From: Streptomyces sp. SDr-06
GTDB lineage: Bacteria > Actinomycetota > Actinomycetes > Streptomycetales > Streptomycetaceae
Assembly: GCF_003324565.1 (NCBI RefSeq)
Contig: NZ_QOLA01000006.1
Location: forward strand, 186,001 to 250,000
DNA: 64,000 nucleotides
Reading direction: 5' to 3'
Part shown: one piece after another, positions 1 through 64,000 of the stretch
Position numbering within the stretch: the first letter of the stretch is position 1
How the letters are laid out: every line of letters starts with the position of its first letter
Notes under the pieces: generated by a model
The model's input: only the letters and a program-made list of their open reading frames with translations
Database searches by the model: none
What the model was told of the DNA's origin: nothing
Translations under genes and position numbers: made by a program

Positions 1-1385
1 TCGCCCGTGTCCAGGGCGAGGAAGCGCGGCGCCGACTTGCGCCGACGCGGCTCCATGCGCAGCACCTCTCCGGTGACGGTGCGCGGAACACGCCGCTCCA
101 GGACCGCGAGGGCCAGGTAATACGCGGTCAGCGCGCCGAAGCAGACGATCAGGGCCGTCTCGATCGGCAGCGGCCCGTCCATGGCGTCGTCGAGCCAGGC
201 GTGGGAACCGGCGAAGTTGCCGGGCATCATCGCCAGGAAGCCCACGAACAGCGTCCAGCGACCGAAGCGTCCGGCGACCGCCACCCCGAGCAGGGCGGTG
301 CCCACCCAGCCGGCGCTGAGCAGCAGGCCGGGTCGGCGCAGCGAGTGGTCCGCGTCGGCACCGTCAGTGACGGCCCAGTCCGGCTGGCGCAGCACCGCGA
401 AGAGGCAGAGACCCGCGGCCACCACGCCTGCGGCACAGGCGAGTTGCAGCAGTCGGGGCGTGGTGGCGCCGAAGCCGGGGCGCAGCCGCGGGTAGCGGAT
501 CCTGACCGGACGCCAGGTGCCGCCGTAGGAGGACCAGACCCGGCGCTTGTCGCCGGCGTCGAACCCGAGCAGGCGACCGGCGCGGCTGGTGACTCCGAGA
601 GCCGTCCCGTATGCGAGGTAGCGGTCCCACACCGTGACCGCCGCCGGGGACAGCTGCGCGAACTCCTCGTGGGCGCGCAGCCAGGACTGGACCCCGGCCC
701 AGTGCCCCGCGCGTTCGAGGCCGTGCGAGGTCGCCCGCTCCCCGAGCACACGGGCCAGCAGCCACATCAGCGCGACCGCCGGAACGCAGCCGACTACCAC
801 GGCGCCGCGAATGCCGTGTCCACCGGCAACGACGGCCACCGCGAACAGCACACCGGGGGCGAAGGCGGTCCCATAGAACGCGCCCGCGAGCAGGCGCGCG
901 AAGCGGGGCCGGGACAGCCCGCGCTGCCGTGCCTCGGAGACGATCTCCTGGTGCAGCGCGCTGTTCCAGGACTTCGCGCTCTCTTCGGCACGGAAGGCGA
1001 TGGCCCCGATCGGAGCACCGGTCGCACCGGCCTGTTCGGCGACGCGGTCGAAGACCCGTCGCTCGTACGGTGTGAGGTCCTCCGTGTCCTTGCCGGTGAC
1101 GTGCACCGTGCTGCGGGCCGGGTCGTCGTCCGGCTGGCGCACCTCTATCAGGCCCCGGGCCGCGAGGTCCAGAAGGACGGCTGCGGCGGCGCGGTCGACG
1201 GACCGCCAACGGTTGGCCAGCAGTGCGACGACGCCGGGAGATTCCGGGTCGGGCCCGAACTCCTGGGTGGCGGGGCCGGTGTGCACGGTGCCGTTGCGCG
1301 TGGCTGCCAGGGCGAGCCCGAAGGCCGCGAGCCACAGCCCGATCAGACCCGCGCCGCCCCAGTACAGCTCTGCTGCGAAGCTCAC
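1..1385 (-). CDS. DUF2207-type membrane protein, C-terminus beyond the window
   Basis: Reading leftward from a GTG at 1385, an open frame runs off the left edge (about 461 codons visible). The GTG overlaps the LemA stop codon (GTGA), which indicates translational coupling. The protein has an N-terminal hydrophobic segment (about residues 8-28), then a stretch ending DRAAAAVLLDLAARGLIEV, which resembles the winged-helix-like part of DUF2207 proteins. At least five more hydrophobic segments follow towards the visible end. DUF2207 proteins commonly sit next to LemA and are membrane proteins of unknown biochemical role. The start and operon link are well supported. The family call rests on the motif and neighbour. 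Confidence 0.75.
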   Translation of the reverse strand, partial: MSFAAELYWGGAGLIGLWLAAFGLALAATRNGTVHTGPATQEFGPDPESPGVVALLANRWRSVDRAAAAVLLDLAARGLIEVRQPDDDPARSTVHVTGKDTEDLTPYERRVFDRVAEQAGATGAPIGAIAFRAEESAKSWNSALHQEIVSEARQRGLSRPRFARLLAGAFYGTAFAPGVLFAVAVVAGGHGIRGAVVVGCVPAVALMWLLARVLGERATSHGLERAGHWAGVQSWLRAHEEFAQLSPAAVTVWDRYLAYGTALGVTSRAGRLLGFDAGDKRRVWSSYGGTWRPVRIRYPRLRPGFGATTPRLLQLACAAGVVAAGLCLFAVLRQPDWAVTDGADADHSLRRPGLLLSAGWVGTALLGVAVAGRFGRWTLFVGFLAMMPGNFAGSHAWLDDAMDGPLPIETALIVCFGALTAYYLALAVLERRVPRTVTGEVLRMEPRRRKSAPRFLALDTG

Positions 1386-1948
1386 GCGAACCTCACCCGC
1401 ACCACGTCCTGAGAAGCGGACCCCGCCTCGAAATACTCCCTGCGCGCATGAGCGCCGCCCAGACCGGCCACGACGTTGCCCGGGAAACTCTCCAGAGCGC
1501 TGTGATAGCTCTGCACGGCACTGTTGTAGAACTGCCGCGCATAAGCGATCTTGTCTTCCGCGGTGGTGAGTTCCTCCTGCAGTGTGGCGAAATGCCGGTC
1601 CGCCTTCAGCTGCGGATAGTTCTCGCCCAGCGCGATCAGCCTGCCGAGGGACGCGGTCAGCGCATCCTCGGCGGCCGCTTTGTCCATGACGCCGAGGTCG
1701 CCACCCGTGGCCGCTCCTCGCGCCGCGACGACGGCTTCGAACGTTCCCCGCTCGTGCGCGGCGTATCCGCGCGCACCCTCGACCAGATTCGGTATCAGCT
1801 CATGCCGACGCTTGAGCTGAACATCGATCTGCGCCCAGGACGCCTGCGTCTGATTCCGCAGTCGCACCAGCCGGTTGTACGTACTGACCAGCCACCATGC
1901 CAGTGTGGCTATGACCATGACGGTGACTGCTCCAACGATGACACCCAC
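1382..1948 (-). CDS. LemA family membrane-anchored protein
   Basis: The 188-residue product has one N-terminal transmembrane helix (about residues 3-20) followed by a helical domain with the LemA signature: RLVRLRNQ, then ASWAQIDVQLKRRHELIPNLV and GYAAHE. I chose the GTG at 1948 because a G-rich Shine-Dalgarno stretch lies just upstream and the length matches the usual 180-190 residues. An upstream ATG at 2059 is in frame but adds an atypical extension. LemA proteins have an extracytoplasmic-type helical bundle of uncertain function. The gene is followed directly by the DUF2207 gene, a pairing often seen in bacteria, so the two products probably act together at the membrane. Confidence 0.88.
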   Translation of the reverse strand: MGVIVGAVTVMVIATLAWWLVSTYNRLVRLRNQTQASWAQIDVQLKRRHELIPNLVEGARGYAAHERGTFEAVVAARGAATGGDLGVMDKAAAEDALTASLGRLIALGENYPQLKADRHFATLQEELTTAEDKIAYARQFYNSAVQSYHSALESFPGNVVAGLGGAHARREYFEAGSASQDVVRVRFA

Positions 1949-2537
1949 GGTGTCGCCCCCCAAAAAAATTAGCGATCGTAGATCGGCCCCCCGGCCGAAC
2001 TTGGAGATGATAAGCCCCCATCGGGAAGCCGACCGACAAAGAAGGCGAGAGGCACCCACAGGGGCCGGGCCATAGCTGGCTCGGGGATCGCCCCAACTGC
2101 TCGGTTCTCAAGGGCCTTGGGCCCGCACCCTGCCGTGGTCCAGCAAATCAAGGGGTGAGCCACCGACACCCTCGCCTGACCGTGCCCCTCCACGTTCGGT
2201 GCCGCCGGACCGGTCGCTCGCGCATCCGCAGAGGAAACCGTGAGTCCAGGGCGCATCAATATCTGCCCCCGCGAAGTGAGAATTAGCCGTGGAGCGCAGT
2301 GAATATTACGTACCCGACACGCAGGACGAAGTTATTCGCCGCGCACGGCCGGTCGCACCGTGCTACTGTCGATCTCAGTTGCAGTTGTGGTTCCCAAATC
2401 TTGCAAGAATTCCCACCCCCGTTAATTCCGGTGGCGATTCTTTCTGGCTCCGGTTGTTTCCCGGCAAGGGTGATCATCACGGCGACACGGGGTGCACGCA
2501 GTGTGCGCTTCGAGCACCGCCCTCAAGGAGAAATAAC
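1949..2537. other. Intergenic region upstream of lemA and csp
   Basis: This divergent spacer carries no convincing gene. A leftward open frame at 1969-2259 lacks a ribosome binding site and recognisable features. The right half (about 2280-2530) is clearly less GC-rich than its surroundings and forms a long untranslated leader for the cold-shock gene, as is common for csp transcripts. Confidence 0.5.
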
Positions 2538-2741
2538 ATGGCTTCCGGAACTGTGAAGTGGTTCAACGCGGAAAAGGGCTTCGGCTTCATCGAGCAGGAC
2601 GGCGGCGGCGCTGACGTGTTCGCCCACTACTCGAACATCGCCGCCCAGGGCTTCCGTGAGCTGTCGGAGGGCCAGAAGGTCAGCTTCGACATCGCGCAGG
2701 GGCAGAAGGGCCCGACGGCCGAGAACATCGTTCCCGCCTGA
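2538..2741 (+). CDS. Cold-shock protein (CspA family)
   Basis: A 67-residue single cold-shock domain. The RNA-binding motifs are visible: KGFGFI (RNP1, residues 15-20) and DVFAHY (RNP2, about 30-35, where many homologues have DVFVHF). It starts [10 protein letters not shown] like other actinobacterial Csps. An AAGGAG ribosome binding site precedes the ATG. Csps bind single-stranded RNA and DNA and act as RNA chaperones in the cytoplasm. A perfect hairpin ends the gene and a DEAD-box RNA helicase follows on the same strand, so this is a cold or RNA-structure response module. Confidence 0.97.
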
Positions 2742-2760
2742 CGTCGGCACACACTTCGCA

Positions 2761-2794
2761 GCTGGGGCCCGCACCTTGGGGTGCGGGCCCCAGC
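2761..2794 (+). terminator. Hairpin terminator of the csp gene
   Basis: Perfect 15-bp inverted repeat: left arm 2761-2775 (GCTGGGGCCCGCACC), loop TTGG, right arm 2780-2794. It lies 20 bases after the csp stop codon. There is no U-tract, as usual for Streptomyces terminators. Confidence 0.88.
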
Positions 2795-3078
2795 TCGCTG
2801 CGTTTCAGGGACTGTGCGGCCCGTTCTCAAGGAACGCCCCGGACTCCGGAACGAATATCCGTCGGACACTCCGCCCGGACAAGCAGCTCATCCGCGACTG
2901 ACTCATCGCAGGAATCGCCGTCACACAGATCCGCGAAACCTGCCGCGCGCAATACTTCGCCGCCCTGGTTTCTCATCTGCTTCGGCTCCGATTCCCTCCG
3001 GCTCGTTCTTGCAATTCTCCCCGCTGCTCGTTTGCTGCGAGAATTCCTTGATACGTGCCACGTCAAGGAAGGCTCCAC
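2795..3078 (+). other. Long leader of the DEAD-box helicase gene
   Basis: About 280 bases between the csp terminator and the helicase start, with no supported gene. Several short A/T-richer stretches (2910-3060) suggest a promoter and long structured leader, but I cannot place promoter elements firmly. Confidence 0.4.
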
Positions 3079-4572
3079 TTGAACCGCACGCGCACGAACG
3101 ACCGCTTCGCCCGCACTCGCGCCGGAAATCCGAGCACGCCGCAGGGCGGAAGCCGCACCGGCTCGCAGCGCCGTTCAGGCCACGGCTCCCGACAGTCCGG
3201 GCCGCAGGGCGAGTTCGCACTGCCGAAGACGGTCACCCCTGCGCTGCCTGCCGTGGAGGCGTTCGCCCAGCTCGACATGCCGGCACAGTTGCTGAGCGCG
3301 CTCGGCCACGAGGGCGTCACCGTACCCTTCCCGATCCAGGCCGCGACCCTGCCCAACTCGCTCGCGGGCCGCGATGTTCTCGGCCGTGGGCGCACCGGCT
3401 CGGGCAAGACGCTCGCCTTCGGCCTGGCACTGCTGGCCCGTACGGCCGGTCGACGTGCCGAAGCGCGGCAGCCGCTGGCCCTCGTGCTGGTGCCGACCCG
3501 CGAGTTGGCACAGCAGGTCACCGACGCCCTCACTCCATACGCCCGCTCCGTGAGGCTGCGGCTGGCCACCGTGGTCGGCGGGATGTCGATCGGCAAGCAG
3601 GCCGGTGCGCTGCGTACCGGGGCGGAGGTCGTCGTCGCCACGCCGGGCCGTCTCAAGGATCTCATCGACCGGGGCGACTGCCGCCTGGACCAGGTCGCCG
3701 TCACCGTCCTCGACGAGGCCGACCAGATGACCGACCTGGGCTTCATGCCCCAGGTCACCGAGCTGCTCGACCAGGTGCGCCGGGACGGTCAACGGATGCT
3801 GTTCTCCGCCACGTTGGACCGCAACGTCGACCGGCTGGTCCGTCGCTATCTGACCGACCCGGTCGTCCACTCCGTCGACCCGTCCGCCGGCGCGGTGACC
3901 ACCATGGAGCACCACGTGCTCCACGTGCACGGTGCGGACAAGCACCGCACGACCACCGAGATCGCCGCCCGCGACGGCCGGGTGATCATGTTCCTGGACA
4001 CCAAGCACGCCGTGGACCGCCTGACCGAGCACCTGCTGAACAGCGGCGTCCGGGCCGCCGCGCTGCATGGCGGCAAGTCCCAGCCGCAGCGCACCCGGAC
4101 CTTGTCCCGCTTCAAGTCCGGGCACGTGACGGTGCTGGTGGCGACCAATGTCGCGGCGCGCGGCATCCACGTCGACAACCTCGACCTCGTCGTGAACGTC
4201 GATCCGCCCACCGATCACAAGGACTACCTGCACCGGGGCGGCCGCACGGCCCGCGCGGGCGAGTCCGGCAGCGTCGTCACGCTGGTGACGCCCAACCAGC
4301 GCCGCGAGATGAGCCGGCTGATGACCGCGGCCGGTATCACCCCGCGGACCACCCAGGTCCGCTCGGGCGAAGCCGAACTGATCCGCATCACCGGCGCGCA
4401 GGCCCCCTCGGGGATCCCGGTCACCATCACCGCGCCCGCTTCGGAGCGTCCCCGGCGCAGCACCTCCGCCACGTCCCGCGGGCGCCGTGGCCGCGCGGGT
4501 CGGGGCCGCACCACCGGCGACGAGGCACGCCGGACGGCACAGCGCCCGCCCACCGTCACCCCGGCCCTCTAG
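3079..4572 (+). CDS. DEAD-box ATP-dependent RNA helicase
   Basis: Uses ATP to unwind or remodel RNA, probably in cold adaptation given the upstream csp gene. From the TTG at 3079 (preceded by AAGGAAGG at good spacing) it is 497 residues. Visible motifs are GRTGSGKT (Walker A, 103-110), PTRELAQQ, DEAD (212-215), SAT (243-245) and HRGGRTARAG (385-394). A basic, low-complexity N-terminus and an Arg/Gly-rich tail (about 450-490) probably add RNA affinity. An ATG at 3055 is in frame but lies upstream of the ribosome binding site, so I prefer the TTG. Two small genes follow on the same strand. Confidence 0.95.
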   Translation: MNRTRTNDRFARTRAGNPSTPQGGSRTGSQRRSGHGSRQSGPQGEFALPKTVTPALPAVEAFAQLDMPAQLLSALGHEGVTVPFPIQAATLPNSLAGRDVLGRGRTGSGKTLAFGLALLARTAGRRAEARQPLALVLVPTRELAQQVTDALTPYARSVRLRLATVVGGMSIGKQAGALRTGAEVVVATPGRLKDLIDRGDCRLDQVAVTVLDEADQMTDLGFMPQVTELLDQVRRDGQRMLFSATLDRNVDRLVRRYLTDPVVHSVDPSAGAVTTMEHHVLHVHGADKHRTTTEIAARDGRVIMFLDTKHAVDRLTEHLLNSGVRAAALHGGKSQPQRTRTLSRFKSGHVTVLVATNVAARGIHVDNLDLVVNVDPPTDHKDYLHRGGRTARAGESGSVVTLVTPNQRREMSRLMTAAGITPRTTQVRSGEAELIRITGAQAPSGIPVTITAPASERPRRSTSATSRGRRGRAGRGRTTGDEARRTAQRPPTVTPAL

Positions 4573-4653
4573 CGCTGCGTCGGACCAGCCCGCGGTGTCG
4601 GGTCCGTTCGTGGTGAACGAAAGAACTCGCTTTTATCCCGTGGGAGGCATCCT

Positions 4654-5037
4654 TTGACACCGGTTCAGCCTCGCCAACGCCCCGCGCACGCCCTCCGCTT
4701 GGCTGCGACCAGGACCGGGGCCCGGCATCGGTGCCGACCGCAGGTCTGGGACGGCATGGCCGGTGCTCGTGTCGGGTTCCCGCGGGTGTGCGATCGGGAC
4801 GAGCAGGTCGCGGGCCCCAGCACCCAGGCCCGGCTCGTCGCCGTCCGCGACAGCTCTGTCTCCGCGGACCGTCTGCGGTTGCGGGACGTCCTCGGCGGCG
4901 AGGAATCGTACGCCGTACCCATCACCACCTCTGGGCCCGGCGCCGCACGTGCGACGAGCCTGCCGCAGCCCGGCGCCCCCTCCGCGGTGGCAGGCACGCG
5001 CGGGCCCGGCCCGGGCGCTCTCGCGCTGTCCCGGTGA
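4654..5037 (+). CDS. Small hypothetical protein in the csp-helicase module
   Basis: A 127-residue open frame starting at TTG 4654, preceded by GGGAGGCATCC. The next gene has a similar leader (GAGGCATC), which favours real translation of both. The protein is Arg/Ala/Gly-rich with no transmembrane segment and no family I recognise. The middle part (about residues 30-80) has a balanced composition, while the C-terminus is low-complexity. Codon bias is only moderately GC3-rich, so the gene could be degenerating or spurious. Confidence 0.4.
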   Translation: MTPVQPRQRPAHALRLAATRTGARHRCRPQVWDGMAGARVGFPRVCDRDEQVAGPSTQARLVAVRDSSVSADRLRLRDVLGGEESYAVPITTSGPGAARATSLPQPGAPSAVAGTRGPGPGALALSR

Positions 5038-5102
5038 TCGACCAGGGCCCCGCCCGAACTCCCTCCCCGTTCCCAGTGACCTTTCTTCCCCTGTGAGGCA
5101 TC

Positions 5103-5423
5103 ATGCGCTGCGTCATCGCCCGGTTCCCGTTCGACCTCACCAAGAGCGGGGTGCTGACCTCGATGAAGGGCGTGAAGCCGGAGGCCGTCACGGGTGCGTC
5201 CGTGCTGATCGGCCGCCGCCACTACCCCGTCAAGCAAGTGGGCGAGGTCATCACCCGTCAGGATCGCCGCGACTTCACCGCCGCCGAGGTGACCCGGGCC
5301 ATGACGCGGCTCGGCTTCACCTGCCGAAGCGGTCAGGAGGCCGTGGCCGCCCCCTCGTACGGCCTGACGCCACTCGAGGCGGCCTCGGCCCTGCTGGGCA
5401 GTCCCAGCTCGCTCGGGATGTGA
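5103..5423 (+). CDS. Conserved-looking small protein next to csp-helicase genes
   Basis: A 106-residue basic cytoplasmic protein starting at ATG 5103 after a GAGG-type ribosome binding site. It begins MRCVIARFPFDLTKSGV and has a compact predicted alpha/beta composition without signal peptide or membrane segment. I recognise the type as an actinobacterial hypothetical protein found downstream of cold-shock and DEAD-box genes, but no biochemical role is known to me. Same-strand order after the helicase suggests a shared role in RNA metabolism or the cold response. It ends before a very strong terminator. Confidence 0.75.
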   Translation: MRCVIARFPFDLTKSGVLTSMKGVKPEAVTGASVLIGRRHYPVKQVGEVITRQDRRDFTAAEVTRAMTRLGFTCRSGQEAVAAPSYGLTPLEAASALLGSPSSLGM

Positions 5424-5451
5424 CGAAGACCGCCGGAGGCTGAACCGCCGG

Positions 5452-5503
5452 ACAACGATGAGGGGCCCTGCCGACGCGCGTCGGCAGGGCCCCTCATCGT
5501 TGT
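5452..5503. terminator. Bidirectional terminator with 25-bp perfect stem
   Basis: Left arm 5452-5476 and right arm 5479-5503 are perfect reverse complements around a CG centre, one of the longest perfect palindromes in the window. It sits between convergent genes (5103-5423 rightward, 5574-5948 leftward) and can serve both. Confidence 0.9.
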
Positions 5504-5573
5504 CGTCGTCCAATCGTTCCGGCCGACCGGCCGCGTCCCTCAAGTCGGGGCCCCCGCCGGTCCTCAGGGGGTC

Positions 5574-5948
5574 TCAGCTGTCGGAATACCGGAAGTCGCC
5601 CACCGTCCAGGCGCTGACGTCCTTGATGGCCACGCGGTACATCCCGCCGGTCTCGGGGATGCCGATGTTGCCCTGGAGGATCCGGGCGAGATGGAAGTGG
5701 AGATGGGTGGGCGCCTCGCCACACCCGGCCCGGTCCCGGGGCCCGTCCTCGATGAAGACCTCCGAGAAGGAGTCGAGGTCGTCCGAGTCCTTGAGTACCT
5801 CCGAGACCCGCTCCCTCCACACGGCTTCGGGAGCCAGTCGGCCGGTGATGACAGCACCACCGACAACAACGGTCAGCGACATCCGATTGCTCTGCGCGGA
5901 CTCCACCATGGCGGAGATACCGACGAGCAGCTCGTCAGGGTTCGACAT
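5574..5948 (-). CDS. Possible GvpU-like gas vesicle accessory protein
   Basis: A 124-residue cytoplasmic protein, start ATG 5948 (MSNPDELLVGI). The central part, VVVGGAVITGRL, followed by a THLHFHLARI segment, resembles Streptomyces proteins annotated as GvpU, an accessory protein whose role in gas vesicles is not well defined. No gvpA/J/L or other gas vesicle gene is nearby, so if the family is right this is an orphan copy. The call rests on remembered resemblance and should be treated as tentative. The gene is solitary and shares the 25-bp terminator with the upstream module. Confidence 0.5.
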   Translation of the reverse strand: MSNPDELLVGISAMVESAQSNRMSLTVVVGGAVITGRLAPEAVWRERVSEVLKDSDDLDSFSEVFIEDGPRDRAGCGEAPTHLHFHLARILQGNIGIPETGGMYRVAIKDVSAWTVGDFRYSDS

Positions 5949-6374
5949 GGGAGCCGATTCTATCCAGCGGCCGCTCCCGCTTCCCACCCCAGAGGTGGCC
6001 CCAGGACGACCGGACCCTCCCCCGTCACAAAATCTATGTTTGCCAGAGTAGACATTGACTTGACACGTGGCTAGGGTTTCTTCGTCGAGACAGTCAGAGA
6101 CGCCCGGCAGACATGAACTGGCGGGAGAGCACGACCAGTCCCCGTGGGCCGGCTTCACAGACAGACCGGTTCATCCAAGGACGGAGGGAGCAGACGCCAT
6201 CAGGATCGCCCGGCCGTAGAGGGTTCGGACCGGGTACGGCAAGGCCCCCGGAATGGAAGGTGGTCCCCGGTCACGCACTTTCGATCCCCCGACCCCCTGC
6301 CCCTTTCCGGGCCGGGCGGCGGAAACAGAAGGTCGGCGCGGCGATAGCGTCGGCAGATGGTGTTCAATTCCCTC
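5949..6374. other. Intergenic region between GvpU-like and MerR genes
   Basis: About 430 bases with no supported gene. A local A/T-richer patch at 6030-6065 lies about 100 bases upstream of the leftward gene and is the likeliest promoter area for it. Reading frames here look like chance in GC-rich DNA. Confidence 0.4.
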
Positions 6375-6406
6375 GGGGCCCTGGTGCCGTACGGCATCAG
6401 GGCCCC
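6375..6406 (+). promoter_or_regulatory. Hairpin just upstream of the MerR gene
   Basis: GGGGCCCTGGTGCCGT pairs with ACGGCATCAGGGCCCC with one G-U pair, forming a 32-base palindrome that ends 28 bases before the MerR ATG. It could be the terminator of an unseen upstream transcript or an attenuator in the merR leader. Confidence 0.55.
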
Positions 6407-6434
6407 TCGACGCGTTGCAGAACAACGAGGTGAC

Positions 6435-6779
6435 ATGACAGCAGATAATCCATTGAGCGGTCGTCTGGATGACGACGACTACCCGGCCTACACGATGGGC
6501 CGAGCCGCCGAGATGCTCGGAACCACTCCGGGGTTCCTTCGAGCCATCGGCGAGGCGCGGCTCATCACACCGCTCCGGTCCGAGGGCGGACACCGGCGCT
6601 ACTCCCGCTACCAGCTCCGGATCGCCGCGCGCGCCCGCGAACTGGTGGACCGGGGGACCCCGGTCGAAGCCGCCTGCCGGATCGTCATCCTCGAGGACCA
6701 ACTCGAGGAAGCGCAGCGCCTCAATGCCGAGTACCGCCGCAAGGCGAAGCAGACGTCGGAGGGTCCCGGTTCCGCCTGA
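6435..6779 (+). CDS. MerR-family helix-turn-helix regulator
   Basis: A 114-residue DNA-binding protein starting at ATG 6435 (MTADNPLSG), after a GAGG site. The MerR-like wing-helix region is YTMGRAAEMLGTTPGFLRAI, then LRSEGGHRRYSRYQLRIAARA (about residues 18-62). A short dimerisation helix follows (VILEDQLEEAQRLNAEYRR). There is no effector-binding domain, so it resembles HspR-type short MerR proteins. Its targets are unknown. It has no operon partner, and a hairpin in the leader may control it. Confidence 0.88.
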   Translation: MTADNPLSGRLDDDDYPAYTMGRAAEMLGTTPGFLRAIGEARLITPLRSEGGHRRYSRYQLRIAARARELVDRGTPVEAACRIVILEDQLEEAQRLNAEYRRKAKQTSEGPGSA

Positions 6780-7231
6780 GTACGTCGGCCGGGCCGGCCA
6801 GTGCACGCGAAGCGAACACCGGGCCCTCACCTGGGCCCGGCCCCGCTCACCCACCCATCGCCGCGAAATCCTCCCGCCGAAGAGCCGGTGCTTGGGGGGA
6901 GCAGGCGGGCCCGTGAGGCCGAGTGCGCTCAAGTCGGCTGCCACGCCGCGGGCGTGCCACATCACGGCTGAGCGTGTGAGTTTCCGGGTGCTGGACGGGC
7001 CCCGGCTGCCGCGCGACGCCGTCAACGTTCCACTCCTGCGGACGCGTTCGCGTCGTACGCGGAGCGCGGGCCGGAGGGTCCACATGCCCACCGCGAAGGC
7101 GCCGGACCTGGGGGTGCCTGGCGCCCCGGCCCAGCCGCGCCCCTCTCCCGGACTTCAGCGCGAACCGGACCGGCCCCGGGCGCCGCGCCCCAGCAAGTCA
7201 GCCGGCCGCCGGGCGAATCACCCAAGAGTGG
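6780..7231. other. Intergenic region downstream of merR and rheA-like genes
   Basis: About 450 bases between convergent genes with no convincing coding sequence. Short leftward frames (6847-7083, 7022-7225) lack ribosome binding sites and recognisable content. I see no repeat or RNA gene in it. Confidence 0.4.
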
Positions 7232-7885
7232 TCAGCTCTTGCCCGCTTGCCCGGTGCCCGCGTTCGGGAGGGCGTCCAGGCGGGCGACGAGGTCCGGGTG
7301 CGTGTGGGTGAGGTAGGGCCGCGTCGCGTTCAGGGGAGGAATGAGGGTTGCCGGATCGTCATGGGCGAGGGCCGCGTCGAGTCGGCCGATCGGCGCGTGC
7401 GCGGCGGTGGGCAGATCGGTGAGAGCAGTGATCTGGGCGGCAAGACGCCGCAGGGAAGCGGCGTTGTCACGCGCCCAGGCCGCGACACCGCGCTCGGCGG
7501 CACGGCGCTCACGGGTGGCCTGAACCCGCTGCTCGCCCGTGCTCCCGGCGAGGCCGGGCCGGTTGCGCAGATACCGGCGCTCGGCCGCCTGGCGGCTGGC
7601 GACACCGAGGGGATGGGCGAGGTCGGCCCAGCTGGCCCCGGCGTCACGGGCCGTCTCGATCAGGCCGGTTTCCCATCCGGCGAGCTGCTCGCGGACCTGT
7701 CGCAGCAGCAGGAGCGAGGCCAGGGCCTGCTCGGGACCCGCGCCTGTTCCGGCGCCTCGGTCCGCGCCCTGCTGAGCCGCGCGAAGAGCGTGGTCGATGG
7801 TTTCCAGAGCTGCCGCAGCGGCGAGGAACGAGGCCGGGCTCTGAGCGTCGCCACTGCGGGAGGTGGGCTGGTCAGGGGCTGCCAT
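7232..7885 (-). CDS. rheA: RheA-like repressor of hsp18
   Basis: Divergent from hsp18. From ATG 7885 (GAAGG six bases upstream) it is 217 residues. Family knowledge: in Streptomyces albus RheA is a heat-sensing, autoregulated repressor of hsp18 that binds TGTCATC-N5-GATGACA, and that exact sequence lies between the two genes here. The protein is Ala/Arg-rich and helical, with a central helix-turn-helix-like stretch (DAGASWADLAHPLGVASRQA, about residues 89-108). Translation could begin at an upstream in-frame ATG (7939), but that start lies inside the operator, so 7885 is preferred. The symbol is given by context and operator, not by a sequence search. Confidence 0.7.
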   Translation of the reverse strand: MAAPDQPTSRSGDAQSPASFLAAAAALETIDHALRAAQQGADRGAGTGAGPEQALASLLLLRQVREQLAGWETGLIETARDAGASWADLAHPLGVASRQAAERRYLRNRPGLAGSTGEQRVQATRERRAAERGVAAWARDNAASLRRLAAQITALTDLPTAAHAPIGRLDAALAHDDPATLIPPLNATRPYLTHTHPDLVARLDALPNAGTGQAGKS

Positions 7886-7929
7886 GGGCACCTTCTTCGA
7901 GCCTGTCGTCGTGTCGACGACACCATGTT

Positions 7930-7948
7930 TGTCATCCATTGGATGACA
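7930..7948. promoter_or_regulatory. RheA operator TGTCATC-N5-GATGACA
   Basis: The sequence TGTCATC CATTG GATGACA matches exactly the inverted repeat published for RheA in Streptomyces albus. It lies between the rheA-like gene (start 7885) and hsp18 (start 8013), placed to control both promoters. Confidence 0.92.
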
Positions 7949-8012
7949 TGCTACAACGTTTGGTGTGACGCGCATTGGCAGGTACTGCCCGACCCCCTGG
8001 AGGTGTTTCACG

Positions 8013-8444
8013 ATGTTGATGCGCACCGACCCGTTCCGCGAGTTCGACCGGCTGACCCAGCAGCTGATGAGCCCCGGCACCTGGTCGAAGCCCGCCACGA
8101 TGGCGATGGACGCCTACCGCGAGGGTGACGAGTACGTCGTCGCGTTCGACCTCCCCGGCGTCAGCTCGGAGGCGATCGACATCGACGTCGAGCGGAACAT
8201 GCTGACCGTCAAGGCCGAGCGGCGCCCCGTGTCGAAGGCCGACGGCGTGCAGATGGAACTCTCCGAGCGGCCGATGGGTGTCTTCTCCCGCCAGCTCGTG
8301 CTGGCCGACACCCTCGACACCGAACGCATCCAGGCCGACTACGACGCGGGAGTCCTCGTCCTGCGGATCCCGATCGCCGAGCGTGCCAAGCCCCGCAAGA
8401 TCACCATCGGCACACAGTCCGCTCGCACGGAAATCCCCGGCTGA
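8013..8444 (+). CDS. hsp18: Hsp18/Hsp20 small heat-shock protein
   Basis: An ATP-independent chaperone that holds unfolding proteins. It is 143 residues from ATG 8013 (TGGAGGTG ribosome binding site). The alpha-crystallin domain spans about residues 34-134, including [17 protein letters not shown] and the C-terminal [11 protein letters not shown] motif, with an IxI-like RKITIG tail. It begins [17 protein letters not shown] like actinobacterial Hsp18. It is repressed through the operator 65 bases upstream and should be induced by heat. A hairpin terminator follows. Confidence 0.96.
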
Positions 8445-8468
8445 GCCGGAGCTGCTCGCCCCGGCCGC

Positions 8469-8506
8469 GCGGAGGGCTGAGTCACTCCTCTCCGACCGCC
8501 CTCCGC
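8469..8506 (+). terminator. Hairpin after hsp18
   Basis: Arms 8469-8477 (GCGGAGGGC) and 8498-8506 (GCCCTCCGC), a perfect 9-bp stem with a 20-base loop, starting 25 bases after the hsp18 stop. Confidence 0.65.
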
Positions 8507-8698
8507 ACCGGACGACCGACCGGCGCCTCAACCGATGTGACCCGCGACGGGCACTGCATCGGGCCCTGCGGCGCCGGCCTCGGGAAACGAATGGCGGAGA
8601 GGCGGCCGCCTCAGCAGCGCGGGCCCCTGCCCGGCCCCTCCGCACGCACCCGCACCTTGACTCACACCCGCAGCCCGTCCCCCGGCAAGAGAAAGGCC

Positions 8699-9145
8699 AT
8701 GACCGCAGTGATGTCCGACCTGCAGACGAAGCCCCGGCAGTCGCTCGCGATGACCTACGAGCAGTTGCTGGAGAAGGTCCGCTACGAAGGCGCCTACCCC
8801 ACCAGGGAGAGAGCCGAGCAAGCGCTCCGCATGGTGGTCGCAGGGCTCGGACGCCAGCTGACGGGCGAAGAACGCGTCGAACTGGCCGCTCGCCTGCCCC
8901 ACCAGGCAGCCCTCCTGCTCGCCGAGCAGATCCCCAGCCCCCGGCCCCTCACCGGATGGGAGTTCGTCAAGGACCTGGCCGAGCGCTCCCACGCCGGCCT
9001 CGCGACCACCCGCTGGGACACCGGCTCCGTCCTGTCCATCATCGCACCGCTGGCCGGCCCCGACCTGCTCACGCGCATCCTCGCCCAACTCCCCTCCGGC
9101 TACGCCCTCCTGTTCGGCCGTGCCGAACTCACCCAAGCCGCGTAG
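8699..9145 (+). CDS. DUF2267 domain protein
   Basis: A 148-residue soluble protein from ATG 8699 (AGAGAAAGG upstream). The body is a DUF2267-type helical repeat: YEQLLEKVRYEGAYPTRERA, then VVAGLGRQLTGEERVELAARL, with a second half that includes GWEFVKDLAER. DUF2267 proteins are frequent near stress genes in actinobacteria and their function is unknown. The downstream position after hsp18 on the same strand suggests stress-related expression, but a terminator and 190 bases separate the two. Confidence 0.85.
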   Translation: MTAVMSDLQTKPRQSLAMTYEQLLEKVRYEGAYPTRERAEQALRMVVAGLGRQLTGEERVELAARLPHQAALLLAEQIPSPRPLTGWEFVKDLAERSHAGLATTRWDTGSVLSIIAPLAGPDLLTRILAQLPSGYALLFGRAELTQAA

Positions 9146-9174
9146 CTCAGGGAGCCCTTCACCCTTCGCATGCC

Positions 9175-9217
9175 CCAGCCGGCCCGCATCCCCCTTCGGG
9201 ACGCGGACGCCGGCTGG
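9175..9217 (+). terminator. Compound hairpin after the DUF2267 gene
   Basis: CCAGCCGGC (9175-9183) pairs with GCCGGCTGG (9209-9217), with an inner CCGC/GCGG stem. The remaining 270 bases up to the next gene at 9485 show no gene or repeat that I can support. Confidence 0.65.
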
Positions 9218-9484
9218 ACCCGCGTCCTCGCCCGCCGCCACGTGATGGTTGAGCCGCATCGGTCGACCGCCCACCCGGAAACGCCCACAGCCTCGCTCTG
9301 GTGCGGATCAACACGGTTGAGCTGCGCGAAGGCCCTGGCCGGGCGCGTGCTCCGCTGGGTGGGTCTCTTCGGGTGGCGGGGTGTTTCGGTCGGCTGTCGG
9401 CAGGTGATGCATGGCGTACCGGCGGGGGATGCAAGGCGGCCAGAGCAGCAGCCGTCCCGCCGAGTCGTCCTTCGGAGGCCCGTC

Positions 9485-10657
9485 GTGTCACTGCGTTCCC
9501 GTCGTTTGTCGCTGCCCCGCCACGGCGGCCGTGCGATCGTCGCCCTGCTCGCCGCCTCGCTGGCCCTGGTCGCCCCGGCCGGGGCCGTGGCCCACAACGA
9601 CGGAGACGGGCCGCTGGGGGCCAAACTGCGTGAGCTGGTCGACCGCCCCGACGGGCCTCCCGGCGCCATCGCGGTGCTCCGCACCGACGGTCGGGTACGG
9701 GTCGTTCGGGCGGGGGTGGCCGAGCTCGGCACCAACCGTCCGCCCCACCCGGGCGACCACATGCGGCTGGCCAGCGCGGCGAAGGCGTTCAGCGGTGCGG
9801 TCGCGCTCCGTCTGGTCGACTGCGGAGTGCTCGGCCTGGACGACACCATCGCCAAGCGGCTGCCCTCGCTACCGGCCGACTGGGGCCGGGTGACGCTGCG
9901 TCAGTTGCTCAACCACACCAGCGGGTTGCCGGACTACAGCGACGCCCCGAAGTTCGTCGACGTGATCCGGGCCGACCCCCACCACGTGTTCGACTCCCGG
10001 CACCTGCTCGACTACGTCGCCGACCAGGACCTGGAGTTCGCGCCCGGGTCCCGCTACCAGTACTCCAACTCCGACAACATCGCCGTCGCCCTGATGGCCG
10101 AGGCCGCGACCGGCAGGAGCTATGAGGATCTGCTGGCCTCGGAGGTCTTCCAGCCGCGCGGGCTCACCCAGACCAGTCTCCCGGCCGGCTACCAGTTGCC
10201 CGAGCCCTACCTGCACGGCTACGACGTCGAACCGGGGCGACCGGCGGAGGACGTCTCCACTCTGTTCGGCGCATCCGGCTCCTGGGCCTCGGGCGGGCTG
10301 GTCTCCACCCCGGCGGACTTCAACACCTTCATGGCCGGCTACGCGGGCGGCACTCTGATCAGCGACGCGACCCGGAAGCAGCAGCGAGCCTTCGTCAACG
10401 GTGCCTCCCAACCGGCCGGTCCCGGAGCCAACCAGGCCGGACTGGCGCTCTTCAAATACACCACCCGGTGCGGCGTGGTGTACGGGCACACCGGCAACAC
10501 TGCGGGCTACACCCAGCTCGGCGTAGGCACTCCGGACGGTCGCCGCAGCCTCACCCTGTCCGTGACCTCGCAGATCAGCCAGAAGACCAACCCCGACCTG
10601 CTGACACACCTGCGCGCCGTGGAAGAGGACTTCGTCTGCGCTCTGCTGTCCCATTAG
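9485..10657 (+). CDS. Secreted serine hydrolase, beta-lactamase/DD-peptidase family (S12)
   Basis: A 390-residue exported enzyme from GTG 9485 (GGAGG upstream). It has a basic N-terminus, a hydrophobic core (about residues 17-31) and an AVA-type cleavage region near 36. The penicillin-recognising fold is shown by SAAK (Ser97/Lys100), YSN (193-195) and HTG (335-337), the class C / D-alanyl-D-alanine carboxypeptidase pattern. It could be a DD-carboxypeptidase, an esterase or a low-activity beta-lactamase. The sequence does not decide between these. There are two internal cysteines around 329 and 386. The gene is monocistronic with tandem hairpins downstream. Confidence 0.9.
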   Translation: MSLRSRRLSLPRHGGRAIVALLAASLALVAPAGAVAHNDGDGPLGAKLRELVDRPDGPPGAIAVLRTDGRVRVVRAGVAELGTNRPPHPGDHMRLASAAKAFSGAVALRLVDCGVLGLDDTIAKRLPSLPADWGRVTLRQLLNHTSGLPDYSDAPKFVDVIRADPHHVFDSRHLLDYVADQDLEFAPGSRYQYSNSDNIAVALMAEAATGRSYEDLLASEVFQPRGLTQTSLPAGYQLPEPYLHGYDVEPGRPAEDVSTLFGASGSWASGGLVSTPADFNTFMAGYAGGTLISDATRKQQRAFVNGASQPAGPGANQAGLALFKYTTRCGVVYGHTGNTAGYTQLGVGTPDGRRSLTLSVTSQISQKTNPDLLTHLRAVEEDFVCALLSH

Positions 10658-10685
10658 GGCTGGGGCACGTACAGATCTGGCGGGT

Positions 10686-10730
10686 GCCCCCGGGCTTGCC
10701 CGGGGCCCTGTCGCCCGGTTCATACCGGGC
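10686..10730 (+). terminator. Tandem hairpins after the serine hydrolase gene
   Basis: First hairpin: CCCCGGG/CCCGGGG around 10688-10705. Second: GCCCGG (10713-10718) with CCGGGC (10725-10730). Both lie 30-70 bases beyond the stop codon. Confidence 0.65.
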
Positions 10731-11039
10731 AACTGCACGCCTCCCCCGGCACGACTCGTACCGCCCACCCAGCGGCATCACCTGACGGCTGTGAACCCAC
10801 CGGCGTTACCCGCACGAGAGCGAGCCATCGGCCCACCGGCCGAGGAGCCGCCCAACCCGGCGCGGGCGTCGAGCGCGCGCAGGTTGACGCCGCGTCGTGC
10901 GCCCTGTGCGTTCGAACCCGTCCCCTGACCAAGGGATTCACCGATCCGACGGAAGACGGACCCGGCGCCTGGCCGATCCCGCCCGCGACAGCCGCCGGGC
11001 TCTCTCCACAAAGCCTCAGTCGCGGCTCTATGCAGGGGA
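10731..11039. other. Intergenic region before the lipase gene
   Basis: About 310 bases without a supported gene. A GTTCGAACCC stretch near 10910 resembles a tRNA T-loop, but no cloverleaf can be built around it. Confidence 0.4.
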
Positions 11040-11055
11040 GTTACCTAAAGGTAAC
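11040..11055. promoter_or_regulatory. Perfect palindrome upstream of the lipase gene
   Basis: GTTACCT-AA-AGGTAAC at 11040-11055 is followed at once by another TTACCT half (11056-11061). It lies 49 bases before the lipase start in an A/T-rich pocket, the position of an operator. The cognate regulator is not identifiable in the window. Confidence 0.6.
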
Positions 11056-11103
11056 TTACCTGGAGCCCATCCTGTCGCTCGCTTAACAATCCACGGGGGA
11101 GCC

Positions 11104-12441
11104 ATGTTCAGACACACCAAGCGGCTGCTGGCGACCGCAATTGCCACCGCTCTGGCCACCGGGGCCGTCCCGGCGGCGACGGCCGCCGCCATGCCGTCGG
11201 CGGCCAGGGCGAGCGATCCGTTCTACGCGTACGACGGCAGCGCGCCGTTGGCGTCGTACGCGCCGGGCGCCGTGCTGAAGAAGCGGACGTTGCAGTACCA
11301 CATCGTGGGGTTGCCCACGCCGGTCACGGCGATCCAGCTGCTCTACCGCACCAGCGACGCTCAGGGCCGGCCCGCCGCCAACGTCACCACCGTGGTGCGC
11401 AGCATCACGGGTGACAGCAGCAAGGCGGTGTCCTACCAGTCGTTCTACGACTCCCTGAACCCCCAGGACGGGCCGTCCCGTGCCATCGCGGGTGGCGTCA
11501 CCCTGGGCGGGATCATCGCGAACAGCGAGAACCTCTTCCTGGTGCCGCTCCTGGCCCAGGGCTACAACGTCGTCATCCCCGACACCGAGGGACAGACCGC
11601 CGACTTCGCGGCGGGACCCGAGTACGGGACCAACACACTTGACTCGATCCGGGCCGCGACCGACGCCGAGGCCGCAACCGGCATGAACGCCGACACCCGG
11701 ATCGGTCTGATGGGTTACTCCGGCGGTGCCATCGCGACCAACTGGGCCGCCGCGCTCGCACCTTCCTACGCGCCCGACGTGAACAAGAAGCTCGTGGGCT
11801 TCGCCGAGGGCGGCCTGCTCGTGGACCCGGCACACAACCTCAAGTACGTGGACGGCTCCCTGGTGTGGTCCGGTGTCATCCCCATGGCGATCATCGGAGT
11901 CTCCCGGTCGTACGGCATCGACCTGAAGCAGTACCTGAACAGCTACGGCCAGCAGGTGTACGCGAAGCTGGAACACGGCTCGCTCCTCGACGCGCTCGGC
12001 CACTACCCGGGGTTGACCTGGAAGAAGCTGGCGAAGCCGCAGTACGCCAACCCGAACTCGGTCACCGCTTTCGTGGAGGCGGTCAACAAGATCAACCTGG
12101 GCTCGGCCGCCACTCCGACCGCGCCCGGGTTCATCGCGCAGGGCAACGGCGGTGTCGTCGAGGGAACCTTCGGCAACCCGCCGGGCATCGGGACCGGCGA
12201 CGGGGTCATGGTCGCCGGAGACGTGCGCGCCCTGGCCCGGCAGTACTGCGCCTCCGGCAACGGCTCGATCGCCTACCACCCGTACAACCTGCTCAGCCAC
12301 GTCCCGGTGGCCGCGGCCTGGGCTCCCGAAGCGGTCGGCTGGCTCGGGGACCGGTTCGCCGGCAAGACGGCTCCGTCCGACTGCGGACGCATCCCGCAGG
12401 GCAACTCGCTGGCGCCCGAGCAGCCGAGCCCGGTGTCCTGA
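11104..12441 (+). CDS. Secreted lipase, LIP family (secretory lipase)
   Basis: A 445-residue alpha/beta hydrolase from ATG 11104 (GGGGGAG upstream). Its Sec-type signal peptide has an Ala-rich core and probable cleavage after about residue 36. The nucleophile elbow is GYSGG (Ser206), preceded by NVVIPDTEGQ (oxyanion region) and followed by GGAIATNWAA, a pattern typical of fungal and bacterial secretory lipases (LIP, PF03583). It probably hydrolyses extracellular acylglycerols or esters. A palindromic candidate operator lies just upstream. The gene is monocistronic and convergent with the gad gene across a hairpin. Confidence 0.92.
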   Translation: MFRHTKRLLATAIATALATGAVPAATAAAMPSAARASDPFYAYDGSAPLASYAPGAVLKKRTLQYHIVGLPTPVTAIQLLYRTSDAQGRPAANVTTVVRSITGDSSKAVSYQSFYDSLNPQDGPSRAIAGGVTLGGIIANSENLFLVPLLAQGYNVVIPDTEGQTADFAAGPEYGTNTLDSIRAATDAEAATGMNADTRIGLMGYSGGAIATNWAAALAPSYAPDVNKKLVGFAEGGLLVDPAHNLKYVDGSLVWSGVIPMAIIGVSRSYGIDLKQYLNSYGQQVYAKLEHGSLLDALGHYPGLTWKKLAKPQYANPNSVTAFVEAVNKINLGSAATPTAPGFIAQGNGGVVEGTFGNPPGIGTGDGVMVAGDVRALARQYCASGNGSIAYHPYNLLSHVPVAAAWAPEAVGWLGDRFAGKTAPSDCGRIPQGNSLAPEQPSPVS

Positions 12442-12450
12442 CGCGACCGC

Positions 12451-12489
12451 GGCGTGCCCGGGCACTGGGAACCAGCGCACGGGCACGCC
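12451..12489. terminator. Terminator between convergent lipase and gad genes
   Basis: GGCGTGCCCG (12451-12460) pairs perfectly with CGGGCACGCC (12480-12489), leaving a 19-base loop. It serves both convergent genes. Confidence 0.65.
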
Positions 12490-12507
12490 GGTCACCTCCG
12501 GGCACGG

Positions 12508-13938
12508 CTAATGACGGCCGGACCGCTGGGGATGCTTGGTCTCGGCGCCGTGGGCGAAGCCGCCCGCGTCGTCCTCGTCCCGATGGGGAGCCTGCTGCTT
12601 CTCCAGCCGGGGCAGGACGCGTTGCAGGTCTTCCAGGAGCATGTCGGCCAGGTCGTGGCTGAAGCCGTTGCGCACGACTATGCGCAGAGCCGCGAGGTCG
12701 GTGCGGTTCTTGGGGAAGGTGTAGGCGGGCACGAGCCAGCCGCGTTCACGGAGGGCGGCGGAGACGTCGAAGACGGTGAAGTTGGTGACTCCCTCCCGGA
12801 CACGGAAGGCGAAGACCGGGGTCTCGCTGCCGTCGGTGATGAGCTCGAAGGGGCCGAGTTTGGCGATGTGCCCGGACAGCCGGGTGGCCACGTCCCGACA
12901 GGTCTGCTGGACACGGCGGTAGCCCTCGAAGCCCAGGCGCAGGAAGTTGTAGTACTGGGCGATGATCTGGGCGCCCGGCCGGGAGAAGTTGAGGGCGAAG
13001 GTGGGCATGTCACCGCCCAGGTAGTTCACATGGAAGACGAGGTCGTCGGGCAGGGCGTCCGTGTCGCGCCACAGGGCCCAGCCCACGCCCGGCATGACCA
13101 GCCCGTACTTGTGGCCCGACATGTTGATCGAGGCCACCCGCGGCAGACGGAAGTCCCACACCAGATCCGGGTCGACGAAGGGCGCGATCATGGCGCCCGA
13201 CGCCCCGTCCACGTGGATGGGGACGTCGATTCCGGACCGGTCCTGGAAGTCGTCCAGGGCGGCGGCGAGTTCGGCGACCGGTTCGTAGCTGCCGTCGAAG
13301 GTGGAGCCCAGGACCGCGATCACACCGATGGTGTTCTCGTCGCACAGCTCGGCCGCCGCCTGGGGGCTGAGGTGGTACCGCTCCCCCTCCATGGGCACGT
13401 AGCGGGGCTCCACGTCGAAGTAGTCGGCGAACTTCTCCCAGCAGATCTGGACGTTGATGCCCATGACCAGGTTGGGCCGGTCCGCGGGCTTGCCCTCGGC
13501 GCGCCGCTTCTGCTGCCAGCGCCTCTTCATGGCCAGGCCACCCAGCATGGCCGCCTCGCTGGACCCGGTCGTCGAGCACCCCACCGCTCCATCGGCGTCC
13601 GGCGCGTTCCACAGCCGGGCGAGCATGTGCACACAGCGCGTTTCCAGTTCGGCGGTCTGCGGATACTCGTCCTTGTCGATCATGTTCTTCTCGGTGCACT
13701 CAGACATGAGGCGCAGCGCCTGGGGTTCGGCCCAGGTGGAGACGAACGTGGCGAGATTCAGGCGGGCGTTGCCGTCCAGCATGAGTTCGTCGTGCACCAA
13801 CTGGTAAGCGGTATCGGGGTCCATCTCCTCCCGGGGCAGCGCGTGACGAGGCACCTGGACCGGCTCCCGGCTGAAGAGGGGGTTCGCCGCCACACTGCGG
13901 TGGCCGCGTCCGTTGTGGCGGGGGTGCTTCAAAGGCAT
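12508..13938 (-). CDS. gad: Glutamate decarboxylase (PLP-dependent)
   Basis: Converts glutamate to GABA and CO2, consuming a proton, in the cytoplasm. It is 476 residues from ATG 13938, the usual length for GadA/GadB. The PLP site is SGHKYG (Lys277), with HVDGASG (Asp244) and STTGSSEAAMLGGLA upstream. The N-terminus (NPLFSREPVQVPRHALP) and the tail region are typical of bacterial glutamate decarboxylase. No GABA antiporter lies beside it, so an acid-resistance role is not proved by context. GABA-shunt metabolism is an alternative. The upstream neighbour is the ECF41 sigma gene on the same strand, 204 bases away. Confidence 0.95.
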   Translation of the reverse strand: MPLKHPRHNGRGHRSVAANPLFSREPVQVPRHALPREEMDPDTAYQLVHDELMLDGNARLNLATFVSTWAEPQALRLMSECTEKNMIDKDEYPQTAELETRCVHMLARLWNAPDADGAVGCSTTGSSEAAMLGGLAMKRRWQQKRRAEGKPADRPNLVMGINVQICWEKFADYFDVEPRYVPMEGERYHLSPQAAAELCDENTIGVIAVLGSTFDGSYEPVAELAAALDDFQDRSGIDVPIHVDGASGAMIAPFVDPDLVWDFRLPRVASINMSGHKYGLVMPGVGWALWRDTDALPDDLVFHVNYLGGDMPTFALNFSRPGAQIIAQYYNFLRLGFEGYRRVQQTCRDVATRLSGHIAKLGPFELITDGSETPVFAFRVREGVTNFTVFDVSAALRERGWLVPAYTFPKNRTDLAALRIVVRNGFSHDLADMLLEDLQRVLPRLEKQQAPHRDEDDAGGFAHGAETKHPQRSGRH

Positions 13939-14142
13939 CGGAAGGTGTCCTTTCCCGGGAGGCGTCTCCCTCCTCCGGTACCCGGGCGCCCCTCTGCCAA
14001 GCAGGCCCCGCGGCCCGCGCACGGCTTGCGTTGCCGGGCGCGTGGGGCGCTCCACATCCGTCGTGATGCGCCGGGAAGGTACGACAGAACCGGGCTCCCG
14101 GTCGCGACGGGGCGGCCCGGTCCGACACAACAAGCGGGCGAA

Positions 14143-15063
14143 TCAAGGGCGTTCGTCGTGCCGGGTGCCGCCGGTGACGGCCTGGAGCTTGTCGGGGTTG
14201 GCCACGTTGTGGATGGTCGAGATCCGGCCTTCCGGATCGAAATCGAAGGTCAGCGTGGCGATCACCCGGTCCGGGCCGCGGAAGACCACGCCCGGGCCAC
14301 CGTTGATCCAGGTGAGTTCACCCCGCATCTGTCCGGGCTCGATGCCCTGGTACGTCACGGTGCCGAGCGCGGCGAACCATCCGGCCACGGTCTCCAGGCC
14401 CACCACCGGCTTGAGGGCCTGGCGGACCTTGCCGCCGCCGTCGGTCCACAGGGTCACGTCCGGTGAGAGGAGCTCCATGAGGGTGTTGATGTCGCCGCCC
14501 GTGGCCGCTGCGAAGAAGCGCTCGGTCACGTCGCGTTGGTGGGTCCGGTCGGTGGTGAACCGGGGGCGGCGGGCCTGGACGTGCTCGCGGGCGCGGTGTG
14601 CGGCCTGGCGCACCGCAGGCTCCGAGCGTTCGACCGCCTCCGCGATCTCCCCGTAGCTGAAGGCGAAGGCCTCCTTCAGCACGAAGACCGCCCGCTCCAG
14701 CGGGCTCAGGGTCTCCAGGACGACCAGCAGCGCCATGGAGACGGAGTCCGCCGCGGCGACGCCGTCGGCGGTGTCCGGGCTGGTGAGGATCGGCTCGGGC
14801 AGCCACGGCCCGACGTAGGTCTCCCGCTGGTGGCGGGTCGACCGGAGCCGTTCCATCGCCAGGTTGGAGATGATCCGCGTCAGATAGGCCTTGGGGTCGG
14901 CGACCTGGGAACGGTCGGCCGCCGACCACTTGAGCCACGCGTCCTGGACGACGTCCTCGGCATCGGCGGCGCTGCCGAGGATGCGGTAGGCGACGGAGAA
15001 GAGCAGTGTGCGGTACTGCTGGAAGGCGAGCTGATCGGCGTCGGCCTGCTGGGACTGGGTCAC
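14143..15063 (-). CDS. ECF41-type RNA polymerase sigma factor with SnoaL-like C-terminal domain
   Basis: A 306-residue sigma-70 family factor from GTG 15063. Region 2 is near residues 10-75 (AYRILGSAADAEDVVQDAWLKW) and region 4 near 105-165. The linker holds WLPEP and the C-terminus has a SnoaL-like domain ending VANPDKL, the two marks of the ECF41 group. In that group the C-terminal domain replaces an anti-sigma factor and modulates activity from within. The GTG overlaps the stop of the upstream flavoprotein gene (GTGA), as ECF41 genes are usually coupled to an oxidoreductase, epimerase or decarboxylase gene. A matching promoter precedes the operon. Confidence 0.93.
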   Translation of the reverse strand: MTQSQQADADQLAFQQYRTLLFSVAYRILGSAADAEDVVQDAWLKWSAADRSQVADPKAYLTRIISNLAMERLRSTRHQRETYVGPWLPEPILTSPDTADGVAAADSVSMALLVVLETLSPLERAVFVLKEAFAFSYGEIAEAVERSEPAVRQAAHRAREHVQARRPRFTTDRTHQRDVTERFFAAATGGDINTLMELLSPDVTLWTDGGGKVRQALKPVVGLETVAGWFAALGTVTYQGIEPGQMRGELTWINGGPGVVFRGPDRVIATLTFDFDPEGRISTIHNVANPDKLQAVTGGTRHDERP

Positions 15064-16253
15064 TTGGCACTCCGTATCCGGGTGTAGCGGCCGCCGTGCG
15101 GCCAGAAAGCGCCCGAGGCGGGCATCTTCTTCATGCGGGCGAAGGTAGGCCACGGCGCCGCGGTGACCGTCTCCTTGTACTGCGCGGCCCGCTTGCCGGT
15201 CAGCACGATCCGGCGCGGGCTGTCGTCGGGGTGGGTGAACTGCACGACGGCGTCGTTGCGGCCCAGGCTGACGGGCGTGTGGTAGTAGCCGAAGCGGAAG
15301 GGCTTGGGCTGCCTGCCGGCCAGCACCCGCAGGATCGACAGGGCCGCGTGGACCCCGGTGGGCATGCCGCCCTGGCAGGTTCCGTGCATCACGCCGTAGC
15401 CCTGGCGGATCGCCGCCGCGTCACCCACCGCGTACACGTCGGGATGGGAGAGGGAGCGCAGCGCGCTGTCGGTGACCACGCGTCCGCGCGCGTCGACGCT
15501 CACGCCTGCTGCGGCGGCCAGGGGCGAGACGCGGGTGCCGCTGGTCCACAGCACCACGTCCGCCGGGACGCTGGAGCCGTCCGCGAGCTCGACCCTGTCG
15601 GGCAGCACCTTGGTCACCTCGACGCCGCTGAGAACCCGCACGCCGAGACGGGCGAGCGCCGCGCCCATATGCGCCCTGGCCTTGGGGTGCATGCCCGCGC
15701 CCGGCTCCTGTCGGCCAAGGAGCACGATCTCGAACTCCGGGTGCTGCTCAGCCATCTCCGCGGCGGCCTCGACGCCGGTGAGGCCGCTGCCGCCGACCAC
15801 GACGGTCCCGCCGCCCGGGCGGCTCAACCGCTCGGCCAGGAGCGCGGCGTCCTGCGGGCTGTTGAGGGTGTAGGCGTGGTCATCCACGCCGGGTACCGCG
15901 GCGGTGTCGGCGATGCTGCCCAGGCCGTAGACGAGGGTGTCGTAGCGCAGCACCCGGTCGTCGTCGATCCGTACGGTCTTCGCGTCGGCGTCGATGGCGG
16001 TGACCCAGCCGCGGACGAAGTCCGCGCCAGTGCCCTCCAGCAACGCGGGGATGCTCATCTCCGCGGTTTCCTGGCCGGTCGCGGTCATGTGCAGGCGCAG
16101 CCGCTCGGTGAAGGTGTCATAGGGGTTGACCAGCCGCACTCGCAGGTTTCCCCGCCTCTTGGTGCGCGCCGCGAGCTGGATCGCGGCGGAGAGCCCGGCA
16201 TAGCCGGCGCCCAGGACCAGGACCTCATGCTGCTGCGCTGCTGTCGCGTTCAT
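15060..16253 (-). CDS. NAD(P)/FAD-dependent oxidoreductase coupled to ECF41
   Basis: A 397-residue flavoprotein from ATG 16253. The FAD site is VLVLGAGYAGLSAA (about residues 11-24), the second dinucleotide site is VVVGGSGLTGVEAAAE (about 148-163), and the C-terminal FAD contact is VYAVGDAA. The architecture fits NADH dehydrogenase-like or ferredoxin reductase-like two-dinucleotide-binding proteins, and the substrate is unknown. It is the first gene of a two-gene operon with the ECF41 sigma factor and is probably the conserved target of that sigma factor. Membrane-associated quinone reduction is possible but there is no clear anchor. Confidence 0.9.
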   Translation of the reverse strand: MNATAAQQHEVLVLGAGYAGLSAAIQLAARTKRRGNLRVRLVNPYDTFTERLRLHMTATGQETAEMSIPALLEGTGADFVRGWVTAIDADAKTVRIDDDRVLRYDTLVYGLGSIADTAAVPGVDDHAYTLNSPQDAALLAERLSRPGGGTVVVGGSGLTGVEAAAEMAEQHPEFEIVLLGRQEPGAGMHPKARAHMGAALARLGVRVLSGVEVTKVLPDRVELADGSSVPADVVLWTSGTRVSPLAAAAGVSVDARGRVVTDSALRSLSHPDVYAVGDAAAIRQGYGVMHGTCQGGMPTGVHAALSILRVLAGRQPKPFRFGYYHTPVSLGRNDAVVQFTHPDDSPRRIVLTGKRAAQYKETVTAAPWPTFARMKKMPASGAFWPHGGRYTRIRSAK

Positions 16254-16302
16254 CGCTCTGCTGCCTCTTTCGTGTCGGTCGTTCCCTTGCGGACGACCAC
16301 CA

Positions 16303-16330
16303 GACGCAAGCTGCCGTTCGGTTCGTGACA
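16303..16330 (-). promoter_or_regulatory. Probable ECF41 promoter of the oxidoreductase-sigma operon
   Basis: On the minus strand TGTCACG (16330-16324), a 17-base spacer and CGTC (16306-16303) closely match the described ECF41 pattern TGTCACA with a downstream CGTC. It lies about 50 bases upstream of the operon start, so the sigma factor probably controls its own operon. Confidence 0.65.
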
Positions 16331-16519
16331 TGGGGTGGGCGTGACGCGCATCACGCCGACGTGAGGGGCGGTGACACGCGCGGCGGCATCACCCCCGAGC
16401 GCCGCGACGCAGCATTCAATCATGATCGACGGGCTCGGCCGCGGCTCTCCTGGACCGGCCTGAACATGCCTATTCCTACCGGCACATGGGCGGCCGACCT
16501 CCCCTGCTAGGGTGCGCCG

Positions 16520-16951
16520 ATGCCATCGATCAAGCAGTTCCAGGTCACCTTCGACTGCGCGGAACCTACGCGCGTCGCCCGCTTCTGGTGTGAGGTGCTG
16601 GGGTACGTCGTACCGGCGCCACAGGGGTTCGCCACATGGGATGACTTCAATCGCTCGCTCCCCGCCGAGCAGCAGGATGCGTGGTGCGCCTGCGTCGACC
16701 CCTCGGGCGTGGGCCCTCGCATGTACTTCCAGCGCGTGCCCGAGGGCAAGGTCGCCAAGAACCGGGTGCACCTCGACGTACGGGTCGGCACCGGGCTCGT
16801 GGGCGACGAGCGCCTCGCCGCCCTTGAGGCCGAATGCGTACGGCTGGTCGCTCTCGGCGCGGTGCGCGTGCGGGTCCTGCTCGCCGACGAGGACAACGAG
16901 TCGTGCATCACCATGCAGGACATCGAGGGCAACGAGTTCTGCCTCGACTGA
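16520..16951 (+). CDS. VOC (glyoxalase-like) family protein
   Basis: A 143-residue single VOC fold: FQVTFDCAEPTRVARFWCEVLGY at the start, and a closing ITMQDIEGNEFCLD that carries the usual metal-ligand Glu. A KNRVHLDVRV segment in the middle gives the second beta-alpha-beta ligand His. Such proteins bind or isomerise small ligands or confer drug binding. The ligand cannot be told. It is divergent from the ECF41 operon across a 266-base spacer and has no partner on its own strand. Confidence 0.85.
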   Translation: MPSIKQFQVTFDCAEPTRVARFWCEVLGYVVPAPQGFATWDDFNRSLPAEQQDAWCACVDPSGVGPRMYFQRVPEGKVAKNRVHLDVRVGTGLVGDERLAALEAECVRLVALGAVRVRVLLADEDNESCITMQDIEGNEFCLD

Positions 16952-17210
16952 ACACCCCTCAAGAACGCGAGGGGCACGCGGCCGGTCGCGGCCGACGGAC
17001 CGCCGGTCGAGCCCCGACGCCCCAAGGGCCTTTCCCTGGACGGGAATTGGGCTCTGCTCCGGCCGACAGGGCGCGCACGGCGGATTCGATGTGTGTGCGC
17101 ACCCGTGGATGGATCCCCCGGTTGGCGCGGCGCCCCGTACTTCGTCCCGTAGACGGTCCGCCTCCAGATCCAGCCAGCGGGACTCACCGGCCAGCGGTTC
17201 ACTGTCAGCC
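16952..17210. other. Intergenic region between VOC and hydrolase genes
   Basis: No supported gene or hairpin was found here. The following 80 bases hold the regulatory repeats described separately. Confidence 0.4.
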
Positions 17211-17268
17211 TGCACTAATGGCACAGATTCCATTGGCGCATTAGTTACCCCGAAGATAGAACTAACGC
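17211..17268. promoter_or_regulatory. Three ACTAA half-sites upstream of the hydrolase
   Basis: ACTAATG (17214-17220) and CATTAGT (17239-17245) form one inverted repeat. GCATTAGTT (17238-17246) and AACTAACGC (17260-17268) form another with a single mismatch and a 13-base spacer. The A/T-rich cluster just before the gene suggests a promoter with repeated operator sites for an unknown regulator. Confidence 0.6.
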
Positions 17269-17294
17269 ATCTTCTCCCCAAGGAGGCATGTGAC

Positions 17295-18188
17295 ATGGTG
17301 ACCGCGCCCGCGCCCCACCCGGCCGTACCCGCTCGGACCGCCCATCGCGTCGTCCACGTGGAGGGAGTGGAGGTCTTCTACCGGGAGTCCCTGCCCGAGC
17401 GCCCCGACGCACCGGTGGTGCTGCTCCTGCACGGCTTCCCCTCCGCCTCCCACCAGTTCCGCCGCCTCATGGACGCCCTCGGCAAGCACTACCGACTGGT
17501 AGCCCCCGACTGTCCCGGCTTCGGACACACCCGCGCCCCGCACGACTTCACCTACTCCTTCGATCGGCTCGCGGACGTCGTCGAAGGCTTCACCGGGCGC
17601 CTCGGGCTGACCCGCTTCGCGATGTACCTCTTCGACTTCGGCGCACCGGTCGGCTTCCGCCTGGCGCTGCGGCACCCGGAGCGGATCGCGGGCCTGGTCG
17701 TCCAGAACGGCAACGCGTACTCCGAGGGCCTCTCGGACGCGGCCCGGGATTTCACCGCTCTCACCCCCGACACCCCCGGCGCCGACCAGGCCATCCTCGA
17801 CCTGCTGACCCTGGATGCCACCCGCGCCCAGTACGAAGGCGGCACCGTCGACCCGGAGTTGATCGCCCCCGAGGGCTGGCTGCTCGACCAGTACTTCCTC
17901 GACCTGCCCGGCCGCAAGGAGGCGCAGCGCGCGCTCGCCTACGACTACAAGAGCAACATCTCCGCCTACCCCGCCTGGCAGGCGTGGCTGCGCGAGCACC
18001 AGCCACCGACGCTGATCGCGTGAGGCATCCACGACCCCTTCTTCCCCGAGCCCGGCGCCCGCGCCTACCTTCGCGACCTGCCCGACGCCGAACTCCACCT
18101 GTTCGACACCGGCCACTTCGCCCTGGAGGACCACCTGCCCCAAATCGCCCCGCTGATGGCCAGCTTCCTCAACCGCACCTGGGCCTGA
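17295..18188 (+). pseudogene. Alpha/beta hydrolase (haloalkane dehalogenase/epoxide hydrolase-like) with an internal stop
   Basis: The reading frame from ATG 17295 (AGGAGG upstream) stays homologous to a full 297-residue hydrolase, but codon 243 (18021-18023) is TGA where relatives carry a Trp codon (IAW-G). The oxyanion region is LLHGFPSAS and the nucleophile elbow YLFDFGAP has Asp, as in dehalogenase and epoxide hydrolase relatives. The catalytic His lies in [10 protein letters not shown] after the stop, so the 242-residue product would lack it. The rest of the frame ([19 protein letters not shown]) is intact, so the mutation is recent, a sequencing error or a read-through site. Confidence 0.85.
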
Positions 18189-18229
18189 CCCCACGCCCTT
18201 CCCGGGTTGTTCGGACGAGGCACCCGGTC

Positions 18230-18640
18230 GGAAGGGAGCCTCAGCTCCTCGTAGAGCTTGTGCGTCTCCCGCTGCGCGGACTTGCCGGAGGGGGTGTGGA
18301 ACTGCACCTCGTACGACTGGGCCCATCCGGGGCTGCGCCAGCCGGTGTTGAGGCCGTGGTAGCCCGTGCCGCGCCCCCAGGTATTGCTCCACTTGACGGT
18401 CTGGTTTCCCCAGGCGGACAGATGCTCCGAGGCGAAGGTCACGCCGCTCACGTACCGGTCGTCGGGCCACTGAAGGGTGTAGCGCACGGCATCGTTGACA
18501 CGAGCGAGCGCGTCGTCGACGCTCTGCCCCCTGGTGCTCCGTCAGGTCGGTGGCGACCTTCCGCTTGAGTGAGTCGGGAAACTCCAGCCGGTGGTCGAAG
18601 CCCACCAGTTCCGCCTGGCTCTGGGCGGCGGCAGATCCGG
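18230..18640 (-). pseudogene. Remnant of a RelA/SpoT-like secreted nucleotide pyrophosphokinase
   Basis: The conserved part reads, after repair of one frame shift, QSVDDALARVNDAV then RYTLQWPDDRYVSGVTF and YHGLNTGWRSP...YEVQFHTPSGKSAQRETHKLYEE, which resembles the RelA/SpoT-like domain of Streptomyces exported ATP nucleotide 3-prime-pyrophosphokinases. The shift is at a run of five C (18527-18531), one base more than the frame needs. No signal peptide or start is in frame upstream, and the C-terminal end is missing where the neighbouring hydrolase ends. I judge it a degraded gene. The family call is from memory of the motif. Confidence 0.7.
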
Positions 18641-18978
18641 TGCGCTCACCCGGGCGAGGGCGCGTCCGGCGCCCCGCTGACGCTGAGCGCGCCGACCCTT
18701 CCCATGAACCGCAGGTCCGCGCCCGGGCTGGGGCTCGCGGGAGGCCCCTCTCCCTCCTGGCCCGGCGCCGCCGATGGGCGCGGGCGACCGCTGTCCTGCC
18801 CAGCACACTGCGGGCAGCCTTCCCATTCCGGCGGGGGTCCCCTATCGAGCTACGGGCAAGCCTTGTCCGCCCGCGCGCGATGTACTCCATCTCCGCTGGC
18901 CTGCACCCTTTGAGCAGCGGAAAAGCGCGGGCGCAACCGAGCCCTCTCAAGATCCTGCTCCAAGGAAGGCGTGCACGG
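18641..18978. other. Degenerate region upstream of the roadblock-like gene
   Basis: About 340 bases probably containing the decayed 5-prime part of the leftward pyrophosphokinase gene. Frames in it have poor composition and no ribosome binding sites. Confidence 0.4.
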
Positions 18979-19356
18979 ATGGACAGGCTTGAGACGGCTT
19001 TGGAAGGGGCGCTCGCGATCGGCGGGGCCACGGGCGTGGCGATCGTCGACTTCCAGCAGCGCCGGGTCCTGGGCTCGCTGGATCGCGGCAGCGGCCTGGA
19101 CATGGACAAAGTCGCCTACGGTGACAGCGATGTCATGCGTGCCAAGCTCTACACCCTGGAGCTCCTGGACTACGCCCCGGACAGCGTCGAGGACATCCTG
19201 ATCACCCTCGGCGCCGAGCTGCACATGATCCGCCCCCTGCCACGACTGCGCGAGGGCGGCATCTTCATCTATCTCGTCCTGAACCGCGACCAAGCCCAGC
19301 CCCTGGACGAGATCCGCCACCAACTGCGCTCCCTTGAACCCCTCTTGGAGCTTTAG
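18979..19356 (+). CDS. Roadblock/LC7-like small regulatory protein
   Basis: A 125-residue cytoplasmic protein from ATG 18979, with AAGGAAGG upstream. It reads MDRLETALEGALAIGGATGVAIVD, then DMDKVAYGDSDVMRAKL, VEDILITLG and IYLVLNR: the alternating alpha/beta pattern of roadblock/LC7 proteins, which partner small GTPases in actinobacteria (CVN-type conservons) or gliding systems. No GTPase, histidine-kinase-like or DUF742 gene is next to it, so it seems to be an orphan. The gene is intact, in contrast to its pseudogene neighbours on both sides. Confidence 0.75.
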   Translation: MDRLETALEGALAIGGATGVAIVDFQQRRVLGSLDRGSGLDMDKVAYGDSDVMRAKLYTLELLDYAPDSVEDILITLGAELHMIRPLPRLREGGIFIYLVLNRDQAQPLDEIRHQLRSLEPLLEL

Positions 19357-19581
19357 GACCGCAGACCGGCCGGAGCCCGCCAGGGGGAAGGACACGGCAC
19401 CCGTATGTGCGCCGCGCCGCTGACGCAGCCACGCCCCTCGGGTCGTCCGGTCGCATCAGCGGCGCTCATGAGACAGCAGAGCTTCCCCTGGCCGGGATCG
19501 GCCGAGGCCGGTTGCGGCCACGTCACCCCGCCACCGGCAAGGAACTGGCCCGCTTCGGCACCGGCCCCGGACGACGCGCTG
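19357..19581. other. Intergenic or decayed DNA
   Basis: No gene is supported here. It may hold the lost 5-prime part of the LuxR-type gene whose 3-prime end follows. Confidence 0.35.
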
Positions 19582-19734
19582 CCAGCAGCAGGCCTGAAGG
19601 ACGAGGCGATCGCGCGTCAGCTCCAGATCAGTGAGCGGAGCCTGCGCCGGCGGATGTCGGTGCTGTTGAGCCGACTGGCCTCAACGAGCAGATTTCAGGC
19701 GGGAGTTCAGGCAGCACGGCGCGGCCGGCTCTGA
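19582..19734 (+). pseudogene. C-terminal HTH remnant of a LuxR-type regulator
   Basis: The 3-prime end encodes AGLKDEAIARQLQISERSLRR, followed by a second helix and RFQAGVQAARRG, the recognisable C-terminal LuxR helix-turn-helix ending. The preceding stretch shares no sensible N-terminal domain and changes frame-like composition, so this is a truncated gene. A 12-base-loop hairpin follows. Confidence 0.65.
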
Positions 19735-19783
19735 CGCTGCCGCCCGGCACCCTGAACGCCCGAAAGGCCGTACTGTGGATGCC

Positions 19784-19821
19784 GAAGGGCCTTGCCGCAT
19801 CCCCCGTCGGCAGGGCCCTTC
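19784..19821. terminator. Hairpin between the LuxR remnant and the DUF5133 gene
   Basis: GAAGGGCCTTGCC (19784-19796) pairs with GGCAGGGCCCTTC (19809-19821) over 13 bp including one G-U pair, with a 12-base loop. It lies 25 bases downstream of the leftward gene's stop and can serve both. Confidence 0.65.
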
Positions 19822-19846
19822 ACTCGACCAGTGGGTGCGGCCGGGT

Positions 19847-20134
19847 TCAGCCGAAGGCGGCCGGCGCGGCGGTGCGTGCGGCCTTCTCCACGCGCGGGGC
19901 CCGCTCCGGCACCGGGATGGGCTTCGGCATCGCCGAGGCCCTCCGGGCCAGGACGGCCTCAGCAAAGCGGGTGGCCTCGCGGACGTCCTTCGTGTTCGTC
20001 ATGACGCACAGCGTGTAGGCGGTGTCCTCGCGTACGCGACGCGTACGCGGTGTCGGACAGCGCTCGTCCTCGCTGAGTGCTTCGGCATAACGCGCCATCG
20101 CCCGACGCAAATCGTCAGCTGTGGGAAGCAGCAC
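19847..20134 (-). CDS. DUF5133 domain protein
   Basis: A 95-residue soluble protein. I chose GTG 20134 because GAGGAG lies six bases upstream and the resulting N-terminus (MLLPTADDLRRAM) matches the MLMP-type start of the family. An ATG two codons upstream is too close to that site. The DUF5133 signature is REDTAYTLCVMTNTKDV (about residues 37-53). The family is restricted to actinobacteria, often small proteins near regulators, with unknown function. The C-terminal third is Pro/Ala-rich and probably disordered. Confidence 0.78.
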   Translation of the reverse strand: MLLPTADDLRRAMARYAEALSEDERCPTPRTRRVREDTAYTLCVMTNTKDVREATRFAEAVLARRASAMPKPIPVPERAPRVEKAARTAAPAAFG

Positions 20135-20274
20135 GGTCATCTCCTCGCGCATCCGTCCGGCTCGCCCGGACCCTCGACTCTCCTGCCCTGTGAAGTGCCC
20201 CATCATCGAGTTGCCCATATCGGGGCCTTGGTCCTCTTCTGGTCATGCCAGACATATGGCCCCGTTGCGAGGGA

Positions 20275-21201
20275 TCAGCTGCGCAGCTTTTCCAGCCTGC
20301 GCAGGGCCGGGCCCAGCGACCGTCCTCTGCGCATCAGTCCGCCCCACGGATCGGTCTCCGCCTGTTCCACCGCGTCGGCGATGGTCCAGCGCCGTGCCGA
20401 CAGGTCGGGATCGTCGAGCTGTTCCCAGGCGAGAGGGGTCGCGACGGGGGCGCCCTCCTTCGCTCGCACCGTGTACGGCACCACGCTGGTCTGCGCGTAC
20501 GCGTTGCGCTGCACGTCGAGGTAGAGCCGACTGCCGCGGTCCTTCTTGCGGGTGGCGGTGGTGAGGTCGTCCGGGTGGGCCTCGGCCAGGACGTCGGCGG
20601 CCTGTTTGGCGAAGTCGTGGACGTCGTCGAAGCCGAGACCGCCGTTGAGCGCGGCCACGACGTGCAGCCCGCGGGAGCCGGTGGTCATCACCCCGCAGGC
20701 GAGGCCCAGGTCCTCCAGAAGTTCCCGCACCAGGCGGGCCGCGGAGCGGACGGCGTCGAAACCGCTGTCGTCGGCGGGGTCGAGATCGAACACCAGGCGG
20801 TCGGGGCGATCCACGTGTGAGGTCCTGGACTGCCACCGGTGCAGGGTGATGGCCGCCTGGTCGGCGAGGAACACCAGCGTCGCCGCATCGTCGCACACCG
20901 TGTGCACCACAGTGCCGCCCTCCTTGGACACCTCTGCCCGGGTGATCCAGTCCGGAAGATTGGCGGGGGTGTTCTTCTGCATGATGCGCGGCCCGTCGAG
21001 GCCGTCGGGCAGGCGCTCCAGCATCAGCGGGCGGCCCCGCAGGTGCGGGAGCATGAAGGGAGCGATCTGCCGGTTGTACGTGACGAGGTCGCCCTTGGTG
21101 ATGGCGTCGCCGCCGGAATCACCCGCGGGCAGAAGCGGTTTGTCCTGCCGGTGCAGGGTCAGCGTTCGCCGGCCGACGCGCAGGGATTCGGTGGAAGACA
21201 T
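20275..21201 (-). CDS. ligD: LigD-type polymerase domain protein (NHEJ primase-polymerase)
   Basis: A 308-residue archaeo-eukaryotic primase-like polymerase, the stand-alone POL domain of bacterial LigD. It adds nucleotides to broken DNA ends during non-homologous end joining. FDLDP (Asp139 and Asp141) gives the catalytic metal ligands. VHTVCDDAATLVFLADQAAI and TTGSRGLHVVAAL are further family motifs. Start ATG 21201. It is the most downstream gene of a leftward set with an HhH protein, a ligase and a phosphoesterase. No Ku gene is in the window. The symbol denotes the LigD domain, not a full multi-domain LigD. Confidence 0.9.
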   Translation of the reverse strand: MSSTESLRVGRRTLTLHRQDKPLLPAGDSGGDAITKGDLVTYNRQIAPFMLPHLRGRPLMLERLPDGLDGPRIMQKNTPANLPDWITRAEVSKEGGTVVHTVCDDAATLVFLADQAAITLHRWQSRTSHVDRPDRLVFDLDPADDSGFDAVRSAARLVRELLEDLGLACGVMTTGSRGLHVVAALNGGLGFDDVHDFAKQAADVLAEAHPDDLTTATRKKDRGSRLYLDVQRNAYAQTSVVPYTVRAKEGAPVATPLAWEQLDDPDLSARRWTIADAVEQAETDPWGGLMRRGRSLGPALRRLEKLRS

Positions 21202-21239
21202 CGAGGCACCCTCGATTCGTAAGGATCGGGCGGGCTGTT

Positions 21240-21887
21240 TCAGGTGGCCTGGGCCAGGCAGTCCTCCGCCACCTTCCGGTCCAGTGCGGCGCGGACGAGC
21301 GCGGCGGCGAGTTCGGCGCGCGGGGTGTCGCCCGCGAGGCGGGTCAGGGCCGCGGGGTCCTGAGGCAGGCCGAGCCGTTCGGCGCCCTCGATGGTCTTCG
21401 CGTCGAGGAAGGGCGCGAACTCGGGCCAGACGTCCTGGACTTCGCGCCGGAAGATGCCGGCTCCGGCAGGGCCGAGACCCGGGGTCCGCCGCAGCAGCTC
21501 CTCCAGCTCGTCCGGGTCGCCGTCGGCCTGCTTCCGCAGCGCCCGCAGGTCTCCGTGCCACTCGTCGAGCAACAGCTGTGCGCCGTCGCCGAGTTGGGTG
21601 GCGGTGCGCTCGTCGTAGCGTCGGTAGCCGCCCGCCCCCAGCGCGTCGACGCGCTGCTGCCACGTCGCGTCGCGCATGCGTCGCGGATCGCGCAGGCCCG
21701 CGTCGTACAGCGCTCTGGCGGTGGCCACCGCGACGGAGGCGCGGATCCGGGCGCTGAGCAGGCTCGCCAGCACCAGGGTGCGGTACAGCGGCTGAGGGGT
21801 GTCCTTGAGCCGGATGCCCGCTTCGGCGGCGTAGGTCTGCCCGTATCCGCGCAGCAGGGCTCGCATTACTTTGCTCTGGTCGGTCAT
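21240..21887 (-). CDS. HhH-GPD/endonuclease III-like protein
   Basis: A 215-residue helical protein from ATG 21887, overlapping the ligase stop by ATGA. The helix-hairpin-helix is LLRRTPGLGPAGAGIFRREV (about residues 134-153), followed by PFLDAKTIEGAERLG, whose Asp sits where base-excision glycosylases carry their catalytic Asp. Only one cysteine is present at the C-terminus, so the iron-sulphur cluster of endonuclease III is missing. It probably recognises or processes damaged bases. Its location inside a ligD-type gene set suggests a role in break repair. Confidence 0.82.
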   Translation of the reverse strand: MTDQSKVMRALLRGYGQTYAAEAGIRLKDTPQPLYRTLVLASLLSARIRASVAVATARALYDAGLRDPRRMRDATWQQRVDALGAGGYRRYDERTATQLGDGAQLLLDEWHGDLRALRKQADGDPDELEELLRRTPGLGPAGAGIFRREVQDVWPEFAPFLDAKTIEGAERLGLPQDPAALTRLAGDTPRAELAAALVRAALDRKVAEDCLAQAT

Positions 21888-22894
21888 GGCTCCGGGTGCT
21901 CCCTGACGACGTCGGTCGGATTCTTGTCGTCCCGCAGTCCCTGATAGCGGGGGTGGCGCAGCAGCCCGTCGCGCGTCCACTCCGCGAACGCGATCTGCGC
22001 CACGAGCCGTGGCCGCACCCAGCGGGCCGTGCGCGGCGCCGTACGGCCCGCGAAGGGCGATTCGGCCGTCCGCAGCCCGTCGAGCCGTTCCCGCAGCGCG
22101 AGCAGGGCCCGCCGGTCGAATCCGGTGCCGACCTTGCCCGCGTAGTGCAGCAGTCCGTCCCTGTAGTACCCGATGAGCAGAGCTCCGATCCCCTCCCGGC
22201 TGCCCGCGGGCTCCGTGAAGCCGCCCACGACGAATTCCTGACCGCGGGCGCATTTCAGCTTGAGCCAGTCGTCGGAGCGACGGGAGCGGTACAGGCTGTC
22301 GGCCCGCTTGGCGATGAGCCCCTCCCAGCCCCGGCGGCAGGCGTCGTCGAGCAGTTCGGCACCGCCCTCGTTGCGGTGGGTGGTGAAGCGCAGCGGTGCC
22401 GCGAAGGTCAGGGCGCGGCGCAGCAGGGACTTGCGGGTGCGCAGCGGAAGGCGCCGGACGTCCATGCCGTCCAGGCGCAGCAGATCGAAGACGTAGTACG
22501 TCACCGCGACGTTGCTCGCCGCGACATCCGCGGGCCGGGTGAGTCCCATGCGCTGCTGGAGCCGGGAGAAGTCCGTTCGGCCGTGGGAGTACGCGACGAT
22601 CTCGCCGTCGATCGTGAAGTCCGCGCAGGCCTGGGCGGCGAGCGCGTCGACGACCTCCGGGTAGGTGGCATCGAGCCGCCTCCCCGAACGGGATCGGAGC
22701 GTGACCCTGCCCCCTTCGCGCACCGCGAGGACGCGGATGCCGTCGAGCTTGCGCTCGAAGACCCAGCCCGCCGCGAAGTCACGGCGGCTGCTGAGCGTCG
22801 CCAGCATCGGGGACGCCGCCAGTTCGATGCCCGGCGCGGCCTCGGCCGTGCGGCCGTCGAATTCCGGCGGCAGCGTGTCAAGGAGGCCGGTCAT
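21884..22894 (-). CDS. ligD: ATP-dependent DNA ligase (LigD ligase domain type)
   Basis: A 336-residue nucleotidyl transferase ligase that seals DNA breaks with ATP. The adenylation motif is KLDGIR (Lys49), followed by the downstream family blocks GEIVAY, EGLIAKR and KLKCAR. The C-terminal OB-like part contains FVVGGFTEP and GKVGTGF. It corresponds to the LIG domain of LigD as an independent gene, and the short length supports this. It lies six bases after the phosphoesterase gene and overlaps the HhH gene by four bases, so it is part of one operon. Confidence 0.93.
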   Translation of the reverse strand: MTGLLDTLPPEFDGRTAEAAPGIELAASPMLATLSSRRDFAAGWVFERKLDGIRVLAVREGGRVTLRSRSGRRLDATYPEVVDALAAQACADFTIDGEIVAYSHGRTDFSRLQQRMGLTRPADVAASNVAVTYYVFDLLRLDGMDVRRLPLRTRKSLLRRALTFAAPLRFTTHRNEGGAELLDDACRRGWEGLIAKRADSLYRSRRSDDWLKLKCARGQEFVVGGFTEPAGSREGIGALLIGYYRDGLLHYAGKVGTGFDRRALLALRERLDGLRTAESPFAGRTAPRTARWVRPRLVAQIAFAEWTRDGLLRHPRYQGLRDDKNPTDVVREHPEP

Positions 22895-22900
22895 CGGCGC

Positions 22901-23560
22901 TCACCTCCGTTCCGGGTCCCAGGTCTCGGCGTCCGGCGCCTCGGCCAGCTGGCGCAGCGTGCGACCGCTGCGCACGGACCGGGCCCGCCGCGGGTCGGGG
23001 GTGCCGCCGCGGGCGCCGTGGGCGGAGCCGGTCCGTACCAGCAGCCAGGTCGGCTTCCGGCCCGTTCCTTCCTGCTCCTCACGGCCGTGGAAGCGGGTGA
23101 GCGCGTACTGCCCGTGAAGCTTCTCTCCGTGGAGGTCGAACGTGGCGTGGCCGTTCTCCAGTGCCTGTCCGAAGGGCACCGGGCGGTTGCGCTTGTCATG
23201 GCTGGTGGGCCGATAGGTGCCGCGGTCCCAGACGATGACGGTGCCGCCGCCGTACTCGCCCCGGGGGATGACGCCCTCGAAGTCCCGATAGGCCAGAGGA
23301 TGGTCCTCGGTGGGGATGGCGAGCCGCTTGTCGCGCGGATCGGTGGAGGGTCCTTTGGGCACCGACCAGGACTTGAGGACGCCGTCGACCTCCAGACGGA
23401 AGTCGAAGTGCATGGAACTCGCATCGTGGATCTGCACCACGAACGCGGGCTCGTCGTCGGTACGCGCTCCGTCCTCCGCCGTGCTTTCGCCGCGCGGCTC
23501 GCTCGTCCGGTCGAAGTGCCGCTTCCCGCGGTAGGTCCGCAAGTCGTCCTTCTCACTCAC
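22901..23560 (-). CDS. ligD: LigD-type 3-prime-phosphoesterase domain protein
   Basis: A 219-residue PE domain, which trims 3-prime phosphates and ribonucleotides from DNA ends. From GTG 23560 (G-rich ribosome binding site). Family motifs are VVQIHDASSMHFDFRLEVDG (His45, Asp46, His51 and Asp53), LKSWSVPKGPS and GVIPRGEYGGGTVIVWD. It is the first gene of the split ligD set. In single-chain LigD proteins this domain is joined to POL and LIG, so here the three activities are separate polypeptides. Confidence 0.93.
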   Translation of the reverse strand: MSEKDDLRTYRGKRHFDRTSEPRGESTAEDGARTDDEPAFVVQIHDASSMHFDFRLEVDGVLKSWSVPKGPSTDPRDKRLAIPTEDHPLAYRDFEGVIPRGEYGGGTVIVWDRGTYRPTSHDKRNRPVPFGQALENGHATFDLHGEKLHGQYALTRFHGREEQEGTGRKPTWLLVRTGSAHGARGGTPDPRRARSVRSGRTLRQLAEAPDAETWDPERR

Positions 23561-23922
23561 CGTGACCCCCTTCTCTCGGGTGTCGGCGGGGCCTGTGCGC
23601 GTGGGGTACCCCTGACCCCACCGGTCATGCGCGCTCCACCTCTCATCATGGCCCGCAGAGGTGGAGGGGGCATCAGTTCGCCGCCCCGGTGGCTCTGCGT
23701 GACGGAGGGGGAGCCCACCGCGCTGCCGCCGACGGGCCGCGGCGCCCACCTGCTCCGCTCGGTGCGCAGGCAATCCAAAACGTTCCTTCAAGCCATCGCG
23801 AACCGAAGCAACAAACATTGACGGAACCGAACAGCGGGTCTACGTTCCGGCCCTGTCGCACTTCTGCAACTCGCGTCTCACGCCCCTCCGTTGAGGCTCA
23901 ACCGACCCCACAGGAGCGCAGC
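23561..23922. other. Divergent spacer between the repair operon and the glycosidase
   Basis: About 360 bases holding the promoter regions of both flanking genes. No coding frame with a ribosome binding site was found. The stretch around 23770-23850 is A/T-richer, consistent with promoters. Confidence 0.4.
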
Positions 23923-25428
23923 ATGCGCAGAGCGCACCTTCCCCGCTGGAAACACGGCATCCCAGACCATGCCACACTCCCCCGCACGCGCCGGGCCATG
24001 CTCACCGCCCTCGCCGTCCTGGCCCTCGTGTTCGCCACCCTGCTGACGCTGCCGGGAGCGTCCCAGGCCGCCTCGTCCCTGCCCTGCGACATCTACGGCA
24101 GCGCCGGTACTCCCTGCGTGGCCGCGCACAGCACCACGCGCGCGCTCATCTCCACCTACAACGGTCCGCTCTACCAGGTGAAACGGGCTTCCGACGGCGC
24201 GGTCAAGGACATCGGGCTGCTGGCGCCCGGCGGGTACGCCGACGCGGCCTCCCAGGACGGCTTCTGCCGTGACACCACCTGTTCGATCAGCAGGATCTAC
24301 GACCAGACCCCGCGCCACAACGACCTCTTCCCCGGCCCGGCCGGCACCGCGGGCATGGGGGCGGACCGGGGCGCCGACGCCGCCGAGATCTCGGTGACGG
24401 CCGGCGGCCACAAGGTCTACGGCATCTGGGGCTCGCCGGGCGTGGGCTACCGCTCCCACGGCCAGGCCTCGGGCACCGCGGTCGACGGGCAGGCCGAGGG
24501 CGCCTACATGGTCGCCAGCGGCACCCACGTGGGATCCGCCTGCTGCTTCGACTACGGAAACGCCGAGCGCACCCCCGCCGACACCGGCAACGGTCACATG
24601 GACGCGGTGTCCATCGCCACCACCTGCTACTTCGCCCCGTGCAGCGGCGCCGGGCCGTGGGTGGAGGCCGATCTGGAGAACGGCATGTTCCAGGGCGCCG
24701 ACGGTTCCAACACCGCCAACCTCGGCAACGGCACCCCGTACGTCACCGCGATGCTGAAGAACAACGGGCAGACGCGGTACGCCCTCAAGGGCGGCAACGC
24801 GCAGTCGGGCTCCCTGTCGACCTGGTGGGACGGAGCGCTGCCCCGTCGCGGCGGATACGCCCCCATGCAGCAGGAGGGCGGCATCATCCTGGCCACCGGC
24901 GGTGACAACAGCAACTGGAACCGCGGCACGTTCTTCGAGGGCGTGATGGTCTTCGGCTATCCGACGGACGCGGCCGACAACGCCGTCCAGGCCGACATCG
25001 CCTCCGTCGGCTACTCCGGCCAGACCGACGAACCCAACGGAGACCAGCGCAAGTTCACCGGCCCCGGCGGCACGTGCGTGGACGTCGCCGGCGACGACAC
25101 CGGCGTCAACGGCACGGCGGTGCAACTGTGGGACTGCCAGAAATACGCCGAGGACCAGCACTGGGCACACCTCGCCGACGGGACGCTGCGCACCCTCGGC
25201 CGCTGTCTGGACGTCAACGGCAACGGCACGGCCGGCGGGACCAAGGTCGAACTCTGGGACTGCAACGGGGTCGGCGGCCAGAAGTGGGTGATCCAGGCGA
25301 ACGGCTCGCTGCTCAACCCACAGTCCGGCAGGTGCCTCGACTCGCCGAGCGGCGCGACCGCCAACGGCACCCGGCTGCAAATCTGGGACTGCAACGGCTC
25401 ACCCGCCCAGAAGTTCCATCTGAACTGA
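23923..25428 (+). CDS. GH54 alpha-L-arabinofuranosidase with ricin-type CBM13
   Basis: A 501-residue secreted glycosidase from ATG 23923 (AGGAG upstream). An N-terminal signal peptide (hydrophobic about residues 26-46) precedes the GH54 catalytic part (about 52-370), which starts SSLPCDIYGSAGTPCVAAHS and holds many paired Cys. An acidic GPWVEADLENGMF segment is a good candidate for the catalytic glutamate region. A ricin-like beta-trefoil (about 372-501) has three QxW-type repeats and binds sugar. The enzyme removes arabinofuranosyl side chains from plant polysaccharides outside the cell. The gene is monocistronic and a strong terminator follows. Confidence 0.94.
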   Translation: MRRAHLPRWKHGIPDHATLPRTRRAMLTALAVLALVFATLLTLPGASQAASSLPCDIYGSAGTPCVAAHSTTRALISTYNGPLYQVKRASDGAVKDIGLLAPGGYADAASQDGFCRDTTCSISRIYDQTPRHNDLFPGPAGTAGMGADRGADAAEISVTAGGHKVYGIWGSPGVGYRSHGQASGTAVDGQAEGAYMVASGTHVGSACCFDYGNAERTPADTGNGHMDAVSIATTCYFAPCSGAGPWVEADLENGMFQGADGSNTANLGNGTPYVTAMLKNNGQTRYALKGGNAQSGSLSTWWDGALPRRGGYAPMQQEGGIILATGGDNSNWNRGTFFEGVMVFGYPTDAADNAVQADIASVGYSGQTDEPNGDQRKFTGPGGTCVDVAGDDTGVNGTAVQLWDCQKYAEDQHWAHLADGTLRTLGRCLDVNGNGTAGGTKVELWDCNGVGGQKWVIQANGSLLNPQSGRCLDSPSGATANGTRLQIWDCNGSPAQKFHLN

Positions 25429-25443
25429 CCGGACCACCCGACT

Positions 25444-25492
25444 CGGCGGTGCGCCCTGCTCAAACTCCACGGTCGAGCAGGGCGCACCGCCG
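25444..25492 (+). terminator. Strong terminator after the arabinofuranosidase
   Basis: Left arm 25445-25461 (GGCGGTGCGCCCTGCTC) and right arm 25475-25491 form a perfect 17-bp stem, extended by one outer pair, with a 13-base loop. Confidence 0.9.
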
Positions 25493-25577
25493 ATCTGCGG
25501 CCGGTGTGACGGACGGGCAGGCGGCGCACCCTCACGAGCGTCTCGCAAAATCGTCCCTTTTATCCATACATGAGAAT

Positions 25578-25600
25578 GTTTGCGGGCTTTTATGCGGGTA
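25578..25600 (+). promoter_or_regulatory. SigB-type promoter of the PRC-barrel gene
   Basis: GTTT (25578-25581), a 14-base spacer and GGGTA (25596-25600) fit the Streptomyces SigB consensus GNNT-N14-16-GGGTA. It sits 50 bases upstream of the gene at 25650. Confidence 0.75.
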
Positions 25601-25649
25601 GTCGCTTAGAGAACGCCCAACAGATGACCAGAGCAGAGGAGGAGCTGAA

Positions 25650-26438
25650 GTGATCACCCGAAACCAGATCCCCGCAGTGCTGGACCACCCGGTCTACGAC
25701 ACGGGCGGACACAAGATCGGCCACGCGAAGCACGTCTTCCTCGACGGCGCCACAGGACAGCCGGACTGGGTCAGCGTCAAGACCGGCCTGTTCGGTACGA
25801 ATGAGTCGTTCGTCCCCATCGAGAACGCCACCGTGGTCGACGGCCACCTCGAAGTACCGTTCGCCAAGGACAAGATCAAGGACGCCCCGAACGTCGACAT
25901 CGACTCCGGCGGGCGCCTGTCCGAGCAGGAAGAACGCCGCCTGTACCAGTACTACGGCATGAACTGGGACGCCGCCTGGCAGGAAGCCAACCAGCCGGGC
26001 GAAGGCGGATGGGCCGCCGGACACGCGGGCTCCCTCGCCGACACGTCGGCTTCCGCCCGGGACGACGCGATGACCCGCTCCGAGGAGCGGATGCACGTCG
26101 GCGTCGAGAACCGGGAGGCCGGACGGGTCAGACTGCGCAAGTACGTGGTGACCGAGGAGGTCCAGCAGACCGTCCCGGTCCGCCACGAAGAGGTCCACGT
26201 CGAACGCGAGCCGATCACCGACGCCAACCGCGCCGGCGCCCTTTCCGGGCCCGAGATCGCCGAGGCCGAGCACGAAGTGACCCTGCATCGGGAGACGCCG
26301 GTCGTCGAGATCAAGGCCGAACCGGTCGAGCGCGTCCGCCTGGTCACAGACGAGCGTGTCGAAGAGGAAACCGTCACCGGCCAGGTCCGCAAGGAAAGGA
26401 TCGAAGCCGACCTGCCCGACGAGGACGAGCGCCGCTGA
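25650..26438 (+). CDS. PRC-barrel and YsnF (DUF2382) stress protein
   Basis: A 262-residue protein from GTG 25650 (GGAGG upstream). Residues 1-75 form a PRC-barrel (PVYDTGGHKIGHAKHVFLDG, then VPIENATVVDGHLEVPFAK). A glycine-rich linker follows, then a DUF2382/YsnF domain (about 145-262) built of VEHREVHVERE-like repeats, here VPVRHEEVHVEREPITD. Such proteins are general-stress proteins of unknown biochemical role. The SigB-type promoter immediately upstream supports stress control. No signal peptide, so it is probably cytoplasmic. Confidence 0.93.
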   Translation: MITRNQIPAVLDHPVYDTGGHKIGHAKHVFLDGATGQPDWVSVKTGLFGTNESFVPIENATVVDGHLEVPFAKDKIKDAPNVDIDSGGRLSEQEERRLYQYYGMNWDAAWQEANQPGEGGWAAGHAGSLADTSASARDDAMTRSEERMHVGVENREAGRVRLRKYVVTEEVQQTVPVRHEEVHVEREPITDANRAGALSGPEIAEAEHEVTLHRETPVVEIKAEPVERVRLVTDERVEEETVTGQVRKERIEADLPDEDERR

Positions 26439-26460
26439 TACGGGTCCACCGCGTCGCGCC

Positions 26461-26486
26461 CCTGCCCGGCCCAGTCACCGGGCAGG
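26461..26486. terminator. Terminator between PRC-barrel and P450 genes
   Basis: CCTGCCCGG (26461-26469) pairs perfectly with CCGGGCAGG (26478-26486) around an 8-base loop. It lies between convergent genes and ends the leftward RiPP operon. Confidence 0.7.
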
Positions 26487-26513
26487 ACGTCCCCGCGACG
26501 ACGCCCTGCTCGC

Positions 26514-27761
26514 TCAAAGCCCCTGTCCGGGCCGGGAGCTGACCCGAAGACGCCTCGCGGAGCGGAAGCCCCGGCCGACGGGGCCGTCCGTGTCGAGGGT
26601 CCATCGGAACGGCGCGAGGGACGCCAGCTCGGACAACAGCTCGTGCGCTTCCACGGCGGCGAGATGACGACCGAGGCACAGGTGGGGGCCCGTTCCCAGA
26701 GCCAGGCTCGGCAGATACTCCCGCCGGGCATCGAACCGGTCGGCATGGCTCCACCTCGCCTCGTCCCGGTTCGCCGAGGCGAGGTTGACGCAGACGAGGT
26801 CGCCCCGCCCCATCGACTGTCCGGCGACTTCGGTATCGGTGGTGCAGCGGCGCAGCGCCCAGGTCAGGGGGCACTCCCAACGCCAGCACTCGTGGAAGAC
26901 CGCGGGGGCGATGGAGGGGTCCGCGCGAAGGGACTCCAGCACGGTCCGGTCGCTCAGGACCGCGTACATCAAGGTGGCGAGGGAGCGGAACGGCGGCTCC
27001 GTGCCCGTGGACAGCAACAACCGTACTGCGGGCAGTAGTTGAGGGCCCGACCCGATGGCCGGGCTGTCCGCACGCGAGAGCAGGTCCACGAGACTGCCGG
27101 GCGGCCACGCCGACGGCATGGCGAGCAACTCCCCCATGGCGTCGGCCATCCGATGGCCGGGGTCCTCGGTCAACCCGACCGCCCAGGCGTACAGCGTGCC
27201 GATCCGGGTCCCGGGTGGCAGGCCGATCAAGCGCGCGATCGTCGTCAGGGCCACCGGAAAGGCCACGTCCGCGACGAGGTCACCGCCCGGCCGCGCCAGC
27301 GTGTCGGCGAGCCTCGCGGCCAGGGACGAGCGAATCTGGGCGCGGTGCGCGAGCACCGTCTGCCGGTTCATACCGGCATGGAGAACGTTTCTCCAGCTCC
27401 GGTGCTCCTCGTGGTCCATCTGCAGAAATGACCTGCCCACGACCCGGCCCATGCTGTCGTCGTAGGCCGATGAGGAAAAGGTGTCCTCGTCCCGCAGAAC
27501 ACGTTCGGCCGCGGCGAACGACACCACGTGCCACACGGGTGTGGAAGCGGTGTCCGTCAGGTCCGCGCCGGTCAGCACCCGCTCCCACGTCGAACCGTGG
27601 ACGGGCCGCCGTCGGCGCAGCGCCGCGAACTCGGCATGCGGATCGGCGTCCTTGGACCAGGCCCCGTCGCTGTCGAAAGCCCGGACCAGCGCGTACGCCT
27701 CACCGATGTCCCGCTCGACGTCGGCGGGGCTCGCATCGAGGAGGGAGACCGCGAGGGTCAT
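26514..27761 (-). CDS. Cytochrome P450, tailoring enzyme of the RiPP cluster
   Basis: A 415-residue heme monooxygenase from ATG 27761. The heme-binding loop is ALGTGPHLCLGRH (Cys362), and the ExxR motif is ECWR (291-294). The I-helix shows LSTGTEPPF where AGxxT is usual, so proton delivery may be atypical. Such deviations occur in P450s that catalyse coupling instead of simple hydroxylation. ATGA overlap with the GNAT gene shows it is the last gene of the peptide operon. It may oxidise or cross-link residues of the precursor peptide. No ferredoxin gene is nearby. Confidence 0.9.
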   Translation of the reverse strand: MTLAVSLLDASPADVERDIGEAYALVRAFDSDGAWSKDADPHAEFAALRRRRPVHGSTWERVLTGADLTDTASTPVWHVVSFAAAERVLRDEDTFSSSAYDDSMGRVVGRSFLQMDHEEHRSWRNVLHAGMNRQTVLAHRAQIRSSLAARLADTLARPGGDLVADVAFPVALTTIARLIGLPPGTRIGTLYAWAVGLTEDPGHRMADAMGELLAMPSAWPPGSLVDLLSRADSPAIGSGPQLLPAVRLLLSTGTEPPFRSLATLMYAVLSDRTVLESLRADPSIAPAVFHECWRWECPLTWALRRCTTDTEVAGQSMGRGDLVCVNLASANRDEARWSHADRFDARREYLPSLALGTGPHLCLGRHLAAVEAHELLSELASLAPFRWTLDTDGPVGRGFRSARRLRVSSRPGQGL

Positions 27762-28345
27762 GACGGCCTCCGGTCGGGGTGCGCGGCGCCGGGGAGTGTC
27801 TTGTCCGCTTCTCGGACGGCGGTGCACACGTCGCTCTCGGTGGAGTGGCGACGCCGGTTGCCCACCGTGGGGCCGGGTTCCGGAGGCGGTGGCTGCACCT
27901 CGAAGTCCAGCCTTTCCAGGAACGCCAGGCCGGGCGCCCAGTTCCGCGGACAGGTGGCGGTCACGCGTCGCAGCCCCCGGTCCGTCGCGTCCCGCAGCAG
28001 TCGCCGGGCTGCCAGCATGCCGATGCCCTTGCGGCGGGCTCGCGGGATGACGACGAAGAGCCCCACCGCACAGCTGCCCGCCTCGGGACAGTCCGCCACG
28101 GCGTCGACCACCCCCACCACCTCGCTCCCGTCGCACAGCACCAGCAGGTGCTTCTGGTCGAAGTCGGCGCCGTCCGGCAGGGAGTAGTACAGGCTCTGCA
28201 CGTCGGCGGGCAGCGCGGGGGAACCGGTGGCCGCGAGGAAGTAGTCGTCGCAGGCCGCCAGCACGCGGCTCACGGCCGCTTCGTCCTCCGGCAGCATGGG
28301 CCGCACCGTGAACGGTTCCTCGTCGGTGCCCTTGAGCGGTTCCAT
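27758..28345 (-). CDS. GNAT-family N-acetyltransferase of the RiPP cluster
   Basis: A 195-residue acetyltransferase from ATG 28345. The acetyl-CoA site has the form RRKGIGMLAARRLL (about residues 104-117) after a beta strand (VGLFVVIPRA), the classic GNAT motif A. The stop of the upstream B12-radical SAM gene lies four bases before it, and its own stop overlaps the P450 start. In RiPP clusters such enzymes cap an N-terminus or a lysine, and the precursor has Lys44 and Lys46 near Tyr37. The target is inferred. Confidence 0.88.
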   Translation of the reverse strand: MEPLKGTDEEPFTVRPMLPEDEAAVSRVLAACDDYFLAATGSPALPADVQSLYYSLPDGADFDQKHLLVLCDGSEVVGVVDAVADCPEAGSCAVGLFVVIPRARRKGIGMLAARRLLRDATDRGLRRVTATCPRNWAPGLAFLERLDFEVQPPPPEPGPTVGNRRRHSTESDVCTAVREADKTLPGAAHPDRRPS

Positions 28346-28349
28346 GTGG

Positions 28350-30731
28350 CTACGCCTCCTGCCCCTGGGCGAGATACCTCGGCTGGTTCTGGCGGGCACC
28401 GGCAGGTTCGCGGTACAGGAAGCCGTGACGAACCAGAGCGTCGGTGACCGCGTCCGCCTCCCCTGTCGCGGGGGTCTCCCCGTTCTGCCAGCGCTGCCAC
28501 GTCGCGACGGCCTCGCCCCGGAGCCGGATCGTCACCCCCGTGATGGGGTTGGAGAGGTAGGGGGTCGCGCGACGGGTCTCCATGGCGATGCCGATCTCGG
28601 GGCGCAGGCGGGCATCGGGCGACCGCACCTGCCGCCGCGAGGGCACCAGGAGACCGTGCCTGAGCAACAGCGCCGCCGTGTCGGCGGGGCCGCACCCCAG
28701 GTAGTGGCAGTTCTGGTACGTCAGCCAGGCCTCCAGGTCGCGCCAGGCAAGGCCGTCCAACTGCCGCCAGTCCAGGTCGCCAACCCAGTTGAGCTGGAGG
28801 AACCTGTCATGGGCCGGGTTGTACAGCGCCATGGCCGGTTCGGTGTCCGCTTCCGTGGCGGGCCAGGGCACGCGGGTGAAGGTCACGCCGGGGGCGAGGG
28901 TGAGCCGGGCGTCGGGATCCGGTGGCGGCCAGTCGAACAGCGGGACGGGGAGCGGCTCGGGCGGCGCGGCTCGCACACTGGCCCGCAGGAACGTGAATTC
29001 CTCGATCTCCCTCGCCATCGGGTCACGTACCGCGCGGAACCACACGCCGGTGTCGTCGGCGGAACCCGACGCGTCCTCGGCGACCCGCAGACTGTCCTGC
29101 TGCGACATGCCGGACACGGTGCGGTAGTCGCGGCTCAGACTCAGGTCCTCGGCAGGATCCGGCGGGTCGATCCGGATGCCGAACGCTTCTGGTTGCGTGC
29201 CGATCGGCGCGTGCACGTCCAGGACGAAGGGCGAACCGCCCCACGTCGTGTGGGCGACGCCGTAGTGATGCACGGACAGCCGCCGGACGGCCTCGGCGAA
29301 CGCGACCGTGCGTTCGGCCTCCTCCCGGGTCTCCCCCGGAAAGCCGTGGATCACGAACAGGTGGATCGGCACCCCGGCCTTCAGCATCGAGGTGATGTTC
29401 TCGCAGGCGTCCTCGATCCGCGTTCCCTTGCGCATCAGGTCGAGGACCCGCTGACTCGCCGATTCCAGGCCGAAATTCATCCGGCGACAGCCGGAGCGGT
29501 GCAGGAGGCCCGCGAGTTCGTCGTCCAGTCCTCCGGCGAACCGGGTCTCGCCGTACCAGTACACGTCGGCGGACGTCGACACCAACGCCTCGCTGACGTT
29601 GCGCAGGGTCCGCGGGCTCATGATCTCGTCGACGAACATGAAGTACCTGGAGCCGTGCTGGGCCCGCAGGGCGCGTACCTCTTCGGCCACCGCCTCGCCG
29701 GGACGCTGGCGGAAGGAGTTGCTCGCGAACGGGATCGAGCAGAAGGCGCAGTCCCAGGGGCAGCTGCGCGAGGCGAAGACCGGCAGGATCGGGCCCGGGG
29801 CGAGGTACTTGTCCAGGGGCAGGGCGTCGTAGGCGGGCTTGACCGCCGCCGAGATGTCGGCGCTCTGCCGGGGTGTGCGCAGCAGGATGCCGTTGTCGGC
29901 CCAGACCGCGCCCGGGATCTTCTCGCGGAAGTCCGCCGTGGCCGTCCCTCCCTCCGTGAGGCCGTCGACGACGGCGGCGAGGGCTCCCTCACCCTCTCCG
30001 GTCACCACCGTGTCGACGTAGTCGAACAGGGCGTGCCGGTGCTGCCAGCGGTCCACCAGACGGGTCGCGTAGTTGCCGCCGAGCACCACATGGACGTCCG
30101 GGCGCATGTCCTTCACCATGCTGAGGAACGTCACCGCGGCGATCAGCTGGGTGTCGGCGGACATGCTCACCGCGACGACCCCGACGGTCGGGTCGAGGAG
30201 GAGGTCCCGGTCGAGCATGCGGTCGAAGGCCCAGCGGTAGGGATTGCCTTCGGCGTCCCCGCTGGCCGCGAGCACCTGGAGCGTCGACTCGGCCGAGTAG
30301 GCGCACGTATTCGACACCAGGTCGAAATCGCAGGAGGGGAACGCGCCCGAGACGAGCCACAGCGCGTCGCGCAGGGTCCGTCGGGCGGCGTGGAAGGCGG
30401 CGGGGTCGTGCAGCGTCGCCAACGACTTCAGGCGGGCCTTGGCCTCCTCGATGTCGCGGATCGCCGCGGGGGCGACCAACTGGGCCCGTCGGCGCGCCCA
30501 TTCGTCCCGCAGGCCGACAGAACGGCGCGCGGCCGCCTTTCGCCGCAGCTGCTCCAGCGCGGGCGCCGAGAGCATCCAGTCGACGCATTCGATGCTCAGG
30601 TCGTAGGCGGTGGCCTCGTACCCGTGCGCTCGGAGGTCGCCCAGCAGCAGGGGGACGGCCAAGTGCGGGGCATAGGCGTTCCACAGGGGCGGATTCACCA
30701 GAACGGTCTTCATGCCCTTCTTGCTCCGCAT
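28350..30731 (-). CDS. B12-binding radical SAM enzyme of the RiPP cluster
   Basis: A 793-residue enzyme. The radical SAM cluster is CPWDCAFC (Cys324, Cys328, Cys331), placed after a cobalamin-binding-type region (about residues 7-250: VLVNPPLWNAYAPHLAVPLLLGDL and VVLGGNYATR). The C-terminal 250 residues, beyond the usual radical SAM barrel, include PqqD-like wing features (LLRHGLLVPS, LVRHGFLYRE) and may bind the leader peptide. B12-radical SAM proteins often methylate unactivated carbons or cyclise substrates. ATG 30731 follows GGAGGG at short spacing, and ATG 30713 is an alternative. The gene sits just after the precursor and a hairpin. Confidence 0.92.
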   Translation of the reverse strand: MRSKKGMKTVLVNPPLWNAYAPHLAVPLLLGDLRAHGYEATAYDLSIECVDWMLSAPALEQLRRKAAARRSVGLRDEWARRRAQLVAPAAIRDIEEAKARLKSLATLHDPAAFHAARRTLRDALWLVSGAFPSCDFDLVSNTCAYSAESTLQVLAASGDAEGNPYRWAFDRMLDRDLLLDPTVGVVAVSMSADTQLIAAVTFLSMVKDMRPDVHVVLGGNYATRLVDRWQHRHALFDYVDTVVTGEGEGALAAVVDGLTEGGTATADFREKIPGAVWADNGILLRTPRQSADISAAVKPAYDALPLDKYLAPGPILPVFASRSCPWDCAFCSIPFASNSFRQRPGEAVAEEVRALRAQHGSRYFMFVDEIMSPRTLRNVSEALVSTSADVYWYGETRFAGGLDDELAGLLHRSGCRRMNFGLESASQRVLDLMRKGTRIEDACENITSMLKAGVPIHLFVIHGFPGETREEAERTVAFAEAVRRLSVHHYGVAHTTWGGSPFVLDVHAPIGTQPEAFGIRIDPPDPAEDLSLSRDYRTVSGMSQQDSLRVAEDASGSADDTGVWFRAVRDPMAREIEEFTFLRASVRAAPPEPLPVPLFDWPPPDPDARLTLAPGVTFTRVPWPATEADTEPAMALYNPAHDRFLQLNWVGDLDWRQLDGLAWRDLEAWLTYQNCHYLGCGPADTAALLLRHGLLVPSRRQVRSPDARLRPEIGIAMETRRATPYLSNPITGVTIRLRGEAVATWQRWQNGETPATGEADAVTDALVRHGFLYREPAGARQNQPRYLAQGQEA

Positions 30732-30754
30732 CAGCCCTCCTCGTGGCCTGGTGT

Positions 30755-30788
30755 GACCGGCGCCCGGACGGCCGCCCGGGCGCCGGTC
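30755..30788 (-). terminator. Hairpin between precursor peptide and B12-radical SAM gene
   Basis: GACCGGCGCCCGG (30755-30767) pairs perfectly with CCGGGCGCCGGTC (30776-30788), a 13-bp stem with an 8-base loop. It starts 25 bases after the precursor stop on the leftward transcript. It probably acts as a partial terminator or stabiliser so that the precursor is made in excess. Confidence 0.75.
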
Positions 30789-30812
30789 GAGGTGGCACGG
30801 ATCCCGCCCGTG

Positions 30813-31004
30813 TCACTCTTGTTCATCCGATTCCGTCTCCTGCGTCGCGCCGGACACGTCCGGCCGCTTGGCCTTCATCGACGGCAGCAGGGCGTACTGC
30901 GAGCCGGTGCGTACTTCCGGCTGCACCACCTCGACCGCGGGGCCTTCACCGGTCGCGCCGGCCGCCGCCATGAGGTGTTCCAAATCCGCCTTCTTCTTCG
31001 TCAT
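30813..31004 (-). CDS. Probable RiPP precursor peptide, 63 residues
   Basis: Starts at ATG 31004 with a strong GGGAGGTG ribosome binding site. The peptide begins MTKKKADLEHLMAAAG, a short basic then helical leader, followed by an acidic stretch and QYALLPSMKAKRPD (residues 36-49), then the acidic tail ETESDEQE. The only aromatic residue is Tyr37 and there is no Cys or Trp. Position between a PqqD-like protein and a B12-radical SAM enzyme, plus the downstream hairpin, fits a RiPP substrate. The core boundary is not known. The residues after about 33 are my best guess, with the charged end as follower. Confidence 0.72.
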   Translation of the reverse strand: MTKKKADLEHLMAAAGATGEGPAVEVVQPEVRTGSQYALLPSMKAKRPDVSGATQETESDEQE

Positions 31005-31039
31005 CACTTCACCTCCCTTCCTGAGGAGCGCCGGGTCGG

Positions 31040-31375
31040 CTACACGATGGCGACCAGCTCCCCTTCGAGGAGCATGGCCATCGCCGACTCGAACGCCTCC
31101 TGAAGTTCCGGTTCGCCGATCCGGCCTTTGTTGAGCTCCTGGAACGAGGCGTAGATCTGCGGACCGGAGGATCCGTCGCACAGCTCGATCACCACCCATG
31201 CCACCGGGTTCAGGTAGTGGATGGCCGGCTTGTGCGGGGTGTAGGCAAGCATGCAGTTCCACTCCGGGATGGGACGGAACCTGGCGGAGCCGTTCTGCTC
31301 AAAGCAGTCGGCTCGTAGCCGGAACGGCCGGGTGGACACGCCGGTCGTCGAGGTCGCCGGGGAGCTGAGAGACAT
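31040..31375 (-). CDS. PqqD-like peptide recognition protein (RRE)
   Basis: A 111-residue wing-helix protein from ATG 31375 (ACGGAGGGATCG upstream). It overlaps the 3-prime end of the SPASM gene by 77 bases in another frame. Family features: PIPEWNCMLAYTPHKPAIHYLNPVAWVVIELCDG, then a helical end with LQEAFESAMAMLLEGELV. PqqD-like proteins bind the leader of a RiPP precursor and present it to radical SAM enzymes. It is placed between the SPASM enzyme and the precursor gene, as expected for a recognition element. Confidence 0.85.
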   Translation of the reverse strand: MSLSSPATSTTGVSTRPFRLRADCFEQNGSARFRPIPEWNCMLAYTPHKPAIHYLNPVAWVVIELCDGSSGPQIYASFQELNKGRIGEPELQEAFESAMAMLLEGELVAIV

Positions 31376-32339
31376 CGATCCCTCCGTTGGTCGTGGTGCA
31401 GAACGGGTCGGGGGCGTCCCAGCGACCGGTGAAGGCGAAGGCCGTGGACCTGCATCCGCCGGACGACCCCTGGGTCTGTTCGCAGGACTCGCAGCCGCCG
31501 TCCACGTGGGCGCCCCGGTTGTGGACGTAGACGGGGTTGTTCCAGGTGTCCAGCCAGCTGACCTCGCGGACGTTGCCGTAGTCGGCGTAGTCCCGCAGGT
31601 AGGCGCAGCCGACGGAGCGGCCGGTGGCGTCCACGCCGGCGTTCTGCCAGCAGCAGTTGCCGTCCTTGGGGTGCCAGGAGGTCATGAGGTGGACCGAGTC
31701 GGGCACGCGCAGCGCTTCCAGCGCGGCCATCTGGTCGGGCAGCCGCAGCGCCAGGTCCTTCCACTGGGTACGGGCCCGGCCCAGCGGGTACAGGCGCAGC
31801 ACCCCCACCCGGGTGACGCCGAGGTCGGCCGCCAGGTCGAACACGTCCTGGAGTTCGTGCACGTTGCGCCGCGTCATGATGATCAACAGGGATACGGAGA
31901 GCCCGGCGGTCTGTGCGTTCCTCACCCCCTGGACCGTCTTGTCGAAGGACCCCGGCACCCGCACGTGCCAGTCGTGGGTGGCCGCGGTCGCGCCCAGAAC
32001 GTCCACGTACAGCTCGCCGACCCCGATCTCCTTCAGCCGCGCGGCCACCTCCGGGGTCAGCAGCGTCGCGTTGGTGCGCAGCCGCGTCATCACATGAGGC
32101 GTCAACTCCCCGAGCAGGTCGAGGATGTCCGGCCGGTTGAGGGGTTCGCCTCCTTCGACGAAGGCCTCGATCACGCCGGAGTCGGCCATTTCGCGGATGA
32201 GCGCCGCGTACTCCTCCCGGCGCATCTCCTCGCCGCGGGGCCGGGCCTCGCAGTCTCCGTAGCACTGGCGGCATTTCAGGTTGCACGACTGCGTGACCTG
32301 CAACCAGCTCTTGAGGGGCTCATTGAGTACGAGATCCAT
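31299..32339 (-). CDS. SPASM-domain radical SAM peptide-modifying enzyme
   Basis: A 346-residue enzyme from ATG 32339 (GACGGAGACCC upstream). The cluster motif CNLKCRQC (Cys19, Cys23, Cys26) is unusually near the N-terminus, so there is no N-terminal accessory domain. A glycine-rich SAM-contact strand (FVEGGEPLNRPD) follows. The C-terminal auxiliary-cluster region has many cysteines (NCCWQNAG, VGCAYL, CESCEQTQG, GGCRS), the SPASM pattern. Such enzymes install thioether, C-C or C-O cross-links on precursor peptides. The precursor has no Cys or Trp, so cross-linking at Tyr37 or aliphatic carbons is most likely. Confidence 0.93.
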   Translation of the reverse strand: MDLVLNEPLKSWLQVTQSCNLKCRQCYGDCEARPRGEEMRREEYAALIREMADSGVIEAFVEGGEPLNRPDILDLLGELTPHVMTRLRTNATLLTPEVAARLKEIGVGELYVDVLGATAATHDWHVRVPGSFDKTVQGVRNAQTAGLSVSLLIIMTRRNVHELQDVFDLAADLGVTRVGVLRLYPLGRARTQWKDLALRLPDQMAALEALRVPDSVHLMTSWHPKDGNCCWQNAGVDATGRSVGCAYLRDYADYGNVREVSWLDTWNNPVYVHNRGAHVDGGCESCEQTQGSSGGCRSTAFAFTGRWDAPDPFCTTTNGGIDVSQLPGDLDDRRVHPAVPATSRLL

Positions 32340-32512
32340 GGGTCTCCGTCCTGGTCGGCACCGACGGGCACCGGCACTGAGAAATGACGGCTCGACGCGA
32401 CGGCGTCAGGGCCTGCGGGACAACGGGCACCTGAGTGCCGGGGGCGGATACAGGGCCGGGGAGTGGGCTGTGCGGGACGCCGCGCGTCCGCGGTGGTGCA
32501 CGGCAGGAGAGG
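32340..32512. other. Spacer between SPASM and HExxH genes
   Basis: About 170 bases, GC-rich, without a supported gene. Short frames on the minus strand (for example a 36-codon GTG frame) are not convincing. Confidence 0.35.
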
Positions 32513-32611
32513 TCAGGGCAGGTGCGGGGTGGTGGCGAGGGGTCTCGCGCCCAGGGAGATCAGGAGGTGTGCCCGGCGCGGGCCGGGACCGGTCGCCTTT
32601 CCACCTGTCAT
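32513..32611 (-). CDS. Possible 32-residue peptide coupled to the HExxH gene
   Basis: An ATG at 32611 overlaps the HExxH stop codon as ATGA and opens a 32-codon frame ending at 32513. The peptide starts MTGGKATGPGPRRAHLLISL. It has no aromatic residue and no Cys. Close coupling makes it a candidate for a second small peptide or leader, but the composition is also what GC-rich chance would give. Confidence 0.3.
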   Translation of the reverse strand: MTGGKATGPGPRRAHLLISLGARPLATTPHLP

Positions 32612-33663
32612 GACGGCACCCGTTCCCGGGGGCGGGGTCCGACCTTGCCCTCGTGGACCTGCGTCAGCCAGCGCAGGAAGTCCTGGCCCGCCGGGCCGAG
32701 GCAGCCCTGAGCGTGCCGGGCGACCTTGTCGAGCAGACTGGCGGCCCGCAGGACGGCGGTCTCGGCGGACTGCTCCGCGTCCGGCCCGCCGCCGTCGACG
32801 GCCCGCTGCTCGAACCATGCGGCCAGGTGGACGTAGACGTGCGCCGCCGCCAGGGCCCGGTCGACGGGCCATCGCGAGACCTTCGAGTCTCTGTGCCACT
32901 CCGGCGCCACCGTGGGTGCGGATTCGGTGTCGTAGGCCGGAGCGAAGATCGACCTCGTCGTCTGCAGGTCGTAGAGGCGCAGATGCACGAACTCGTGGAC
33001 GAGCGCCTCGGCCAGCCGCTCGGGGGTGCGCATGCAGCGGAGGGCCACGAACGCCGTTCCGGGAATCTCCTGGGTGGAGGCGCTGTCGAAGGCGTCGGGG
33101 CCGTCGACGGCGACGATGTAGCGGGCGTGCCGCACCAAGCCGCTGCACAGCTCGGGGGCCGTGGTGAGCATCAGCTCGACCGCGGCGCGCACCATCGCGG
33201 ATTCCTCGACCGTGCAGCCGGCCAGATGGTCGGCGTTCTCTCCCGCGCTGAGGTGGCGACGGAAGAGCGCCTCGAATTGCCGGTGGGAGGCGGCGGGCAG
33301 GGCGGGGTCGCTCAGCAGGTTCAGCCGGTGGCCGGACACCTTGATCCCCTGGTGGATTCCCGCGCGCTCCTCGGTGGCTGCCAGCGTGGCACCGGCGTGG
33401 AGCGGGTCTGCCCTTGCGGCCAACTGCCGTCGGCACGCGGGAGTATCGCGAATGCTGCGCAGCGCCTGATCCCACGCGTGCCGACTCACAGGATCCAGCG
33501 CTATGTCGGGGGTGACCCGGCGCCCTTTCGAATCCGCCGACCATAAATCGGGTGCGACGCATTCGAGAAGGAAATCATAGGTTTCGTATACTCGGTCGAT
33601 GATGCTTGCCGGTTGGGCGAACACGGGGTGCTCGGCCAGCGCAACAAGCGCAGGCTTCTGCAT
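32608..33663 (-). CDS. HExxH-motif enzyme of the RiPP cluster
   Basis: A 351-residue protein from ATG 33663. Its active-site motif is HEFVH (223-227) in the context EALVHEFVHLRLYD. It resembles the HEXXH motif domain found with radical SAM enzymes in FxsB-type and other RiPP loci, recently annotated as an alpha-ketoglutarate-dependent peptide beta-hydroxylase. A metalloprotease is the alternative reading of HExxH. No signal peptide. If it is a hydroxylase it would modify the same precursor, and if a protease it might remove the leader, which no other gene in the cluster obviously does. Confidence 0.8.
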   Translation of the reverse strand: MQKPALVALAEHPVFAQPASIIDRVYETYDFLLECVAPDLWSADSKGRRVTPDIALDPVSRHAWDQALRSIRDTPACRRQLAARADPLHAGATLAATEERAGIHQGIKVSGHRLNLLSDPALPAASHRQFEALFRRHLSAGENADHLAGCTVEESAMVRAAVELMLTTAPELCSGLVRHARYIVAVDGPDAFDSASTQEIPGTAFVALRCMRTPERLAEALVHEFVHLRLYDLQTTRSIFAPAYDTESAPTVAPEWHRDSKVSRWPVDRALAAAHVYVHLAAWFEQRAVDGGGPDAEQSAETAVLRAASLLDKVARHAQGCLGPAGQDFLRWLTQVHEGKVGPRPRERVPS

Positions 33664-34003
33664 ACAGTGGCCCCTGTCGAATTACTCCCTTACTCGTCAC
33701 AGATCTCGGCGAGTGCGATGGGCAGTGGTACCAACAGGCCGGTGGAACATGCTTGTTGGCGACAAATCAGCGACTGACGCTTACCGAAGATTCCACCGCG
33801 GGAAAGCCGTGTCAACCGTCCCGAGCAATCGAGACGGGGCTTGTTCGGCGGGGGTAAAAGGGCGGCATAGAAATCCAGGACGACAGGAATGGTCCGCCGC
33901 GCACTGGGTACGCGCTGCTGGTCGATTGTGTCCACTCACCGAATGTGCCGCAGCGGCTTCTTGAGCGCGCCGCGACCGCCCGCCGCAGAGAGAACCCTGC
34001 CCC
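33664..34003. other. Divergent promoter region of the RiPP cluster
   Basis: About 340 bases between the leftward RiPP operon and the exporter gene. The part near 33670-33800 is A/T-richer than usual here. CCAACA (33731-33736) and TGTTGG (33754-33759) form a short inverted repeat that could be an operator. No regulator gene is present in the cluster. A leftward frame at 33690-33935 has no supporting feature. Confidence 0.45.
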
Positions 34004-35263
34004 ATGAGGTTCGCCATTCCCTCAGCCCGTCTGCCGGGCGGGCCGACAACGACGGCCCTGCGTCGGCTCGTTGCCGCAAATGCGCTCAGCTCGGTGGGCG
34101 ACGGCGCGCGGTTCGCGGCACTCCCGCTCCTCGCGATGTGGAGCACCGGTCAGGTCTTCTGGGTGTCCGTGGTCGCGGCCGCGAGCCGGGCGGCCTGGCT
34201 GCTCGCACCGGTCATCGGCACCCTGGTGGACCGCATCCCCCGACGCCGGTCCATGGTGGGCGGGGACCTCGCGCGCTGCGTCACGCTGCTCGTGCTGTTC
34301 GCGGTGGTGCCGATCGTGCGGCCGCCGGTGGTGCTGCTGGTGCTGCTGGCCTTCGGCACGGGTGTCGCCGAGGTCTTCTTCGACAGTGCCGCGCAGGCCG
34401 TGGTGCCGGCGCTGGCCGCCGACCACGAACTGGAGCGGACGAACGCCCGGATCCTGGCCGCCCAGATCACCGGCACCGGGTTCATCGGACCGCCCTTGGG
34501 CGCCGTGCTGTGGGCGGTGTGGCACCCATTGCCCTTCCTCGCCGACGGTCTGACGTTCCTCGCGTCGGCGCTGCTCCTCACCACCCTGCCGGAGCGGCCC
34601 GCGCCCGGCGGAACAGAGGACCACGAACGCGGGCTGCGGGGTCTTGTGCGCGGCACCTGGGCAGGGCTGCGGTTTCTGGGCCAGGACCGGACGCTGCGCC
34701 GCCTCATGGTGGTGGTCGCCGTCCTCGGCGTTGGGCAACAGGCGGTCTACGCGGTTCTCGTCGTCTATGTGGAACAAAGGCTCGGCCTGCCGCCCTACGG
34801 CTACAGCCTGATGCTGGTCGCGGCGGCGGCCGGCAGCCTCGCCGGAGCGAGAACGGCGCCCGGGACCGTACGGCGGCTGGGTTCCGCGTGGAGCTTGCGG
34901 GCCTCGGTCGCCGTGTCGGCGCTCAGCTATCTCGTCGTCGCGGTGCTGCCACGATGGCCGCTCGTCGCCCTCATGCTGGCCCTCAACAGCGCGGGGGTGG
35001 TGCTGTGGAACGTATGCACCGTGTCGCTGCGGCAACGCCTGGCTCCCGAGTACATGCTGGGGCGGGTCACCAGTGGCTACCGGCTCGCCGCGTGGGGCGC
35101 GATGCCGGTCGGCGCCGCGGCGGGCGGCGCCCTGGCCCAGCACACCGGCCTCGACGCCCCCTGGACGCTCGCCGGTCTCCTTCTCCTGGCCTGCCTCCCG
35201 CTGCTTCCGGGAGCGGCCTCGGTTCGTCCGGGCCAGGACGACCCCGTTCCTCCGGCCCGCTAG
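34004..35263 (+). CDS. MFS transporter, probable exporter of the RiPP
   Basis: A 419-residue protein with about 12 hydrophobic segments. The loop 2-3 motif GTLVDRIPRRR is the usual MFS motif A relative. Divergent placement from the modification operon across a shared promoter region suggests it exports or gives immunity to the product. MFS carriers move small molecules or short peptides, so the mature compound is probably small. No ABC transporter with protease domain exists in the cluster. It overlaps the convergent gene end by four bases. Confidence 0.85.
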   Translation: MRFAIPSARLPGGPTTTALRRLVAANALSSVGDGARFAALPLLAMWSTGQVFWVSVVAAASRAAWLLAPVIGTLVDRIPRRRSMVGGDLARCVTLLVLFAVVPIVRPPVVLLVLLAFGTGVAEVFFDSAAQAVVPALAADHELERTNARILAAQITGTGFIGPPLGAVLWAVWHPLPFLADGLTFLASALLLTTLPERPAPGGTEDHERGLRGLVRGTWAGLRFLGQDRTLRRLMVVVAVLGVGQQAVYAVLVVYVEQRLGLPPYGYSLMLVAAAAGSLAGARTAPGTVRRLGSAWSLRASVAVSALSYLVVAVLPRWPLVALMLALNSAGVVLWNVCTVSLRQRLAPEYMLGRVTSGYRLAAWGAMPVGAAAGGALAQHTGLDAPWTLAGLLLLACLPLLPGAASVRPGQDDPVPPAR

Positions 35264-35724
35264 GCCCCGTACCGACTCGGGAAGGCCGAGGCCCGGGGCC
35301 GCCCCGGCCGCAGGCGGCGGAGTCCGTGGACCGTCCGGGCTCCCCCGGCCGGGCCGATGGCGAAGGGCCTGCTCGTCGCGAGCAGCCGACTGCCGCGGGA
35401 AACCTGAATCCAGTACGTCCCCAAGGGCAGTTCGGGCACGGTCACTTCCGTGCCGCCGTCGCGGGGATCGACCTCCGTCGCCAACTGGGCGACCGTGCCG
35501 CGCCATTGGTCGGCGGTGACGAGCTTGAGGCGGACCGGACGCGCGTCGTGCCCCTGGGCATGCAGACGCCACAGGATCTTGCGACGCGTACCGCAGGCCC
35601 AGGCGTCCGCGCGGCCGGGGGTCAACACGTGCAGCAACTGGGGTTCGGGTCCCCACTCGGGCAGATCGTTCGCGCTGGTGGCCAACTCCCAGGCGCGGTC
35701 CAGGTCATGACGGACGGGTGCCAT
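35260..35724 (-). CDS. Hypothetical protein convergent with the exporter
   Basis: A 154-residue protein from ATG 35724 (GGAGG close upstream). The middle reads TVAQLATEVDPRDGGTEVTV then GTYWIQVSRGSRLLATS, which looks like a small beta-sandwich, with an acidic N-terminal helix (DLDRAWELATSANDLPEWGP). The C-terminal 30 residues are Arg/Pro-rich and probably disordered. I recognise no family. It might belong to the RiPP region or be its right boundary. Confidence 0.6.
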   Translation of the reverse strand: MAPVRHDLDRAWELATSANDLPEWGPEPQLLHVLTPGRADAWACGTRRKILWRLHAQGHDARPVRLKLVTADQWRGTVAQLATEVDPRDGGTEVTVPELPLGTYWIQVSRGSRLLATSRPFAIGPAGGARTVHGLRRLRPGRPRASAFPSRYGA

Positions 35725-35987
35725 GATGCTCCCTCCTTCTGGCGGTCGGCTGGAACCGGCCGCCAGTCCGCATCGTCGTGCACTGCTCCTGCCCGGCCGT
35801 CCGCGAAAACCACGGGGCCAACGGCCCTGGGGCGGGTGACCTCCGGCCCGCGTGAGGGACGGTATGGCGGCCGGGCCCGTCCCGGGTACCCCGCCCCGTG
35901 TCGTGTATGGGCGGACCCCCCCGGCGGTTTCGGGATCGGCCTCGATGCGGGCACCCGCAGATCAAGAAGAGGAGGGCGAGCGGCGGC

Positions 35988-36470
35988 TCAGGCGGCCACC
36001 GCGTCCCACATCCTCTGCCGATCGGGGCGGCGCGGCCGCTGCGGAGCCCGCTCGGCGAGCTTGGTCATCCAGGCGCCGATCTCCCGCAGCTCCTTGCGCC
36101 CGACCGAGGCCCGCACCTGCGGGAACCACTGGTGGTCCTCCGCGTCCATGTGCCGCTCCACAATGTCCATCAAGAGGCTCGTCTTCGCGTCGAAGGCGAT
36201 CTCCTCGGGACGCATGTCGAGCAGCTCGGCCGCCAGCACCTCGGCGATGTGGTGTTCCTCCCGGAAGGCCACGATCGTCAGCTCGGTCTCGGGGGCCAGA
36301 ACCGACACCCGCGGGTACATGCCCTCCCGCTCGATGTGCATGTACACGGTCAGGGCGCGCAAGAACTTCTCCACCACACCGGGATCCCGGTCGGCCCGGT
36401 ACGAGCGGATGAGGCGCCTGATCTCCTTGTGGCCTTCCCGCAGCATCACGATGGCGTCGGTGGTGGGCAT
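35988..36470 (-). CDS. Hemerythrin (HHE) domain protein
   Basis: A 160-residue four-helix diiron protein from ATG 36470 (GGGAGCTG upstream). Metal-binding positions are visible as IVMLREGHKEI, YMHIEREGMYP, REEHHIAEVL and DAEDHQWFP. It probably binds oxygen, NO or iron and acts in oxidative or nitrosative stress. A SigB-like promoter precedes it. It lies downstream of the catalase gene on the same strand, separated by a terminator, so it is a separate stress unit. Confidence 0.92.
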   Translation of the reverse strand: MPTTDAIVMLREGHKEIRRLIRSYRADRDPGVVEKFLRALTVYMHIEREGMYPRVSVLAPETELTIVAFREEHHIAEVLAAELLDMRPEEIAFDAKTSLLMDIVERHMDAEDHQWFPQVRASVGRKELREIGAWMTKLAERAPQRPRRPDRQRMWDAVAA

Positions 36471-36514
36471 GGGCAGCTCCCAAGAGGCGCAGGACTCACT
36501 TCCGTGACAGGCCA

Positions 36515-36540
36515 ATACCCGGCGAACCGGACAGTCACAC
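36515..36540 (-). promoter_or_regulatory. SigB-type promoter of the hemerythrin gene
   Basis: On the minus strand GTGT (36540-36537), a 16-base spacer and GGGTAT (36520-36515) fit GNNT-N14-16-GGGTA. It lies 45 bases before the gene start. Confidence 0.7.
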
Positions 36541-36628
36541 GCCAGGTGCGCCGGGCTGCTCGTCCGCTCTCGTACGGATACGGAACGTGGTCGGGCTCGG
36601 GCCCGCCCGGGAGGTTTCCGCTCCCGAA

Positions 36629-36660
36629 GGGGGGGGTGTGCCCCGTGCGGGCACCCCCCC
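36629..36660 (-). terminator. Hairpin terminator of the catalase gene
   Basis: A G-run (36629-36636) with TGTGCCCC pairs with GGGCACCCCCCC (36649-36660), allowing a small bulge. It lies just beyond the catalase stop codon on the leftward strand. Confidence 0.7.
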
Positions 36661-36667
36661 ACGGGAC

Positions 36668-38905
36668 TCAGAGAGCGGGCGGGAACCTGTCCCACGCGCG
36701 GTGCTCGGCCAGCGCCCGGGTGACGCGCTCGACGACGGCCGGCCCGCTGTCGCCCAGCACACACCCGGCCTCGCCCTCCTCGATGCCGGACGCCTCGAAC
36801 ATGTCCCGGGCGTCGCCCCAGCCGCCGATCGCCTTGCCGTGCCGGTACGCCTCGGTCAGCAGCAACAGCACCCGCGGGTCGGGCCCCTGCGGCGCGGGCG
36901 AGCCGGCCTTGGCGTCCCGGGCGCCGTAGGCGTCCGCGCCGGGCCGGGGGGCTCCGGCGAACAGGAGGGCGTCGTACTCGACGGACCGGGCGGTGGCGAA
37001 GGTCCGCTGGACGGCGACGGGATCGCCCTCACTGTCCAGGTTCCCGCCGACCGGCGCGATGACGAGGGGGACCATGTCGGCGGCCAGGACGGCCTGCCGT
37101 GCGGCGCGTACGCCCTCCAGGTCGGCCGACGCGTCGGCGACGATGCCGACCACCCGGCCGTCCGTCGGCCAGGCACGTCCCAGCTGGGACAGCGCCGGGC
37201 TCGGAGCGACCTGGGCTGGCGCCACGGTGGCCTGGGGCGCGGGCAGGCCCAGCCCCGCCGCTACCTGCTCGCACAGCTCCGGGTCGATGTTCGCCAGCAC
37301 CTGCAAGTTGCGTTCCTTGACGGCCTGTTCGAAGCACTTGCTCAGCTCGAAGGTGTAGGCGGCGATGATGTGCTCGCGCTCCGGGGCGCTCATGCTGAGC
37401 CAGAAGAGCCGCGGCTGGCTGAAGTGGTCCTCGAAGGAGGCGGCCGCCTCACGGACCTTGCTCGTCTCGGGGATGCGCACCGGGGTCTCGACGTAGGCAC
37501 CCGTGTCGGCGCCCGCGAGGAAGGGGCATCCGCCGTCCAGGCTGTTGGGCCGGTAGGGGGCGACGCCGGTGTGGACGGCGGTCTGGTGCATGCCGTCGCG
37601 GAGCATGTCGTTGACGGGCGCGTGGGGCCGATTGATCGGAATCTGCGCGAAGTTGGGGCCGCCGAGCCGGCTGATCTGGGTGTCAAGGTAGGAGAACAGA
37701 CGGCCCGCGAGCAGCGGGTCGTCGGTGATGTCGATGCCGGGGACCAGATGGCCGGGGTGGAAGGCGACCTGCTCGGTCTCGGCGAAGTAGTTCTTGGTGT
37801 TGGCGTTCAGGGTCATCAGGCCGACGGGCTGAACGGGAGCGAGCTCCTCAGGGACGATCTTGGTGGGATCGAGGAGGTCGATTCCCTCGAAGGTCTGCTC
37901 GGGGGTGTCCGGGAAGACCTGGATGCCGAGCTCCCACTGGGGGAAGGCGCCCGCCTCGATCGCGTCGAAGAGGTCCCGGCGATGGAAGTCCGGGTCCATC
38001 CCGTTGATCAGCTGGGCCTCTTCCCAGACCAGGGAGTGCACACCCAGTTTCGGCTTCCAGTGGAACTTCACGAGCACACTCCGCCCGGCCGTGTTGACCA
38101 TGCGGAACGTGTGGACGCCGAAGCCCTCCATCATGCGGTACGAACGCGGAATGCCGCGGTCGGACATGTTCCACAGCGTGTGGTGGGTGGCCTCGGTGTG
38201 CAGGGAGACGAAGTCCCAGAACGTGTCGTGCGCGCTCTGGGCCTGCGGGATCTCGCGGTCGGGGTGCGGCTTCGCGGCGTGCACGACGTCCGGAAACTTG
38301 ATCGCGTCCTGGATGAAGAACACCGGAATGTTGTTGCCCACGAGGTCGAAGGTGCCCTCGTCGGTGTAGAACTTCGTCGCGAAGCCGCGGGTGTCGCGCA
38401 CGGCGTCGGACGAACCACGTGAGCCCAGGACGGTGGAGAACCGCACGAACACCGGGGTCTCCATGTCCTTGGCCAGGAAGGCCGCCCGCGTCACCTCGGT
38501 GGCGGTGCCATAGCCCTGGAAGACGCCGTGGGCGGCCGCGCCGCGTGCGTGCACCACACGCTCGGGAATCCGCTCATGGTCGAAGTGGGTGATCTTCTCG
38601 CGCAGATGGTGGTCCTGGATGAGGACGGGGCCGCGCGGTCCGGCCTTCAGCGAGTGGTCGCTCTCGTACAGGCGGTTCCCCTGCGCCGTGGTGAGGTACG
38701 CGCCGCTCTGCGCGGTGCGCGCCGGGTCGGCGCCCGTGGCCTGACCGGTGGGACTCACGGTTTCCGGACCCCGCTGGTCCGGCTTCGGGGGCAGCGGACC
38801 GGCGGGCTCGGTGGGCTCGGCCACCGACGGCGTCGCAGCTCCCGGCTTGCCCGGAAGACCGCCCCCGTTGGCCGCGGCATCTGCGTGAGGGTGCTCTGTG
38901 GTCAT
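36668..38905 (-). CDS. katE: Large-subunit catalase (KatE/HPII type)
   Basis: A 745-residue heme catalase from ATG 38905 (GGGAG, then ATGAGC spacing). Catalytic motifs are [12 protein letters not shown] (His119) and the proximal RLFSYLDTQ (Tyr406). The long C-terminal part (from about residue 600: [20 protein letters not shown]) is the DJ-1/flavodoxin-like domain that distinguishes large-subunit catalases. It disproportionates hydrogen peroxide in the cytoplasm, typically in stationary phase or osmotic stress. An ATG two codons upstream (38911) is also possible. The N-terminal 60 residues are Pro/Gly-rich. Confidence 0.97.
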
Positions 38906-39152
38906 GCTCATCTCCCGGTGGCGCTCGTCAGGACACCTCAGCCATGACCGCAGTGCCGCGAACCTCAAACAGCCTCCGGGTGGTTGTCACTCGCATCCGC
39001 AGGAGTCCATGGCATCTGCCGCTGCCTTGCACGGCCGAGGTCGTCGACGCCGCGTACCCGCTGTCCAGCGAAGAACGCCCGCTTCCCCGAGGAAGGCTCG
39101 ATCTCCTCCCGGCCGCGCGAGGCCCCCGAAGACGGGCAGCACGCCCACCACG

Positions 39153-39413
39153 TCAAGCGGACGACTCGTCCGGAATCGGGTGCCCCGCGCGTTTGTTGCC
39201 GGAGTGCGGGGCGCCTCGGCGGCCGGTGCCCGCCTCGTCCGTGTCGGGGATCTCCGGATCGGGCCGCTCGCTGCGCGTGCTGTCCGCGGCATCGCCCTCG
39301 GCCTCCCACGGATCGGTGTCGAGCCCGGCCTGCTGGTCGGGCAGGTCCCGCGGAATCGGCTCGGGAGTGGCTGTTCCGTCGTCTCCTGGCCCCTCGGGCC
39401 GGCGATCGGTCAT
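39153..39413 (-). CDS. Small acidic hypothetical protein
   Basis: An 86-residue highly acidic, proline-rich, probably disordered protein from ATG 39413 (MTDRRPEGPGDDG). It has no transmembrane segment. Its Asp/Glu/Pro bias is typical of actinobacterial stress-type small proteins, and similar sequences probably exist near catalase genes, but I do not recognise a family. The frame keeps GC3 bias along its length, supporting coding. Confidence 0.55.
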   Translation of the reverse strand: MTDRRPEGPGDDGTATPEPIPRDLPDQQAGLDTDPWEAEGDAADSTRSERPDPEIPDTDEAGTGRRGAPHSGNKRAGHPIPDESSA

Positions 39414-39821
39414 GGTGGGTCCTCGCTTTCGATGGGCGGTCCGTGCCTGGTACCCGTGCCGTCGCGGACAACACTCCCGGCCCGCGGGACCGTGGTCGGA
39501 CCCGTCAAGGCTTCGGCGAAGCGCACCGAGGTGGGTGCGCCCGCGGCCCCGGAGGCCGCCATGACGAGGGGCGGCGGGCGCACCCAGCCGCGCCTACCCG
39601 AAGCCGGGTCGGCCACGCGTCCCCGCCGGGGCGCCGCGCTCGCACCGGCGAGCCGTCCGAGCCCACAACCGCGCCGCGTCACCGCAGGCCCGAGGCGGTG
39701 AAGCGGCGCGGTGAGGACATCACAGGCGCCACCGAAAATTCACCCGAACGCCGCCTCAAGAAGGCGCGGGGCCCGCAGTCGTGATGACGTGGAGTGCTGT
39801 CCAACGCTACGGAGGACTGCC

Positions 39822-40010
39822 ATGTACGAAATGCACGTCGGCACAGCCGTCACTGGCGATCGCCAGGTGTGGCACGTTGTCGCCCATGACCATCGAACCA
39901 CCCTGTGCGGCCGCCCCCTTGAGCCGACCGAGAACAAGGAAACCGATCACCACTGCCTGCCTTGCATGACAACGTTCCAGCACCTCATGCAAGTTGCTGA
40001 ACCCGCCTGA
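39822..40010 (+). CDS. Small Cys/His-rich protein
   Basis: A 62-residue protein from ATG 39822 with GGAGG upstream. The centre is TTLCGRPLEP...HHCLPCM, giving a CGR and a CxxC spaced as in small zinc-ribbon-like proteins of Streptomyces that carry C-(P)-x-C at the end. It is hydrophilic without a signal peptide. Function unknown. It is a stand-alone gene on the plus strand facing the Rieske gene. Confidence 0.7.
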   Translation: MYEMHVGTAVTGDRQVWHVVAHDHRTTLCGRPLEPTENKETDHHCLPCMTTFQHLMQVAEPA

Positions 40011-40085
40011 TCCCGCGTCCGCATCCTGCCCGCTGTCGCGCCGGGCCTCCCGTCGCAGGGGAGCCCGGCACGGAAGGGGAATGGA

Positions 40086-41027
40086 TCAGGCCGCACCTGG
40101 CAGACGTACTTCCAGCTCGCCCCGCGCACTGAGCCTGCTCTCGAACGTGGGCTGCGGTGCCGTCGCCGGCCCTCGTACGTTCTCGCCGTCCGCCAGCCTG
40201 AACACGCTGCCGTGCCAAGGGCATTCCACACATCCGTCGGCCACCTTGCCCTCGGACAGGGGGCCCGCCATGTGGCTGCAACGGTCGACCAGAACATGGA
40301 ACGCGCCGTCCGGCACCCGCATCACGAGCAGCGGGACCTCGCCCAGCATCCGCCGGACCGCCTGTCCGGCCGGGAAGGCCTCGGCGTCGCCGAGACTGTG
40401 CCACCCCGGCTCCACCAGGTGGTCGATCGGCTCCGTCTTGTTGGCGCCCACCGCCTGCCGATAGGCCAGGTGTCCGCCGAGCACGCCGCCGACGCTCGCC
40501 GCGGTCAACCCGGCGAGCGCGAGGAACCGGCCGAACACCGGCCTGCCCCGGCCCCGGACGACCCACGAGCTCGCGTACAGGCCGATGGCCGCGGCGTTCG
40601 ACGCCGCGTGCACCACACCGGTCCGCAACTGCCGCTCGGGCTGCTCCGCCCAGTCCACCCAGCCCGCGAGTGCGGCCGGCGCGGCCGAGACGACGCCCAC
40701 CCCGACCAACAGGCGTGCGCCGCGCCCTGCGCCCGGCACCCAGTCGAGCACCGCGGAGGACAGCCACGCCCCCATCGGCACCTGCACCATCGCCGGATGC
40801 AGCGGGTGCCCGATCGGACGGCCGTGCAGCACATCGCGGCAGGAGCCCAGCGGCAGCGCTCGAACCGCGCGCTGCAACGGTCCGGTCACCCGGTCCAGCT
40901 GCCGCGCCCCGCCGAGCGCGTCCATGGCCTTCAGGAGGCTCGCCGCCGCGGCCCCGCACTGCTCAGCGCCGCCACGCGCCGTGGGGCGCGGGCCGTCGGA
41001 CGTCAACTTCCCTGCCAGGAATCGCAT
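40086..41027 (-). CDS. DUF2231 membrane protein with Rieske 2Fe-2S domain
   Basis: A 313-residue fusion. Residues about 65-190 form the four-helix DUF2231 membrane part (GHPLHPAMVQVPMGAWLSSAV). Residues about 205-310 are a Rieske ferredoxin domain with CSH (Cys250/His252) and CPWH (Cys269/His272). The iron-sulphur centre sits next to a membrane domain, so it probably transfers electrons to or from a membrane partner. No oxidase or cytochrome gene is adjacent. Proteins of this layout occur in actinobacteria with unknown roles. The upstream neighbour, CsbD, is a separate transcript. Confidence 0.92.
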   Translation of the reverse strand: MRFLAGKLTSDGPRPTARGGAEQCGAAAASLLKAMDALGGARQLDRVTGPLQRAVRALPLGSCRDVLHGRPIGHPLHPAMVQVPMGAWLSSAVLDWVPGAGRGARLLVGVGVVSAAPAALAGWVDWAEQPERQLRTGVVHAASNAAAIGLYASSWVVRGRGRPVFGRFLALAGLTAASVGGVLGGHLAYRQAVGANKTEPIDHLVEPGWHSLGDAEAFPAGQAVRRMLGEVPLLVMRVPDGAFHVLVDRCSHMAGPLSEGKVADGCVECPWHGSVFRLADGENVRGPATAPQPTFESRLSARGELEVRLPGAA

Positions 41028-41126
41028 GTGATGCGGTTAACCCCCGCGGCGCGAATCCAAACAGCCGACCGGGCAGGGACCCAGCGGAGCACCGGTCTGC
41101 CCGGCGTTCCTCGCCCTGACGGCACA

Positions 41127-41168
41127 GCAGGCTCGCCCGGCAGTACGGGGCCGCCCTGCGAGCCTGCT
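41127..41168 (-). terminator. Hairpin after the CsbD gene
   Basis: AGCAGGCTCGC (41127-41137) pairs perfectly with GCGAGCCTGCT (41158-41168), with a 20-base loop, starting 16 bases beyond the CsbD stop. Confidence 0.65.
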
Positions 41169-41183
41169 CTGTGCACCGGGCGG

Positions 41184-41378
41184 CTACTTCTTCCGGCCCG
41201 GCATGTTGCGCACTGCCTCGCGGGCTTGGTCTTCGGCCTCGGCCCGGGTCTCGCGCGCTTTGCCCTTGGCCTGGTCCATTCTGCCTTCGGCCTTCATGGA
41301 GTCGTTGCCCGTGACCTTGCCCGCGGCTTCCTTCATCTTTCCCTTGGCCTGGTCCATCTTGCCTTTGCCCTTGGCCAT
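41184..41378 (-). CDS. CsbD-like stress protein
   Basis: A 64-residue Lys/Ala/Glu-rich protein from ATG 41378 (GGGAGTTTGTG upstream). It starts MAKGKGKMDQAKGKMKEAAGK, the CsbD repeat pattern, and is likely unstructured or helical. CsbD proteins are induced by general stress and their function is unknown. It fits the concentration of stress genes around it (catalase, hemerythrin, SRPBCC). Confidence 0.9.
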   Translation of the reverse strand: MAKGKGKMDQAKGKMKEAAGKVTGNDSMKAEGRMDQAKGKARETRAEAEDQAREAVRNMPGRKK

Positions 41379-41824
41379 CACAAACTCCCAGCGTGACGAG
41401 AGAACTACTGACAGCAACACGCTAGGTGCGGAGCCGTCGGCACGCGCGCCGGAGCCGTCCCCCCGTGGCCTGTGCGGGGGACCCGCCCACCCGCCGCGCG
41501 CGGCGGGTGGGCGCGGAAGGGGTGACGGCACGGGCGGATGCGAGCGTGCCCCGGGGCGCGCACCATGGGCTGGACGGCGCCGATGAAGCGAGGGCCGGGT
41601 CATGGCCCGAGGTTGCCGTCTCCGACGTTCGCCCCGTAGGCCACGTCACAGGGCTCGTGCGAGCAAGGAAGCAGGGGTGTTCCGCCCCCCGCCAGGCAGT
41701 CGTCCAAGAGCATCGCGGCACGGCGCTCCCGCTGTCTGCCGGGCATGGCCCGGGCGGCTCTTCCGCCGAGCGCGCCAGGCCCCGCGGGCCCGTCACAGCC
41801 GTAGACCGGCGAGGAGGACTCTTC
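41379..41824. other. Spacer between CsbD and SRPBCC genes
   Basis: About 450 bases between divergent genes. No supported gene. The A/T-richer 41390-41430 patch just upstream of csbD is the probable promoter area. Confidence 0.4.
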
Positions 41825-42277
41825 ATGGCCATCCGCCACCAGCTGATCCAGCGCTCCCCCGCCGAGGTGTGGGCGGTCCTCGCCGACCCCGAGCAGTACG
41901 GGGACTGGGTGGTGGGGCCGGACAAGTCCGAGCCCCTCGACCAGGCCTGGCCGCGGACCGGTTCGCGGCTCCGTTTCACCCTGCGCGTCGGGCCGTGGGC
42001 GGGCCAGGGCACGACGACGGTCCGGCACAGCGAGGCGTGCGAGGAACTCGAACTGGAGGCGGGTTTCAAAGCCCTCGGCAGTGCCCGGATCTACCTCCAG
42101 CTCCGGCCCTGGGGCGAGGGCACCCTGGTCATCTGCGACGAACATCCGCTGCGCGGCGTGGGCGGCACCCTGCACAACCCCGTGAGCGAAGCACTGCTCC
42201 AGCTGCGCCACCGGGGCATGCTGGCCCGCCTGGCCAAGGTCGTCGAGCGCGACGCCGCCGGGGCCCGTCATGCCTGA
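41825..42277 (+). CDS. SRPBCC (START/Bet v1-like) protein
   Basis: A 150-residue lipid or small-ligand binding fold from ATG 41825 (GAGGAGG upstream). It opens MAIRHQLIQRSPAEVWAVLADPEQYGDW, the SRPBCC signature, and ends with the long C-terminal helix LRHRGMLARLAKVVERD. It overlaps the flavoprotein gene by eight bases, so the two are translated together and the protein probably binds or carries the enzyme's hydrophobic substrate. No enzyme activity can be inferred from sequence alone. Confidence 0.9.
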   Translation: MAIRHQLIQRSPAEVWAVLADPEQYGDWVVGPDKSEPLDQAWPRTGSRLRFTLRVGPWAGQGTTTVRHSEACEELELEAGFKALGSARIYLQLRPWGEGTLVICDEHPLRGVGGTLHNPVSEALLQLRHRGMLARLAKVVERDAAGARHA

Positions 42278-43859
42278 CGCCGTGGTGATCGGAGCCGGCC
42301 CCAACGGTCTCGTGGCCGCGAACCTCCTCGCGGACGCCGGGTGGAGCGTGGAAGTGCTGGAGGCGCAGGAGGAGCCCGGCGGCGCGGTGCGCAGCGACCG
42401 CGGCGTCCACCCCGACTACGTCTCGGACCTCTTCAGCGCCTTCTATCCGCTGGCGGCCGCCTCCCCCGTCCTCGCCCGCCTGGACCTCGCGGCCGAAGGC
42501 CTGCGATGGAGCCATGCCCCTCGGGTCCTGGCCCACCCCCTGCCGGACGGCCGGTGCGCCGTCCTGGAGCGCCACGTGCGGGACACCGCGGCCGGGTTGG
42601 CCGGGTTCGGTGCGGGCGACGGCGACTCCTGGCAGGACATGTACGGCATGTGGCGCACGGTGGCGCCCGATCTGATCCAGGCCCTGTTCACGCCCTTCCC
42701 ACCGGTACGCGCCGGGCTCCGCCTGGCCGCGCAGCTCCGCACCCCCGCGGGGCTCAGGCTGGCCCGGAACCTGACGCTGCCCGTGCGGCGCCTGGGCGAG
42801 GAGGAGTTCACCGGCGAAGGGGGCCGGATCCTGCTGGCCGGCTGCGCTCTGCACGCGGATCTGGGCCCGGAGTCCTCGGCCAGCGGCGGCTTCGGCTGGC
42901 TGATGTCGATGCTCGGCCAGAGCCATGGCTTCCCTGTCCCCGTCGGCGGCGCGGGCGCCCTGACCGGGGCACTGGTGAGCCGACTGGAGAAGCGGGGCGC
43001 CACGGTGCGGTGCGGTGAGCGGGTCACGTCCGTCGTCGTACGCGAGGGCACGGCGGTCGGTGTCACCTGCGCCAACGGCGAGACGATCCGGGCCCGCCGG
43101 GCCGTGCTCGCCGATGTGTCGGCGCCCGCTCTGTACCGGGACCTCGTCGGGGAGGAGCACCTTCCCGGACGCCTGGTCGCCGACCTCAAGCGCTTCCAGT
43201 GGGACTTCGCGACCTTCAAGGTCGACTGGGCCCTGGCGGGACACATCCCCTGGACCGCGCCGCAGGCGGACGGGGCGGGGACGGTCCACCTCGCCGACGG
43301 CCTCGACGGGCTCACCCGGTTCGCCTCCGAGATCGCCATGGGGCAGGTACCCGGCAAACCGTTCATCCTGCTCGGCCAGATGACGACGGCGGACCCCAGC
43401 CGCTCGCCCGCGGGCACGGAATCGGCGTGGGCCTACACCCATATGCCCCAGCGCATCACGTCCGACGCCGGGCCCGACGCCCTCACCGGCCGGTGGGACG
43501 AGCGGGAGGAACAGGCCATGGCCGACCGTGTCGAAGCGCAGGTCGAGCGGTTCGCGCCCGGTTTCCGCGCCCTGATCCGCGCCCGCCGCGTCCTGTCCCC
43601 GCTCACGCTCCAGGCCATGGACGAGAACCTGCACTGCGGCGCCATCAACAACGGCACCGCCGCGCTGCACCAACAGGCCATCTTCCGCCCCGTACCCGGC
43701 ACCGGACGGCCCGAGACGCCGATCAAAAGGCTCTACCTGGCCTCTGCGGCCGCCCATCCGGGCGGAGGCGTCCACGGCGCACCCGGCGCGAACGCCGCCC
43801 GCGCGGCGCTGCGACCCCACGGTCTGCACACCCTTTTCCACCGCGCCCAGCGCGTCTGA
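42270..43859 (+). CDS. Phytoene-desaturase-like FAD oxidoreductase
   Basis: A 529-residue flavoprotein of the phytoene dehydrogenase/NAD(P)H:FAD family. The N-terminal FAD site is VVIGAGPNGLVAANLL (residues 5-20), then EEPGGAVRSD. The C-terminal FAD contact is LYLASAAAHPGGGVHGAPG. It overlaps the SRPBCC gene by eight bases. Family members act on carotenoids, polyketide-type quinols and other hydrophobic compounds, and the paired SRPBCC protein fits a lipophilic substrate. No crt biosynthesis genes are close by, so a carotenoid role is not supported. Confidence 0.9.
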   Translation: MPDAVVIGAGPNGLVAANLLADAGWSVEVLEAQEEPGGAVRSDRGVHPDYVSDLFSAFYPLAAASPVLARLDLAAEGLRWSHAPRVLAHPLPDGRCAVLERHVRDTAAGLAGFGAGDGDSWQDMYGMWRTVAPDLIQALFTPFPPVRAGLRLAAQLRTPAGLRLARNLTLPVRRLGEEEFTGEGGRILLAGCALHADLGPESSASGGFGWLMSMLGQSHGFPVPVGGAGALTGALVSRLEKRGATVRCGERVTSVVVREGTAVGVTCANGETIRARRAVLADVSAPALYRDLVGEEHLPGRLVADLKRFQWDFATFKVDWALAGHIPWTAPQADGAGTVHLADGLDGLTRFASEIAMGQVPGKPFILLGQMTTADPSRSPAGTESAWAYTHMPQRITSDAGPDALTGRWDEREEQAMADRVEAQVERFAPGFRALIRARRVLSPLTLQAMDENLHCGAINNGTAALHQQAIFRPVPGTGRPETPIKRLYLASAAAHPGGGVHGAPGANAARAALRPHGLHTLFHRAQRV

Positions 43860-43948
43860 CGCTCTCGGCGGAGACCGAGAACACCGGTTCGCGTGGCGGC
43901 TCGGGACGCGGTCGACCACTTTGGGTGGGCTCGTCCTGATATGACTAG

Positions 43949-44182
43949 GTGGCTGGGGCGACACCGGCCTTGCTCTGCGACAGAACCGGACACCCCGTGG
44001 ACGATGACCATTCCCGCTCTTCCTGGAGCATCAGCGCGCTCGTCGAGGCGATGCACGGCGAGCGCGACGCCGCGGCGTCCGAGCTCCTCGAACGCTTCGC
44101 ACGCGAGGCGGACCGCACCGCCCTGTTCGCGCTCCGCGACGCCCTCGCGGCCCGGGCTCTGCGCATGGAGAACGAGAGGTGA
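43949..44182 (+). CDS. Small helical hypothetical protein
   Basis: A 77-residue frame from GTG 43949. A GTG at 43997 (VDDDHSRSSWSISALV) would give a 61-residue protein and is equally plausible. The body is one predicted amphipathic helical block (LVEAMHGERDAAASELLERFAREADRTALFALRDALAARAL). No family recognised. The stop lies close to where the next spacer begins, and no operon partner is clear. Confidence 0.5.
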   Translation: MAGATPALLCDRTGHPVDDDHSRSSWSISALVEAMHGERDAAASELLERFAREADRTALFALRDALAARALRMENER

Positions 44183-44422
44183 CCGGCGGTCCGGTGACGC
44201 TCCGGCCTGCCGGTACGGACGGGCCCCGGGCCCCAGACCGCCGCGGTACCCGGCGCCACCGTGCGACGTCACCGGCCGTACGCCCCGGCCCCGCGGCGCG
44301 AGGACGAGACCCCTCGACCAGTCGCCCCACACCGGCGCCCGCAAAGGACTGGTTCAGAGCCACCCGTGTGACCGGCACCCCTTCCGCGCGTCGGGTCGGG
44401 GATTCGCGGGCAGTCGGCGGAC

Positions 44423-45967
44423 ATGAAGCCACTTCCCACCCCCGGCCCGTCCTACTGGACGCAGACGGCCGACCTCCCCACCTTCGGTCCGGCCGCGGTT
44501 GCCGAGGAGGCCGACGCGGTGGTCATCGGCGGCGGCATCGCCGGGCTCAGCACCGCCTGGGAACTCTCCCGCGCCGGACTGAGCGTCATCGTGCTGAAGG
44601 CCGACCGGCTCGCGGAAGGCGTCACCGGCCACACCACCGGCAAACTCACCGCGCTGCACACGGCCATCTACGACACGCTCCGCACCCGGCACGGCGAGGA
44701 CGCCGCCCGCCTCTACGCCGCCTCGCAGAGCACCGCGCTCCACCATGTCATCGAGGTGGCCGAGGATCTCGGCATCGACTGCTCACTCGAACGCCGGCCC
44801 GCCCTCACCTACTGCGAGCAGCCGGACGGGGTCGAAGCGCTGCGTGCCGAGGCGGCGGCGGCCCGGGCGGCCGGGCTCGACGCCTCCTTCGTGACCGAGA
44901 CCGGCCTTCCCTACCGGGTGGCGGGCGCCGTCCGGGTCGAGGACCAGGCACAGTTCCACCCCCTCTCCTATCTGCGGGGGCTCACCGACGACCTCGTCGC
45001 GCGCGGCGGCCGGTTGTACGAGAACACCCGGGTCACCGACGTGGAAGGCGGCGATCGGTGCCGGGTGACCACGGCATCGGGCCTCACCGTCCAGGCGCGT
45101 CACGTCGTGGTGGCCACCCACCACCCGCTGTTCGACGACGCCCTGCTGGCCGCCCGGCTCACCCAGCACCGCGACCTGGTCATCGCGGGACAACTGCCCG
45201 CGGGCCAGGACCTCGACGGCATGTACATCACCGAGGAAGGCGGCAAGCGGTCCGTGCGCACGGCCCCGCTGCCCGGCGGGCACCGGCTTCTGATCGTCAC
45301 CGGGGAGGCCTTCACCCCGGGCGACGGCCACGACACGAAGGCCGGGTACACCCATCTGCAGGCCTGGGCCGAACAGCATTTCCCCGGCCTGGCGGTCACC
45401 CATCGGTGGGCGGCGCAGGACAACAGCTCCACCGACACCCTCCCGCTCATCGGCAGGCTGCCCACCGCGGGCGAGAACGTCTACGTGGCCACTGGTTTCG
45501 CGGGCTGGGGCCTGACGGGCGGTGTCGTGGCCGCGCAGCTCATCGCCTCTCTCATCACGGGTGGCGAGCAGCCGTGGGCCGAGCTCTACGACCCCCGGCG
45601 GATCGGCCCCCTCGTCCGCACGGCGCCCGCCGCCCTCAAGGCCCAGTGGGACACGGGCAAGCATTTCGTCAAGGACCGCCTGGCCACCCTCGGCGACGGC
45701 ACCAACGGACCGGTCGGCGAGCTCCGGCCGGGCGAGGGCACCGTCGTGCGCGCCGACGGAAAACCCTGCGCCGTCCACCGCGACGACGCGGGAAACCTGC
45801 ACGCCGTCTCCGCCGTCTGCACCCACATGGGCTGCCTCGTCGCCTTCAACAACGCCGAACGCACCTGGGAGTGCCCCTGCCACGGCTCCCGTTTCGGCAT
45901 CGACGGCGAGATCCTCCAGGGCCCCGCGCTGAAGCCGCTGGAACCGCGCGACCCCGCAGACCTGTGA
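44423..45967 (+). CDS. D-amino-acid-oxidase-type flavoprotein fused to a Rieske domain
   Basis: A 514-residue fusion from ATG 44423. Residues about 25-400 are a DAO-like FAD domain (DAVVIGGGIAGLSTAWELSRAG, closing with YVATGFAGWGLTGGVVAAQL). Residues about 420-510 are a Rieske ferredoxin domain with CTH (Cys466/His468) and CPCH (Cys484/His487). In such proteins electrons may pass from flavin to the 2Fe-2S centre. The architecture is known in actinobacteria and bacilli, substrate unknown. It is monocistronic in an oxidative-stress setting with two Rieske proteins within 4 kb. Confidence 0.93.
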   Translation: MKPLPTPGPSYWTQTADLPTFGPAAVAEEADAVVIGGGIAGLSTAWELSRAGLSVIVLKADRLAEGVTGHTTGKLTALHTAIYDTLRTRHGEDAARLYAASQSTALHHVIEVAEDLGIDCSLERRPALTYCEQPDGVEALRAEAAAARAAGLDASFVTETGLPYRVAGAVRVEDQAQFHPLSYLRGLTDDLVARGGRLYENTRVTDVEGGDRCRVTTASGLTVQARHVVVATHHPLFDDALLAARLTQHRDLVIAGQLPAGQDLDGMYITEEGGKRSVRTAPLPGGHRLLIVTGEAFTPGDGHDTKAGYTHLQAWAEQHFPGLAVTHRWAAQDNSSTDTLPLIGRLPTAGENVYVATGFAGWGLTGGVVAAQLIASLITGGEQPWAELYDPRRIGPLVRTAPAALKAQWDTGKHFVKDRLATLGDGTNGPVGELRPGEGTVVRADGKPCAVHRDDAGNLHAVSAVCTHMGCLVAFNNAERTWECPCHGSRFGIDGEILQGPALKPLEPRDPADL

Positions 45968-46085
45968 CCCTGCGGCCGCGTCCGCGGGACACCCGCGCCA
46001 CCCTGCCGGGCAGATCGCCCTTCCTGCCGGACGGCCAGGCCGGGCTCAGCATGCGGAGCCCGGTCGGGCGGGCCACGGTGGAGGC

Positions 46086-46307
46086 ATGACCGAGCCGCCC
46101 ATCGTCGTACACCGGCCCCTGGCCCGCGGAGGCCGCCGTGTCTACGTCCTCGGCCAGGACACCGGTATCGCGTACTCGGACCGGCACCTGATCGAGTTCC
46201 TGCGCCAGAGCGGCATCGACGCGACCGACGCCGAGGCGATGGTCGACGGTGACTCGCCCGAGATCGCCTGGCAGGGCGCCCCGGCCCACGAATACGGGAC
46301 GTACTGA
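46086..46307 (+). CDS. Small hypothetical protein
   Basis: A 73-residue acidic soluble protein from ATG 46086 after a GGAGG site. Residues 17-45 (RRVYVLGQDTGIAYSDRHLIEFLRQSG) suggest a beta hairpin and helix. No family known to me. It shares no overlap with neighbours, though it follows the DAO-Rieske gene on the same strand at 118 bases. Confidence 0.6.
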   Translation: MTEPPIVVHRPLARGGRRVYVLGQDTGIAYSDRHLIEFLRQSGIDATDAEAMVDGDSPEIAWQGAPAHEYGTY

Positions 46308-46544
46308 CGGGACAGGGCCCGGCCCGGCAGTACGCGATCGCCTCAAGTGCCGCCCCCGCGCGCGGACGGGAGGCCGAGCCTGCCGCCACCCGCGCCGGTG
46401 GCCGCCGGGCGTTCAGCGCTTCGGGCATCGCGCCCGGGGCTTCGCCGTCCCCTGCCCCATCTCCCTCTCGCCCCTTCCGTATGGCTCCGCGCCGAGGGGG
46501 CACACGGACTGGGCTGGGCATCCGGAACGGATCGGAGAGTGGAC

Positions 46545-47648
46545 ATGCGCACCGTCGGAGTGGAAGAAGAGCTGCTCATGGTGAGTGCGCTGACCGGAGA
46601 GGTGCTGGCGCTCTCCACGGTCGTGGTGTCACCCTCTGCCTCCCGAGGAGCGGACGATCCGCAGGAGGAGGAGTTCGAGAAGGAGCTCCAGAAGGAGCAG
46701 GTGGAGTTCGCGACCAGCCCGCTGACGGCGATGAGCGAGGTCGAAGAGGAGATCGTGCGGCTGCGCCGGGAGGCAGCCCGCCGCGCCGAACAGGCGGACG
46801 CCACGGTGGCGGCCCTGGCCACCTCGCCCGTGCCGGTGGAACCCTCACTGGACCTCGGGGAACGCCATGCCTGGATGGCCGAGAACTTCGGGCTGACCGC
46901 CCGCGAGCAGCTGACGTGCGGCTGCCATGTACACGTGGCGGTCGAGTCCGACGACGAGGGCGTCGCCGTGCTCGACCGGATCCGGCCCTGGCTGTCGGTG
47001 CTGACCGCGATCAGCGGAAACTCGCCCTTCTGGCAGGGAGAGGACAGCGGTTACAGCAGCTACCGCAGCCGGGTCTGGAACAGGTGGCCCTCCGCCGGGC
47101 CGACGGAGGTGTTCGGCTCGGCCGACCGCTACCACCGCCACGTCGAGTCGATGATCGGCACTGGTGCTCTGCGGGACGACGGCATGATCTACTTCGACGC
47201 CCGGCTCTCCGCCCGCTACCCCACGGTGGAGGTCCGCGTCTCCGACGTCTGCCTCCAGCCGAGCACCACGGTCCTGATCGCCGCCCTCGTCCGCGCCCTG
47301 GTGGAGACCGCCGCCGCGTCGTGGCGTGCGGGCCGGCCCCCGGCCCCGGTCAGCGCGGGGCTGCTGCGCCTCGCGGCCTGGCGCGCCGCCCGGTCAGGCC
47401 TGTCCGGCTCACTGGTCGATCCCCGCACGATGCGGGCGGAGCCCGCCGAGGCCGTCGTGGCGGCCCTCGTCTCCCATGTCCAGGACGCGTTGAGTGACAG
47501 CGGTGACCTGGACAGGGTGCGGAGCACCCTCGCCCGGCTGACGGCGCAGGGCACCGGCGCCCAGCGTCAGCGCGACCTGTATCGACGGCATCAGAGCATG
47601 CGAGCGGTGGTGCGTGAATGCGCCCGCATCACCACCCTCGCGGACTGA
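46545..47648 (+). CDS. YbdK-type carboxylate-amine ligase (GCS2 family)
   Basis: A 367-residue ATP-dependent ligase from ATG 46545. It opens MRTVGVEEELLMV (the GVEEE metal-binding motif), with later blocks LTCGCHVHVAVES, ISGNSPFWQGEDSGYSSYRS and VEVRVSDVC, all typical of the weak glutamate-cysteine ligase-like YbdK family. In actinobacteria this family belongs to a set of amine-ligating enzymes. Mycothiol replaces glutathione here, so true glutathione synthesis is unlikely. The substrate is uncertain. Stand-alone gene. Confidence 0.93.
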   Translation: MRTVGVEEELLMVSALTGEVLALSTVVVSPSASRGADDPQEEEFEKELQKEQVEFATSPLTAMSEVEEEIVRLRREAARRAEQADATVAALATSPVPVEPSLDLGERHAWMAENFGLTAREQLTCGCHVHVAVESDDEGVAVLDRIRPWLSVLTAISGNSPFWQGEDSGYSSYRSRVWNRWPSAGPTEVFGSADRYHRHVESMIGTGALRDDGMIYFDARLSARYPTVEVRVSDVCLQPSTTVLIAALVRALVETAAASWRAGRPPAPVSAGLLRLAAWRAARSGLSGSLVDPRTMRAEPAEAVVAALVSHVQDALSDSGDLDRVRSTLARLTAQGTGAQRQRDLYRRHQSMRAVVRECARITTLAD

Positions 47649-47821
47649 GAACCCGCCCGTCCGGGCGCCTGAGGCGTGGGCCCGCGGTGTGCCGGTCCAA
47701 CCGGCCATGCCTCCAGCCGCGCGGCCGGAGGGGCCCCGTACGGCTCGGCCCTGGGTGCGCGGCGACGAGCGGCACCACACAGTGGGAACACAACCCCCTT
47801 CCCCTCCCCAAGGAGACTGAC

Positions 47822-48061
47822 GTGTTCTCAAAGGTCAAGCTGGCCATCGCCGTCACCGCCGCCTGCGGCGCCGTCGTCGCGGGTGCCGGGATCGCCGCGG
47901 CCGACGACGGGCCCGTCGGAGTCGCGAGCAACTCCCCCGGCCTCATCTCCGGCAACGTCATCCAGGTGCCGCTGCACGTGCCGATCAACGTGTGCGGCGA
48001 CACGATCGACCTCGTCGGCCTGCTCAACCCCTCGTCGGGCAACACCTGCACCAACTCCTGA
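47822..48061 (+). CDS. Short chaplin (secreted surface-active amyloid protein)
   Basis: A 79-residue precursor from GTG 47822 (AAGGAGACTGAC upstream). A Sec signal (about residues 5-27, cleavage near IAAA-DD) is followed by one chaplin domain: GNVIQVPLHVPINVCGD to SSGNTC, with Cys58 and Cys76 forming the single disulphide of chaplins D to H. No LPxTG sorting signal, so it is the short secreted type. It assembles into amyloid layers on aerial hyphae. Presence of chaplins is a strong Streptomyces marker. Confidence 0.96.
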   Translation: MFSKVKLAIAVTAACGAVVAGAGIAAADDGPVGVASNSPGLISGNVIQVPLHVPINVCGDTIDLVGLLNPSSGNTCTNS

Positions 48062-48068
48062 CCCGTTC

Positions 48069-48107
48069 CGTCCCCGGCACCCGGCCGCACGCCCGGCGCC
48101 GGGGACG
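48069..48107. terminator. Terminator between chaplin and HTH genes
   Basis: CGTCCCCGGC (48069-48078) pairs perfectly with GCCGGGGACG (48098-48107), with a 19-base loop, between convergent genes. Confidence 0.65.
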
Positions 48108-48133
48108 CGCGCGTTCCCGCACGTCGCGCCCTT

Positions 48134-48442
48134 TCAGGGCCGCATGCTGTCGTGCTGGGCGAGCACGGAGAGGAGGTCGGCGACGGTGGCCTTGTCGGCC
48201 GGGTGACGCAACGGGTTGTCGGGGGCGACCCGGTAGATGTTGGAGCGGCCCTCCCGGGTGTGCGTGAGGTAACCGCCGTGCTCCAGGTCGGAAATGATGT
48301 TCTGCACGGACCGTTCCGTCAGTCGGCAGTGCGCCGCGATGTCACGTATGCGCACCGTGCAATCCCCCGCGATGGTCGCCAACACACGGGCATGGTTGGT
48401 GAGGAAGGTCCAGCCGGTGTGCGCCTCAGGTACTCCGCCCAT
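48134..48442 (-). CDS. Winged-helix transcriptional regulator
   Basis: A 102-residue wing-helix protein from ATG 48442. The DNA-binding part is RVLATIAGDCTVRIRDIAAHC, recognition helix RSVQNIISDLEHGGYLTHTREGRSNIYRV. No ligand-binding domain. It is divergent from the STAS gene across about 130 bases and could regulate it. Streptomyces encodes many such single-domain regulators with unknown targets. Confidence 0.88.
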   Translation of the reverse strand: MGGVPEAHTGWTFLTNHARVLATIAGDCTVRIRDIAAHCRLTERSVQNIISDLEHGGYLTHTREGRSNIYRVAPDNPLRHPADKATVADLLSVLAQHDSMRP

Positions 48443-48573
48443 GCGCCCAGCATAGGACGTACGATTCGTGCACTCAAAAGGACGAAATCAATTTCCGGTA
48501 AGTCTTGACGGGTGAGGGGTTTCTGGGGGAGATTGAAAGGGACCTAGCCGGGAGTCCTCGTGGGGAGCCTGCC

Positions 48574-48993
48574 GTGAATGACCCAGAGCTGTTCCCGCAG
48601 ATCACGGGCGCCCTGACCGCCCGCTCAGCGGATCTGCTGGTGCGCGCCGCCGACAGGACCGACCTGGTCCTGGTCGCAGGCGACCTCGACCTCGACAGCA
48701 CGCAGACCCTTCACCACGGCCTGCGCGACAGGCTCGACCGCTCGCTGGAGGGCATCACCCTCGACCTGAGGGAAGTCGGCTTCTGCGACTGCTCCGGCCT
48801 CAACGTGCTGCTCCGCCTGCGCCACCGGGCTCTGGCGCAGGGCAAGACGATCAGCATCCGAGGCGCCAGCCCTCAGGTGCAGAGGCTCCTCGGACTCACC
48901 AACACCACCCACCTGTTCGGCGACACGAGCCACGCGTACGCCTGCCCGGAGGACCGCCGCCCCTCCCCCGCGCACTTGAGGCCTTCGGCGTGA
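48574..48993 (+). CDS. STAS-domain anti-sigma factor antagonist
   Basis: A 139-residue protein from GTG 48574 (GGGGAG seven bases upstream). A TTG at 48505 in frame would add 23 residues without a ribosome binding site. The STAS fold shows LVLVAGDLDLDSTQTL and the phosphorylation loop VGFCDCSGLNVLL (Ser74). It probably binds an anti-sigma factor and frees a stress sigma factor such as SigB when unphosphorylated. Its stop codon overlaps the start of an ANTAR-type gene (GTGA). Confidence 0.9.
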   Translation: MNDPELFPQITGALTARSADLLVRAADRTDLVLVAGDLDLDSTQTLHHGLRDRLDRSLEGITLDLREVGFCDCSGLNVLLRLRHRALAQGKTISIRGASPQVQRLLGLTNTTHLFGDTSHAYACPEDRRPSPAHLRPSA

Positions 48994-49336
48994 CCGAGCA
49001 CTCCCCCGCCGAAGACAGCGACGCACTGCACCGCGAAGTCGAGCAGCTGCGCCGGGCTCTGGAAACCCGGCCTCTCATCGACCTCACCGCGGCGCGCTGA
49101 TGCCCTCCTTCAACCTCAGCAGTCGGCACGCCTGGAACGTACTGGTCACCGTCTCCCAGCGCCCCAACAGCAAGGTGCGCCTGGCGGCCGAGAATGTGCT
49201 CGACTCCATCAGCGGCGACCCCCTGCCCCAGCCGCTCCAGGAGCAACCGGCCGCAGCCCTCGCCGCGTTCCGCACCAGACCCACGGACCCCCTCGGCAAA
49301 CCGGTTGTCCGAGCCTCTGCGCCGAACGAAAGGTGA
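48990..49336 (+). pseudogene. ANTAR-domain protein split by a frameshift
   Basis: From GTG 48990 the frame reads VTEHSPAEDSDALHREVEQ then LRRALETRPLIDLTAAR and stops at TGA 49098-49100. The normal continuation MPSFNLSSRHAWNVLVTVSQ, the second half of an ANTAR RNA-binding domain, starts in another frame at ATG 49100 and runs to 49336. One base is missing around the GCGCGC tract (about 49090-49098). The stop and new start overlap as TGATG, so reinitiation could still make a separate C-terminal half. It pairs with the STAS gene, as ANTAR and STAS genes often do in Streptomyces. Confidence 0.75.
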
Positions 49337-49477
49337 CCTCGACCTCGGCCCCGACACACCGGACCTGCGCGCCCCTCACGTCATCGTGTCGCATGGCCGA
49401 GCCCGCTGCGGCCCACGGTTCCCGTGGGACGCGCCTTCCCCCTCATCCGCCACCGTCCGCAGGGCTACGATGACCGG

Positions 49478-50263
49478 ATGGATCACGATGAACTGGCCCT
49501 GCACGCCTCGTCGTTCGGCGCCGCGGCGGCCTCGTACGCCGAGCACCGTCCCGACTACGCACAGGCGGCGGTGCGCTGGGCGATCGAGCACGCGCCGGGC
49601 CCGCGTGTGCTCGACCTCGGCGCGGGGACCGGCAAACTGACCTCGACACTGGAGGCGCTGGGCGCCGAGGTCGTCGCGGTCGAGCCCGACCCGGGGATGC
49701 TGGCCGAGCTGCGCCGCTCGCTGCCGGATACCCGCGCGCTGTCCGGCAGCGCCGAGGCCGTCCCGCTGCCGGACGGTTCCGTGGACGCCGTGCTGGCAGG
49801 CAACGCCCTGCACTGGTTCGACATGGCCCTCGCGGGCCCCGAGATCGCCCGGGTGCTGGCGCCGGGCGGCGTCCTGTCCGGCCTGTGGAACCTCCTGGAC
49901 GACCGCGTCGAGTGGGTCGCCGGGCTCGCCCAAGTCGGCGGGAGCGCGGCCATCGGCCCGCGTGACACCCCCGCCGCGTGGCGCACGGAGACGGCCGGCG
50001 TGCACCTGCCGAAAGCGGAGACCGACGCGGTGGCCCGGTTCGGTTCGCCGGAGCGGGCCGAGTTCGCGCACGGGCAGCGCCGCACCGCCGAGTCTCTCGT
50101 CGCGACCCTGGCGACGCGCGCCGGCATGCTGGTCATGCCGGAGCACGAACGAGAGGCCAGGCTGGCCCGGATCCGCGCCTTCCTCGCCAGCACGCCGGAG
50201 ACCGCCCACGGCGAATTCACCCTGCCCATGCTGACCGGCGTCCTGCGTACCCGTCGGCTGTGA
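49478..50263 (+). CDS. Class I SAM-dependent methyltransferase
   Basis: A 261-residue Rossmann-fold methyltransferase from ATG 49478. The SAM site is VLDLGAGTGKLT, followed by an acidic strand end (VVAVEPD) and VDAVLAGNALHWFD, the usual motif order. The substrate is not predictable, but the HWFD motif is typical of the UbiE/trans-aconitate-type subgroup. Upstream ATGs at 49424 and 49471 lack a good ribosome binding site. Same strand as the B12-radical SAM gene 320 bases downstream, but a link is not supported. Confidence 0.9.
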   Translation: MDHDELALHASSFGAAAASYAEHRPDYAQAAVRWAIEHAPGPRVLDLGAGTGKLTSTLEALGAEVVAVEPDPGMLAELRRSLPDTRALSGSAEAVPLPDGSVDAVLAGNALHWFDMALAGPEIARVLAPGGVLSGLWNLLDDRVEWVAGLAQVGGSAAIGPRDTPAAWRTETAGVHLPKAETDAVARFGSPERAEFAHGQRRTAESLVATLATRAGMLVMPEHEREARLARIRAFLASTPETAHGEFTLPMLTGVLRTRRL

Positions 50264-50584
50264 ACCCGGGGATCACCAGGTCCCCTGCGCGAGCGAGTGG
50301 GCAACGCAGCGGAGAAGGGATCTTCGAGGCGGGCTCCCGTCCGCTCGGGAGAATGGCCTGATGGTCAACTTTCTTGATTTGTAGGCCACTTGACGGATCG
50401 ACGTTCGGGGCATGGGCCGGGGCCATGACGCGTGGCGCGTGCATTTCGGTCGTGTTGGAGCCCAACCCGCATGGCGCGCGCGCTGATTCGCGCCACTTGG
50501 CCTCGAGGCCCCCTCTCGCGGAGCCCGCGAGGCCACACTCGAACAAAGGTCTTCCTTCACATCGGACCGGACAACGGGGTATTC
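50264..50584. other. Leader of the second B12-radical SAM gene
   Basis: About 320 bases with an A/T-richer pocket near 50360-50395. No supported gene. I looked for cobalamin-riboswitch-type conserved boxes and saw none. Confidence 0.4.
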
Positions 50585-52390
50585 ATGTCGCGCATCGGTT
50601 CCCACTCGCCCGTGCTCATCGAAAGTCCCTCGGTCAAGTTCTCCAGCGCCCCGCAGCGCGCACCGCTGCGCCACCTCGGCACGCCCTCCCTGCGCACCTC
50701 GGTGTCCGGCAGCCGGCGGCGCGCCCGCGGGGAGGCGCCCCGGGTCCTGCTCCTTGTGCCGTCGTACACCCGGGTCGTCGAACCGTCTCCGCAAGGGAGC
50801 AGCTTTCGGGCGCTCGGCCTGGACACGTTCGAGGTCATGAAGCGGGCGGGCACCCCGATCGGCCTGCTGCGCATAGCCGCCAACGCCCGTCTCGCGGGCT
50901 TCGAACTCCGCATCGTCGACTCGCCCTTCGCCGGCTGGGAGCAGGAGCGCCGTCACGTAGATCTCGGAAACGACAGCACCCTGGTGCGCTACGGCCTCGA
51001 CGACGCCCAACTCCGCGCCATCATCGAGGAGTTCGACCCGGACGTGGTCGGCGTGCAGTGCATCTACACCGTCCAGTGGGGCAACGCGCGCGCTCTCGCC
51101 GACCTGGTCAAGGACATCGATCCGGAGATCGTGACCGTCACCGGCGGTGCCCACCCCAGTGGCGACTGGCAGTACGCGGTGCCCGACTCACCCTTCGACC
51201 ACGTGGTCATCAACGAGGCGGACCAGACCTTCACGGCGCTCCTGCGGGCGCTGACGGAGGAGGGCGGTGACATCGACGCCGTGCCCGGCATCGCCTACCG
51301 GCGCGAAGACGGAGCGGTGGTCCGCACGACCGCCATGTCGCCGTACATGCGCATCCTGCCCAAGCGGCAGGGGCTCGACCAGCGGCTGGGCATGATGCCG
51401 CTGCCCGACTTCGCCATGCTGGACATGGGCCAGTACGAGCAGGCGTACCACTCCTCCGGCAAGCGGGTGCGCGACCACGGCTCCTGGGCGCAGATCTTCT
51501 CGACGATCGGCTGCAACATCGGCTGCGACTTCTGCTACATACCGATGGTGAACGGCCCGTGGCGGGCGCTCGGCACCGACTGGTTCGACCTGCACCTCGC
51601 CGAGATCACCAAGCAGGGGGTGACCGAGGTCCTCATCGAGGACGACCACCTGCTGCACGACCCGCTGTACGCGATACGGGTCTTCGAGCTGCTGCGCAAG
51701 CACGACCTGCCGTGGGTCGAGGAGGGTGGGCTGAGTCTGTTCAACCTCGTCCTGCTGCACCTCGGCGCCGAGTTCGCGGACGGCATGGACGAGGCCGACC
51801 GGCGCGATCCGAACTTCCGCAATGTGCTCGCCGCCATGCGCGCCGGGCTCACCTGCCGGGACCTGATCAAGGCGATGGCCGACGGCGGCTGCTACAGCGT
51901 CTACCTCGCGGTGGAGAGCGCCAACGAAGAGAGTCTGGAGCATTCGGGCAAGTCCCGGCTCAACGCCATCCAGCAGGCCACCGGCGAGATCGTGGAGATG
52001 TTCACCGAGTATGGCATCCAGGTCACCGGCGGTTTCATGCTGGGCTTCGTCAACCCGCCCGAGCGGCCCGGGACCGCGCCGTACATCGAGTCCCTCGATC
52101 AGATAGAGCGGACCATCGACTACGCGGTCACGCTCATGGGCCACGGCATGGCGTACGCGAACCCGTTCATCGTCACCCCGCTGCCGGGCACGAAGATGTG
52201 GGACTTCCAGAAGGACTACGTCGTACGCCACTACGACAACGGCTGGTCGCACGAGAAGGCCACCATGGCCACCGATCAGTGGACCGCCGAGGACATCGAG
52301 CGGATGCGCCTGGAGCTCCTCGTGCGGGCCAACGGCGCCGACAAGGTGACCGAAATGGTCCGGCGGGGCACCTGGCCGGTGGACGCCTGA
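50585..52390 (+). CDS. Second B12-binding radical SAM enzyme
   Basis: A 601-residue enzyme from ATG 50585. A cobalamin-binding-type N-terminal half (about residues 50-250: PRVLLLVPSYTR, then DVVGVQCIYTVQWGNARALA and VTVTGGAHPSGDW) precedes the radical SAM cluster CNIGCDFC (Cys310, Cys314, Cys317). The barrel continues to about 540. No peptide-recognition domain and no precursor nearby, so a small-molecule methylation or rearrangement is more likely than RiPP chemistry. A DMT exporter follows on the other strand. Family function cannot be read from sequence. Confidence 0.9.
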   Translation: MSRIGSHSPVLIESPSVKFSSAPQRAPLRHLGTPSLRTSVSGSRRRARGEAPRVLLLVPSYTRVVEPSPQGSSFRALGLDTFEVMKRAGTPIGLLRIAANARLAGFELRIVDSPFAGWEQERRHVDLGNDSTLVRYGLDDAQLRAIIEEFDPDVVGVQCIYTVQWGNARALADLVKDIDPEIVTVTGGAHPSGDWQYAVPDSPFDHVVINEADQTFTALLRALTEEGGDIDAVPGIAYRREDGAVVRTTAMSPYMRILPKRQGLDQRLGMMPLPDFAMLDMGQYEQAYHSSGKRVRDHGSWAQIFSTIGCNIGCDFCYIPMVNGPWRALGTDWFDLHLAEITKQGVTEVLIEDDHLLHDPLYAIRVFELLRKHDLPWVEEGGLSLFNLVLLHLGAEFADGMDEADRRDPNFRNVLAAMRAGLTCRDLIKAMADGGCYSVYLAVESANEESLEHSGKSRLNAIQQATGEIVEMFTEYGIQVTGGFMLGFVNPPERPGTAPYIESLDQIERTIDYAVTLMGHGMAYANPFIVTPLPGTKMWDFQKDYVVRHYDNGWSHEKATMATDQWTAEDIERMRLELLVRANGADKVTEMVRRGTWPVDA

Positions 52391-52411
52391 CCTCACCGGG
52401 CCGCACTCCCC

Positions 52412-53368
52412 TCAGGAGGGGCGGGGCCCGGCCCGGCGCCGACGGCGCGCCGACCGCAGCGTGTCCGCCGATGCCAGCATGGCGCCGCCCGCGACCAGGA
52501 CGCAGGCGACGGCGACGGGCCAGCTCGCGTCGGCGCGCCCGGTCGCGATCAGCAGGGTCGTGGACAGCAGCGGGGCGAAGTACGACAGGGTGCCCAGGAG
52601 CCGGATGTCACCGTGCTTGGTGCCGTGGTCCCAGACGTAGAAGGCACCGCCGACCGGGCCGAGCCCGAGGGCGAGCACGGCGAGCCACTGCCAGCCGTCG
52701 GGCCGCACGGTGGTCTCGAACAGCAGGTGGCACACCATCGCAAGCACCGCCGTGGCCAGGCAGAAGAACGCGACCATGTCCGTGGGCACCTGCGGATACC
52801 GGCGATTGGCCACCGAGTACGCCGACCACACCAGGGCGCACACCACGGCCGCCACGTAGCCGAGCAGGAACTCGCCGCGCAGCTGCACCCCTTGACCGCC
52901 GGTGACCAGCAGGAAGGTGCCCCCCAGGCCGAGGACCGCGCCGCTCATGTGCCACCAGCGCAGCTTCTCGCCGGGCAACAGCGCGGAGAACACGACGATC
53001 AGCAGCGGCCACAGGTAGGCGATGAGGCCGGCGTCGACGGCGGGCGCGTTGCGCAGCGCCAGGAAGTAGAAGAAGTGATAGCCGAACAGACCGCCGATAC
53101 CGAGCAGCCAGGCTCCGCCGGGCAGCCCACGGGCGAGCCCCGCACCTCCGCGCACAGCCCGGGGCAGCCCGATGACCCCGCCCACCGCGAACGCCATCGC
53201 GGTGAGCTGGAACGGCGGAATCCGGCCGGTCAGCGTGGTGAACAGCGCGAGCGACGCCCACAGCAGCACGGCCAGGGCGCCGATCCCGGTGGCCCTGAGC
53301 CGGCGCCCCGGGTGCGTCGTGCCGCCGGGCTCATTGCCCGGCGCGACGACTTCGGCCTGCGCGTCCAT
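52412..53368 (-). CDS. DMT-superfamily (EamA) exporter, YddG-like
   Basis: A 318-residue membrane protein with ten predicted helices from ATG 53368. Two EamA repeats are visible, first around GIGALAVLLWASLALFTTLTG and second around GAFYVWDHGTKHGDIRLLGTLSYFAPLLS; the latter, with YVWDHG, resembles aromatic amino-acid exporter YddG. It likely exports amino acids or related metabolites. It is convergent with the B12-radical SAM gene, and whether they cooperate is open. The C-terminal tail is Arg-rich. Confidence 0.9.
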   Translation of the reverse strand: MDAQAEVVAPGNEPGGTTHPGRRLRATGIGALAVLLWASLALFTTLTGRIPPFQLTAMAFAVGGVIGLPRAVRGGAGLARGLPGGAWLLGIGGLFGYHFFYFLALRNAPAVDAGLIAYLWPLLIVVFSALLPGEKLRWWHMSGAVLGLGGTFLLVTGGQGVQLRGEFLLGYVAAVVCALVWSAYSVANRRYPQVPTDMVAFFCLATAVLAMVCHLLFETTVRPDGWQWLAVLALGLGPVGGAFYVWDHGTKHGDIRLLGTLSYFAPLLSTTLLIATGRADASWPVAVACVLVAGGAMLASADTLRSARRRRRAGPRPS

Positions 53369-53520
53369 GGGGCCCCCGTCCGCCGTCCCGTTGCCTACCG
53401 GGGCATCGTATTGAGGCCCGGCACACACCCCTGCGCTTTCCGGACAGCCTCCGGAGCAAGGCCGTTTGGCGCGCACCTACGGTTCTCTCCTCCACGCATG
53501 CGCCGCGCTTTGACGGCCCA

Positions 53521-54747
53521 TCAGTAGTTCGGGAGATCGAAGGCGACAGCGGCCTGGAACACCGCCAGGTTCTCCCGGCCGGGCCCGTCAACGACCGCCG
53601 CCTCCTCACTGCCCGGCGGCCCCGGCACCTCCGCGTCGGCGGCCAGCATCTCCTGGCCCAGGGCGAGCAGCGCCTGATTGGCCGTCACGTGGGGCCGCAA
53701 CCGCTCCTCGTAGGCGCGGAAGGCGCTCCGGTGGTCGCCGTCGGCCGCGTGCAGTTCCCCCGCGAGCACGTAGGCCGCGGTCAGCGCCACGCTGGTGCCC
53801 TGCCCGGTGAGCGGCGAACAGCAGTACCCGGCGTCGCCCAGGAGCGCGACGCGTCCGCGCGACCATTCGTCCATCCGGATCTGGGCCACCACGTCGTAGT
53901 GGAAGGCGTCCGTCTCCCACATGGCCTTCAGGAAGCGGGGCACCTCCCAGCGCAGGGACGCGCACCGCTCGGCCACCAGCCGCTTCTGGGCCACGGGGTC
54001 GCGCGGCAGCAGCCGTTCGTACGGCTCGTCGGAGGTGAAGCCCACGAAGACGCGCAGTTCGGTGTTGTCCCGCACCGTCATGGCCATGCAGCCCCACACG
54101 TCGTCGAGGCCGGGCCGGTGGAAGACCTCCCAGCGGTCGAGGCCGAGGTGATTGGGGGCACTCCAGGACGCGATGTACGTACCGATCGGGTGCAGGTAGT
54201 CGGCCTCGGGCCCGAAGACCAGGCGGCGGGTGGCCGAGTGGAGGCCGTCGGCGCCGATCACCAGGTCGAACCGCCGCTCGGTGCCGCTCGTGAAGTGGAC
54301 CCGCACGCCCTCGTCGTCCTGCACCAGGGTGCCGATCGAGTCGCTGAACAGGTACTCCACGCCCGTCCCCGCCGCCTGCGCGAGCAGCGCGGCCAGTTCA
54401 TCACGGAGGATCTCCACGTCGGGGCCGTCCGAAGGGCCGCCGCTGGCCGTCCATCCGGTGGTGCGGCGCAGCTCCTGACCCTCCGCGTCCACGTACGACA
54501 TGCCGAGCAGACCAGTCCTGCGGGCCCGCACTTCCTCCAACAGCCCCATGCGCTCGACCACTTGGAGGGCGCTGCCGCGCACGTCCACCGCCTGCCCTCC
54601 ACCCCGCAGGTCCTTTGAGCGTTCGACGACGGTGACGCGGAAGCCGTAGCGCGCCAGCCAGTACGCCAGGGCCGTTCCGGCTATGCCGGCGCCGGACACC
54701 AGGACCGAGGTGTCGCGAGAGTGAGGCGGCCGGATGCTGTTCGTCAT
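53521..54747 (-). CDS. FAD-dependent monooxygenase (TetX/aromatic hydroxylase type)
   Basis: A 408-residue flavoprotein hydroxylase from ATG 54747 (AGGGAGGTCACC upstream). The FAD motif is VLVSGAGIAGTALAYWLA, followed by ERSKDLRGGGQAVDVRG. The second motif is DLVIGADGLHSATRR (DG) and the third GRVALLGDAGYCCSPLTGQG (GD). The substrate is unknown. Family members inactivate drugs such as tetracyclines or oxidise polyketides. It is divergent from the ABC operon across 348 bases, so a common regulator could control drug efflux and oxidation together. Confidence 0.92.
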   Translation of the reverse strand: MTNSIRPPHSRDTSVLVSGAGIAGTALAYWLARYGFRVTVVERSKDLRGGGQAVDVRGSALQVVERMGLLEEVRARRTGLLGMSYVDAEGQELRRTTGWTASGGPSDGPDVEILRDELAALLAQAAGTGVEYLFSDSIGTLVQDDEGVRVHFTSGTERRFDLVIGADGLHSATRRLVFGPEADYLHPIGTYIASWSAPNHLGLDRWEVFHRPGLDDVWGCMAMTVRDNTELRVFVGFTSDEPYERLLPRDPVAQKRLVAERCASLRWEVPRFLKAMWETDAFHYDVVAQIRMDEWSRGRVALLGDAGYCCSPLTGQGTSVALTAAYVLAGELHAADGDHRSAFRAYEERLRPHVTANQALLALGQEMLAADAEVPGPPGSEEAAVVDGPGRENLAVFQAAVAFDLPNY

Positions 54748-55095
54748 GGTGACCTCCCTAATTGGTTCGATGGGTCCATACTCGGACGCGGCACCGACAG
54801 AACACCGACACGCGCGGTCCGGCACCGACAGCCCACCGACAGACCTGATCGGACAGTCCCGCATGCGCCGGTGAACCGAAGGCCACGGCAGTCAGGCAAG
54901 TCCGCGGATCCTCATTTCCCGTCCATGGCACGCGAGTTGAGGGCAGCGCCACGTTTCGAGGTGTGAAGGATGAGGCGACATTGGTCGGGTGGGGCGCCGC
55001 TTTGCCTTCCGTTCCCGCAGCGTTCAGCCTCGCGTCCCTGCAGGCGTGGCGCACCCTTCCCTATGGTCCGTGGGGTTCTTCGAAAGAAGGGGCTC
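54748..55095. other. Divergent promoter region of monooxygenase and ABC operon
   Basis: About 350 bases with A/T-richer pockets at 54755-54790 and 54950-54980, the probable promoters of the two flanking genes. No regulator gene and no strong inverted repeat was identified here. Confidence 0.4.
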
Positions 55096-56106
55096 ATGGA
55101 CACACAGCCGGCACTCCAGGCACGCGAGATCACCAAGTGCTTCGGGGACGTCGTCGCGCTCGACGGCGTCGATCTGGAGGTGACGCGGGGCCAGATCCAC
55201 GGCCTGGCCGGGCCCAACGGCGCGGGCAAGACCACGCTGCTCGGTATCCTGCTCGGACTGGCCGTCCCCGACAGCGGTCGCCTCGACATCCTGGGCACCC
55301 CCGTGGGGCGGACCCCGGCCGCTCCTGACGGTGTCTCCGGCTTCGTGGACGGGCCCGGCCTCTACCCCGCGCTCACCGCCCGGCAGAACCTCGCCGCGCT
55401 GGCCGCGCTGCACGGGCAGGACGCCCGGACGGCGGGCGTCGACGACGTCCTCGCGCAGGTCGGGCTGAGCGAGGTCGCCGACGAACGGGCCCGCGGATTC
55501 TCCCTCGGCATGCGCCAGCGGCTCGGTCTGGCCGCGGCCCTGCTCACCAAGCCCCGGCTGCTCGTGCTCGACGAACCGTCCAACGGGCTTGATCCGGCCG
55601 CGAAGAGACACGTCCACGGTGTTCTCACCGAGCTCGCCGCGGACGGGACCAGCGTCGTGCTCTCCAGCCACCGCATGGACGATCTCGAAGCCCTGTGCTC
55701 CGAAGTCACCATCCTCGCCGCCGGACGCGTCGTCTTCTCCGGGCCGCTGGGCAAGCTCGCCGCCGAGAACGACGCCCTCGACTACCGGTTGCTCACCTCC
55801 GATCCCCAGGCCGCCGGACGGCTGGCCACCGAGACCACCGGGGTCACGGTCACCGACACCGTTCCGGGGCGCCACGACCCCGGCGTCCTGGTCGTCCGCG
55901 CCCTCGGGCCCGCCCTGGACGAACTCGTACGCCGCCTCGTGCACGGGGGCATCGCGCTGCGCGAGCTCGCGCCCGTCGTGTCGCCGCTCGAAGCAGCCTT
56001 CCTCTCCCTCACCGGGCAGTCGGGGGGCCAACCGGACCGGTCGGCCCCCGAGCGGCCATCGCCGCGCCCGGGACGGCGCACCGAACCCCAGGGGACAGAA
56101 CGATGA
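55096..56106 (+). CDS. ABC transporter ATP-binding protein
   Basis: A 336-residue ATPase from ATG 55096 (AGAAGG upstream). Walker A is GPNGAGKTT (39-47), the signature FSLGMRQR (135-142), Walker B RLLVLDEP (154-161) and the H-loop SSHRM (His192). The C-terminal 120 residues (after the ATPase core) are an accessory part with a charged tail, common in ABC-2 drug or lipid exporters. It is coupled to the permease by an ATGA overlap and to the downstream fusion gene, giving one operon. Confidence 0.95.
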   Translation: MDTQPALQAREITKCFGDVVALDGVDLEVTRGQIHGLAGPNGAGKTTLLGILLGLAVPDSGRLDILGTPVGRTPAAPDGVSGFVDGPGLYPALTARQNLAALAALHGQDARTAGVDDVLAQVGLSEVADERARGFSLGMRQRLGLAAALLTKPRLLVLDEPSNGLDPAAKRHVHGVLTELAADGTSVVLSSHRMDDLEALCSEVTILAAGRVVFSGPLGKLAAENDALDYRLLTSDPQAAGRLATETTGVTVTDTVPGRHDPGVLVVRALGPALDELVRRLVHGGIALRELAPVVSPLEAAFLSLTGQSGGQPDRSAPERPSPRPGRRTEPQGTER

Positions 56107-57461
56107 GGGCCACCGTCACCACCCGGCCCGCTCCCGGCACCCCCCGCGTGTCCGTGGCGCGCGCCTACCGCTTCGAGCTGGTCAAGCTGGTGGCGCAGTG
56201 GCGCATCCGCCTGCTGGTCCTGGCCTGTTGGACCGTGCCGGCGGTCTTCGTCGCCGCGGTGAGCCAGCAGAGCACGCTCCCCTCCGACACCCTCTTCGGT
56301 CGCTGGATGCTCGCCACCGGCTGGGCGGGCCCTCTGGTGGTGCTCGGTTTCGCGGGCACCTGGGCGCTCCCCTTGCTCACGTCCGTGGTCGCCGGAGACG
56401 TCTTCGCCTCGGAGGACCGGCTCGGAACCTGGCGCCACCTCCTCGTGGCGGTACGGTCACCGCGGCGGATCTTCGTGGCGAAAGCGCTGGCCAGCCTCAC
56501 GGTGATCCTGCTGCTCGTGGCGGGTCTGGTCTGTTCCAGTACCGCCGGTGGGCTCGCCACCGTCGGCAGCCACCCGCTGGTCGGACTCGACGGGCACGCA
56601 CTGTCCTCGTCGGACGCGGCCGGCAAGGTGCTGCTCGCCTGGCTCTGCGTGCTCGCCCCGACCCTGGCCCTCGCCGCGATCGGACTGCTCGGATCCGTCG
56701 CCCTCGGACGCTCCCCCATGGGACTGCTGCTGCCCGCGCTGGTGACGCTCGCGATGCAGTTCGCCCAGATGCTGCCGCTGCCCACCGCGGTGCGCGTGGC
56801 CCTGCCCGGCTACGCCTTCATCGCGTGGAACGGCCTCTTCACCAGCCCGGCCCAGACCGGCCCGCTCCTCATCGCCGTCGCGGTCAGCCTGGTGTGGGCC
56901 GCAGCCGCGACCACGCTGGCCCATCTCCTGTTCGTACGGCGCGACTTCACCAACCCGGCCCACGACGGGCCGGGGCGCCGGGCGCTCACCGTCGGCGCCC
57001 TGCCTCTCGCGGGTCTCCTCGCCGTGACGGTGACGGTCCTCGCCGCAGCGACTCCGGCCTCCGGCTCCGGCATTGACCAGGAGAAGGTGCAGCGCTCGGT
57101 CGCCACCGCCTTCGCCCACCTCTACCGCGCCCAGACCGAGCAGCTCAACCGCCCGCGCGTCACCGAGGCGCAGCTCAAGGCCACCGCGGCCTGCACCAAG
57201 GGCGGCGGCGGAACCGACGCCCACGGGCCGGGCAACGACTGGCGCTGCGTCGTCTCCTGGCACCTCCCCGGCGTCGAGGCCATCGGGCAGGCCATCTACC
57301 AGCTCGACGTCGCCTCGGACGGGCGGTACGTCGCCGACGGCGACGGGCCGAAAGAAGTGAACGGCTACTTCCTGGTGCGAACCCCCCGTGGGGACGCGCC
57401 GAACCCGCTCTGGCAGTTCGACGGCAACGTCGAGCTGCTCTCCGCCACCCCGAAGGGATGA
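56103..57461 (+). CDS. ABC-2-type permease with extracellular C-terminal domain
   Basis: A 452-residue membrane protein with about six transmembrane helices (residues about 30-310) and a large soluble C-terminal part (about 325-452) with two cysteines (TAACTKG and WRCVVSWH) that may form a disulphide outside the cell. The permease overlaps the ATPase gene by four bases. Typical ABC-2 permeases lack this tail, so it may interact with the secreted propeller-phosphoesterase encoded by the next gene, which starts four bases after its stop. Substrate unknown. Confidence 0.9.
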   Translation: MRATVTTRPAPGTPRVSVARAYRFELVKLVAQWRIRLLVLACWTVPAVFVAAVSQQSTLPSDTLFGRWMLATGWAGPLVVLGFAGTWALPLLTSVVAGDVFASEDRLGTWRHLLVAVRSPRRIFVAKALASLTVILLLVAGLVCSSTAGGLATVGSHPLVGLDGHALSSSDAAGKVLLAWLCVLAPTLALAAIGLLGSVALGRSPMGLLLPALVTLAMQFAQMLPLPTAVRVALPGYAFIAWNGLFTSPAQTGPLLIAVAVSLVWAAAATTLAHLLFVRRDFTNPAHDGPGRRALTVGALPLAGLLAVTVTVLAAATPASGSGIDQEKVQRSVATAFAHLYRAQTEQLNRPRVTEAQLKATAACTKGGGGTDAHGPGNDWRCVVSWHLPGVEAIGQAIYQLDVASDGRYVADGDGPKEVNGYFLVRTPRGDAPNPLWQFDGNVELLSATPKG

Positions 57462-57465
57462 CCCC

Positions 57466-60219
57466 ATGCAGGTAACACGTCGCCGCAGGCGGGACGAGGT
57501 GCGCTCCGGCCCGCCGCTTCGGCGCCTCGGCCGCCGGAGACCTCTGGCCACGGCGGGCGCCGTCGGTCTCGCCCTGGCCCTCGCGGGCACGGCCTTCGCC
57601 CAGACCACCCAGTTCGGAACCGACCACGTCGGCCAGGTCACCCCGCACGGGCAGGTCATCTCCAGCGACCAGTACATCGCCCCGTACGGCGACCGTCTCG
57701 TGCTCAACAACGGCAAGATCATGTCGTCGTCGGTGAGCCCGGACGGCAGCCACCTCGCCGCCTCGGTCACCGACGGCGGGCTTGCGATGGCCATCGTGAA
57801 CCTCAAGAGCTGGAAGGTGCAGCAGCTCGTCGGGAACAGTGCCTCGGCAAACCTGCGCATCAAGAGCAACGACGTGGGCCAGGAGGGCCCGACGTACTCC
57901 CCCGACGGCAAGCAGCTGTGGCTGGGCCAGATCGACGGCTACACCAGGTTCACCGTCAATCCGGACGGCACCCTGGCCTCGCCCACGACGGTGAAGATCC
58001 CGGCGGACGGCCCCAAGCACGCCCTGGTCGGCGAGGCGGTGTTCGCCCCCGACGGCTCGACCGTGTACGCCGCGGTCAACGGCCAGAACCGGGTGGTCGC
58101 CATCAACGCCGCGACCGGCGCCGTGCAGCAGAGCTGGGCCGTCGGCAACGCGCCGCGTGACATGGTCCGGATCGGCTCCAAGCTGTACGTCAGCAACGAG
58201 GGCGGCCGCCCGGCGAAGCCCGGCGACACCACGATCAACTCGTACAACACCCCGGTACCGGCCGACCCGGTGACGGCGGCGACCACCACCGGCACCGTCA
58301 GCGTCATCGACCTGGGCCACCCGGCCGCGGCCGTCGGGAGCATCGACGTCGGGCTGCATCCCACCGCGCTGTACGCCAAGGACCGGGCGCTGTTCGTCAC
58401 CAACACCGCGACCAACGACGTGTCGGTCATCGACACCACGAAGAACAAGGTCGTCCAGACCATCTCCACCAAGCCGTGGCCCGAGGCGTCGGTCGGCTAC
58501 GAGCCGGACGCCGTGACGCTCACCCGCGACGGCCACCTCCTGGTGACGCTCGGCCGCGCCAACGCCGTCGCCGTCTACCGGTACACGACTGCGCAGGAGC
58601 CGGTCAGCTACGTCGGCCTGGTCCCCACGGACTACTTCCCCGCCGAGATCGCCACCGTCGGCAACCAGGTGGTCGTCTCCAACACCCGCGGCATCGACGC
58701 CCGCCGTCCCGTGAACCCCGCCGGACACGGCACGCACGACACCACGTCGAGCCTGCAGCGGTTCACCCTGCCGAGCGACCGGGTCATCAAGTCCCAGACC
58801 GCGAAGGTCTTCCAGCAGAACGGCTGGACCCGCGGCGCCGTCGACAAGGCCAACGGCGCGAGCCACGCGAAGCCGGTGCCCGTGCCGGTGCGGCTCGGCG
58901 ACCCGTCGACGATCAAGCACGTGTTCCTCATCGTGAAGGAGAACCGGACCTACGACCAGGTCTACGGTGATGTCCGGAAGGGCAACGGCGACCCGTCGCA
59001 GGCCGAGTTCGGCGAGAACGTGACGCCGAACCAGCACGCGCTGGCCCAGCAGTTCGGCCTGTACGACAACACCTATGACATCGGTACGAACTCGGCCGAG
59101 GGCCACAACTGGCTGATGCAGGCCGATGATCCGGAGTACACCGAGTCCTCGGCCGGTGAGTACGAGCGCAGTTACGACACCGAGGACGACGCGCTCGGCC
59201 ACCAGCGCTCCGGTTTCCTGTGGACCGGGGCCCAGGCGGCGGGCAGGTCCGTACGCGACTTCGGCGAGTTCCAGCAGTTCCTGACCAAGCCCGCGGCCGC
59301 GAGCTGGCAGAACCTGTACTGCGACTCCAAGAACATGGCGTCCACCGGGCAGGACACCGCGTACCCGCTGGTCTCGTCCTCGCCGATCCCGTCGCTCAAC
59401 GACGTTTCCGTGCACGGCTTCCCGAAGTTCGACACCAGCGTCCCGGACATCTACCGGGCCGAGATCTGGAAGCGTGACTTCGCCAGGAACGGCCCGTCGA
59501 GCCTGAACATGTTCTGGCTCTCCAGCGACCACACCGGCGGCCCGGCCAACGCGCCCGCCCAGGTCGCGGACAACGACCTCGCGACTGGCCGGATCATCGA
59601 CACGATCTCGCACAGCAAGTACTGGAAGGACTCCGCGATCTTCGTGGTGGAGGACGACTCCCAGGCCGGTCTCGACCACGTCGACGGCCACCGGGCCCCG
59701 ATCCAGATCATCAGCCCCTGGGCCAAGCACGGCGTCGTCGACAGCCACTACTACTCGCAGATCACGATGATCCGCACCATTGAGCAGATCCTCGGGATCC
59801 ACCCGATGAACCAGAAGGACAGCGCGGCCAGCCCGATGGCCGCCGCGTTCACCGGGAAGCCGGACCTCACGCCGTTCAGCGCGCTGCCCAACCGGATCCC
59901 GCTGACCGACGGCCTCAAGACCCCGCCGCCCTGCGGCGTGGACTCCCCCGCGCCCCAGAACCCGCGGGCGGCGGCCGTGCCGGCGCCGAAGGTACCGGCG
60001 GACAAGCAGGCGCTCGCCGCGCAGTGGGACACCTGGAAGGCGCAGCAGAGGCTCACCGGCCCCGACGCCAAGCCCGACTTCGCCAACCCCGCCCAGATGA
60101 ACCACTTCACCTGGTACGAGACCCACGACTGGACCAAGCCGTACCCCGGCGAGGACAAGATCTACGCACCCAAGGACGTACCCGGCGCGTACATCCCCTC
60201 GGCCGAGAACGACGGCTGA
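57466..60219 (+). CDS. Secreted beta-propeller and phosphoesterase fusion
   Basis: A 917-residue exported protein from ATG 57466. Signal peptide about residues 24-45. Residues about 60-440 are a YncE-type seven-bladed beta-propeller (MAIVNLKSWKVQQL, repeated VSVIDLG and VSVIDTT). Residues about 485-830 are a phosphoesterase/acid phosphatase-like domain (IKHVFLIVKENRTYDQVYGD, FVVEDDSQAGLDHVDGHR). The operon with an ABC exporter suggests that it works on the exported lipid or glycan at the cell surface. Such fusions are known in actinobacteria and bacteroidetes with unclear substrates. Confidence 0.92.
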   Translation: MQVTRRRRRDEVRSGPPLRRLGRRRPLATAGAVGLALALAGTAFAQTTQFGTDHVGQVTPHGQVISSDQYIAPYGDRLVLNNGKIMSSSVSPDGSHLAASVTDGGLAMAIVNLKSWKVQQLVGNSASANLRIKSNDVGQEGPTYSPDGKQLWLGQIDGYTRFTVNPDGTLASPTTVKIPADGPKHALVGEAVFAPDGSTVYAAVNGQNRVVAINAATGAVQQSWAVGNAPRDMVRIGSKLYVSNEGGRPAKPGDTTINSYNTPVPADPVTAATTTGTVSVIDLGHPAAAVGSIDVGLHPTALYAKDRALFVTNTATNDVSVIDTTKNKVVQTISTKPWPEASVGYEPDAVTLTRDGHLLVTLGRANAVAVYRYTTAQEPVSYVGLVPTDYFPAEIATVGNQVVVSNTRGIDARRPVNPAGHGTHDTTSSLQRFTLPSDRVIKSQTAKVFQQNGWTRGAVDKANGASHAKPVPVPVRLGDPSTIKHVFLIVKENRTYDQVYGDVRKGNGDPSQAEFGENVTPNQHALAQQFGLYDNTYDIGTNSAEGHNWLMQADDPEYTESSAGEYERSYDTEDDALGHQRSGFLWTGAQAAGRSVRDFGEFQQFLTKPAAASWQNLYCDSKNMASTGQDTAYPLVSSSPIPSLNDVSVHGFPKFDTSVPDIYRAEIWKRDFARNGPSSLNMFWLSSDHTGGPANAPAQVADNDLATGRIIDTISHSKYWKDSAIFVVEDDSQAGLDHVDGHRAPIQIISPWAKHGVVDSHYYSQITMIRTIEQILGIHPMNQKDSAASPMAAAFTGKPDLTPFSALPNRIPLTDGLKTPPPCGVDSPAPQNPRAAAVPAPKVPADKQALAAQWDTWKAQQRLTGPDAKPDFANPAQMNHFTWYETHDWTKPYPGEDKIYAPKDVPGAYIPSAENDG

Positions 60220-60236
60220 CGCACCTACCCGCACCG

Positions 60237-60272
60237 AGGGCCCCGACCGGTATCACCCGCGGCCGGGGCCCT
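60237..60272. terminator. Terminator between phosphoesterase and protease genes
   Basis: AGGGCCCCGACCG (60237-60249) pairs with CGGCCGGGGCCCT (60260-60272), with one internal A-C mismatch and a 10-base loop, between convergent genes. Confidence 0.7.
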
Positions 60273-60299
60273 TGGCCGTGGTCGCCCGAGCCCGGCCGG

Positions 60300-61031
60300 T
60301 CACCGGATGACGGAGCGAATCCAGGCGAGCTGCTGGGAGACCTCGCCCGCCTCGGCGATCGTTTCCCGGTCGGAGCCGTCGAAGACACCAAGAAGGGTCT
60401 CGGCGCCGTGCGGGCCGATGCTCATCACGGGGCCGCCGGAGTCGCCGCCGGCCGGAATGCCGGACACCTTCTCCATACAGAAGTCCGAGCCGCCCGGCAC
60501 CGTGTATCCCTCACACCGTGGATCGTCCACTCTGACGACCCTCAAGTCCGACTGCTTCAACACCGGTGACTGGCAGGTGTTCTCGTCCCCGGAACAGGTG
60601 GCGCCCCAGCCGTACTGCGTCACCCGCTGACCGGCCTGGACACCGGCCGTGGCCAACCGCGCCGCGCGGACCTTCATCGGCGGCACCTCGATGAGCATCA
60701 TGTCGGCGTGCGCAGCGCCCGCCCGTCCGCCCGGCACCGGGCGGACCGCGGTCCCTCGACGCATGTCGAGACTGCCGACCCGGAACGTGATCCGCCGGTC
60801 GGCCACCGGCTGCCCCTGCTCGAAGAAGCAGTGCGAGGCGCTGATGACCCACCGCGGCGCGATCACCGTCCCCGTACACGTCGGCCGGCCATCGACCAGC
60901 ATCCGCACCGCCCAGGGCGCATAGGCACTCCGCGCCCCGCCGATGACGGCGGAGGCGGGCGCGGACGCCCCCAGCGAGCCCGCCACCACCAACAGAACGG
61001 TCATCAGCACCACATGAACACGGCGCGGCAT
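60300..61031 (-). CDS. Secreted trypsin-like serine protease
   Basis: A 243-residue exported chymotrypsin-fold protease from ATG 61031. Signal peptide about residues 5-28 (cleavage near ASAV). Mature start IGGARSAYAPW. Catalytic triad visible as SASHC (His67), HADMML (Asp110) and GGDSGG (Ser198). Six cysteines support three disulphides. The specificity pocket region DFCMEKVSGIPAGG has Asp far from the usual trypsin S1 position, so specificity is unclear. Stand-alone gene. Confidence 0.93.
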   Translation of the reverse strand: MPRRVHVVLMTVLLVVAGSLGASAPASAVIGGARSAYAPWAVRMLVDGRPTCTGTVIAPRWVISASHCFFEQGQPVADRRITFRVGSLDMRRGTAVRPVPGGRAGAAHADMMLIEVPPMKVRAARLATAGVQAGQRVTQYGWGATCSGDENTCQSPVLKQSDLRVVRVDDPRCEGYTVPGGSDFCMEKVSGIPAGGDSGGPVMSIGPHGAETLLGVFDGSDRETIAEAGEVSQQLAWIRSVIR

Positions 61032-61482
61032 CGGCAGAAGCTCCTCACCCCGGGACAATGAGCGCACGGGCGGACAGATACCCCGCACGGACACCAACAG
61101 TCCACACCTGCCCGCAGAGCCGCGACGCCCAGCACGGCCAGGCTCCTGAACGCCGGGTCCACGCAAACCCGGAACGCTCGCAACGGAGGCCGTCGCCGGG
61201 CTGCGTGCCGGAGCCGCCCCGTACGAGCTTCCGGGTGGCGCCGACCTTCTGCCGTGCGGCCGGACTCCGTGCAGCGCCGCCCCGCATCTCATCGTCAACT
61301 CCCCTGACTTGCAACGCGGTTGACATCTCCCGGGTCAACGCACACCTGCCGGTGTTCGCACAAGCTCCCGGAGCGCGCCATGCCGGGGCTGCTCTCGGTC
61401 GCAGCCGCGCCAAACGGTTGTTCCCCTCCAGGGGACGCCGGTACAGATATGCGCGACCAGTCGGTACAAGGAGGGGAAAGTC
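61032..61482. other. Divergent region with GTCAAC repeats
   Basis: About 450 bases between protease and ChW genes. GTTGAC (61319-61324) and GTCAAC (61334-61339) form an inverted repeat, and a further GTCAAC lies at 61304-61309, giving a possible promoter or operator cluster. No supported gene. Confidence 0.45.
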
Positions 61483-62100
61483 ATGAAGAAGACCATGAGG
61501 AAGGCAGCTGGTGTCATCGTGGGGCTCGCGCTGGCGGGCACCCTGGGGGCCGCGGGGGTGGCCGAGGCGCAGGCTCAGCCGTCGGTCGCGGCCCCTGCCG
61601 TCGACAGGGCGGGCGCGGGCGGTTCGACCGTCGAGGCACCGGCCTCAGTCGTCGCGGAGCTGAAGGCCGCGACCACCCGAGCACGCGCCTCGCTCGCGCC
61701 GAGCGCGCGGGTGATCTGTTACGCCGCGCACGTCCAGGACATCGGCTGGCAGTCGGCGGTCTGTGACGGCAGCGTGGCCGGGACGACCGGCCAGAGCCGC
61801 CGGATGGAGGCCCTGGCGATCTCGACCAGCGGGGTCGGCGGTGTCTGCGCCGACGCCCACCTGGCCGACATCGGCTGGCAGGGCTGGGCCTGCGGCCGCG
61901 ACGGCGACGTCGTGACGGTCGGCACCACCGGGCAGTCGCGGCGCATGGAAGCGCTGGGCGTCCAGGTCGGCACGGGCAGCGTGGGGGCGCAGGCCCATGT
62001 GGAGGGTTACGGCTGGCTGGGCTCGGTCAGCGGCAACCCGGTCTACGTGGGAACCACGGGACAGTCACGGCGCATGGAGGCGGTACGCGTCTGGGTGTGA
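61483..62100 (+). CDS. Secreted protein with three ChW repeats
   Basis: A 205-residue exported protein from ATG 61483 (GGAGGGG upstream). Signal peptide residues about 5-28. Three ChW-like repeats (about 81-112, 122-159, 169-201) carry the pattern AH-x4-GW-x-GTTGQSRRMEA. These repeats were described in clostridia and occur in secreted proteins of several bacteria, where they bind polymers or surfaces. A helical linker (about 50-75) precedes them. Alone it has no catalytic domain, so it is likely a cell-surface or matrix-binding protein. Confidence 0.88.
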   Translation: MKKTMRKAAGVIVGLALAGTLGAAGVAEAQAQPSVAAPAVDRAGAGGSTVEAPASVVAELKAATTRARASLAPSARVICYAAHVQDIGWQSAVCDGSVAGTTGQSRRMEALAISTSGVGGVCADAHLADIGWQGWACGRDGDVVTVGTTGQSRRMEALGVQVGTGSVGAQAHVEGYGWLGSVSGNPVYVGTTGQSRRMEAVRVWV

Positions 62101-62416
62101 CGCACGGCGGATGGCCTCGGGTGCCTGGCGCCTGAAGGCGGTGGTGCCCGTCGATCGGCGGGCACCACCCCCTGTCGCACTCCTCGCGGTCCGTGAAGCC
62201 GCCAGGCCGACGCGGACCCCGTCACGACACCTGGTCAAGGGGGGGCTTGAGCCACAACGACCGTCGTGTGGTGAGATGCCACCCTCGCCACAGGGGCCAC
62301 AAGTGGTGGAGAGTAGAGGGACGTTCACCTCGACCGTGCCGTCCGCGGCGCGGCCCAGGACGCATCGCGTACCACATCGAGCGCCGCCAGGGGTGGCTGC
62401 CGGAAGGAGCTCTGCC
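62101..62416. other. Spacer after the ChW gene
   Basis: About 320 bases. Apart from the terminator at 62140-62169 I see no gene. Around 62395-62416 lies the ribosome binding site of the next gene. Confidence 0.4.
62140..62169 (+). terminator. Terminator of the ChW gene
   Basis: GGTGGTGCCCG (62140-62150) pairs perfectly with CGGGCACCACC (62159-62169) around an 8-base loop. Confidence 0.8.
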
Positions 62417-63445
62417 GTGTCCCAGCCCTCCAGTGACCAGCCGCCGCGGGACGGCGTGGGAGGCGGACCGTCGCAGCCGCTCCCGGCTCAGCCGGGCTAC
62501 GGCTTTCCCCCGACTCCCGGCTACGGGCCGCCTCCTTCAGGCACGTATCCGCAAGCACCGGGGGGAGCCTTCGGGCCCCCCGGTCAACCGACCGTGCCGC
62601 AGTATCCGGCGAGCGGGAGCCCGTTCGGAACCCCCGGGCCGCCGGACCCCGAGAAGAGACGTACCGTCATCGTCGCGATATGCGCCGCGATGGCCGTGCT
62701 GATCGCCGCGGTGGTCACGGGCGTGCTGGTCCTCCGGCACGACAGGAACGGCGGCGACAGAGCCGACGCGAAGCCCACTCCCTCCTCCCCCGCCCCCTCG
62801 GCCTCGCCTTCCGGCTCCTCCGGGCCGGGCGCGGTGAAGCCGACGATCGCGGGCTGGAAGGTGGTGGTGAATCCCGCTCACGGCACGGCCTTCGACGTCC
62901 CGCCGGAGTGGGAGGTGGAGGCACCCACCGTCTTCAGCGGCTACTCGGAGCGAGGGAATCCGGACAAGGCTCTCATCGGGCACACGGCTCCTGCCTTCTA
63001 CAAGTCCCAGTGGTGCCGCATCGACGCGGACGGCGACGGAAAGACCGACGACTTCGCCCTGGCCTCGACCGGCACCAAAGGCGCTGACGGCGCCAAGAGC
63101 ACCGACGAGGTCGCCGAGAACTCCGCACCGACCTGGGTGTACGCCGCTTACACGCAACCGGACAAGTCCGTCGTCAAATGGGACAAGCCCGTGAAGTACA
63201 CGACCAAGGCGGGCGTGGAGGGCAGTTACGTCAGGGCGCACTCCGAAGGTGCCAAAAGGCCCAACAAGTGCGCCGGCGACGGCCAGGCGATTGTCTTCGG
63301 CTTCAAGAACTCCAAGGGTGACTTCGTCGCCTGGGACTTCTACGGCAGGACGGGCGTGCCCGGCGCCATCGGCGATGACGTCATCATGCGGGTCCTCAGC
63401 ACCGTCCGGCTGTCCGGAGCCCCCACCGAGCAACCCCAGTTGTGA
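62417..63445 (+). CDS. Single-pass membrane protein with proline-rich N-terminus
   Basis: A 342-residue protein from GTG 62417 (AAGGAG upstream). The first 80 residues are Pro/Gly/Gln-rich and cytoplasmic, followed by one transmembrane helix (about 87-107) and an extracellular region with a Ser/Pro linker and a folded domain (about 150-340) containing WCRIDADGDGKTDDFALA and DFVAWDFYGR. No family that I recognise. The next gene encodes a protein with the same layout, so the two are probably paralogues. Confidence 0.85.
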   Translation: MSQPSSDQPPRDGVGGGPSQPLPAQPGYGFPPTPGYGPPPSGTYPQAPGGAFGPPGQPTVPQYPASGSPFGTPGPPDPEKRRTVIVAICAAMAVLIAAVVTGVLVLRHDRNGGDRADAKPTPSSPAPSASPSGSSGPGAVKPTIAGWKVVVNPAHGTAFDVPPEWEVEAPTVFSGYSERGNPDKALIGHTAPAFYKSQWCRIDADGDGKTDDFALASTGTKGADGAKSTDEVAENSAPTWVYAAYTQPDKSVVKWDKPVKYTTKAGVEGSYVRAHSEGAKRPNKCAGDGQAIVFGFKNSKGDFVAWDFYGRTGVPGAIGDDVIMRVLSTVRLSGAPTEQPQL

Positions 63446-63514
63446 CGTGGCGTCGAACGGACAGCGATCGATGGCGAAGAGCAGGCACTCAGCACATCCG
63501 GAGGGAACACCGCT

Positions 63515-64000
63515 GTGACGCAGCCACCCGATCCCCAGCCACGCGGTGATCAGCCCCCGCCGAAGCCGGTACCGGGCAACCCGTACGCCCAGCCCGACGG
63601 CGGCCACGCCCGACCGGACGGCGCATCGTCCGGGGCCGGTTACGGCTACCCGCGGCAGCCTCCGCCTTCCGGCGGCCCCTCCTATCCGGTCCTGCCTCCC
63701 TATCCGGGCGGCTACGGCGGGGCGGGACAACCCCATGCGGCGCCTCCGCCGTTCCCGCCCGGCGGCGGCCGGAGCCCCCTTCGAGGCCGCCGTGCCGTAC
63801 TGCTCTGCGCATTGACCGCGGTCCTGCTCCTGGTGGGAGGCGGCGTGTACGTATGGGCCGGGAAAACCGGCGGCGAGAAGCCGAGCGCGAAGAGCACGGC
63901 TTCCGGGCCCTCCTCATCCCCCTCCGTCGACAAGGGCGACGGAAAGGGCCCCGGGGGCGGCAACGACACGTACGACTTCAACGCCGACATGAAGCCGGGC
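63515..64000 (+). CDS. Proline-rich single-pass membrane protein, cut by the right edge
   Basis: Starts at GTG 63515 (GGAGGG upstream) and continues to the window end. The visible 162 residues are Pro/Gln/Gly-rich, with a transmembrane helix about 93-113 (VLLCALTAVLLLVGGGVYVW) and a Ser/Lys-rich linker. The same layout as the gene before it suggests a tandem pair. Its folded domain lies outside the window. Confidence 0.8.
   Translation, partial: MTQPPDPQPRGDQPPPKPVPGNPYAQPDGGHARPDGASSGAGYGYPRQPPPSGGPSYPVLPPYPGGYGGAGQPHAAPPPFPPGGGRSPLRGRRAVLLCALTAVLLLVGGGVYVWAGKTGGEKPSAKSTASGPSSSPSVDKGDGKGPGGGNDTYDFNADMKPG

What the first reader, a model, noticed from the sequence alone, without database searches (positions are those of the whole stretch)
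26514..35263. Unfamiliar RiPP gene cluster with five tailoring enzymes
Seen: a leftward run of HExxH enzyme, SPASM radical SAM, PqqD-like recognition protein, 63-residue peptide, B12-radical SAM, GNAT and P450, with a divergent MFS exporter. Several joints are overlaps (ATGA) or a few bases. Known: each family modifies or handles RiPP precursors. Inferred: one peptide with a single aromatic residue is changed by five different chemistries (SPASM cross-link, B12 methylation or cyclisation, HExxH hydroxylation, acetylation, P450 oxidation). I know no described family with this combination.
Basis: partly seen in the sequence, partly recalled or inferred. Interest (0 to 1): 0.88.

Follow-up and report, generated by a model that had tools for sequence, protein, structure and literature searches.

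The report
New five-enzyme bacterial peptide-tailoring gene cluster
A Streptomyces genome carries a compact, transferable set of eight genes that almost certainly makes a small, heavily modified peptide of a kind not described before, and the heart of the set (peptide, recognition protein and one radical enzyme) recurs in distant bacteria with a shared Val/Ile-Arg-Ser/Thr site.

Summary
In close Streptomyces loci, DNA homology covers window 26.5-35.2 kb and stops at both edges. Order: HExxH enzyme, SPASM radical SAM, discrete recognition protein (RRE), 63-aa precursor, B12-radical SAM, GNAT, P450, plus a divergent MFS. The precursor is real: residues 19-46 show 0-2 amino-acid changes beside 1-9 silent ones, while the tail is free to change. 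Its core survives in a divergent Streptomyces and in Rhodococcus. New here: SPASM + RRE + precursor form a module shared with Alpha- and Betaproteobacteria. A profile of proteobacterial precursors alone finds this peptide as the only significant hit in the 8.6-Mb genome. There the motif lies before a NIPSNAP-like domain, or in 3-5 tandem repeats; only the Arg is invariant across all. A separate Streptomyces cluster type pairs a B12-radical SAM relative (~44% identical), without SPASM, with a precursor retaining R-x-x-S-K-YALL. Hence my assignment (inferred): SPASM acts at Val-Arg-Thr, the B12 enzyme C-methylates at Tyr-Ala-Leu-Leu, HExxH hydroxylates, P450 and GNAT are accessory, MFS exports. 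No equivalog-level protein model and no paper found describes it. New variant of a known kind; product chemistry unproven.

The parts
32608..33663 (-). alphaKG-HExxH type peptide hydroxylase (HEFVH motif)
   Evidence: TIGR04267 57.5 bits vs cut-off 40; aligns over the HExxH region with solved ChlH 8s5f; HExxH kept in all 7 actinobacterial loci checked
31299..32339 (-). SPASM radical SAM peptide maturase (CNLKCRQC), PqqE/MftC-like
   Evidence: Pfam Radical_SAM and SPASM; best solved relative PqqE 6c8v, E 3.8e-21 over profile positions 8-316; family tree in two phyla
31040..31375 (-). discrete RiPP recognition element (PqqD-like winged helix)
   Evidence: AlphaFold2 model pLDDT 86.5; Foldseek top hits TbiB1-leader complex, PqqD, CteB, LarB1; follows SPASM in nearly all relatives
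30813..31004 (-). 63-aa precursor peptide, MTKKKADLEHLMAAAGATGEGPAVEVVQPEVRTGSQYALLPSMKAKRPDVSGATQETESDEQE; strong ribosome site GGGAGGTG upstream
   Evidence: homologues beside the enzymes; core under purifying selection; sole significant hit of a proteobacterial precursor profile in the genome
30867..30950 (-). conserved core of the precursor, residues 19-46 (GEGPAVEVVQPEVRTGSQYALLPSMKAK); Val31-Arg32-Thr33 likely SPASM site, Tyr37-Ala-Leu-Leu likely B12-enzyme site
   Evidence: site assignment is inference
28350..30731 (-). B12-dependent radical SAM enzyme, probable peptide C-methyltransferase
   Evidence: Pfam Radical_SAM over, B12-binding just under cut-off; best NCBIfam rSAM_ocin_1 RiPP C-methyltransferase 113 bits, under cut-off 281.85
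27758..28345 (-). GNAT N-acetyltransferase
   Evidence: Pfam Acetyltransf_1 33.6 bits; kept in all Streptomyces loci of the cluster
26514..27761 (-). cytochrome P450 with heme Cys (GPHLCLG) and ExxR (ECWR); I-helix reads TGTEPP in place of the usual Thr
   Evidence: Pfam p450; motifs in 5 homologues
34004..35263 (+). divergent MFS exporter
   Evidence: Pfam MFS_1/MFS_3; kept with the cluster in other loci, place varies

Best explanation
This is a mobile biosynthetic cluster for a ribosomally made, multiply tailored peptide (RiPP) of a new family. Shown: the gene set, the conserved precursor, the predicted RRE fold and the block-wise conservation. Inferred steps: (1) the RRE binds the N-terminal leader and presents the peptide to the SPASM radical SAM enzyme, which modifies the Val31-Arg32-Thr33 site; my best guess is a radical C-C or C-O bond involving the Arg side chain (about 0.35 for Arg as the residue bonded). 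(2) The B12-radical SAM enzyme C-methylates the peptide at Tyr37 or the adjoining Ala-Leu-Leu, most likely the Tyr beta-carbon (about 0.4). (3) The HExxH enzyme beta-hydroxylates one or more core residues in the Q-P-E or Q-Y region. (4) P450 oxidation, in close Streptomyces only, and N-acetylation by GNAT follow. (5) A host protease, not encoded here, trims leader and acidic tail, and the MFS protein exports the product.
For: Homology spans only 26.5-35.2 kb in the close Streptomyces loci. The precursor core shows 0-2 amino-acid changes against 1-9 silent ones, the tail 6-10 amino-acid changes in 17-18 codons. The core is kept in a divergent Streptomyces (G312) and in Rhodococcus ruber together with HExxH, SPASM, RRE, B12-rSAM and MFS. 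The RRE fold is confirmed by model and fold search. A proteobacterial-only precursor profile hits this peptide alone in the genome, E 1.4e-4, next 0.23; profile-profile probability 95.9%. Arg is invariant across all 16 proteobacterial precursors of alignment A5 and all 9 actinobacterial ones. Where SPASM is missing (L022/L023), VR[ST] is lost while R-x-x-S-K-YALL stays with the B12 enzyme. B12-rSAM ApyD makes beta-methyltyrosine (PMC11117315). alphaKG-HExxH enzymes hydroxylate His, Asp, Phe, Gln and Pro (PMC13060819).
Against: No product, mass or enzyme assay exists, and no protease is in the cluster. The Roseomonas precursors keep VRSGEQFLILP without a B12-rSAM gene found by BLAST in the locus, so the YALL-to-B12 link is not exclusive. 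Arg is also kept in L022/L023, which lack SPASM. The B12 enzyme lies under every NCBIfam cut-off, so its reaction type is unproven.
Confidence: 0.7

Rival explanations
1. The product is a small redox cofactor or signalling molecule of the PQQ/mycofactocin sort, cut from the core, rather than an exported specialised peptide.
For: The SPASM enzyme's best solved relative is PqqE; a discrete PqqD-like partner is used; one Tyr with an upstream Glu in the core.
Against: Glu30 and Tyr37 are seven residues apart, unlike the Glu-Tyr pair of PqqA; the mycofactocin and PQQ models score far under cut-off (121 vs 265; 102 vs 381); sporadic distribution (4 of 383 Streptomyces), an exporter, and a GNAT and P450 suit a specialised metabolite; no dedicated dehydrogenases are in the cluster.
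Confidence: 0.12
2. The SPASM enzyme makes a cyclopropyl amino acid from Val31/Ile, as TvgB does on TVGG repeats, with Arg-Ser/Thr serving as its recognition residues.
For: The residue before Arg is always Val or Ile in precursors with the SPASM enzyme; tandem repeats of the motif in Hyphomicrobiaceae (L072-L074) recall the TvgA repeats; TvgB forms cyclopropylglycine from Val (PMC9062424).
Against: The motif is VRT/IRS, not TVGG; similarity to TvgB itself was not tested; the invariant residue is Arg.
Confidence: 0.15
3. The SPASM enzyme joins Arg32 to Tyr37 as in the streptococcal RRR peptide.
For: An Arg-Tyr (C-delta to C5) bond is known (PMC8326336); Arg and Tyr keep the same spacing of 5 in all actinobacterial precursors.
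Against: Elioraea precursors of the same SPASM family have no aromatic residue in the core, and the spacing is also kept in L022/L023, where SPASM is missing. It could at most be a local specialisation.
Confidence: 0.12
4. The small ORF is not the substrate, and the enzymes act on something else or are conserved separately.
For: The ORF is short and is not recognised by any family library.
Against: Synteny, purifying selection on the core, a cross-phylum profile match and a good ribosome-binding site.
Confidence: 0.03

Closest known systems
Aminopyruvatides (apy cluster, Burkholderia; PMC11117315)
   Same: B12-radical SAM enzyme and P450 acting on one RiPP precursor with an RRE; the B12 enzyme makes beta-methyltyrosine
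   Different: no MNIO and no precursor C-terminal Asp here; SPASM, HExxH and GNAT instead; ApyD model 83 bits vs cut-off 750
Biphenomycins (bip/bpm; PMC12707348, PMC12257519)
   Same: B12-radical SAM enzyme plus alphaKG-HExxH type hydroxylase in one RiPP cluster
   Different: no MNIO, arginase or TldD protease; only one aromatic residue, so no biaryl bond within one peptide
PQQ / mycofactocin SPASM + PqqD systems
   Same: SPASM radical SAM enzyme of PqqE type with a discrete PqqD-like chaperone
   Different: precursor unrelated; scores far under the equivalog cut-offs; extra tailoring enzymes
alphaKG-HExxH peptide hydroxylases (ChlBH/ChlH, PflC, PesO; PMC12636437, PMC13060819)
   Same: HExxH domain over the family cut-off, alignable to ChlH 8s5f; the pfl cluster also has a GNAT
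   Different: stand-alone gene beside separate SPASM and B12 enzymes; target residue unknown
TVG cyclopropylglycine peptides (PMC9062424)
   Same: SPASM enzyme, repetitive motif with Val in relatives, Fe/alphaKG oxidase partner
   Different: motif VRT not TVGG; discrete RRE; NIPSNAP-like precursor domain in proteobacteria
TOMM-type kinase/cyclase RiPP systems
   Same: proteobacterial relatives carry a TIGR03903-like cyclase/AAA protein (371.6 bits)
   Different: that protein is under the cut-off 705.75 and matches only from profile position 273 on; the modifying enzyme beside it is a SPASM radical SAM enzyme

Membership tests
RiPP biosynthetic cluster | genetically encoded precursor beside tailoring enzymes, conserved together | tested here: met
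RiPP biosynthetic cluster | recognition element for the leader | tested here: met
   fold matches TbiB1-leader, PqqD, CteB, LarB1; binding itself not tested
RiPP biosynthetic cluster | a modified, released peptide product | not testable with these tools
   needs mass spectrometry
alphaKG-HExxH peptide hydroxylase | TIGR04267 domain with HExxH | tested here: met
   57.5 bits vs cut-off 40; HEFVH and ChlH alignment
alphaKG-HExxH peptide hydroxylase | alpha-ketoglutarate-dependent hydroxylation | not testable with these tools
   needs enzyme assay
Aminopyruvatide (apy) | MNIO enzyme in the cluster | tested here: not met
   no MNIO/DUF692 match in the eight proteins scanned
Aminopyruvatide (apy) | precursor C-terminal Asp | tested here: not met
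   precursors end in varied residues
Biphenomycin | MNIO and two aromatic core residues for the biaryl bond | tested here: not met
   one Tyr in the core; no MNIO
Mycofactocin / PQQ | maturase over the equivalog cut-off | tested here: not met
   121 vs 265 and 101.8 vs 381.35 bits
rSAM_ocin_1 RiPP C-methyltransferase (TIGR03975) | score over the curated cut-off | tested here: not met
   113 vs 281.85 bits; related but outside
TVG cyclopropyl peptides | Val in TVGG repeats converted to cyclopropylglycine | tested here: inconclusive
   TVGG absent; Val/Ile before Arg conserved; reaction not testable
Aromatic-crosslinked SPASM peptides (cyclophane, RRR type) | aromatic residue in the crosslink motif | tested here: not met
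   Elioraea cores lack aromatics; not met for the SPASM family as a whole, open for the actinobacterial branch

The most novel reading that the evidence does not exclude
The SPASM + RRE pair found in two phyla performs a reaction not yet seen in RiPPs at the tripeptide [VI]-R-[ST], for example a bond within or next to an arginine. In proteobacteria the same reaction is applied, in some cases repeatedly, along the N-terminal tail of a NIPSNAP-like protein, so that one chemistry serves both a small exported natural product and a modified full-length protein.
Probability: 0.35. Interest if true: 0.85.

Novelty: new variant of a known kind. Interest (0 to 1): 0.62.

Why it matters
It defines a RiPP family by its precursor rather than by one enzyme. 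The comparison with relatives suggests which enzyme acts at which part of the peptide, so the five chemistries can be tested one at a time. The wider SPASM/RRE family, with an invariant Arg and a NIPSNAP-like precursor domain, appears uncharted and should be simple to reconstitute. The cluster sits at different sites in different strains, so natural variants exist to compare.

Tried and rejected
Precursor tblastn over Streptomyces gave many matches at E 0.01-1; the best unexplained one (G015, E 3.4e-4) is an antisense reading of a UvrD-like helicase gene. A C-terminal RRE fused to the B12 enzyme looked plausible by eye, but profile comparison with the discrete RRE gave 0.6% probability. Plasmid search with the precursor: none; with SPASM: one Microvirga plasmid. 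A sample of 395 genomes of the class gave only the window's own genome. PADLOC gave only weak generic radical SAM matches.
Full report
Observation. The window lies in an 8.58-Mb genome (G000:C64:186001-250000) of the Streptomyces type: its nearest cluster relatives are named Streptomyces. The P450 starts at the ATG at 27761, overlapping the GNAT stop as ATGA; RRE and SPASM overlap by 77 bases; the B12 enzyme and GNAT are 4 bases apart. Wider gaps lie between HExxH and SPASM (268), precursor and B12 enzyme (81), and RRE and precursor (35).

Recognition protein. Pfam PqqD matched only at E = 0.13. An AlphaFold2 model from 20 relatives (pLDDT 86.5) matched RREs as its first solved structures: TbiB1 bound to leader peptides, PqqD, CteB and LarB1. 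The label PqqD-like recognition protein is therefore right.

Conservation. The B12 enzyme and the precursor were sought in about 390 genomes of the genus, the SPASM enzyme in 383 (4 carriers, the window's genome included), and the SPASM alignment in genome contigs (22 loci). G151 and G020, and L061-L063 (Streptomyces sp. Y2F8-2, Streptomyces sp. V4I2, S. flaveolus), carry the full eight-gene set in the same order; G312 lacks P450 and has MFS between the B12 enzyme and GNAT. Rhodococcus ruber (L064) has HExxH-SPASM-RRE-precursor-B12 enzyme, then (by eye) a kinase-like and a PP2C-like gene, then MFS. DNA alignment of the window to the close loci covers 26.5-35.2 kb and nothing outside, so the block sits at different chromosomal sites. 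In the SPASM tree the actinobacterial clade is separate and fully supported, and G312 groups with Rhodococcus, which suggests transfer.

Precursor. Against the window, the four close homologues show 0-2 amino-acid changes and 1-9 silent changes in the 28-residue core, but 6-10 amino-acid changes in the 17-18-codon tail. The more distant G312 and Rhodococcus peptides keep PAVE[VT][VI]QPE[VI]R[ST]xxQYA[LM][LM]PSM[KR]A.

A wider module. SPASM relatives of 46-55% identity occur in Roseomonas and related genera, Elioraea, Hyphomicrobiaceae, Reyranella, Variovorax and a betaproteobacterial MAG, and on a Microvirga plasmid. The SPASM gene is nearly always followed by the RRE gene and then by a precursor-like protein. 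These have a leader, a disordered stretch with [VI]R[ST], and a C-terminal domain that Foldseek places with NIPSNAP/antibiotic-monooxygenase folds (model pLDDT 67.8 overall, well defined in the domain; Foldseek E 1e-3). In Hyphomicrobiaceae MAGs the motif is repeated: three times in L072 and L073 and five times in L074 (for example PAVDTVNQQVRTSMSVPFAPHMK), in the same register as PAVEVVQPEVRTGSQYALLPSMK of the window. Neighbours in several of these loci include a subtilase and a cyclase/AAA protein resembling TIGR03903. To test homology without circularity, a profile was built from proteobacterial N-termini only. In the window's whole genome, six frames, its only significant match is the window peptide (E 1.4e-4; next 0.23). 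Profile-profile comparison with the actinobacterial peptides gives 95.9%. Arg is the only N-terminal-region residue invariant in the proteobacterial alignment A5, and it is invariant among the actinobacterial peptides too.

The B12 enzyme. Relatives of about 44% identity in two other Streptomyces (L022, L023) lie beside a 50-aa precursor ending VEP[VL]TPKR[AV]NSKYALLQDG plus three residues; in L023 a JmjC-like gene, an MFS gene and a methyltransferase follow. No SPASM homologue was found in those loci. There the [VI]R[ST] motif is lost but R-x-x-S-K-YALL is kept. Four further loci (L024-L027, 36-41%) pair it with a second B12 enzyme; a 41-aa peptide ending HKQFVVD was read in L024-L026, and a PhyH-like gene identified in L024. 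These patterns are the basis for assigning SPASM to Val-Arg-Thr and the B12 enzyme to Tyr-Ala-Leu-Leu. The Roseomonas precursors (VRSGEQFLILP, no B12 enzyme found in the locus) show the second link is not exclusive.

Mechanism. Known relatives fix the likely chemistry: ApyD, a B12-radical SAM enzyme, makes beta-methyltyrosine (PMC11117315); alphaKG-HExxH enzymes beta-hydroxylate His, Asp, Phe, Gln or Pro (PMC13060819); SPASM enzymes make C-C, C-O or C-S bonds, including Arg-Tyr in RRR and Thr-Gln ether in TQQ (PMC8326336), or cyclopropylglycine from Val (TvgB, PMC9062424). An aromatic crosslink cannot be the common SPASM reaction, as Elioraea cores contain no aromatic residue. P450 keeps its heme Cys and ExxR, but its I-helix reads TGTEPP in all five homologues. 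No protease is encoded in the cluster.

Novelty. No equivalog-level NCBIfam model passes its cut-off for the B12, SPASM, P450 or GNAT protein. Paper searches for these combinations found the apy, biphenomycin, pfl/pos, pes and tvg systems but not this one. The library holds open-licence papers only, so an undetected report is possible, and the supplement of PMC9062424, which goes with 22 predicted clusters, could not be read. I file it as a new variant of a known kind: a RiPP cluster with a new precursor family and a new set of enzymes.

Noticed in passing
L072:10323-11051, L073:10333-11055, L074:10406-11296: Hyphomicrobiaceae precursor proteins with 3-5 tandem copies of a VRT-SVPF-type unit followed by a NIPSNAP-like domain, next to SPASM and RRE genes.
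   Followed up: partly
L022:6869-9617, L023:4019-11134: A second Streptomyces RiPP-like cluster: 50-aa precursor with SKYALLQDG near its end, B12-radical SAM enzyme, and in L023 a JmjC-like enzyme, MFS and methyltransferase.
   Followed up: partly
L024:7992-14933 (similar in L025-L027): Tandem B12-radical SAM enzymes with a 41-aa peptide (ending HKQFVVD) between them and, in L024, a PhyH-like dioxygenase and an HPr-kinase-like protein.
   Followed up: no
L066:1748-6792: In Roseomonas the module is flanked by a subtilase (S8) and a cyclase/AAA protein; the same type of cyclase in L067 matches TIGR03903 (TOMM kinase/cyclase) at 371.6 bits.
   Followed up: partly
L079:10829-11629, L069:2392-3132: In Variovorax and a betaproteobacterial MAG the precursor is followed by a possible matrixin-like metalloprotease (HEIGHALGFGKIWSH in L069); Pfam match for L079 only E 0.21.
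   Followed up: no
L063:6663-8101: The MFS gene of the S. flaveolus cluster is spread over three frames, so it is broken or carries sequencing errors.
   Followed up: no
33544-33546: A single TTA codon (codon 40 of the HExxH gene) is the only one in the cluster, which may make it bldA-dependent.
   Followed up: no
20275-23818: Three - strand ORFs resembling LigD-type polymerase, ATP-dependent ligase and 3'-phosphoesterase parts of bacterial non-homologous end joining (by eye, no family scan).
   Followed up: no
36668-38968: A catalase-like gene (by eye) lies just beyond the cluster; not part of it, since homology to other loci stops at 35.2 kb.
   Followed up: no

Follow-up and report, generated by a model that had tools for sequence, protein, structure and literature searches.

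The minus-strand ATG frame at 30813-31004 of the window, i.e. the complete stretch of 64,000 nucleotides analysed from Streptomyces sp. SDr-06, is a real gene and not a chance ORF. It encodes a 63-residue peptide, MTKKKADLEHLMAAAGATGEGPAVEVVQPEVRTGSQYALLPSMKAKRPDVSGATQETESDEQE, and is very probably the precursor gene of an uncharacterised RiPP cluster. Taken as a whole, the data are probably best explained by a RiPP precursor that is docked by an RRE and rebuilt by the enzymes of the cluster. Such a family would bring four oxidative or radical enzymes, which is an unusual set, to bear on one very short core. A search of open-access papers did not find the sequence strings of the core and of the docking motif; within that scope, novelty of the family relative to the literature is not proven.

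Precursor gene and surrounding cluster

The precursor gene was recognised by its ORF call and its conservation in relatives. Its ribosome-binding site GGAGGTGA (31009-31016, minus strand) ends four bases before the ATG and is located upstream of all eight actinobacterial precursors with a gap of 4-7 nt. The coordinates and this site confirm what a sequence-only reading had claimed, namely a 63-residue frame with a strong ribosome-binding site between a PqqD-like and a B12-radical SAM (B12-rSAM) gene. As expected for a RiPP precursor, it is a short conserved ORF within a maturation operon, and the same reading's assignment is supported by the conserved frame and by the adjoining PqqD-like protein with its predicted RRE fold. 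The peptide contains a single Tyr (Tyr37) and no Cys, Trp or Phe. Tyr37 had been described as the only aromatic residue, which is correct; the sole other ring residue is His9, which three of the four close relatives replace by Gln.

Three segments can be distinguished on the minus strand. Residues 22-33 (PAVEVVQPEVRT, 30906-30941) are common to the alphaproteobacterial substrates described below and are the proposed RRE-docking strand. Residues 34-47 (GSQYALLPSMKAKR, 30864-30905) are the proposed core. Residues 48-63 with the stop codon (30813-30863) form a length-variable acidic tail, with six Asp or Glu and no Lys or Arg in the last 16 residues, that may be a follower or a discarded end. The precursor gene is single-copy in its own genome, where the next match of the family profile has an E-value of 0.27, and searches of the peptide against Pfam and NCBIfam gave no matches.

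The cluster spans 26514-35263 with the minus-strand order HExxH enzyme, rSAM/SPASM enzyme, RRE, precursor, B12-rSAM, GNAT and P450, and a divergent MFS gene. The aKG-HExxH-type peptide beta-hydroxylase P0005 (32608-33663, minus strand, 351 aa) scored 57.5 bits against TIGR04267 (cut-off 40; homologues 50.2, 47.6 and 44.0 bits) and weakly matched ChlH (8s5f). The radical SAM/SPASM maturase P0004 (31299-32339, minus strand, 346 aa) matched PF04055 and PF13186 above cut-off. It is followed by the RRE P0002 (31040-31375, minus strand, 111 aa) and, beyond the precursor, by the B12-binding radical SAM enzyme P0003 (28350-30731, minus strand, 793 aa), the GNAT acetyltransferase P0006 (27758-28345, minus strand, PF00583) and the cytochrome P450 P0007 (26514-27761, minus strand, PF00067). 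The MFS transporter P0008 (34004-35263, plus strand, PF07690) is the presumed exporter. No protease gene was identified among the cluster genes. Among the NCBIfam matches listed, P0003 and P0004 stayed below every named cut-off, P0004 far under all equivalog cut-offs. The best match of P0003 was TIGR03975 with 113 bits against a cut-off of 281.85, which does not place it among the B12-rSAM RiPP C-methyltransferases.

A 77-nt stretch (31299-31375) is common to the rSAM and RRE genes. As the same gene pair overlaps in several distant loci (e.g. by 26 nt in L010), translational coupling is suggested. The C-terminal extension of the B12-rSAM (28350-28920) consists of two small strand-and-helix units. 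Its order of strands and helices suggests a fused RRE; it is only a suggestion, since the AlphaFold model of the enzyme was poor (pLDDT 60) and profile comparison of the two domains with the RRE gave probabilities of 36% and 1%.

Conservation among Actinobacteria

The whole gene set is present with its order kept in four other Streptomyces, and their precursors are 77-89% identical with intact frame and unchanged position. Variable sites in codons 1-47 of the five Streptomyces copies were distributed 5/2/22 over codon positions 1/2/3. In these five close copies, pN/pS was 0.00-0.15 for residues 22-47 (about 0.08 overall), indicating strong purifying selection, and 0.57-2.94 for residues 48-63, which is near neutral. 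Q36, Y37, A38, L39, P41, S42, M43 and A45 do not vary among six Streptomyces-type copies, and relatives can have an entirely different sequence in the first 21 residues. The alignment thus bears out the forecast of a conserved core around residues 34-47 and a variable tail, but the strongest conservation reaches further upstream, to residue 22. The acidic tail had been taken for a follower that is removed later; it exists and evolves nearly neutrally, and its removal would be consistent with this. Every homologous locus with readable sequence keeps the frame.

The cluster is rare. It was found in four of 393 Streptomyces genomes and, among 396 genomes drawn from the phylum and 394 from the class, in its own genome only; no relatives were found in viral contigs and phages. 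A 40% match in genome G015 (L004) was discarded as a chance hit, being weak and outside such a cluster.

Diverged loci with a readable precursor occur in three further actinobacteria. In L017, from another Streptomyces (G312), the precursor MEREELLGRLKSKLRETSFDAPAVETVQPEIRSAAQYALMPSMRAGFRIDDEADDTAN lies at the equivalent place and is 45% identical, with identities of 59% for the rSAM, 45% for the B12-rSAM and 38% for the HExxH enzyme. L054 and L055 come from two genomes of the family sample of L008. L054 has the precursor MRNRIDIEKLKAIAAEDNERPEVSTLDPQVRTSKYALFPEPKDMSALEDES with B12-rSAM and GNAT genes, and HExxH and P450 genes were looked for there and not found; a P450 gene was not found in L017 either. 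L055 has the precursor MREQEDRLSGLKDQLKKRGLESSVVHRVEPSLRTGSQVAFNPSLVDEIVKPGKEETPG and an HExxH gene, and a B12-rSAM gene was not found in it. L008 itself, a Pseudonocardiales MAG, contains the HExxH, rSAM and RRE genes on a contig that ends before the precursor position. In the rSAM tree, the window, the other Streptomyces, L008 and L017 group with good support, and L054 and L055 are long, unplaced branches. All actinobacterial loci that were readable throughout contain an MFS transporter gene (L005, L006, L007, L017, L018, L054 and L055 besides the window).

Two neighbours in these loci deserve mention. A tetrapyrrole-methylase-family enzyme (PF00590) directly adjoins the rSAM in L055 (8664-9452, minus strand). 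Since enzymes of this family install backbone N-methyl groups in borosins, the L055 precursor might, by analogy, be N-methylated. Upstream of the HExxH gene in L008, a 2OG-Fe(II) oxygenase and a spermine-synthase-like gene were observed (4904-6545).

The RRE and a leader motif shared across phyla

P0002 had no match in Pfam or NCBIfam searches, although an alphaproteobacterial homologue matches PF05402 with an E-value of 3e-4, just under the gathering score. Searching PDB sequences with the RRE profile returned kinase noise only, so a fold search was required. The AF2 model, built with an alignment of 18 sequences, had a pLDDT of 86.7, and its best match in the Foldseek/VIA search was TbiB1 with bound leader (Z 10.6, 85 residues, 2.2 Å). 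Further structural matches were other lasso RREs, the PbtF-leader RRE, the N-terminus of TigE and PqqD (5sxy, Z 8.0). Given these matches of the predicted structure, P0002 is a true RRE and the name PqqD-like is right.

The rSAM and RRE pair also occurs in Elioraea, in Roseomonas and on a Microvirga plasmid, and 12 of the 200 genomes from the family of Elioraea contain it. In nearly all of these loci, the RRE gene is followed by a gene for a protein of 170-230 aa with a precursor-like N-terminus, in which a helix (LLRRGG-like) precedes the pattern PxVxxIxPEIRSAG. Examples are MAENELEDIKALLRRGGLRGAPEVVEIRPEIRSAGAWHLIDP (L042) and the internal parts PASVTPLVSVVRSGEQFLILPPP (L027) and PTAATIVPEVRTHAAYPIKAP (L020). 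L009 is an exception with a 54-aa peptide, MNKLASIAELAKKLDIIEPPVVQEVDRHVRSGEMFPPGEWHTRTVAAEKHEDKR, upstream of the rSAM.

While a first profile relied on alphaproteobacterial sequences picked by an R-[ST] triplet, a second one was free of that choice. It was made from 13 alphaproteobacterial proteins selected by their position after the RRE gene, aligned automatically, and contained no Streptomyces sequence. This profile found the window precursor with 22.5 bits (E 5.4e-6) as the best among 1,334 ORF segments of the window, followed by an ORF with 8.8 bits (E 0.1), and the L017 precursor with 27.6 bits (E 1.4e-7). By this profile evidence, the leader is homologous across phyla. Residues 22-33, PxVxxVxPE[VI]R[ST], are likely a cross-phylum docking motif for the RRE; this stretch, rather than residues 1-30 as a whole, is the likely docking strand judging from the alignments. 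The shared leader motif and the predicted RRE fold are both present, and the motif may be the recognition sequence. It also offers a simple way to detect further members and to try a single rSAM/RRE pair on peptides as well as on larger proteins.

The alphaproteobacterial pairs and their 170-230-aa proteins look like a separate protein-modification system. The pair precedes the leader-bearing protein in L042 (5998-7934), L027 (6789-8675), L010 (5890-9833) and L020 (6463-11912), and the C-terminal domain of these four proteins is without a Pfam match. Next to the pair, L010 encodes an S8 protease; a large adenylate/guanylate-cyclase-type protein is located nearby in L010, L020 and L027. We tentatively consider it possible that one rSAM/SPASM and RRE pair recognises one tag, a helix with PxVxxVxPE[VI]R[ST], on substrates of two sizes, i.e. 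actinobacterial precursors of 50-63 aa and alphaproteobacterial proteins of 170-230 aa, and that the modification beside R-[ST] needs neither an aromatic residue nor Cys. It would then be a portable, undescribed modification of proteins and peptides.

Candidate chemistry and known systems

According to the favoured reading, residues of about 22-33 (PxVxxVxPEVRT) would bind to the discrete RRE as a beta strand, and the RRE would thereby offer the segment behind them to the rSAM/SPASM enzyme, whose site of action may be R32-T33 or the residues right after it. The YALLP segment would then be methylated or otherwise altered by the B12-rSAM. The HExxH enzyme might hydroxylate a core residue, with Gln36 as the best guess, or cut the backbone oxidatively, and P450 and GNAT would tailor the product. 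The acidic tail, outside the recognised sequence, would be removed or dispensable, and the MFS protein would export the product.

Because the core lacks Cys and Trp, any product must carry other chemistry. Both residues are absent from all eight actinobacterial precursors, which rules out thioethers to Cys and Lys-Trp links, as the sequence-only reading had argued; Tyr cyclophanes, methylation, hydroxylation and backbone cleavage are compatible with such a precursor. Its two Lys candidates did not hold up, as position 44 is Lys or Arg among relatives and Lys46 is not conserved. Tyr37, a further proposed target, has to be judged separately for each radical enzyme. Its place is taken by Y, F, W, I, L or V across substrates, so dependence of the shared rSAM/SPASM enzyme on Tyr is unlikely from the alignments. 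YALxP instead tracks the B12-rSAM, occurring in seven of seven precursors beside this gene and being absent from all 15 loci in which no such gene was detected. This co-occurrence suggests that the B12-rSAM, rather than the SPASM enzyme, uses YALxP. The link is statistically weak with few independent lineages, since the B12-rSAM-bearing loci may share one ancestor, and the spacing from VRT to Tyr in L054, shorter by one residue, counts against it. RiPP-cluster B12-rSAMs are mostly named methyltransferases in the NCBIfam matches, but one such enzyme joins aromatic rings by a biaryl bond (PMC12707348). HExxH enzymes hydroxylate Asp, His or Gln runs and can cut the backbone (PMC12636437). Gln36 is therefore a hydroxylation candidate, a weak one, as its equivalent is kept in alphaproteobacterial substrates without a detected HExxH gene (L027, L040 and L041).

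That VR[ST] (residues 31-33) is itself modified by the rSAM/SPASM enzyme beyond its role in docking, leaving the YALxP core to the B12-rSAM and the oxygenases, is doubtful. The hydrophobic-R-[ST] triplet alone is retained by nearly all substrates across phyla, and the residues following it vary (15 alphaproteobacterial and eight actinobacterial sequences). However, binding alone is usually the reason why RRE-bound leaders are conserved, the PxVxxV strand runs straight on into the triplet, and the first alphaproteobacterial set, though not the position-based one, was picked by it. A Tyr-centred cyclophane made by the rSAM/SPASM enzyme, such as a triceptide-like Y37-A38-L39 ring, or a Tyr-Lys/Arg link, is unlikely. 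SPASM-type maturases often use aromatic residues, and the three positions are invariant in the six Streptomyces-type copies and in L054. Against this, YALxP follows the B12-rSAM gene, and relatives of the enzyme in L010, L046 and L055 accompany substrates that carry I, L or V in place of Tyr37. The aromatic-X-X pattern is matched in form only.

The leader's occurrence on folded-looking proteins of 170-230 aa makes the motif a docking tag and not proof of a small product. It would also fit a peptide serving as a small structural or regulatory enzyme partner, like a free-leader scaffold, with no secreted product. This is very improbable, as conservation of residues 34-45 equals that of the docking strand, the peptide gene lies amid five genes for maturation enzymes and the MFS transporter recurs as described above.

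Compared with known systems, the cluster resembles PqqE/PqqD and MftC/MftB in that a SPASM-type maturase is encoded next to a short precursor and an RRE with the PqqD fold. P0004 has PqqE and MftC among its nearest named families; it scored 102 bits against a cut-off of 381 for PqqE and 121 against 265 for MftC. The PQQ precursor carries a Glu/Tyr pair and the mycofactocin precursor ends in a C-terminal Val-Tyr; the window precursor has neither. Sactipeptides and ranthipeptides require Cys donors, of which the eight precursors have none, and Lys-Trp peptides (streptide, WgkB type) differ by their Trp and by a score of 110.8 bits against the WgkB cut-off of 650. TvgB-type SPASM enzymes act on plain aliphatic residues in substrates without Cys or Trp (PMC9062424). 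The window precursor is likewise free of both, but has no repeats comparable to the TVGG substrate. P0005 shares the TIGR04267 domain with the HExxH hydroxylases ChlBH, BpmH and PflC, yet is a stand-alone gene with no known cyclophane scaffold, and the core has Gln36 only instead of Asp, His or Gln runs. With 83.3 bits for P0003 against 750 for ApyD, and 27.2 against 525 for ApyO, the cluster falls outside the Apy class. Biphenomycin/aminopyruvatide-type clusters also differ in their multinuclear iron oxidase, which was not found among the window cluster genes examined, and in that the window precursor has one Tyr and no Phe or Trp. Still, these clusters use a B12-rSAM with an HExxH enzyme or P450 on one small precursor (PMC12707348, PMC12257519), and the combination of a B12-rSAM with an HExxH hydroxylase or P450 is common to the window cluster.
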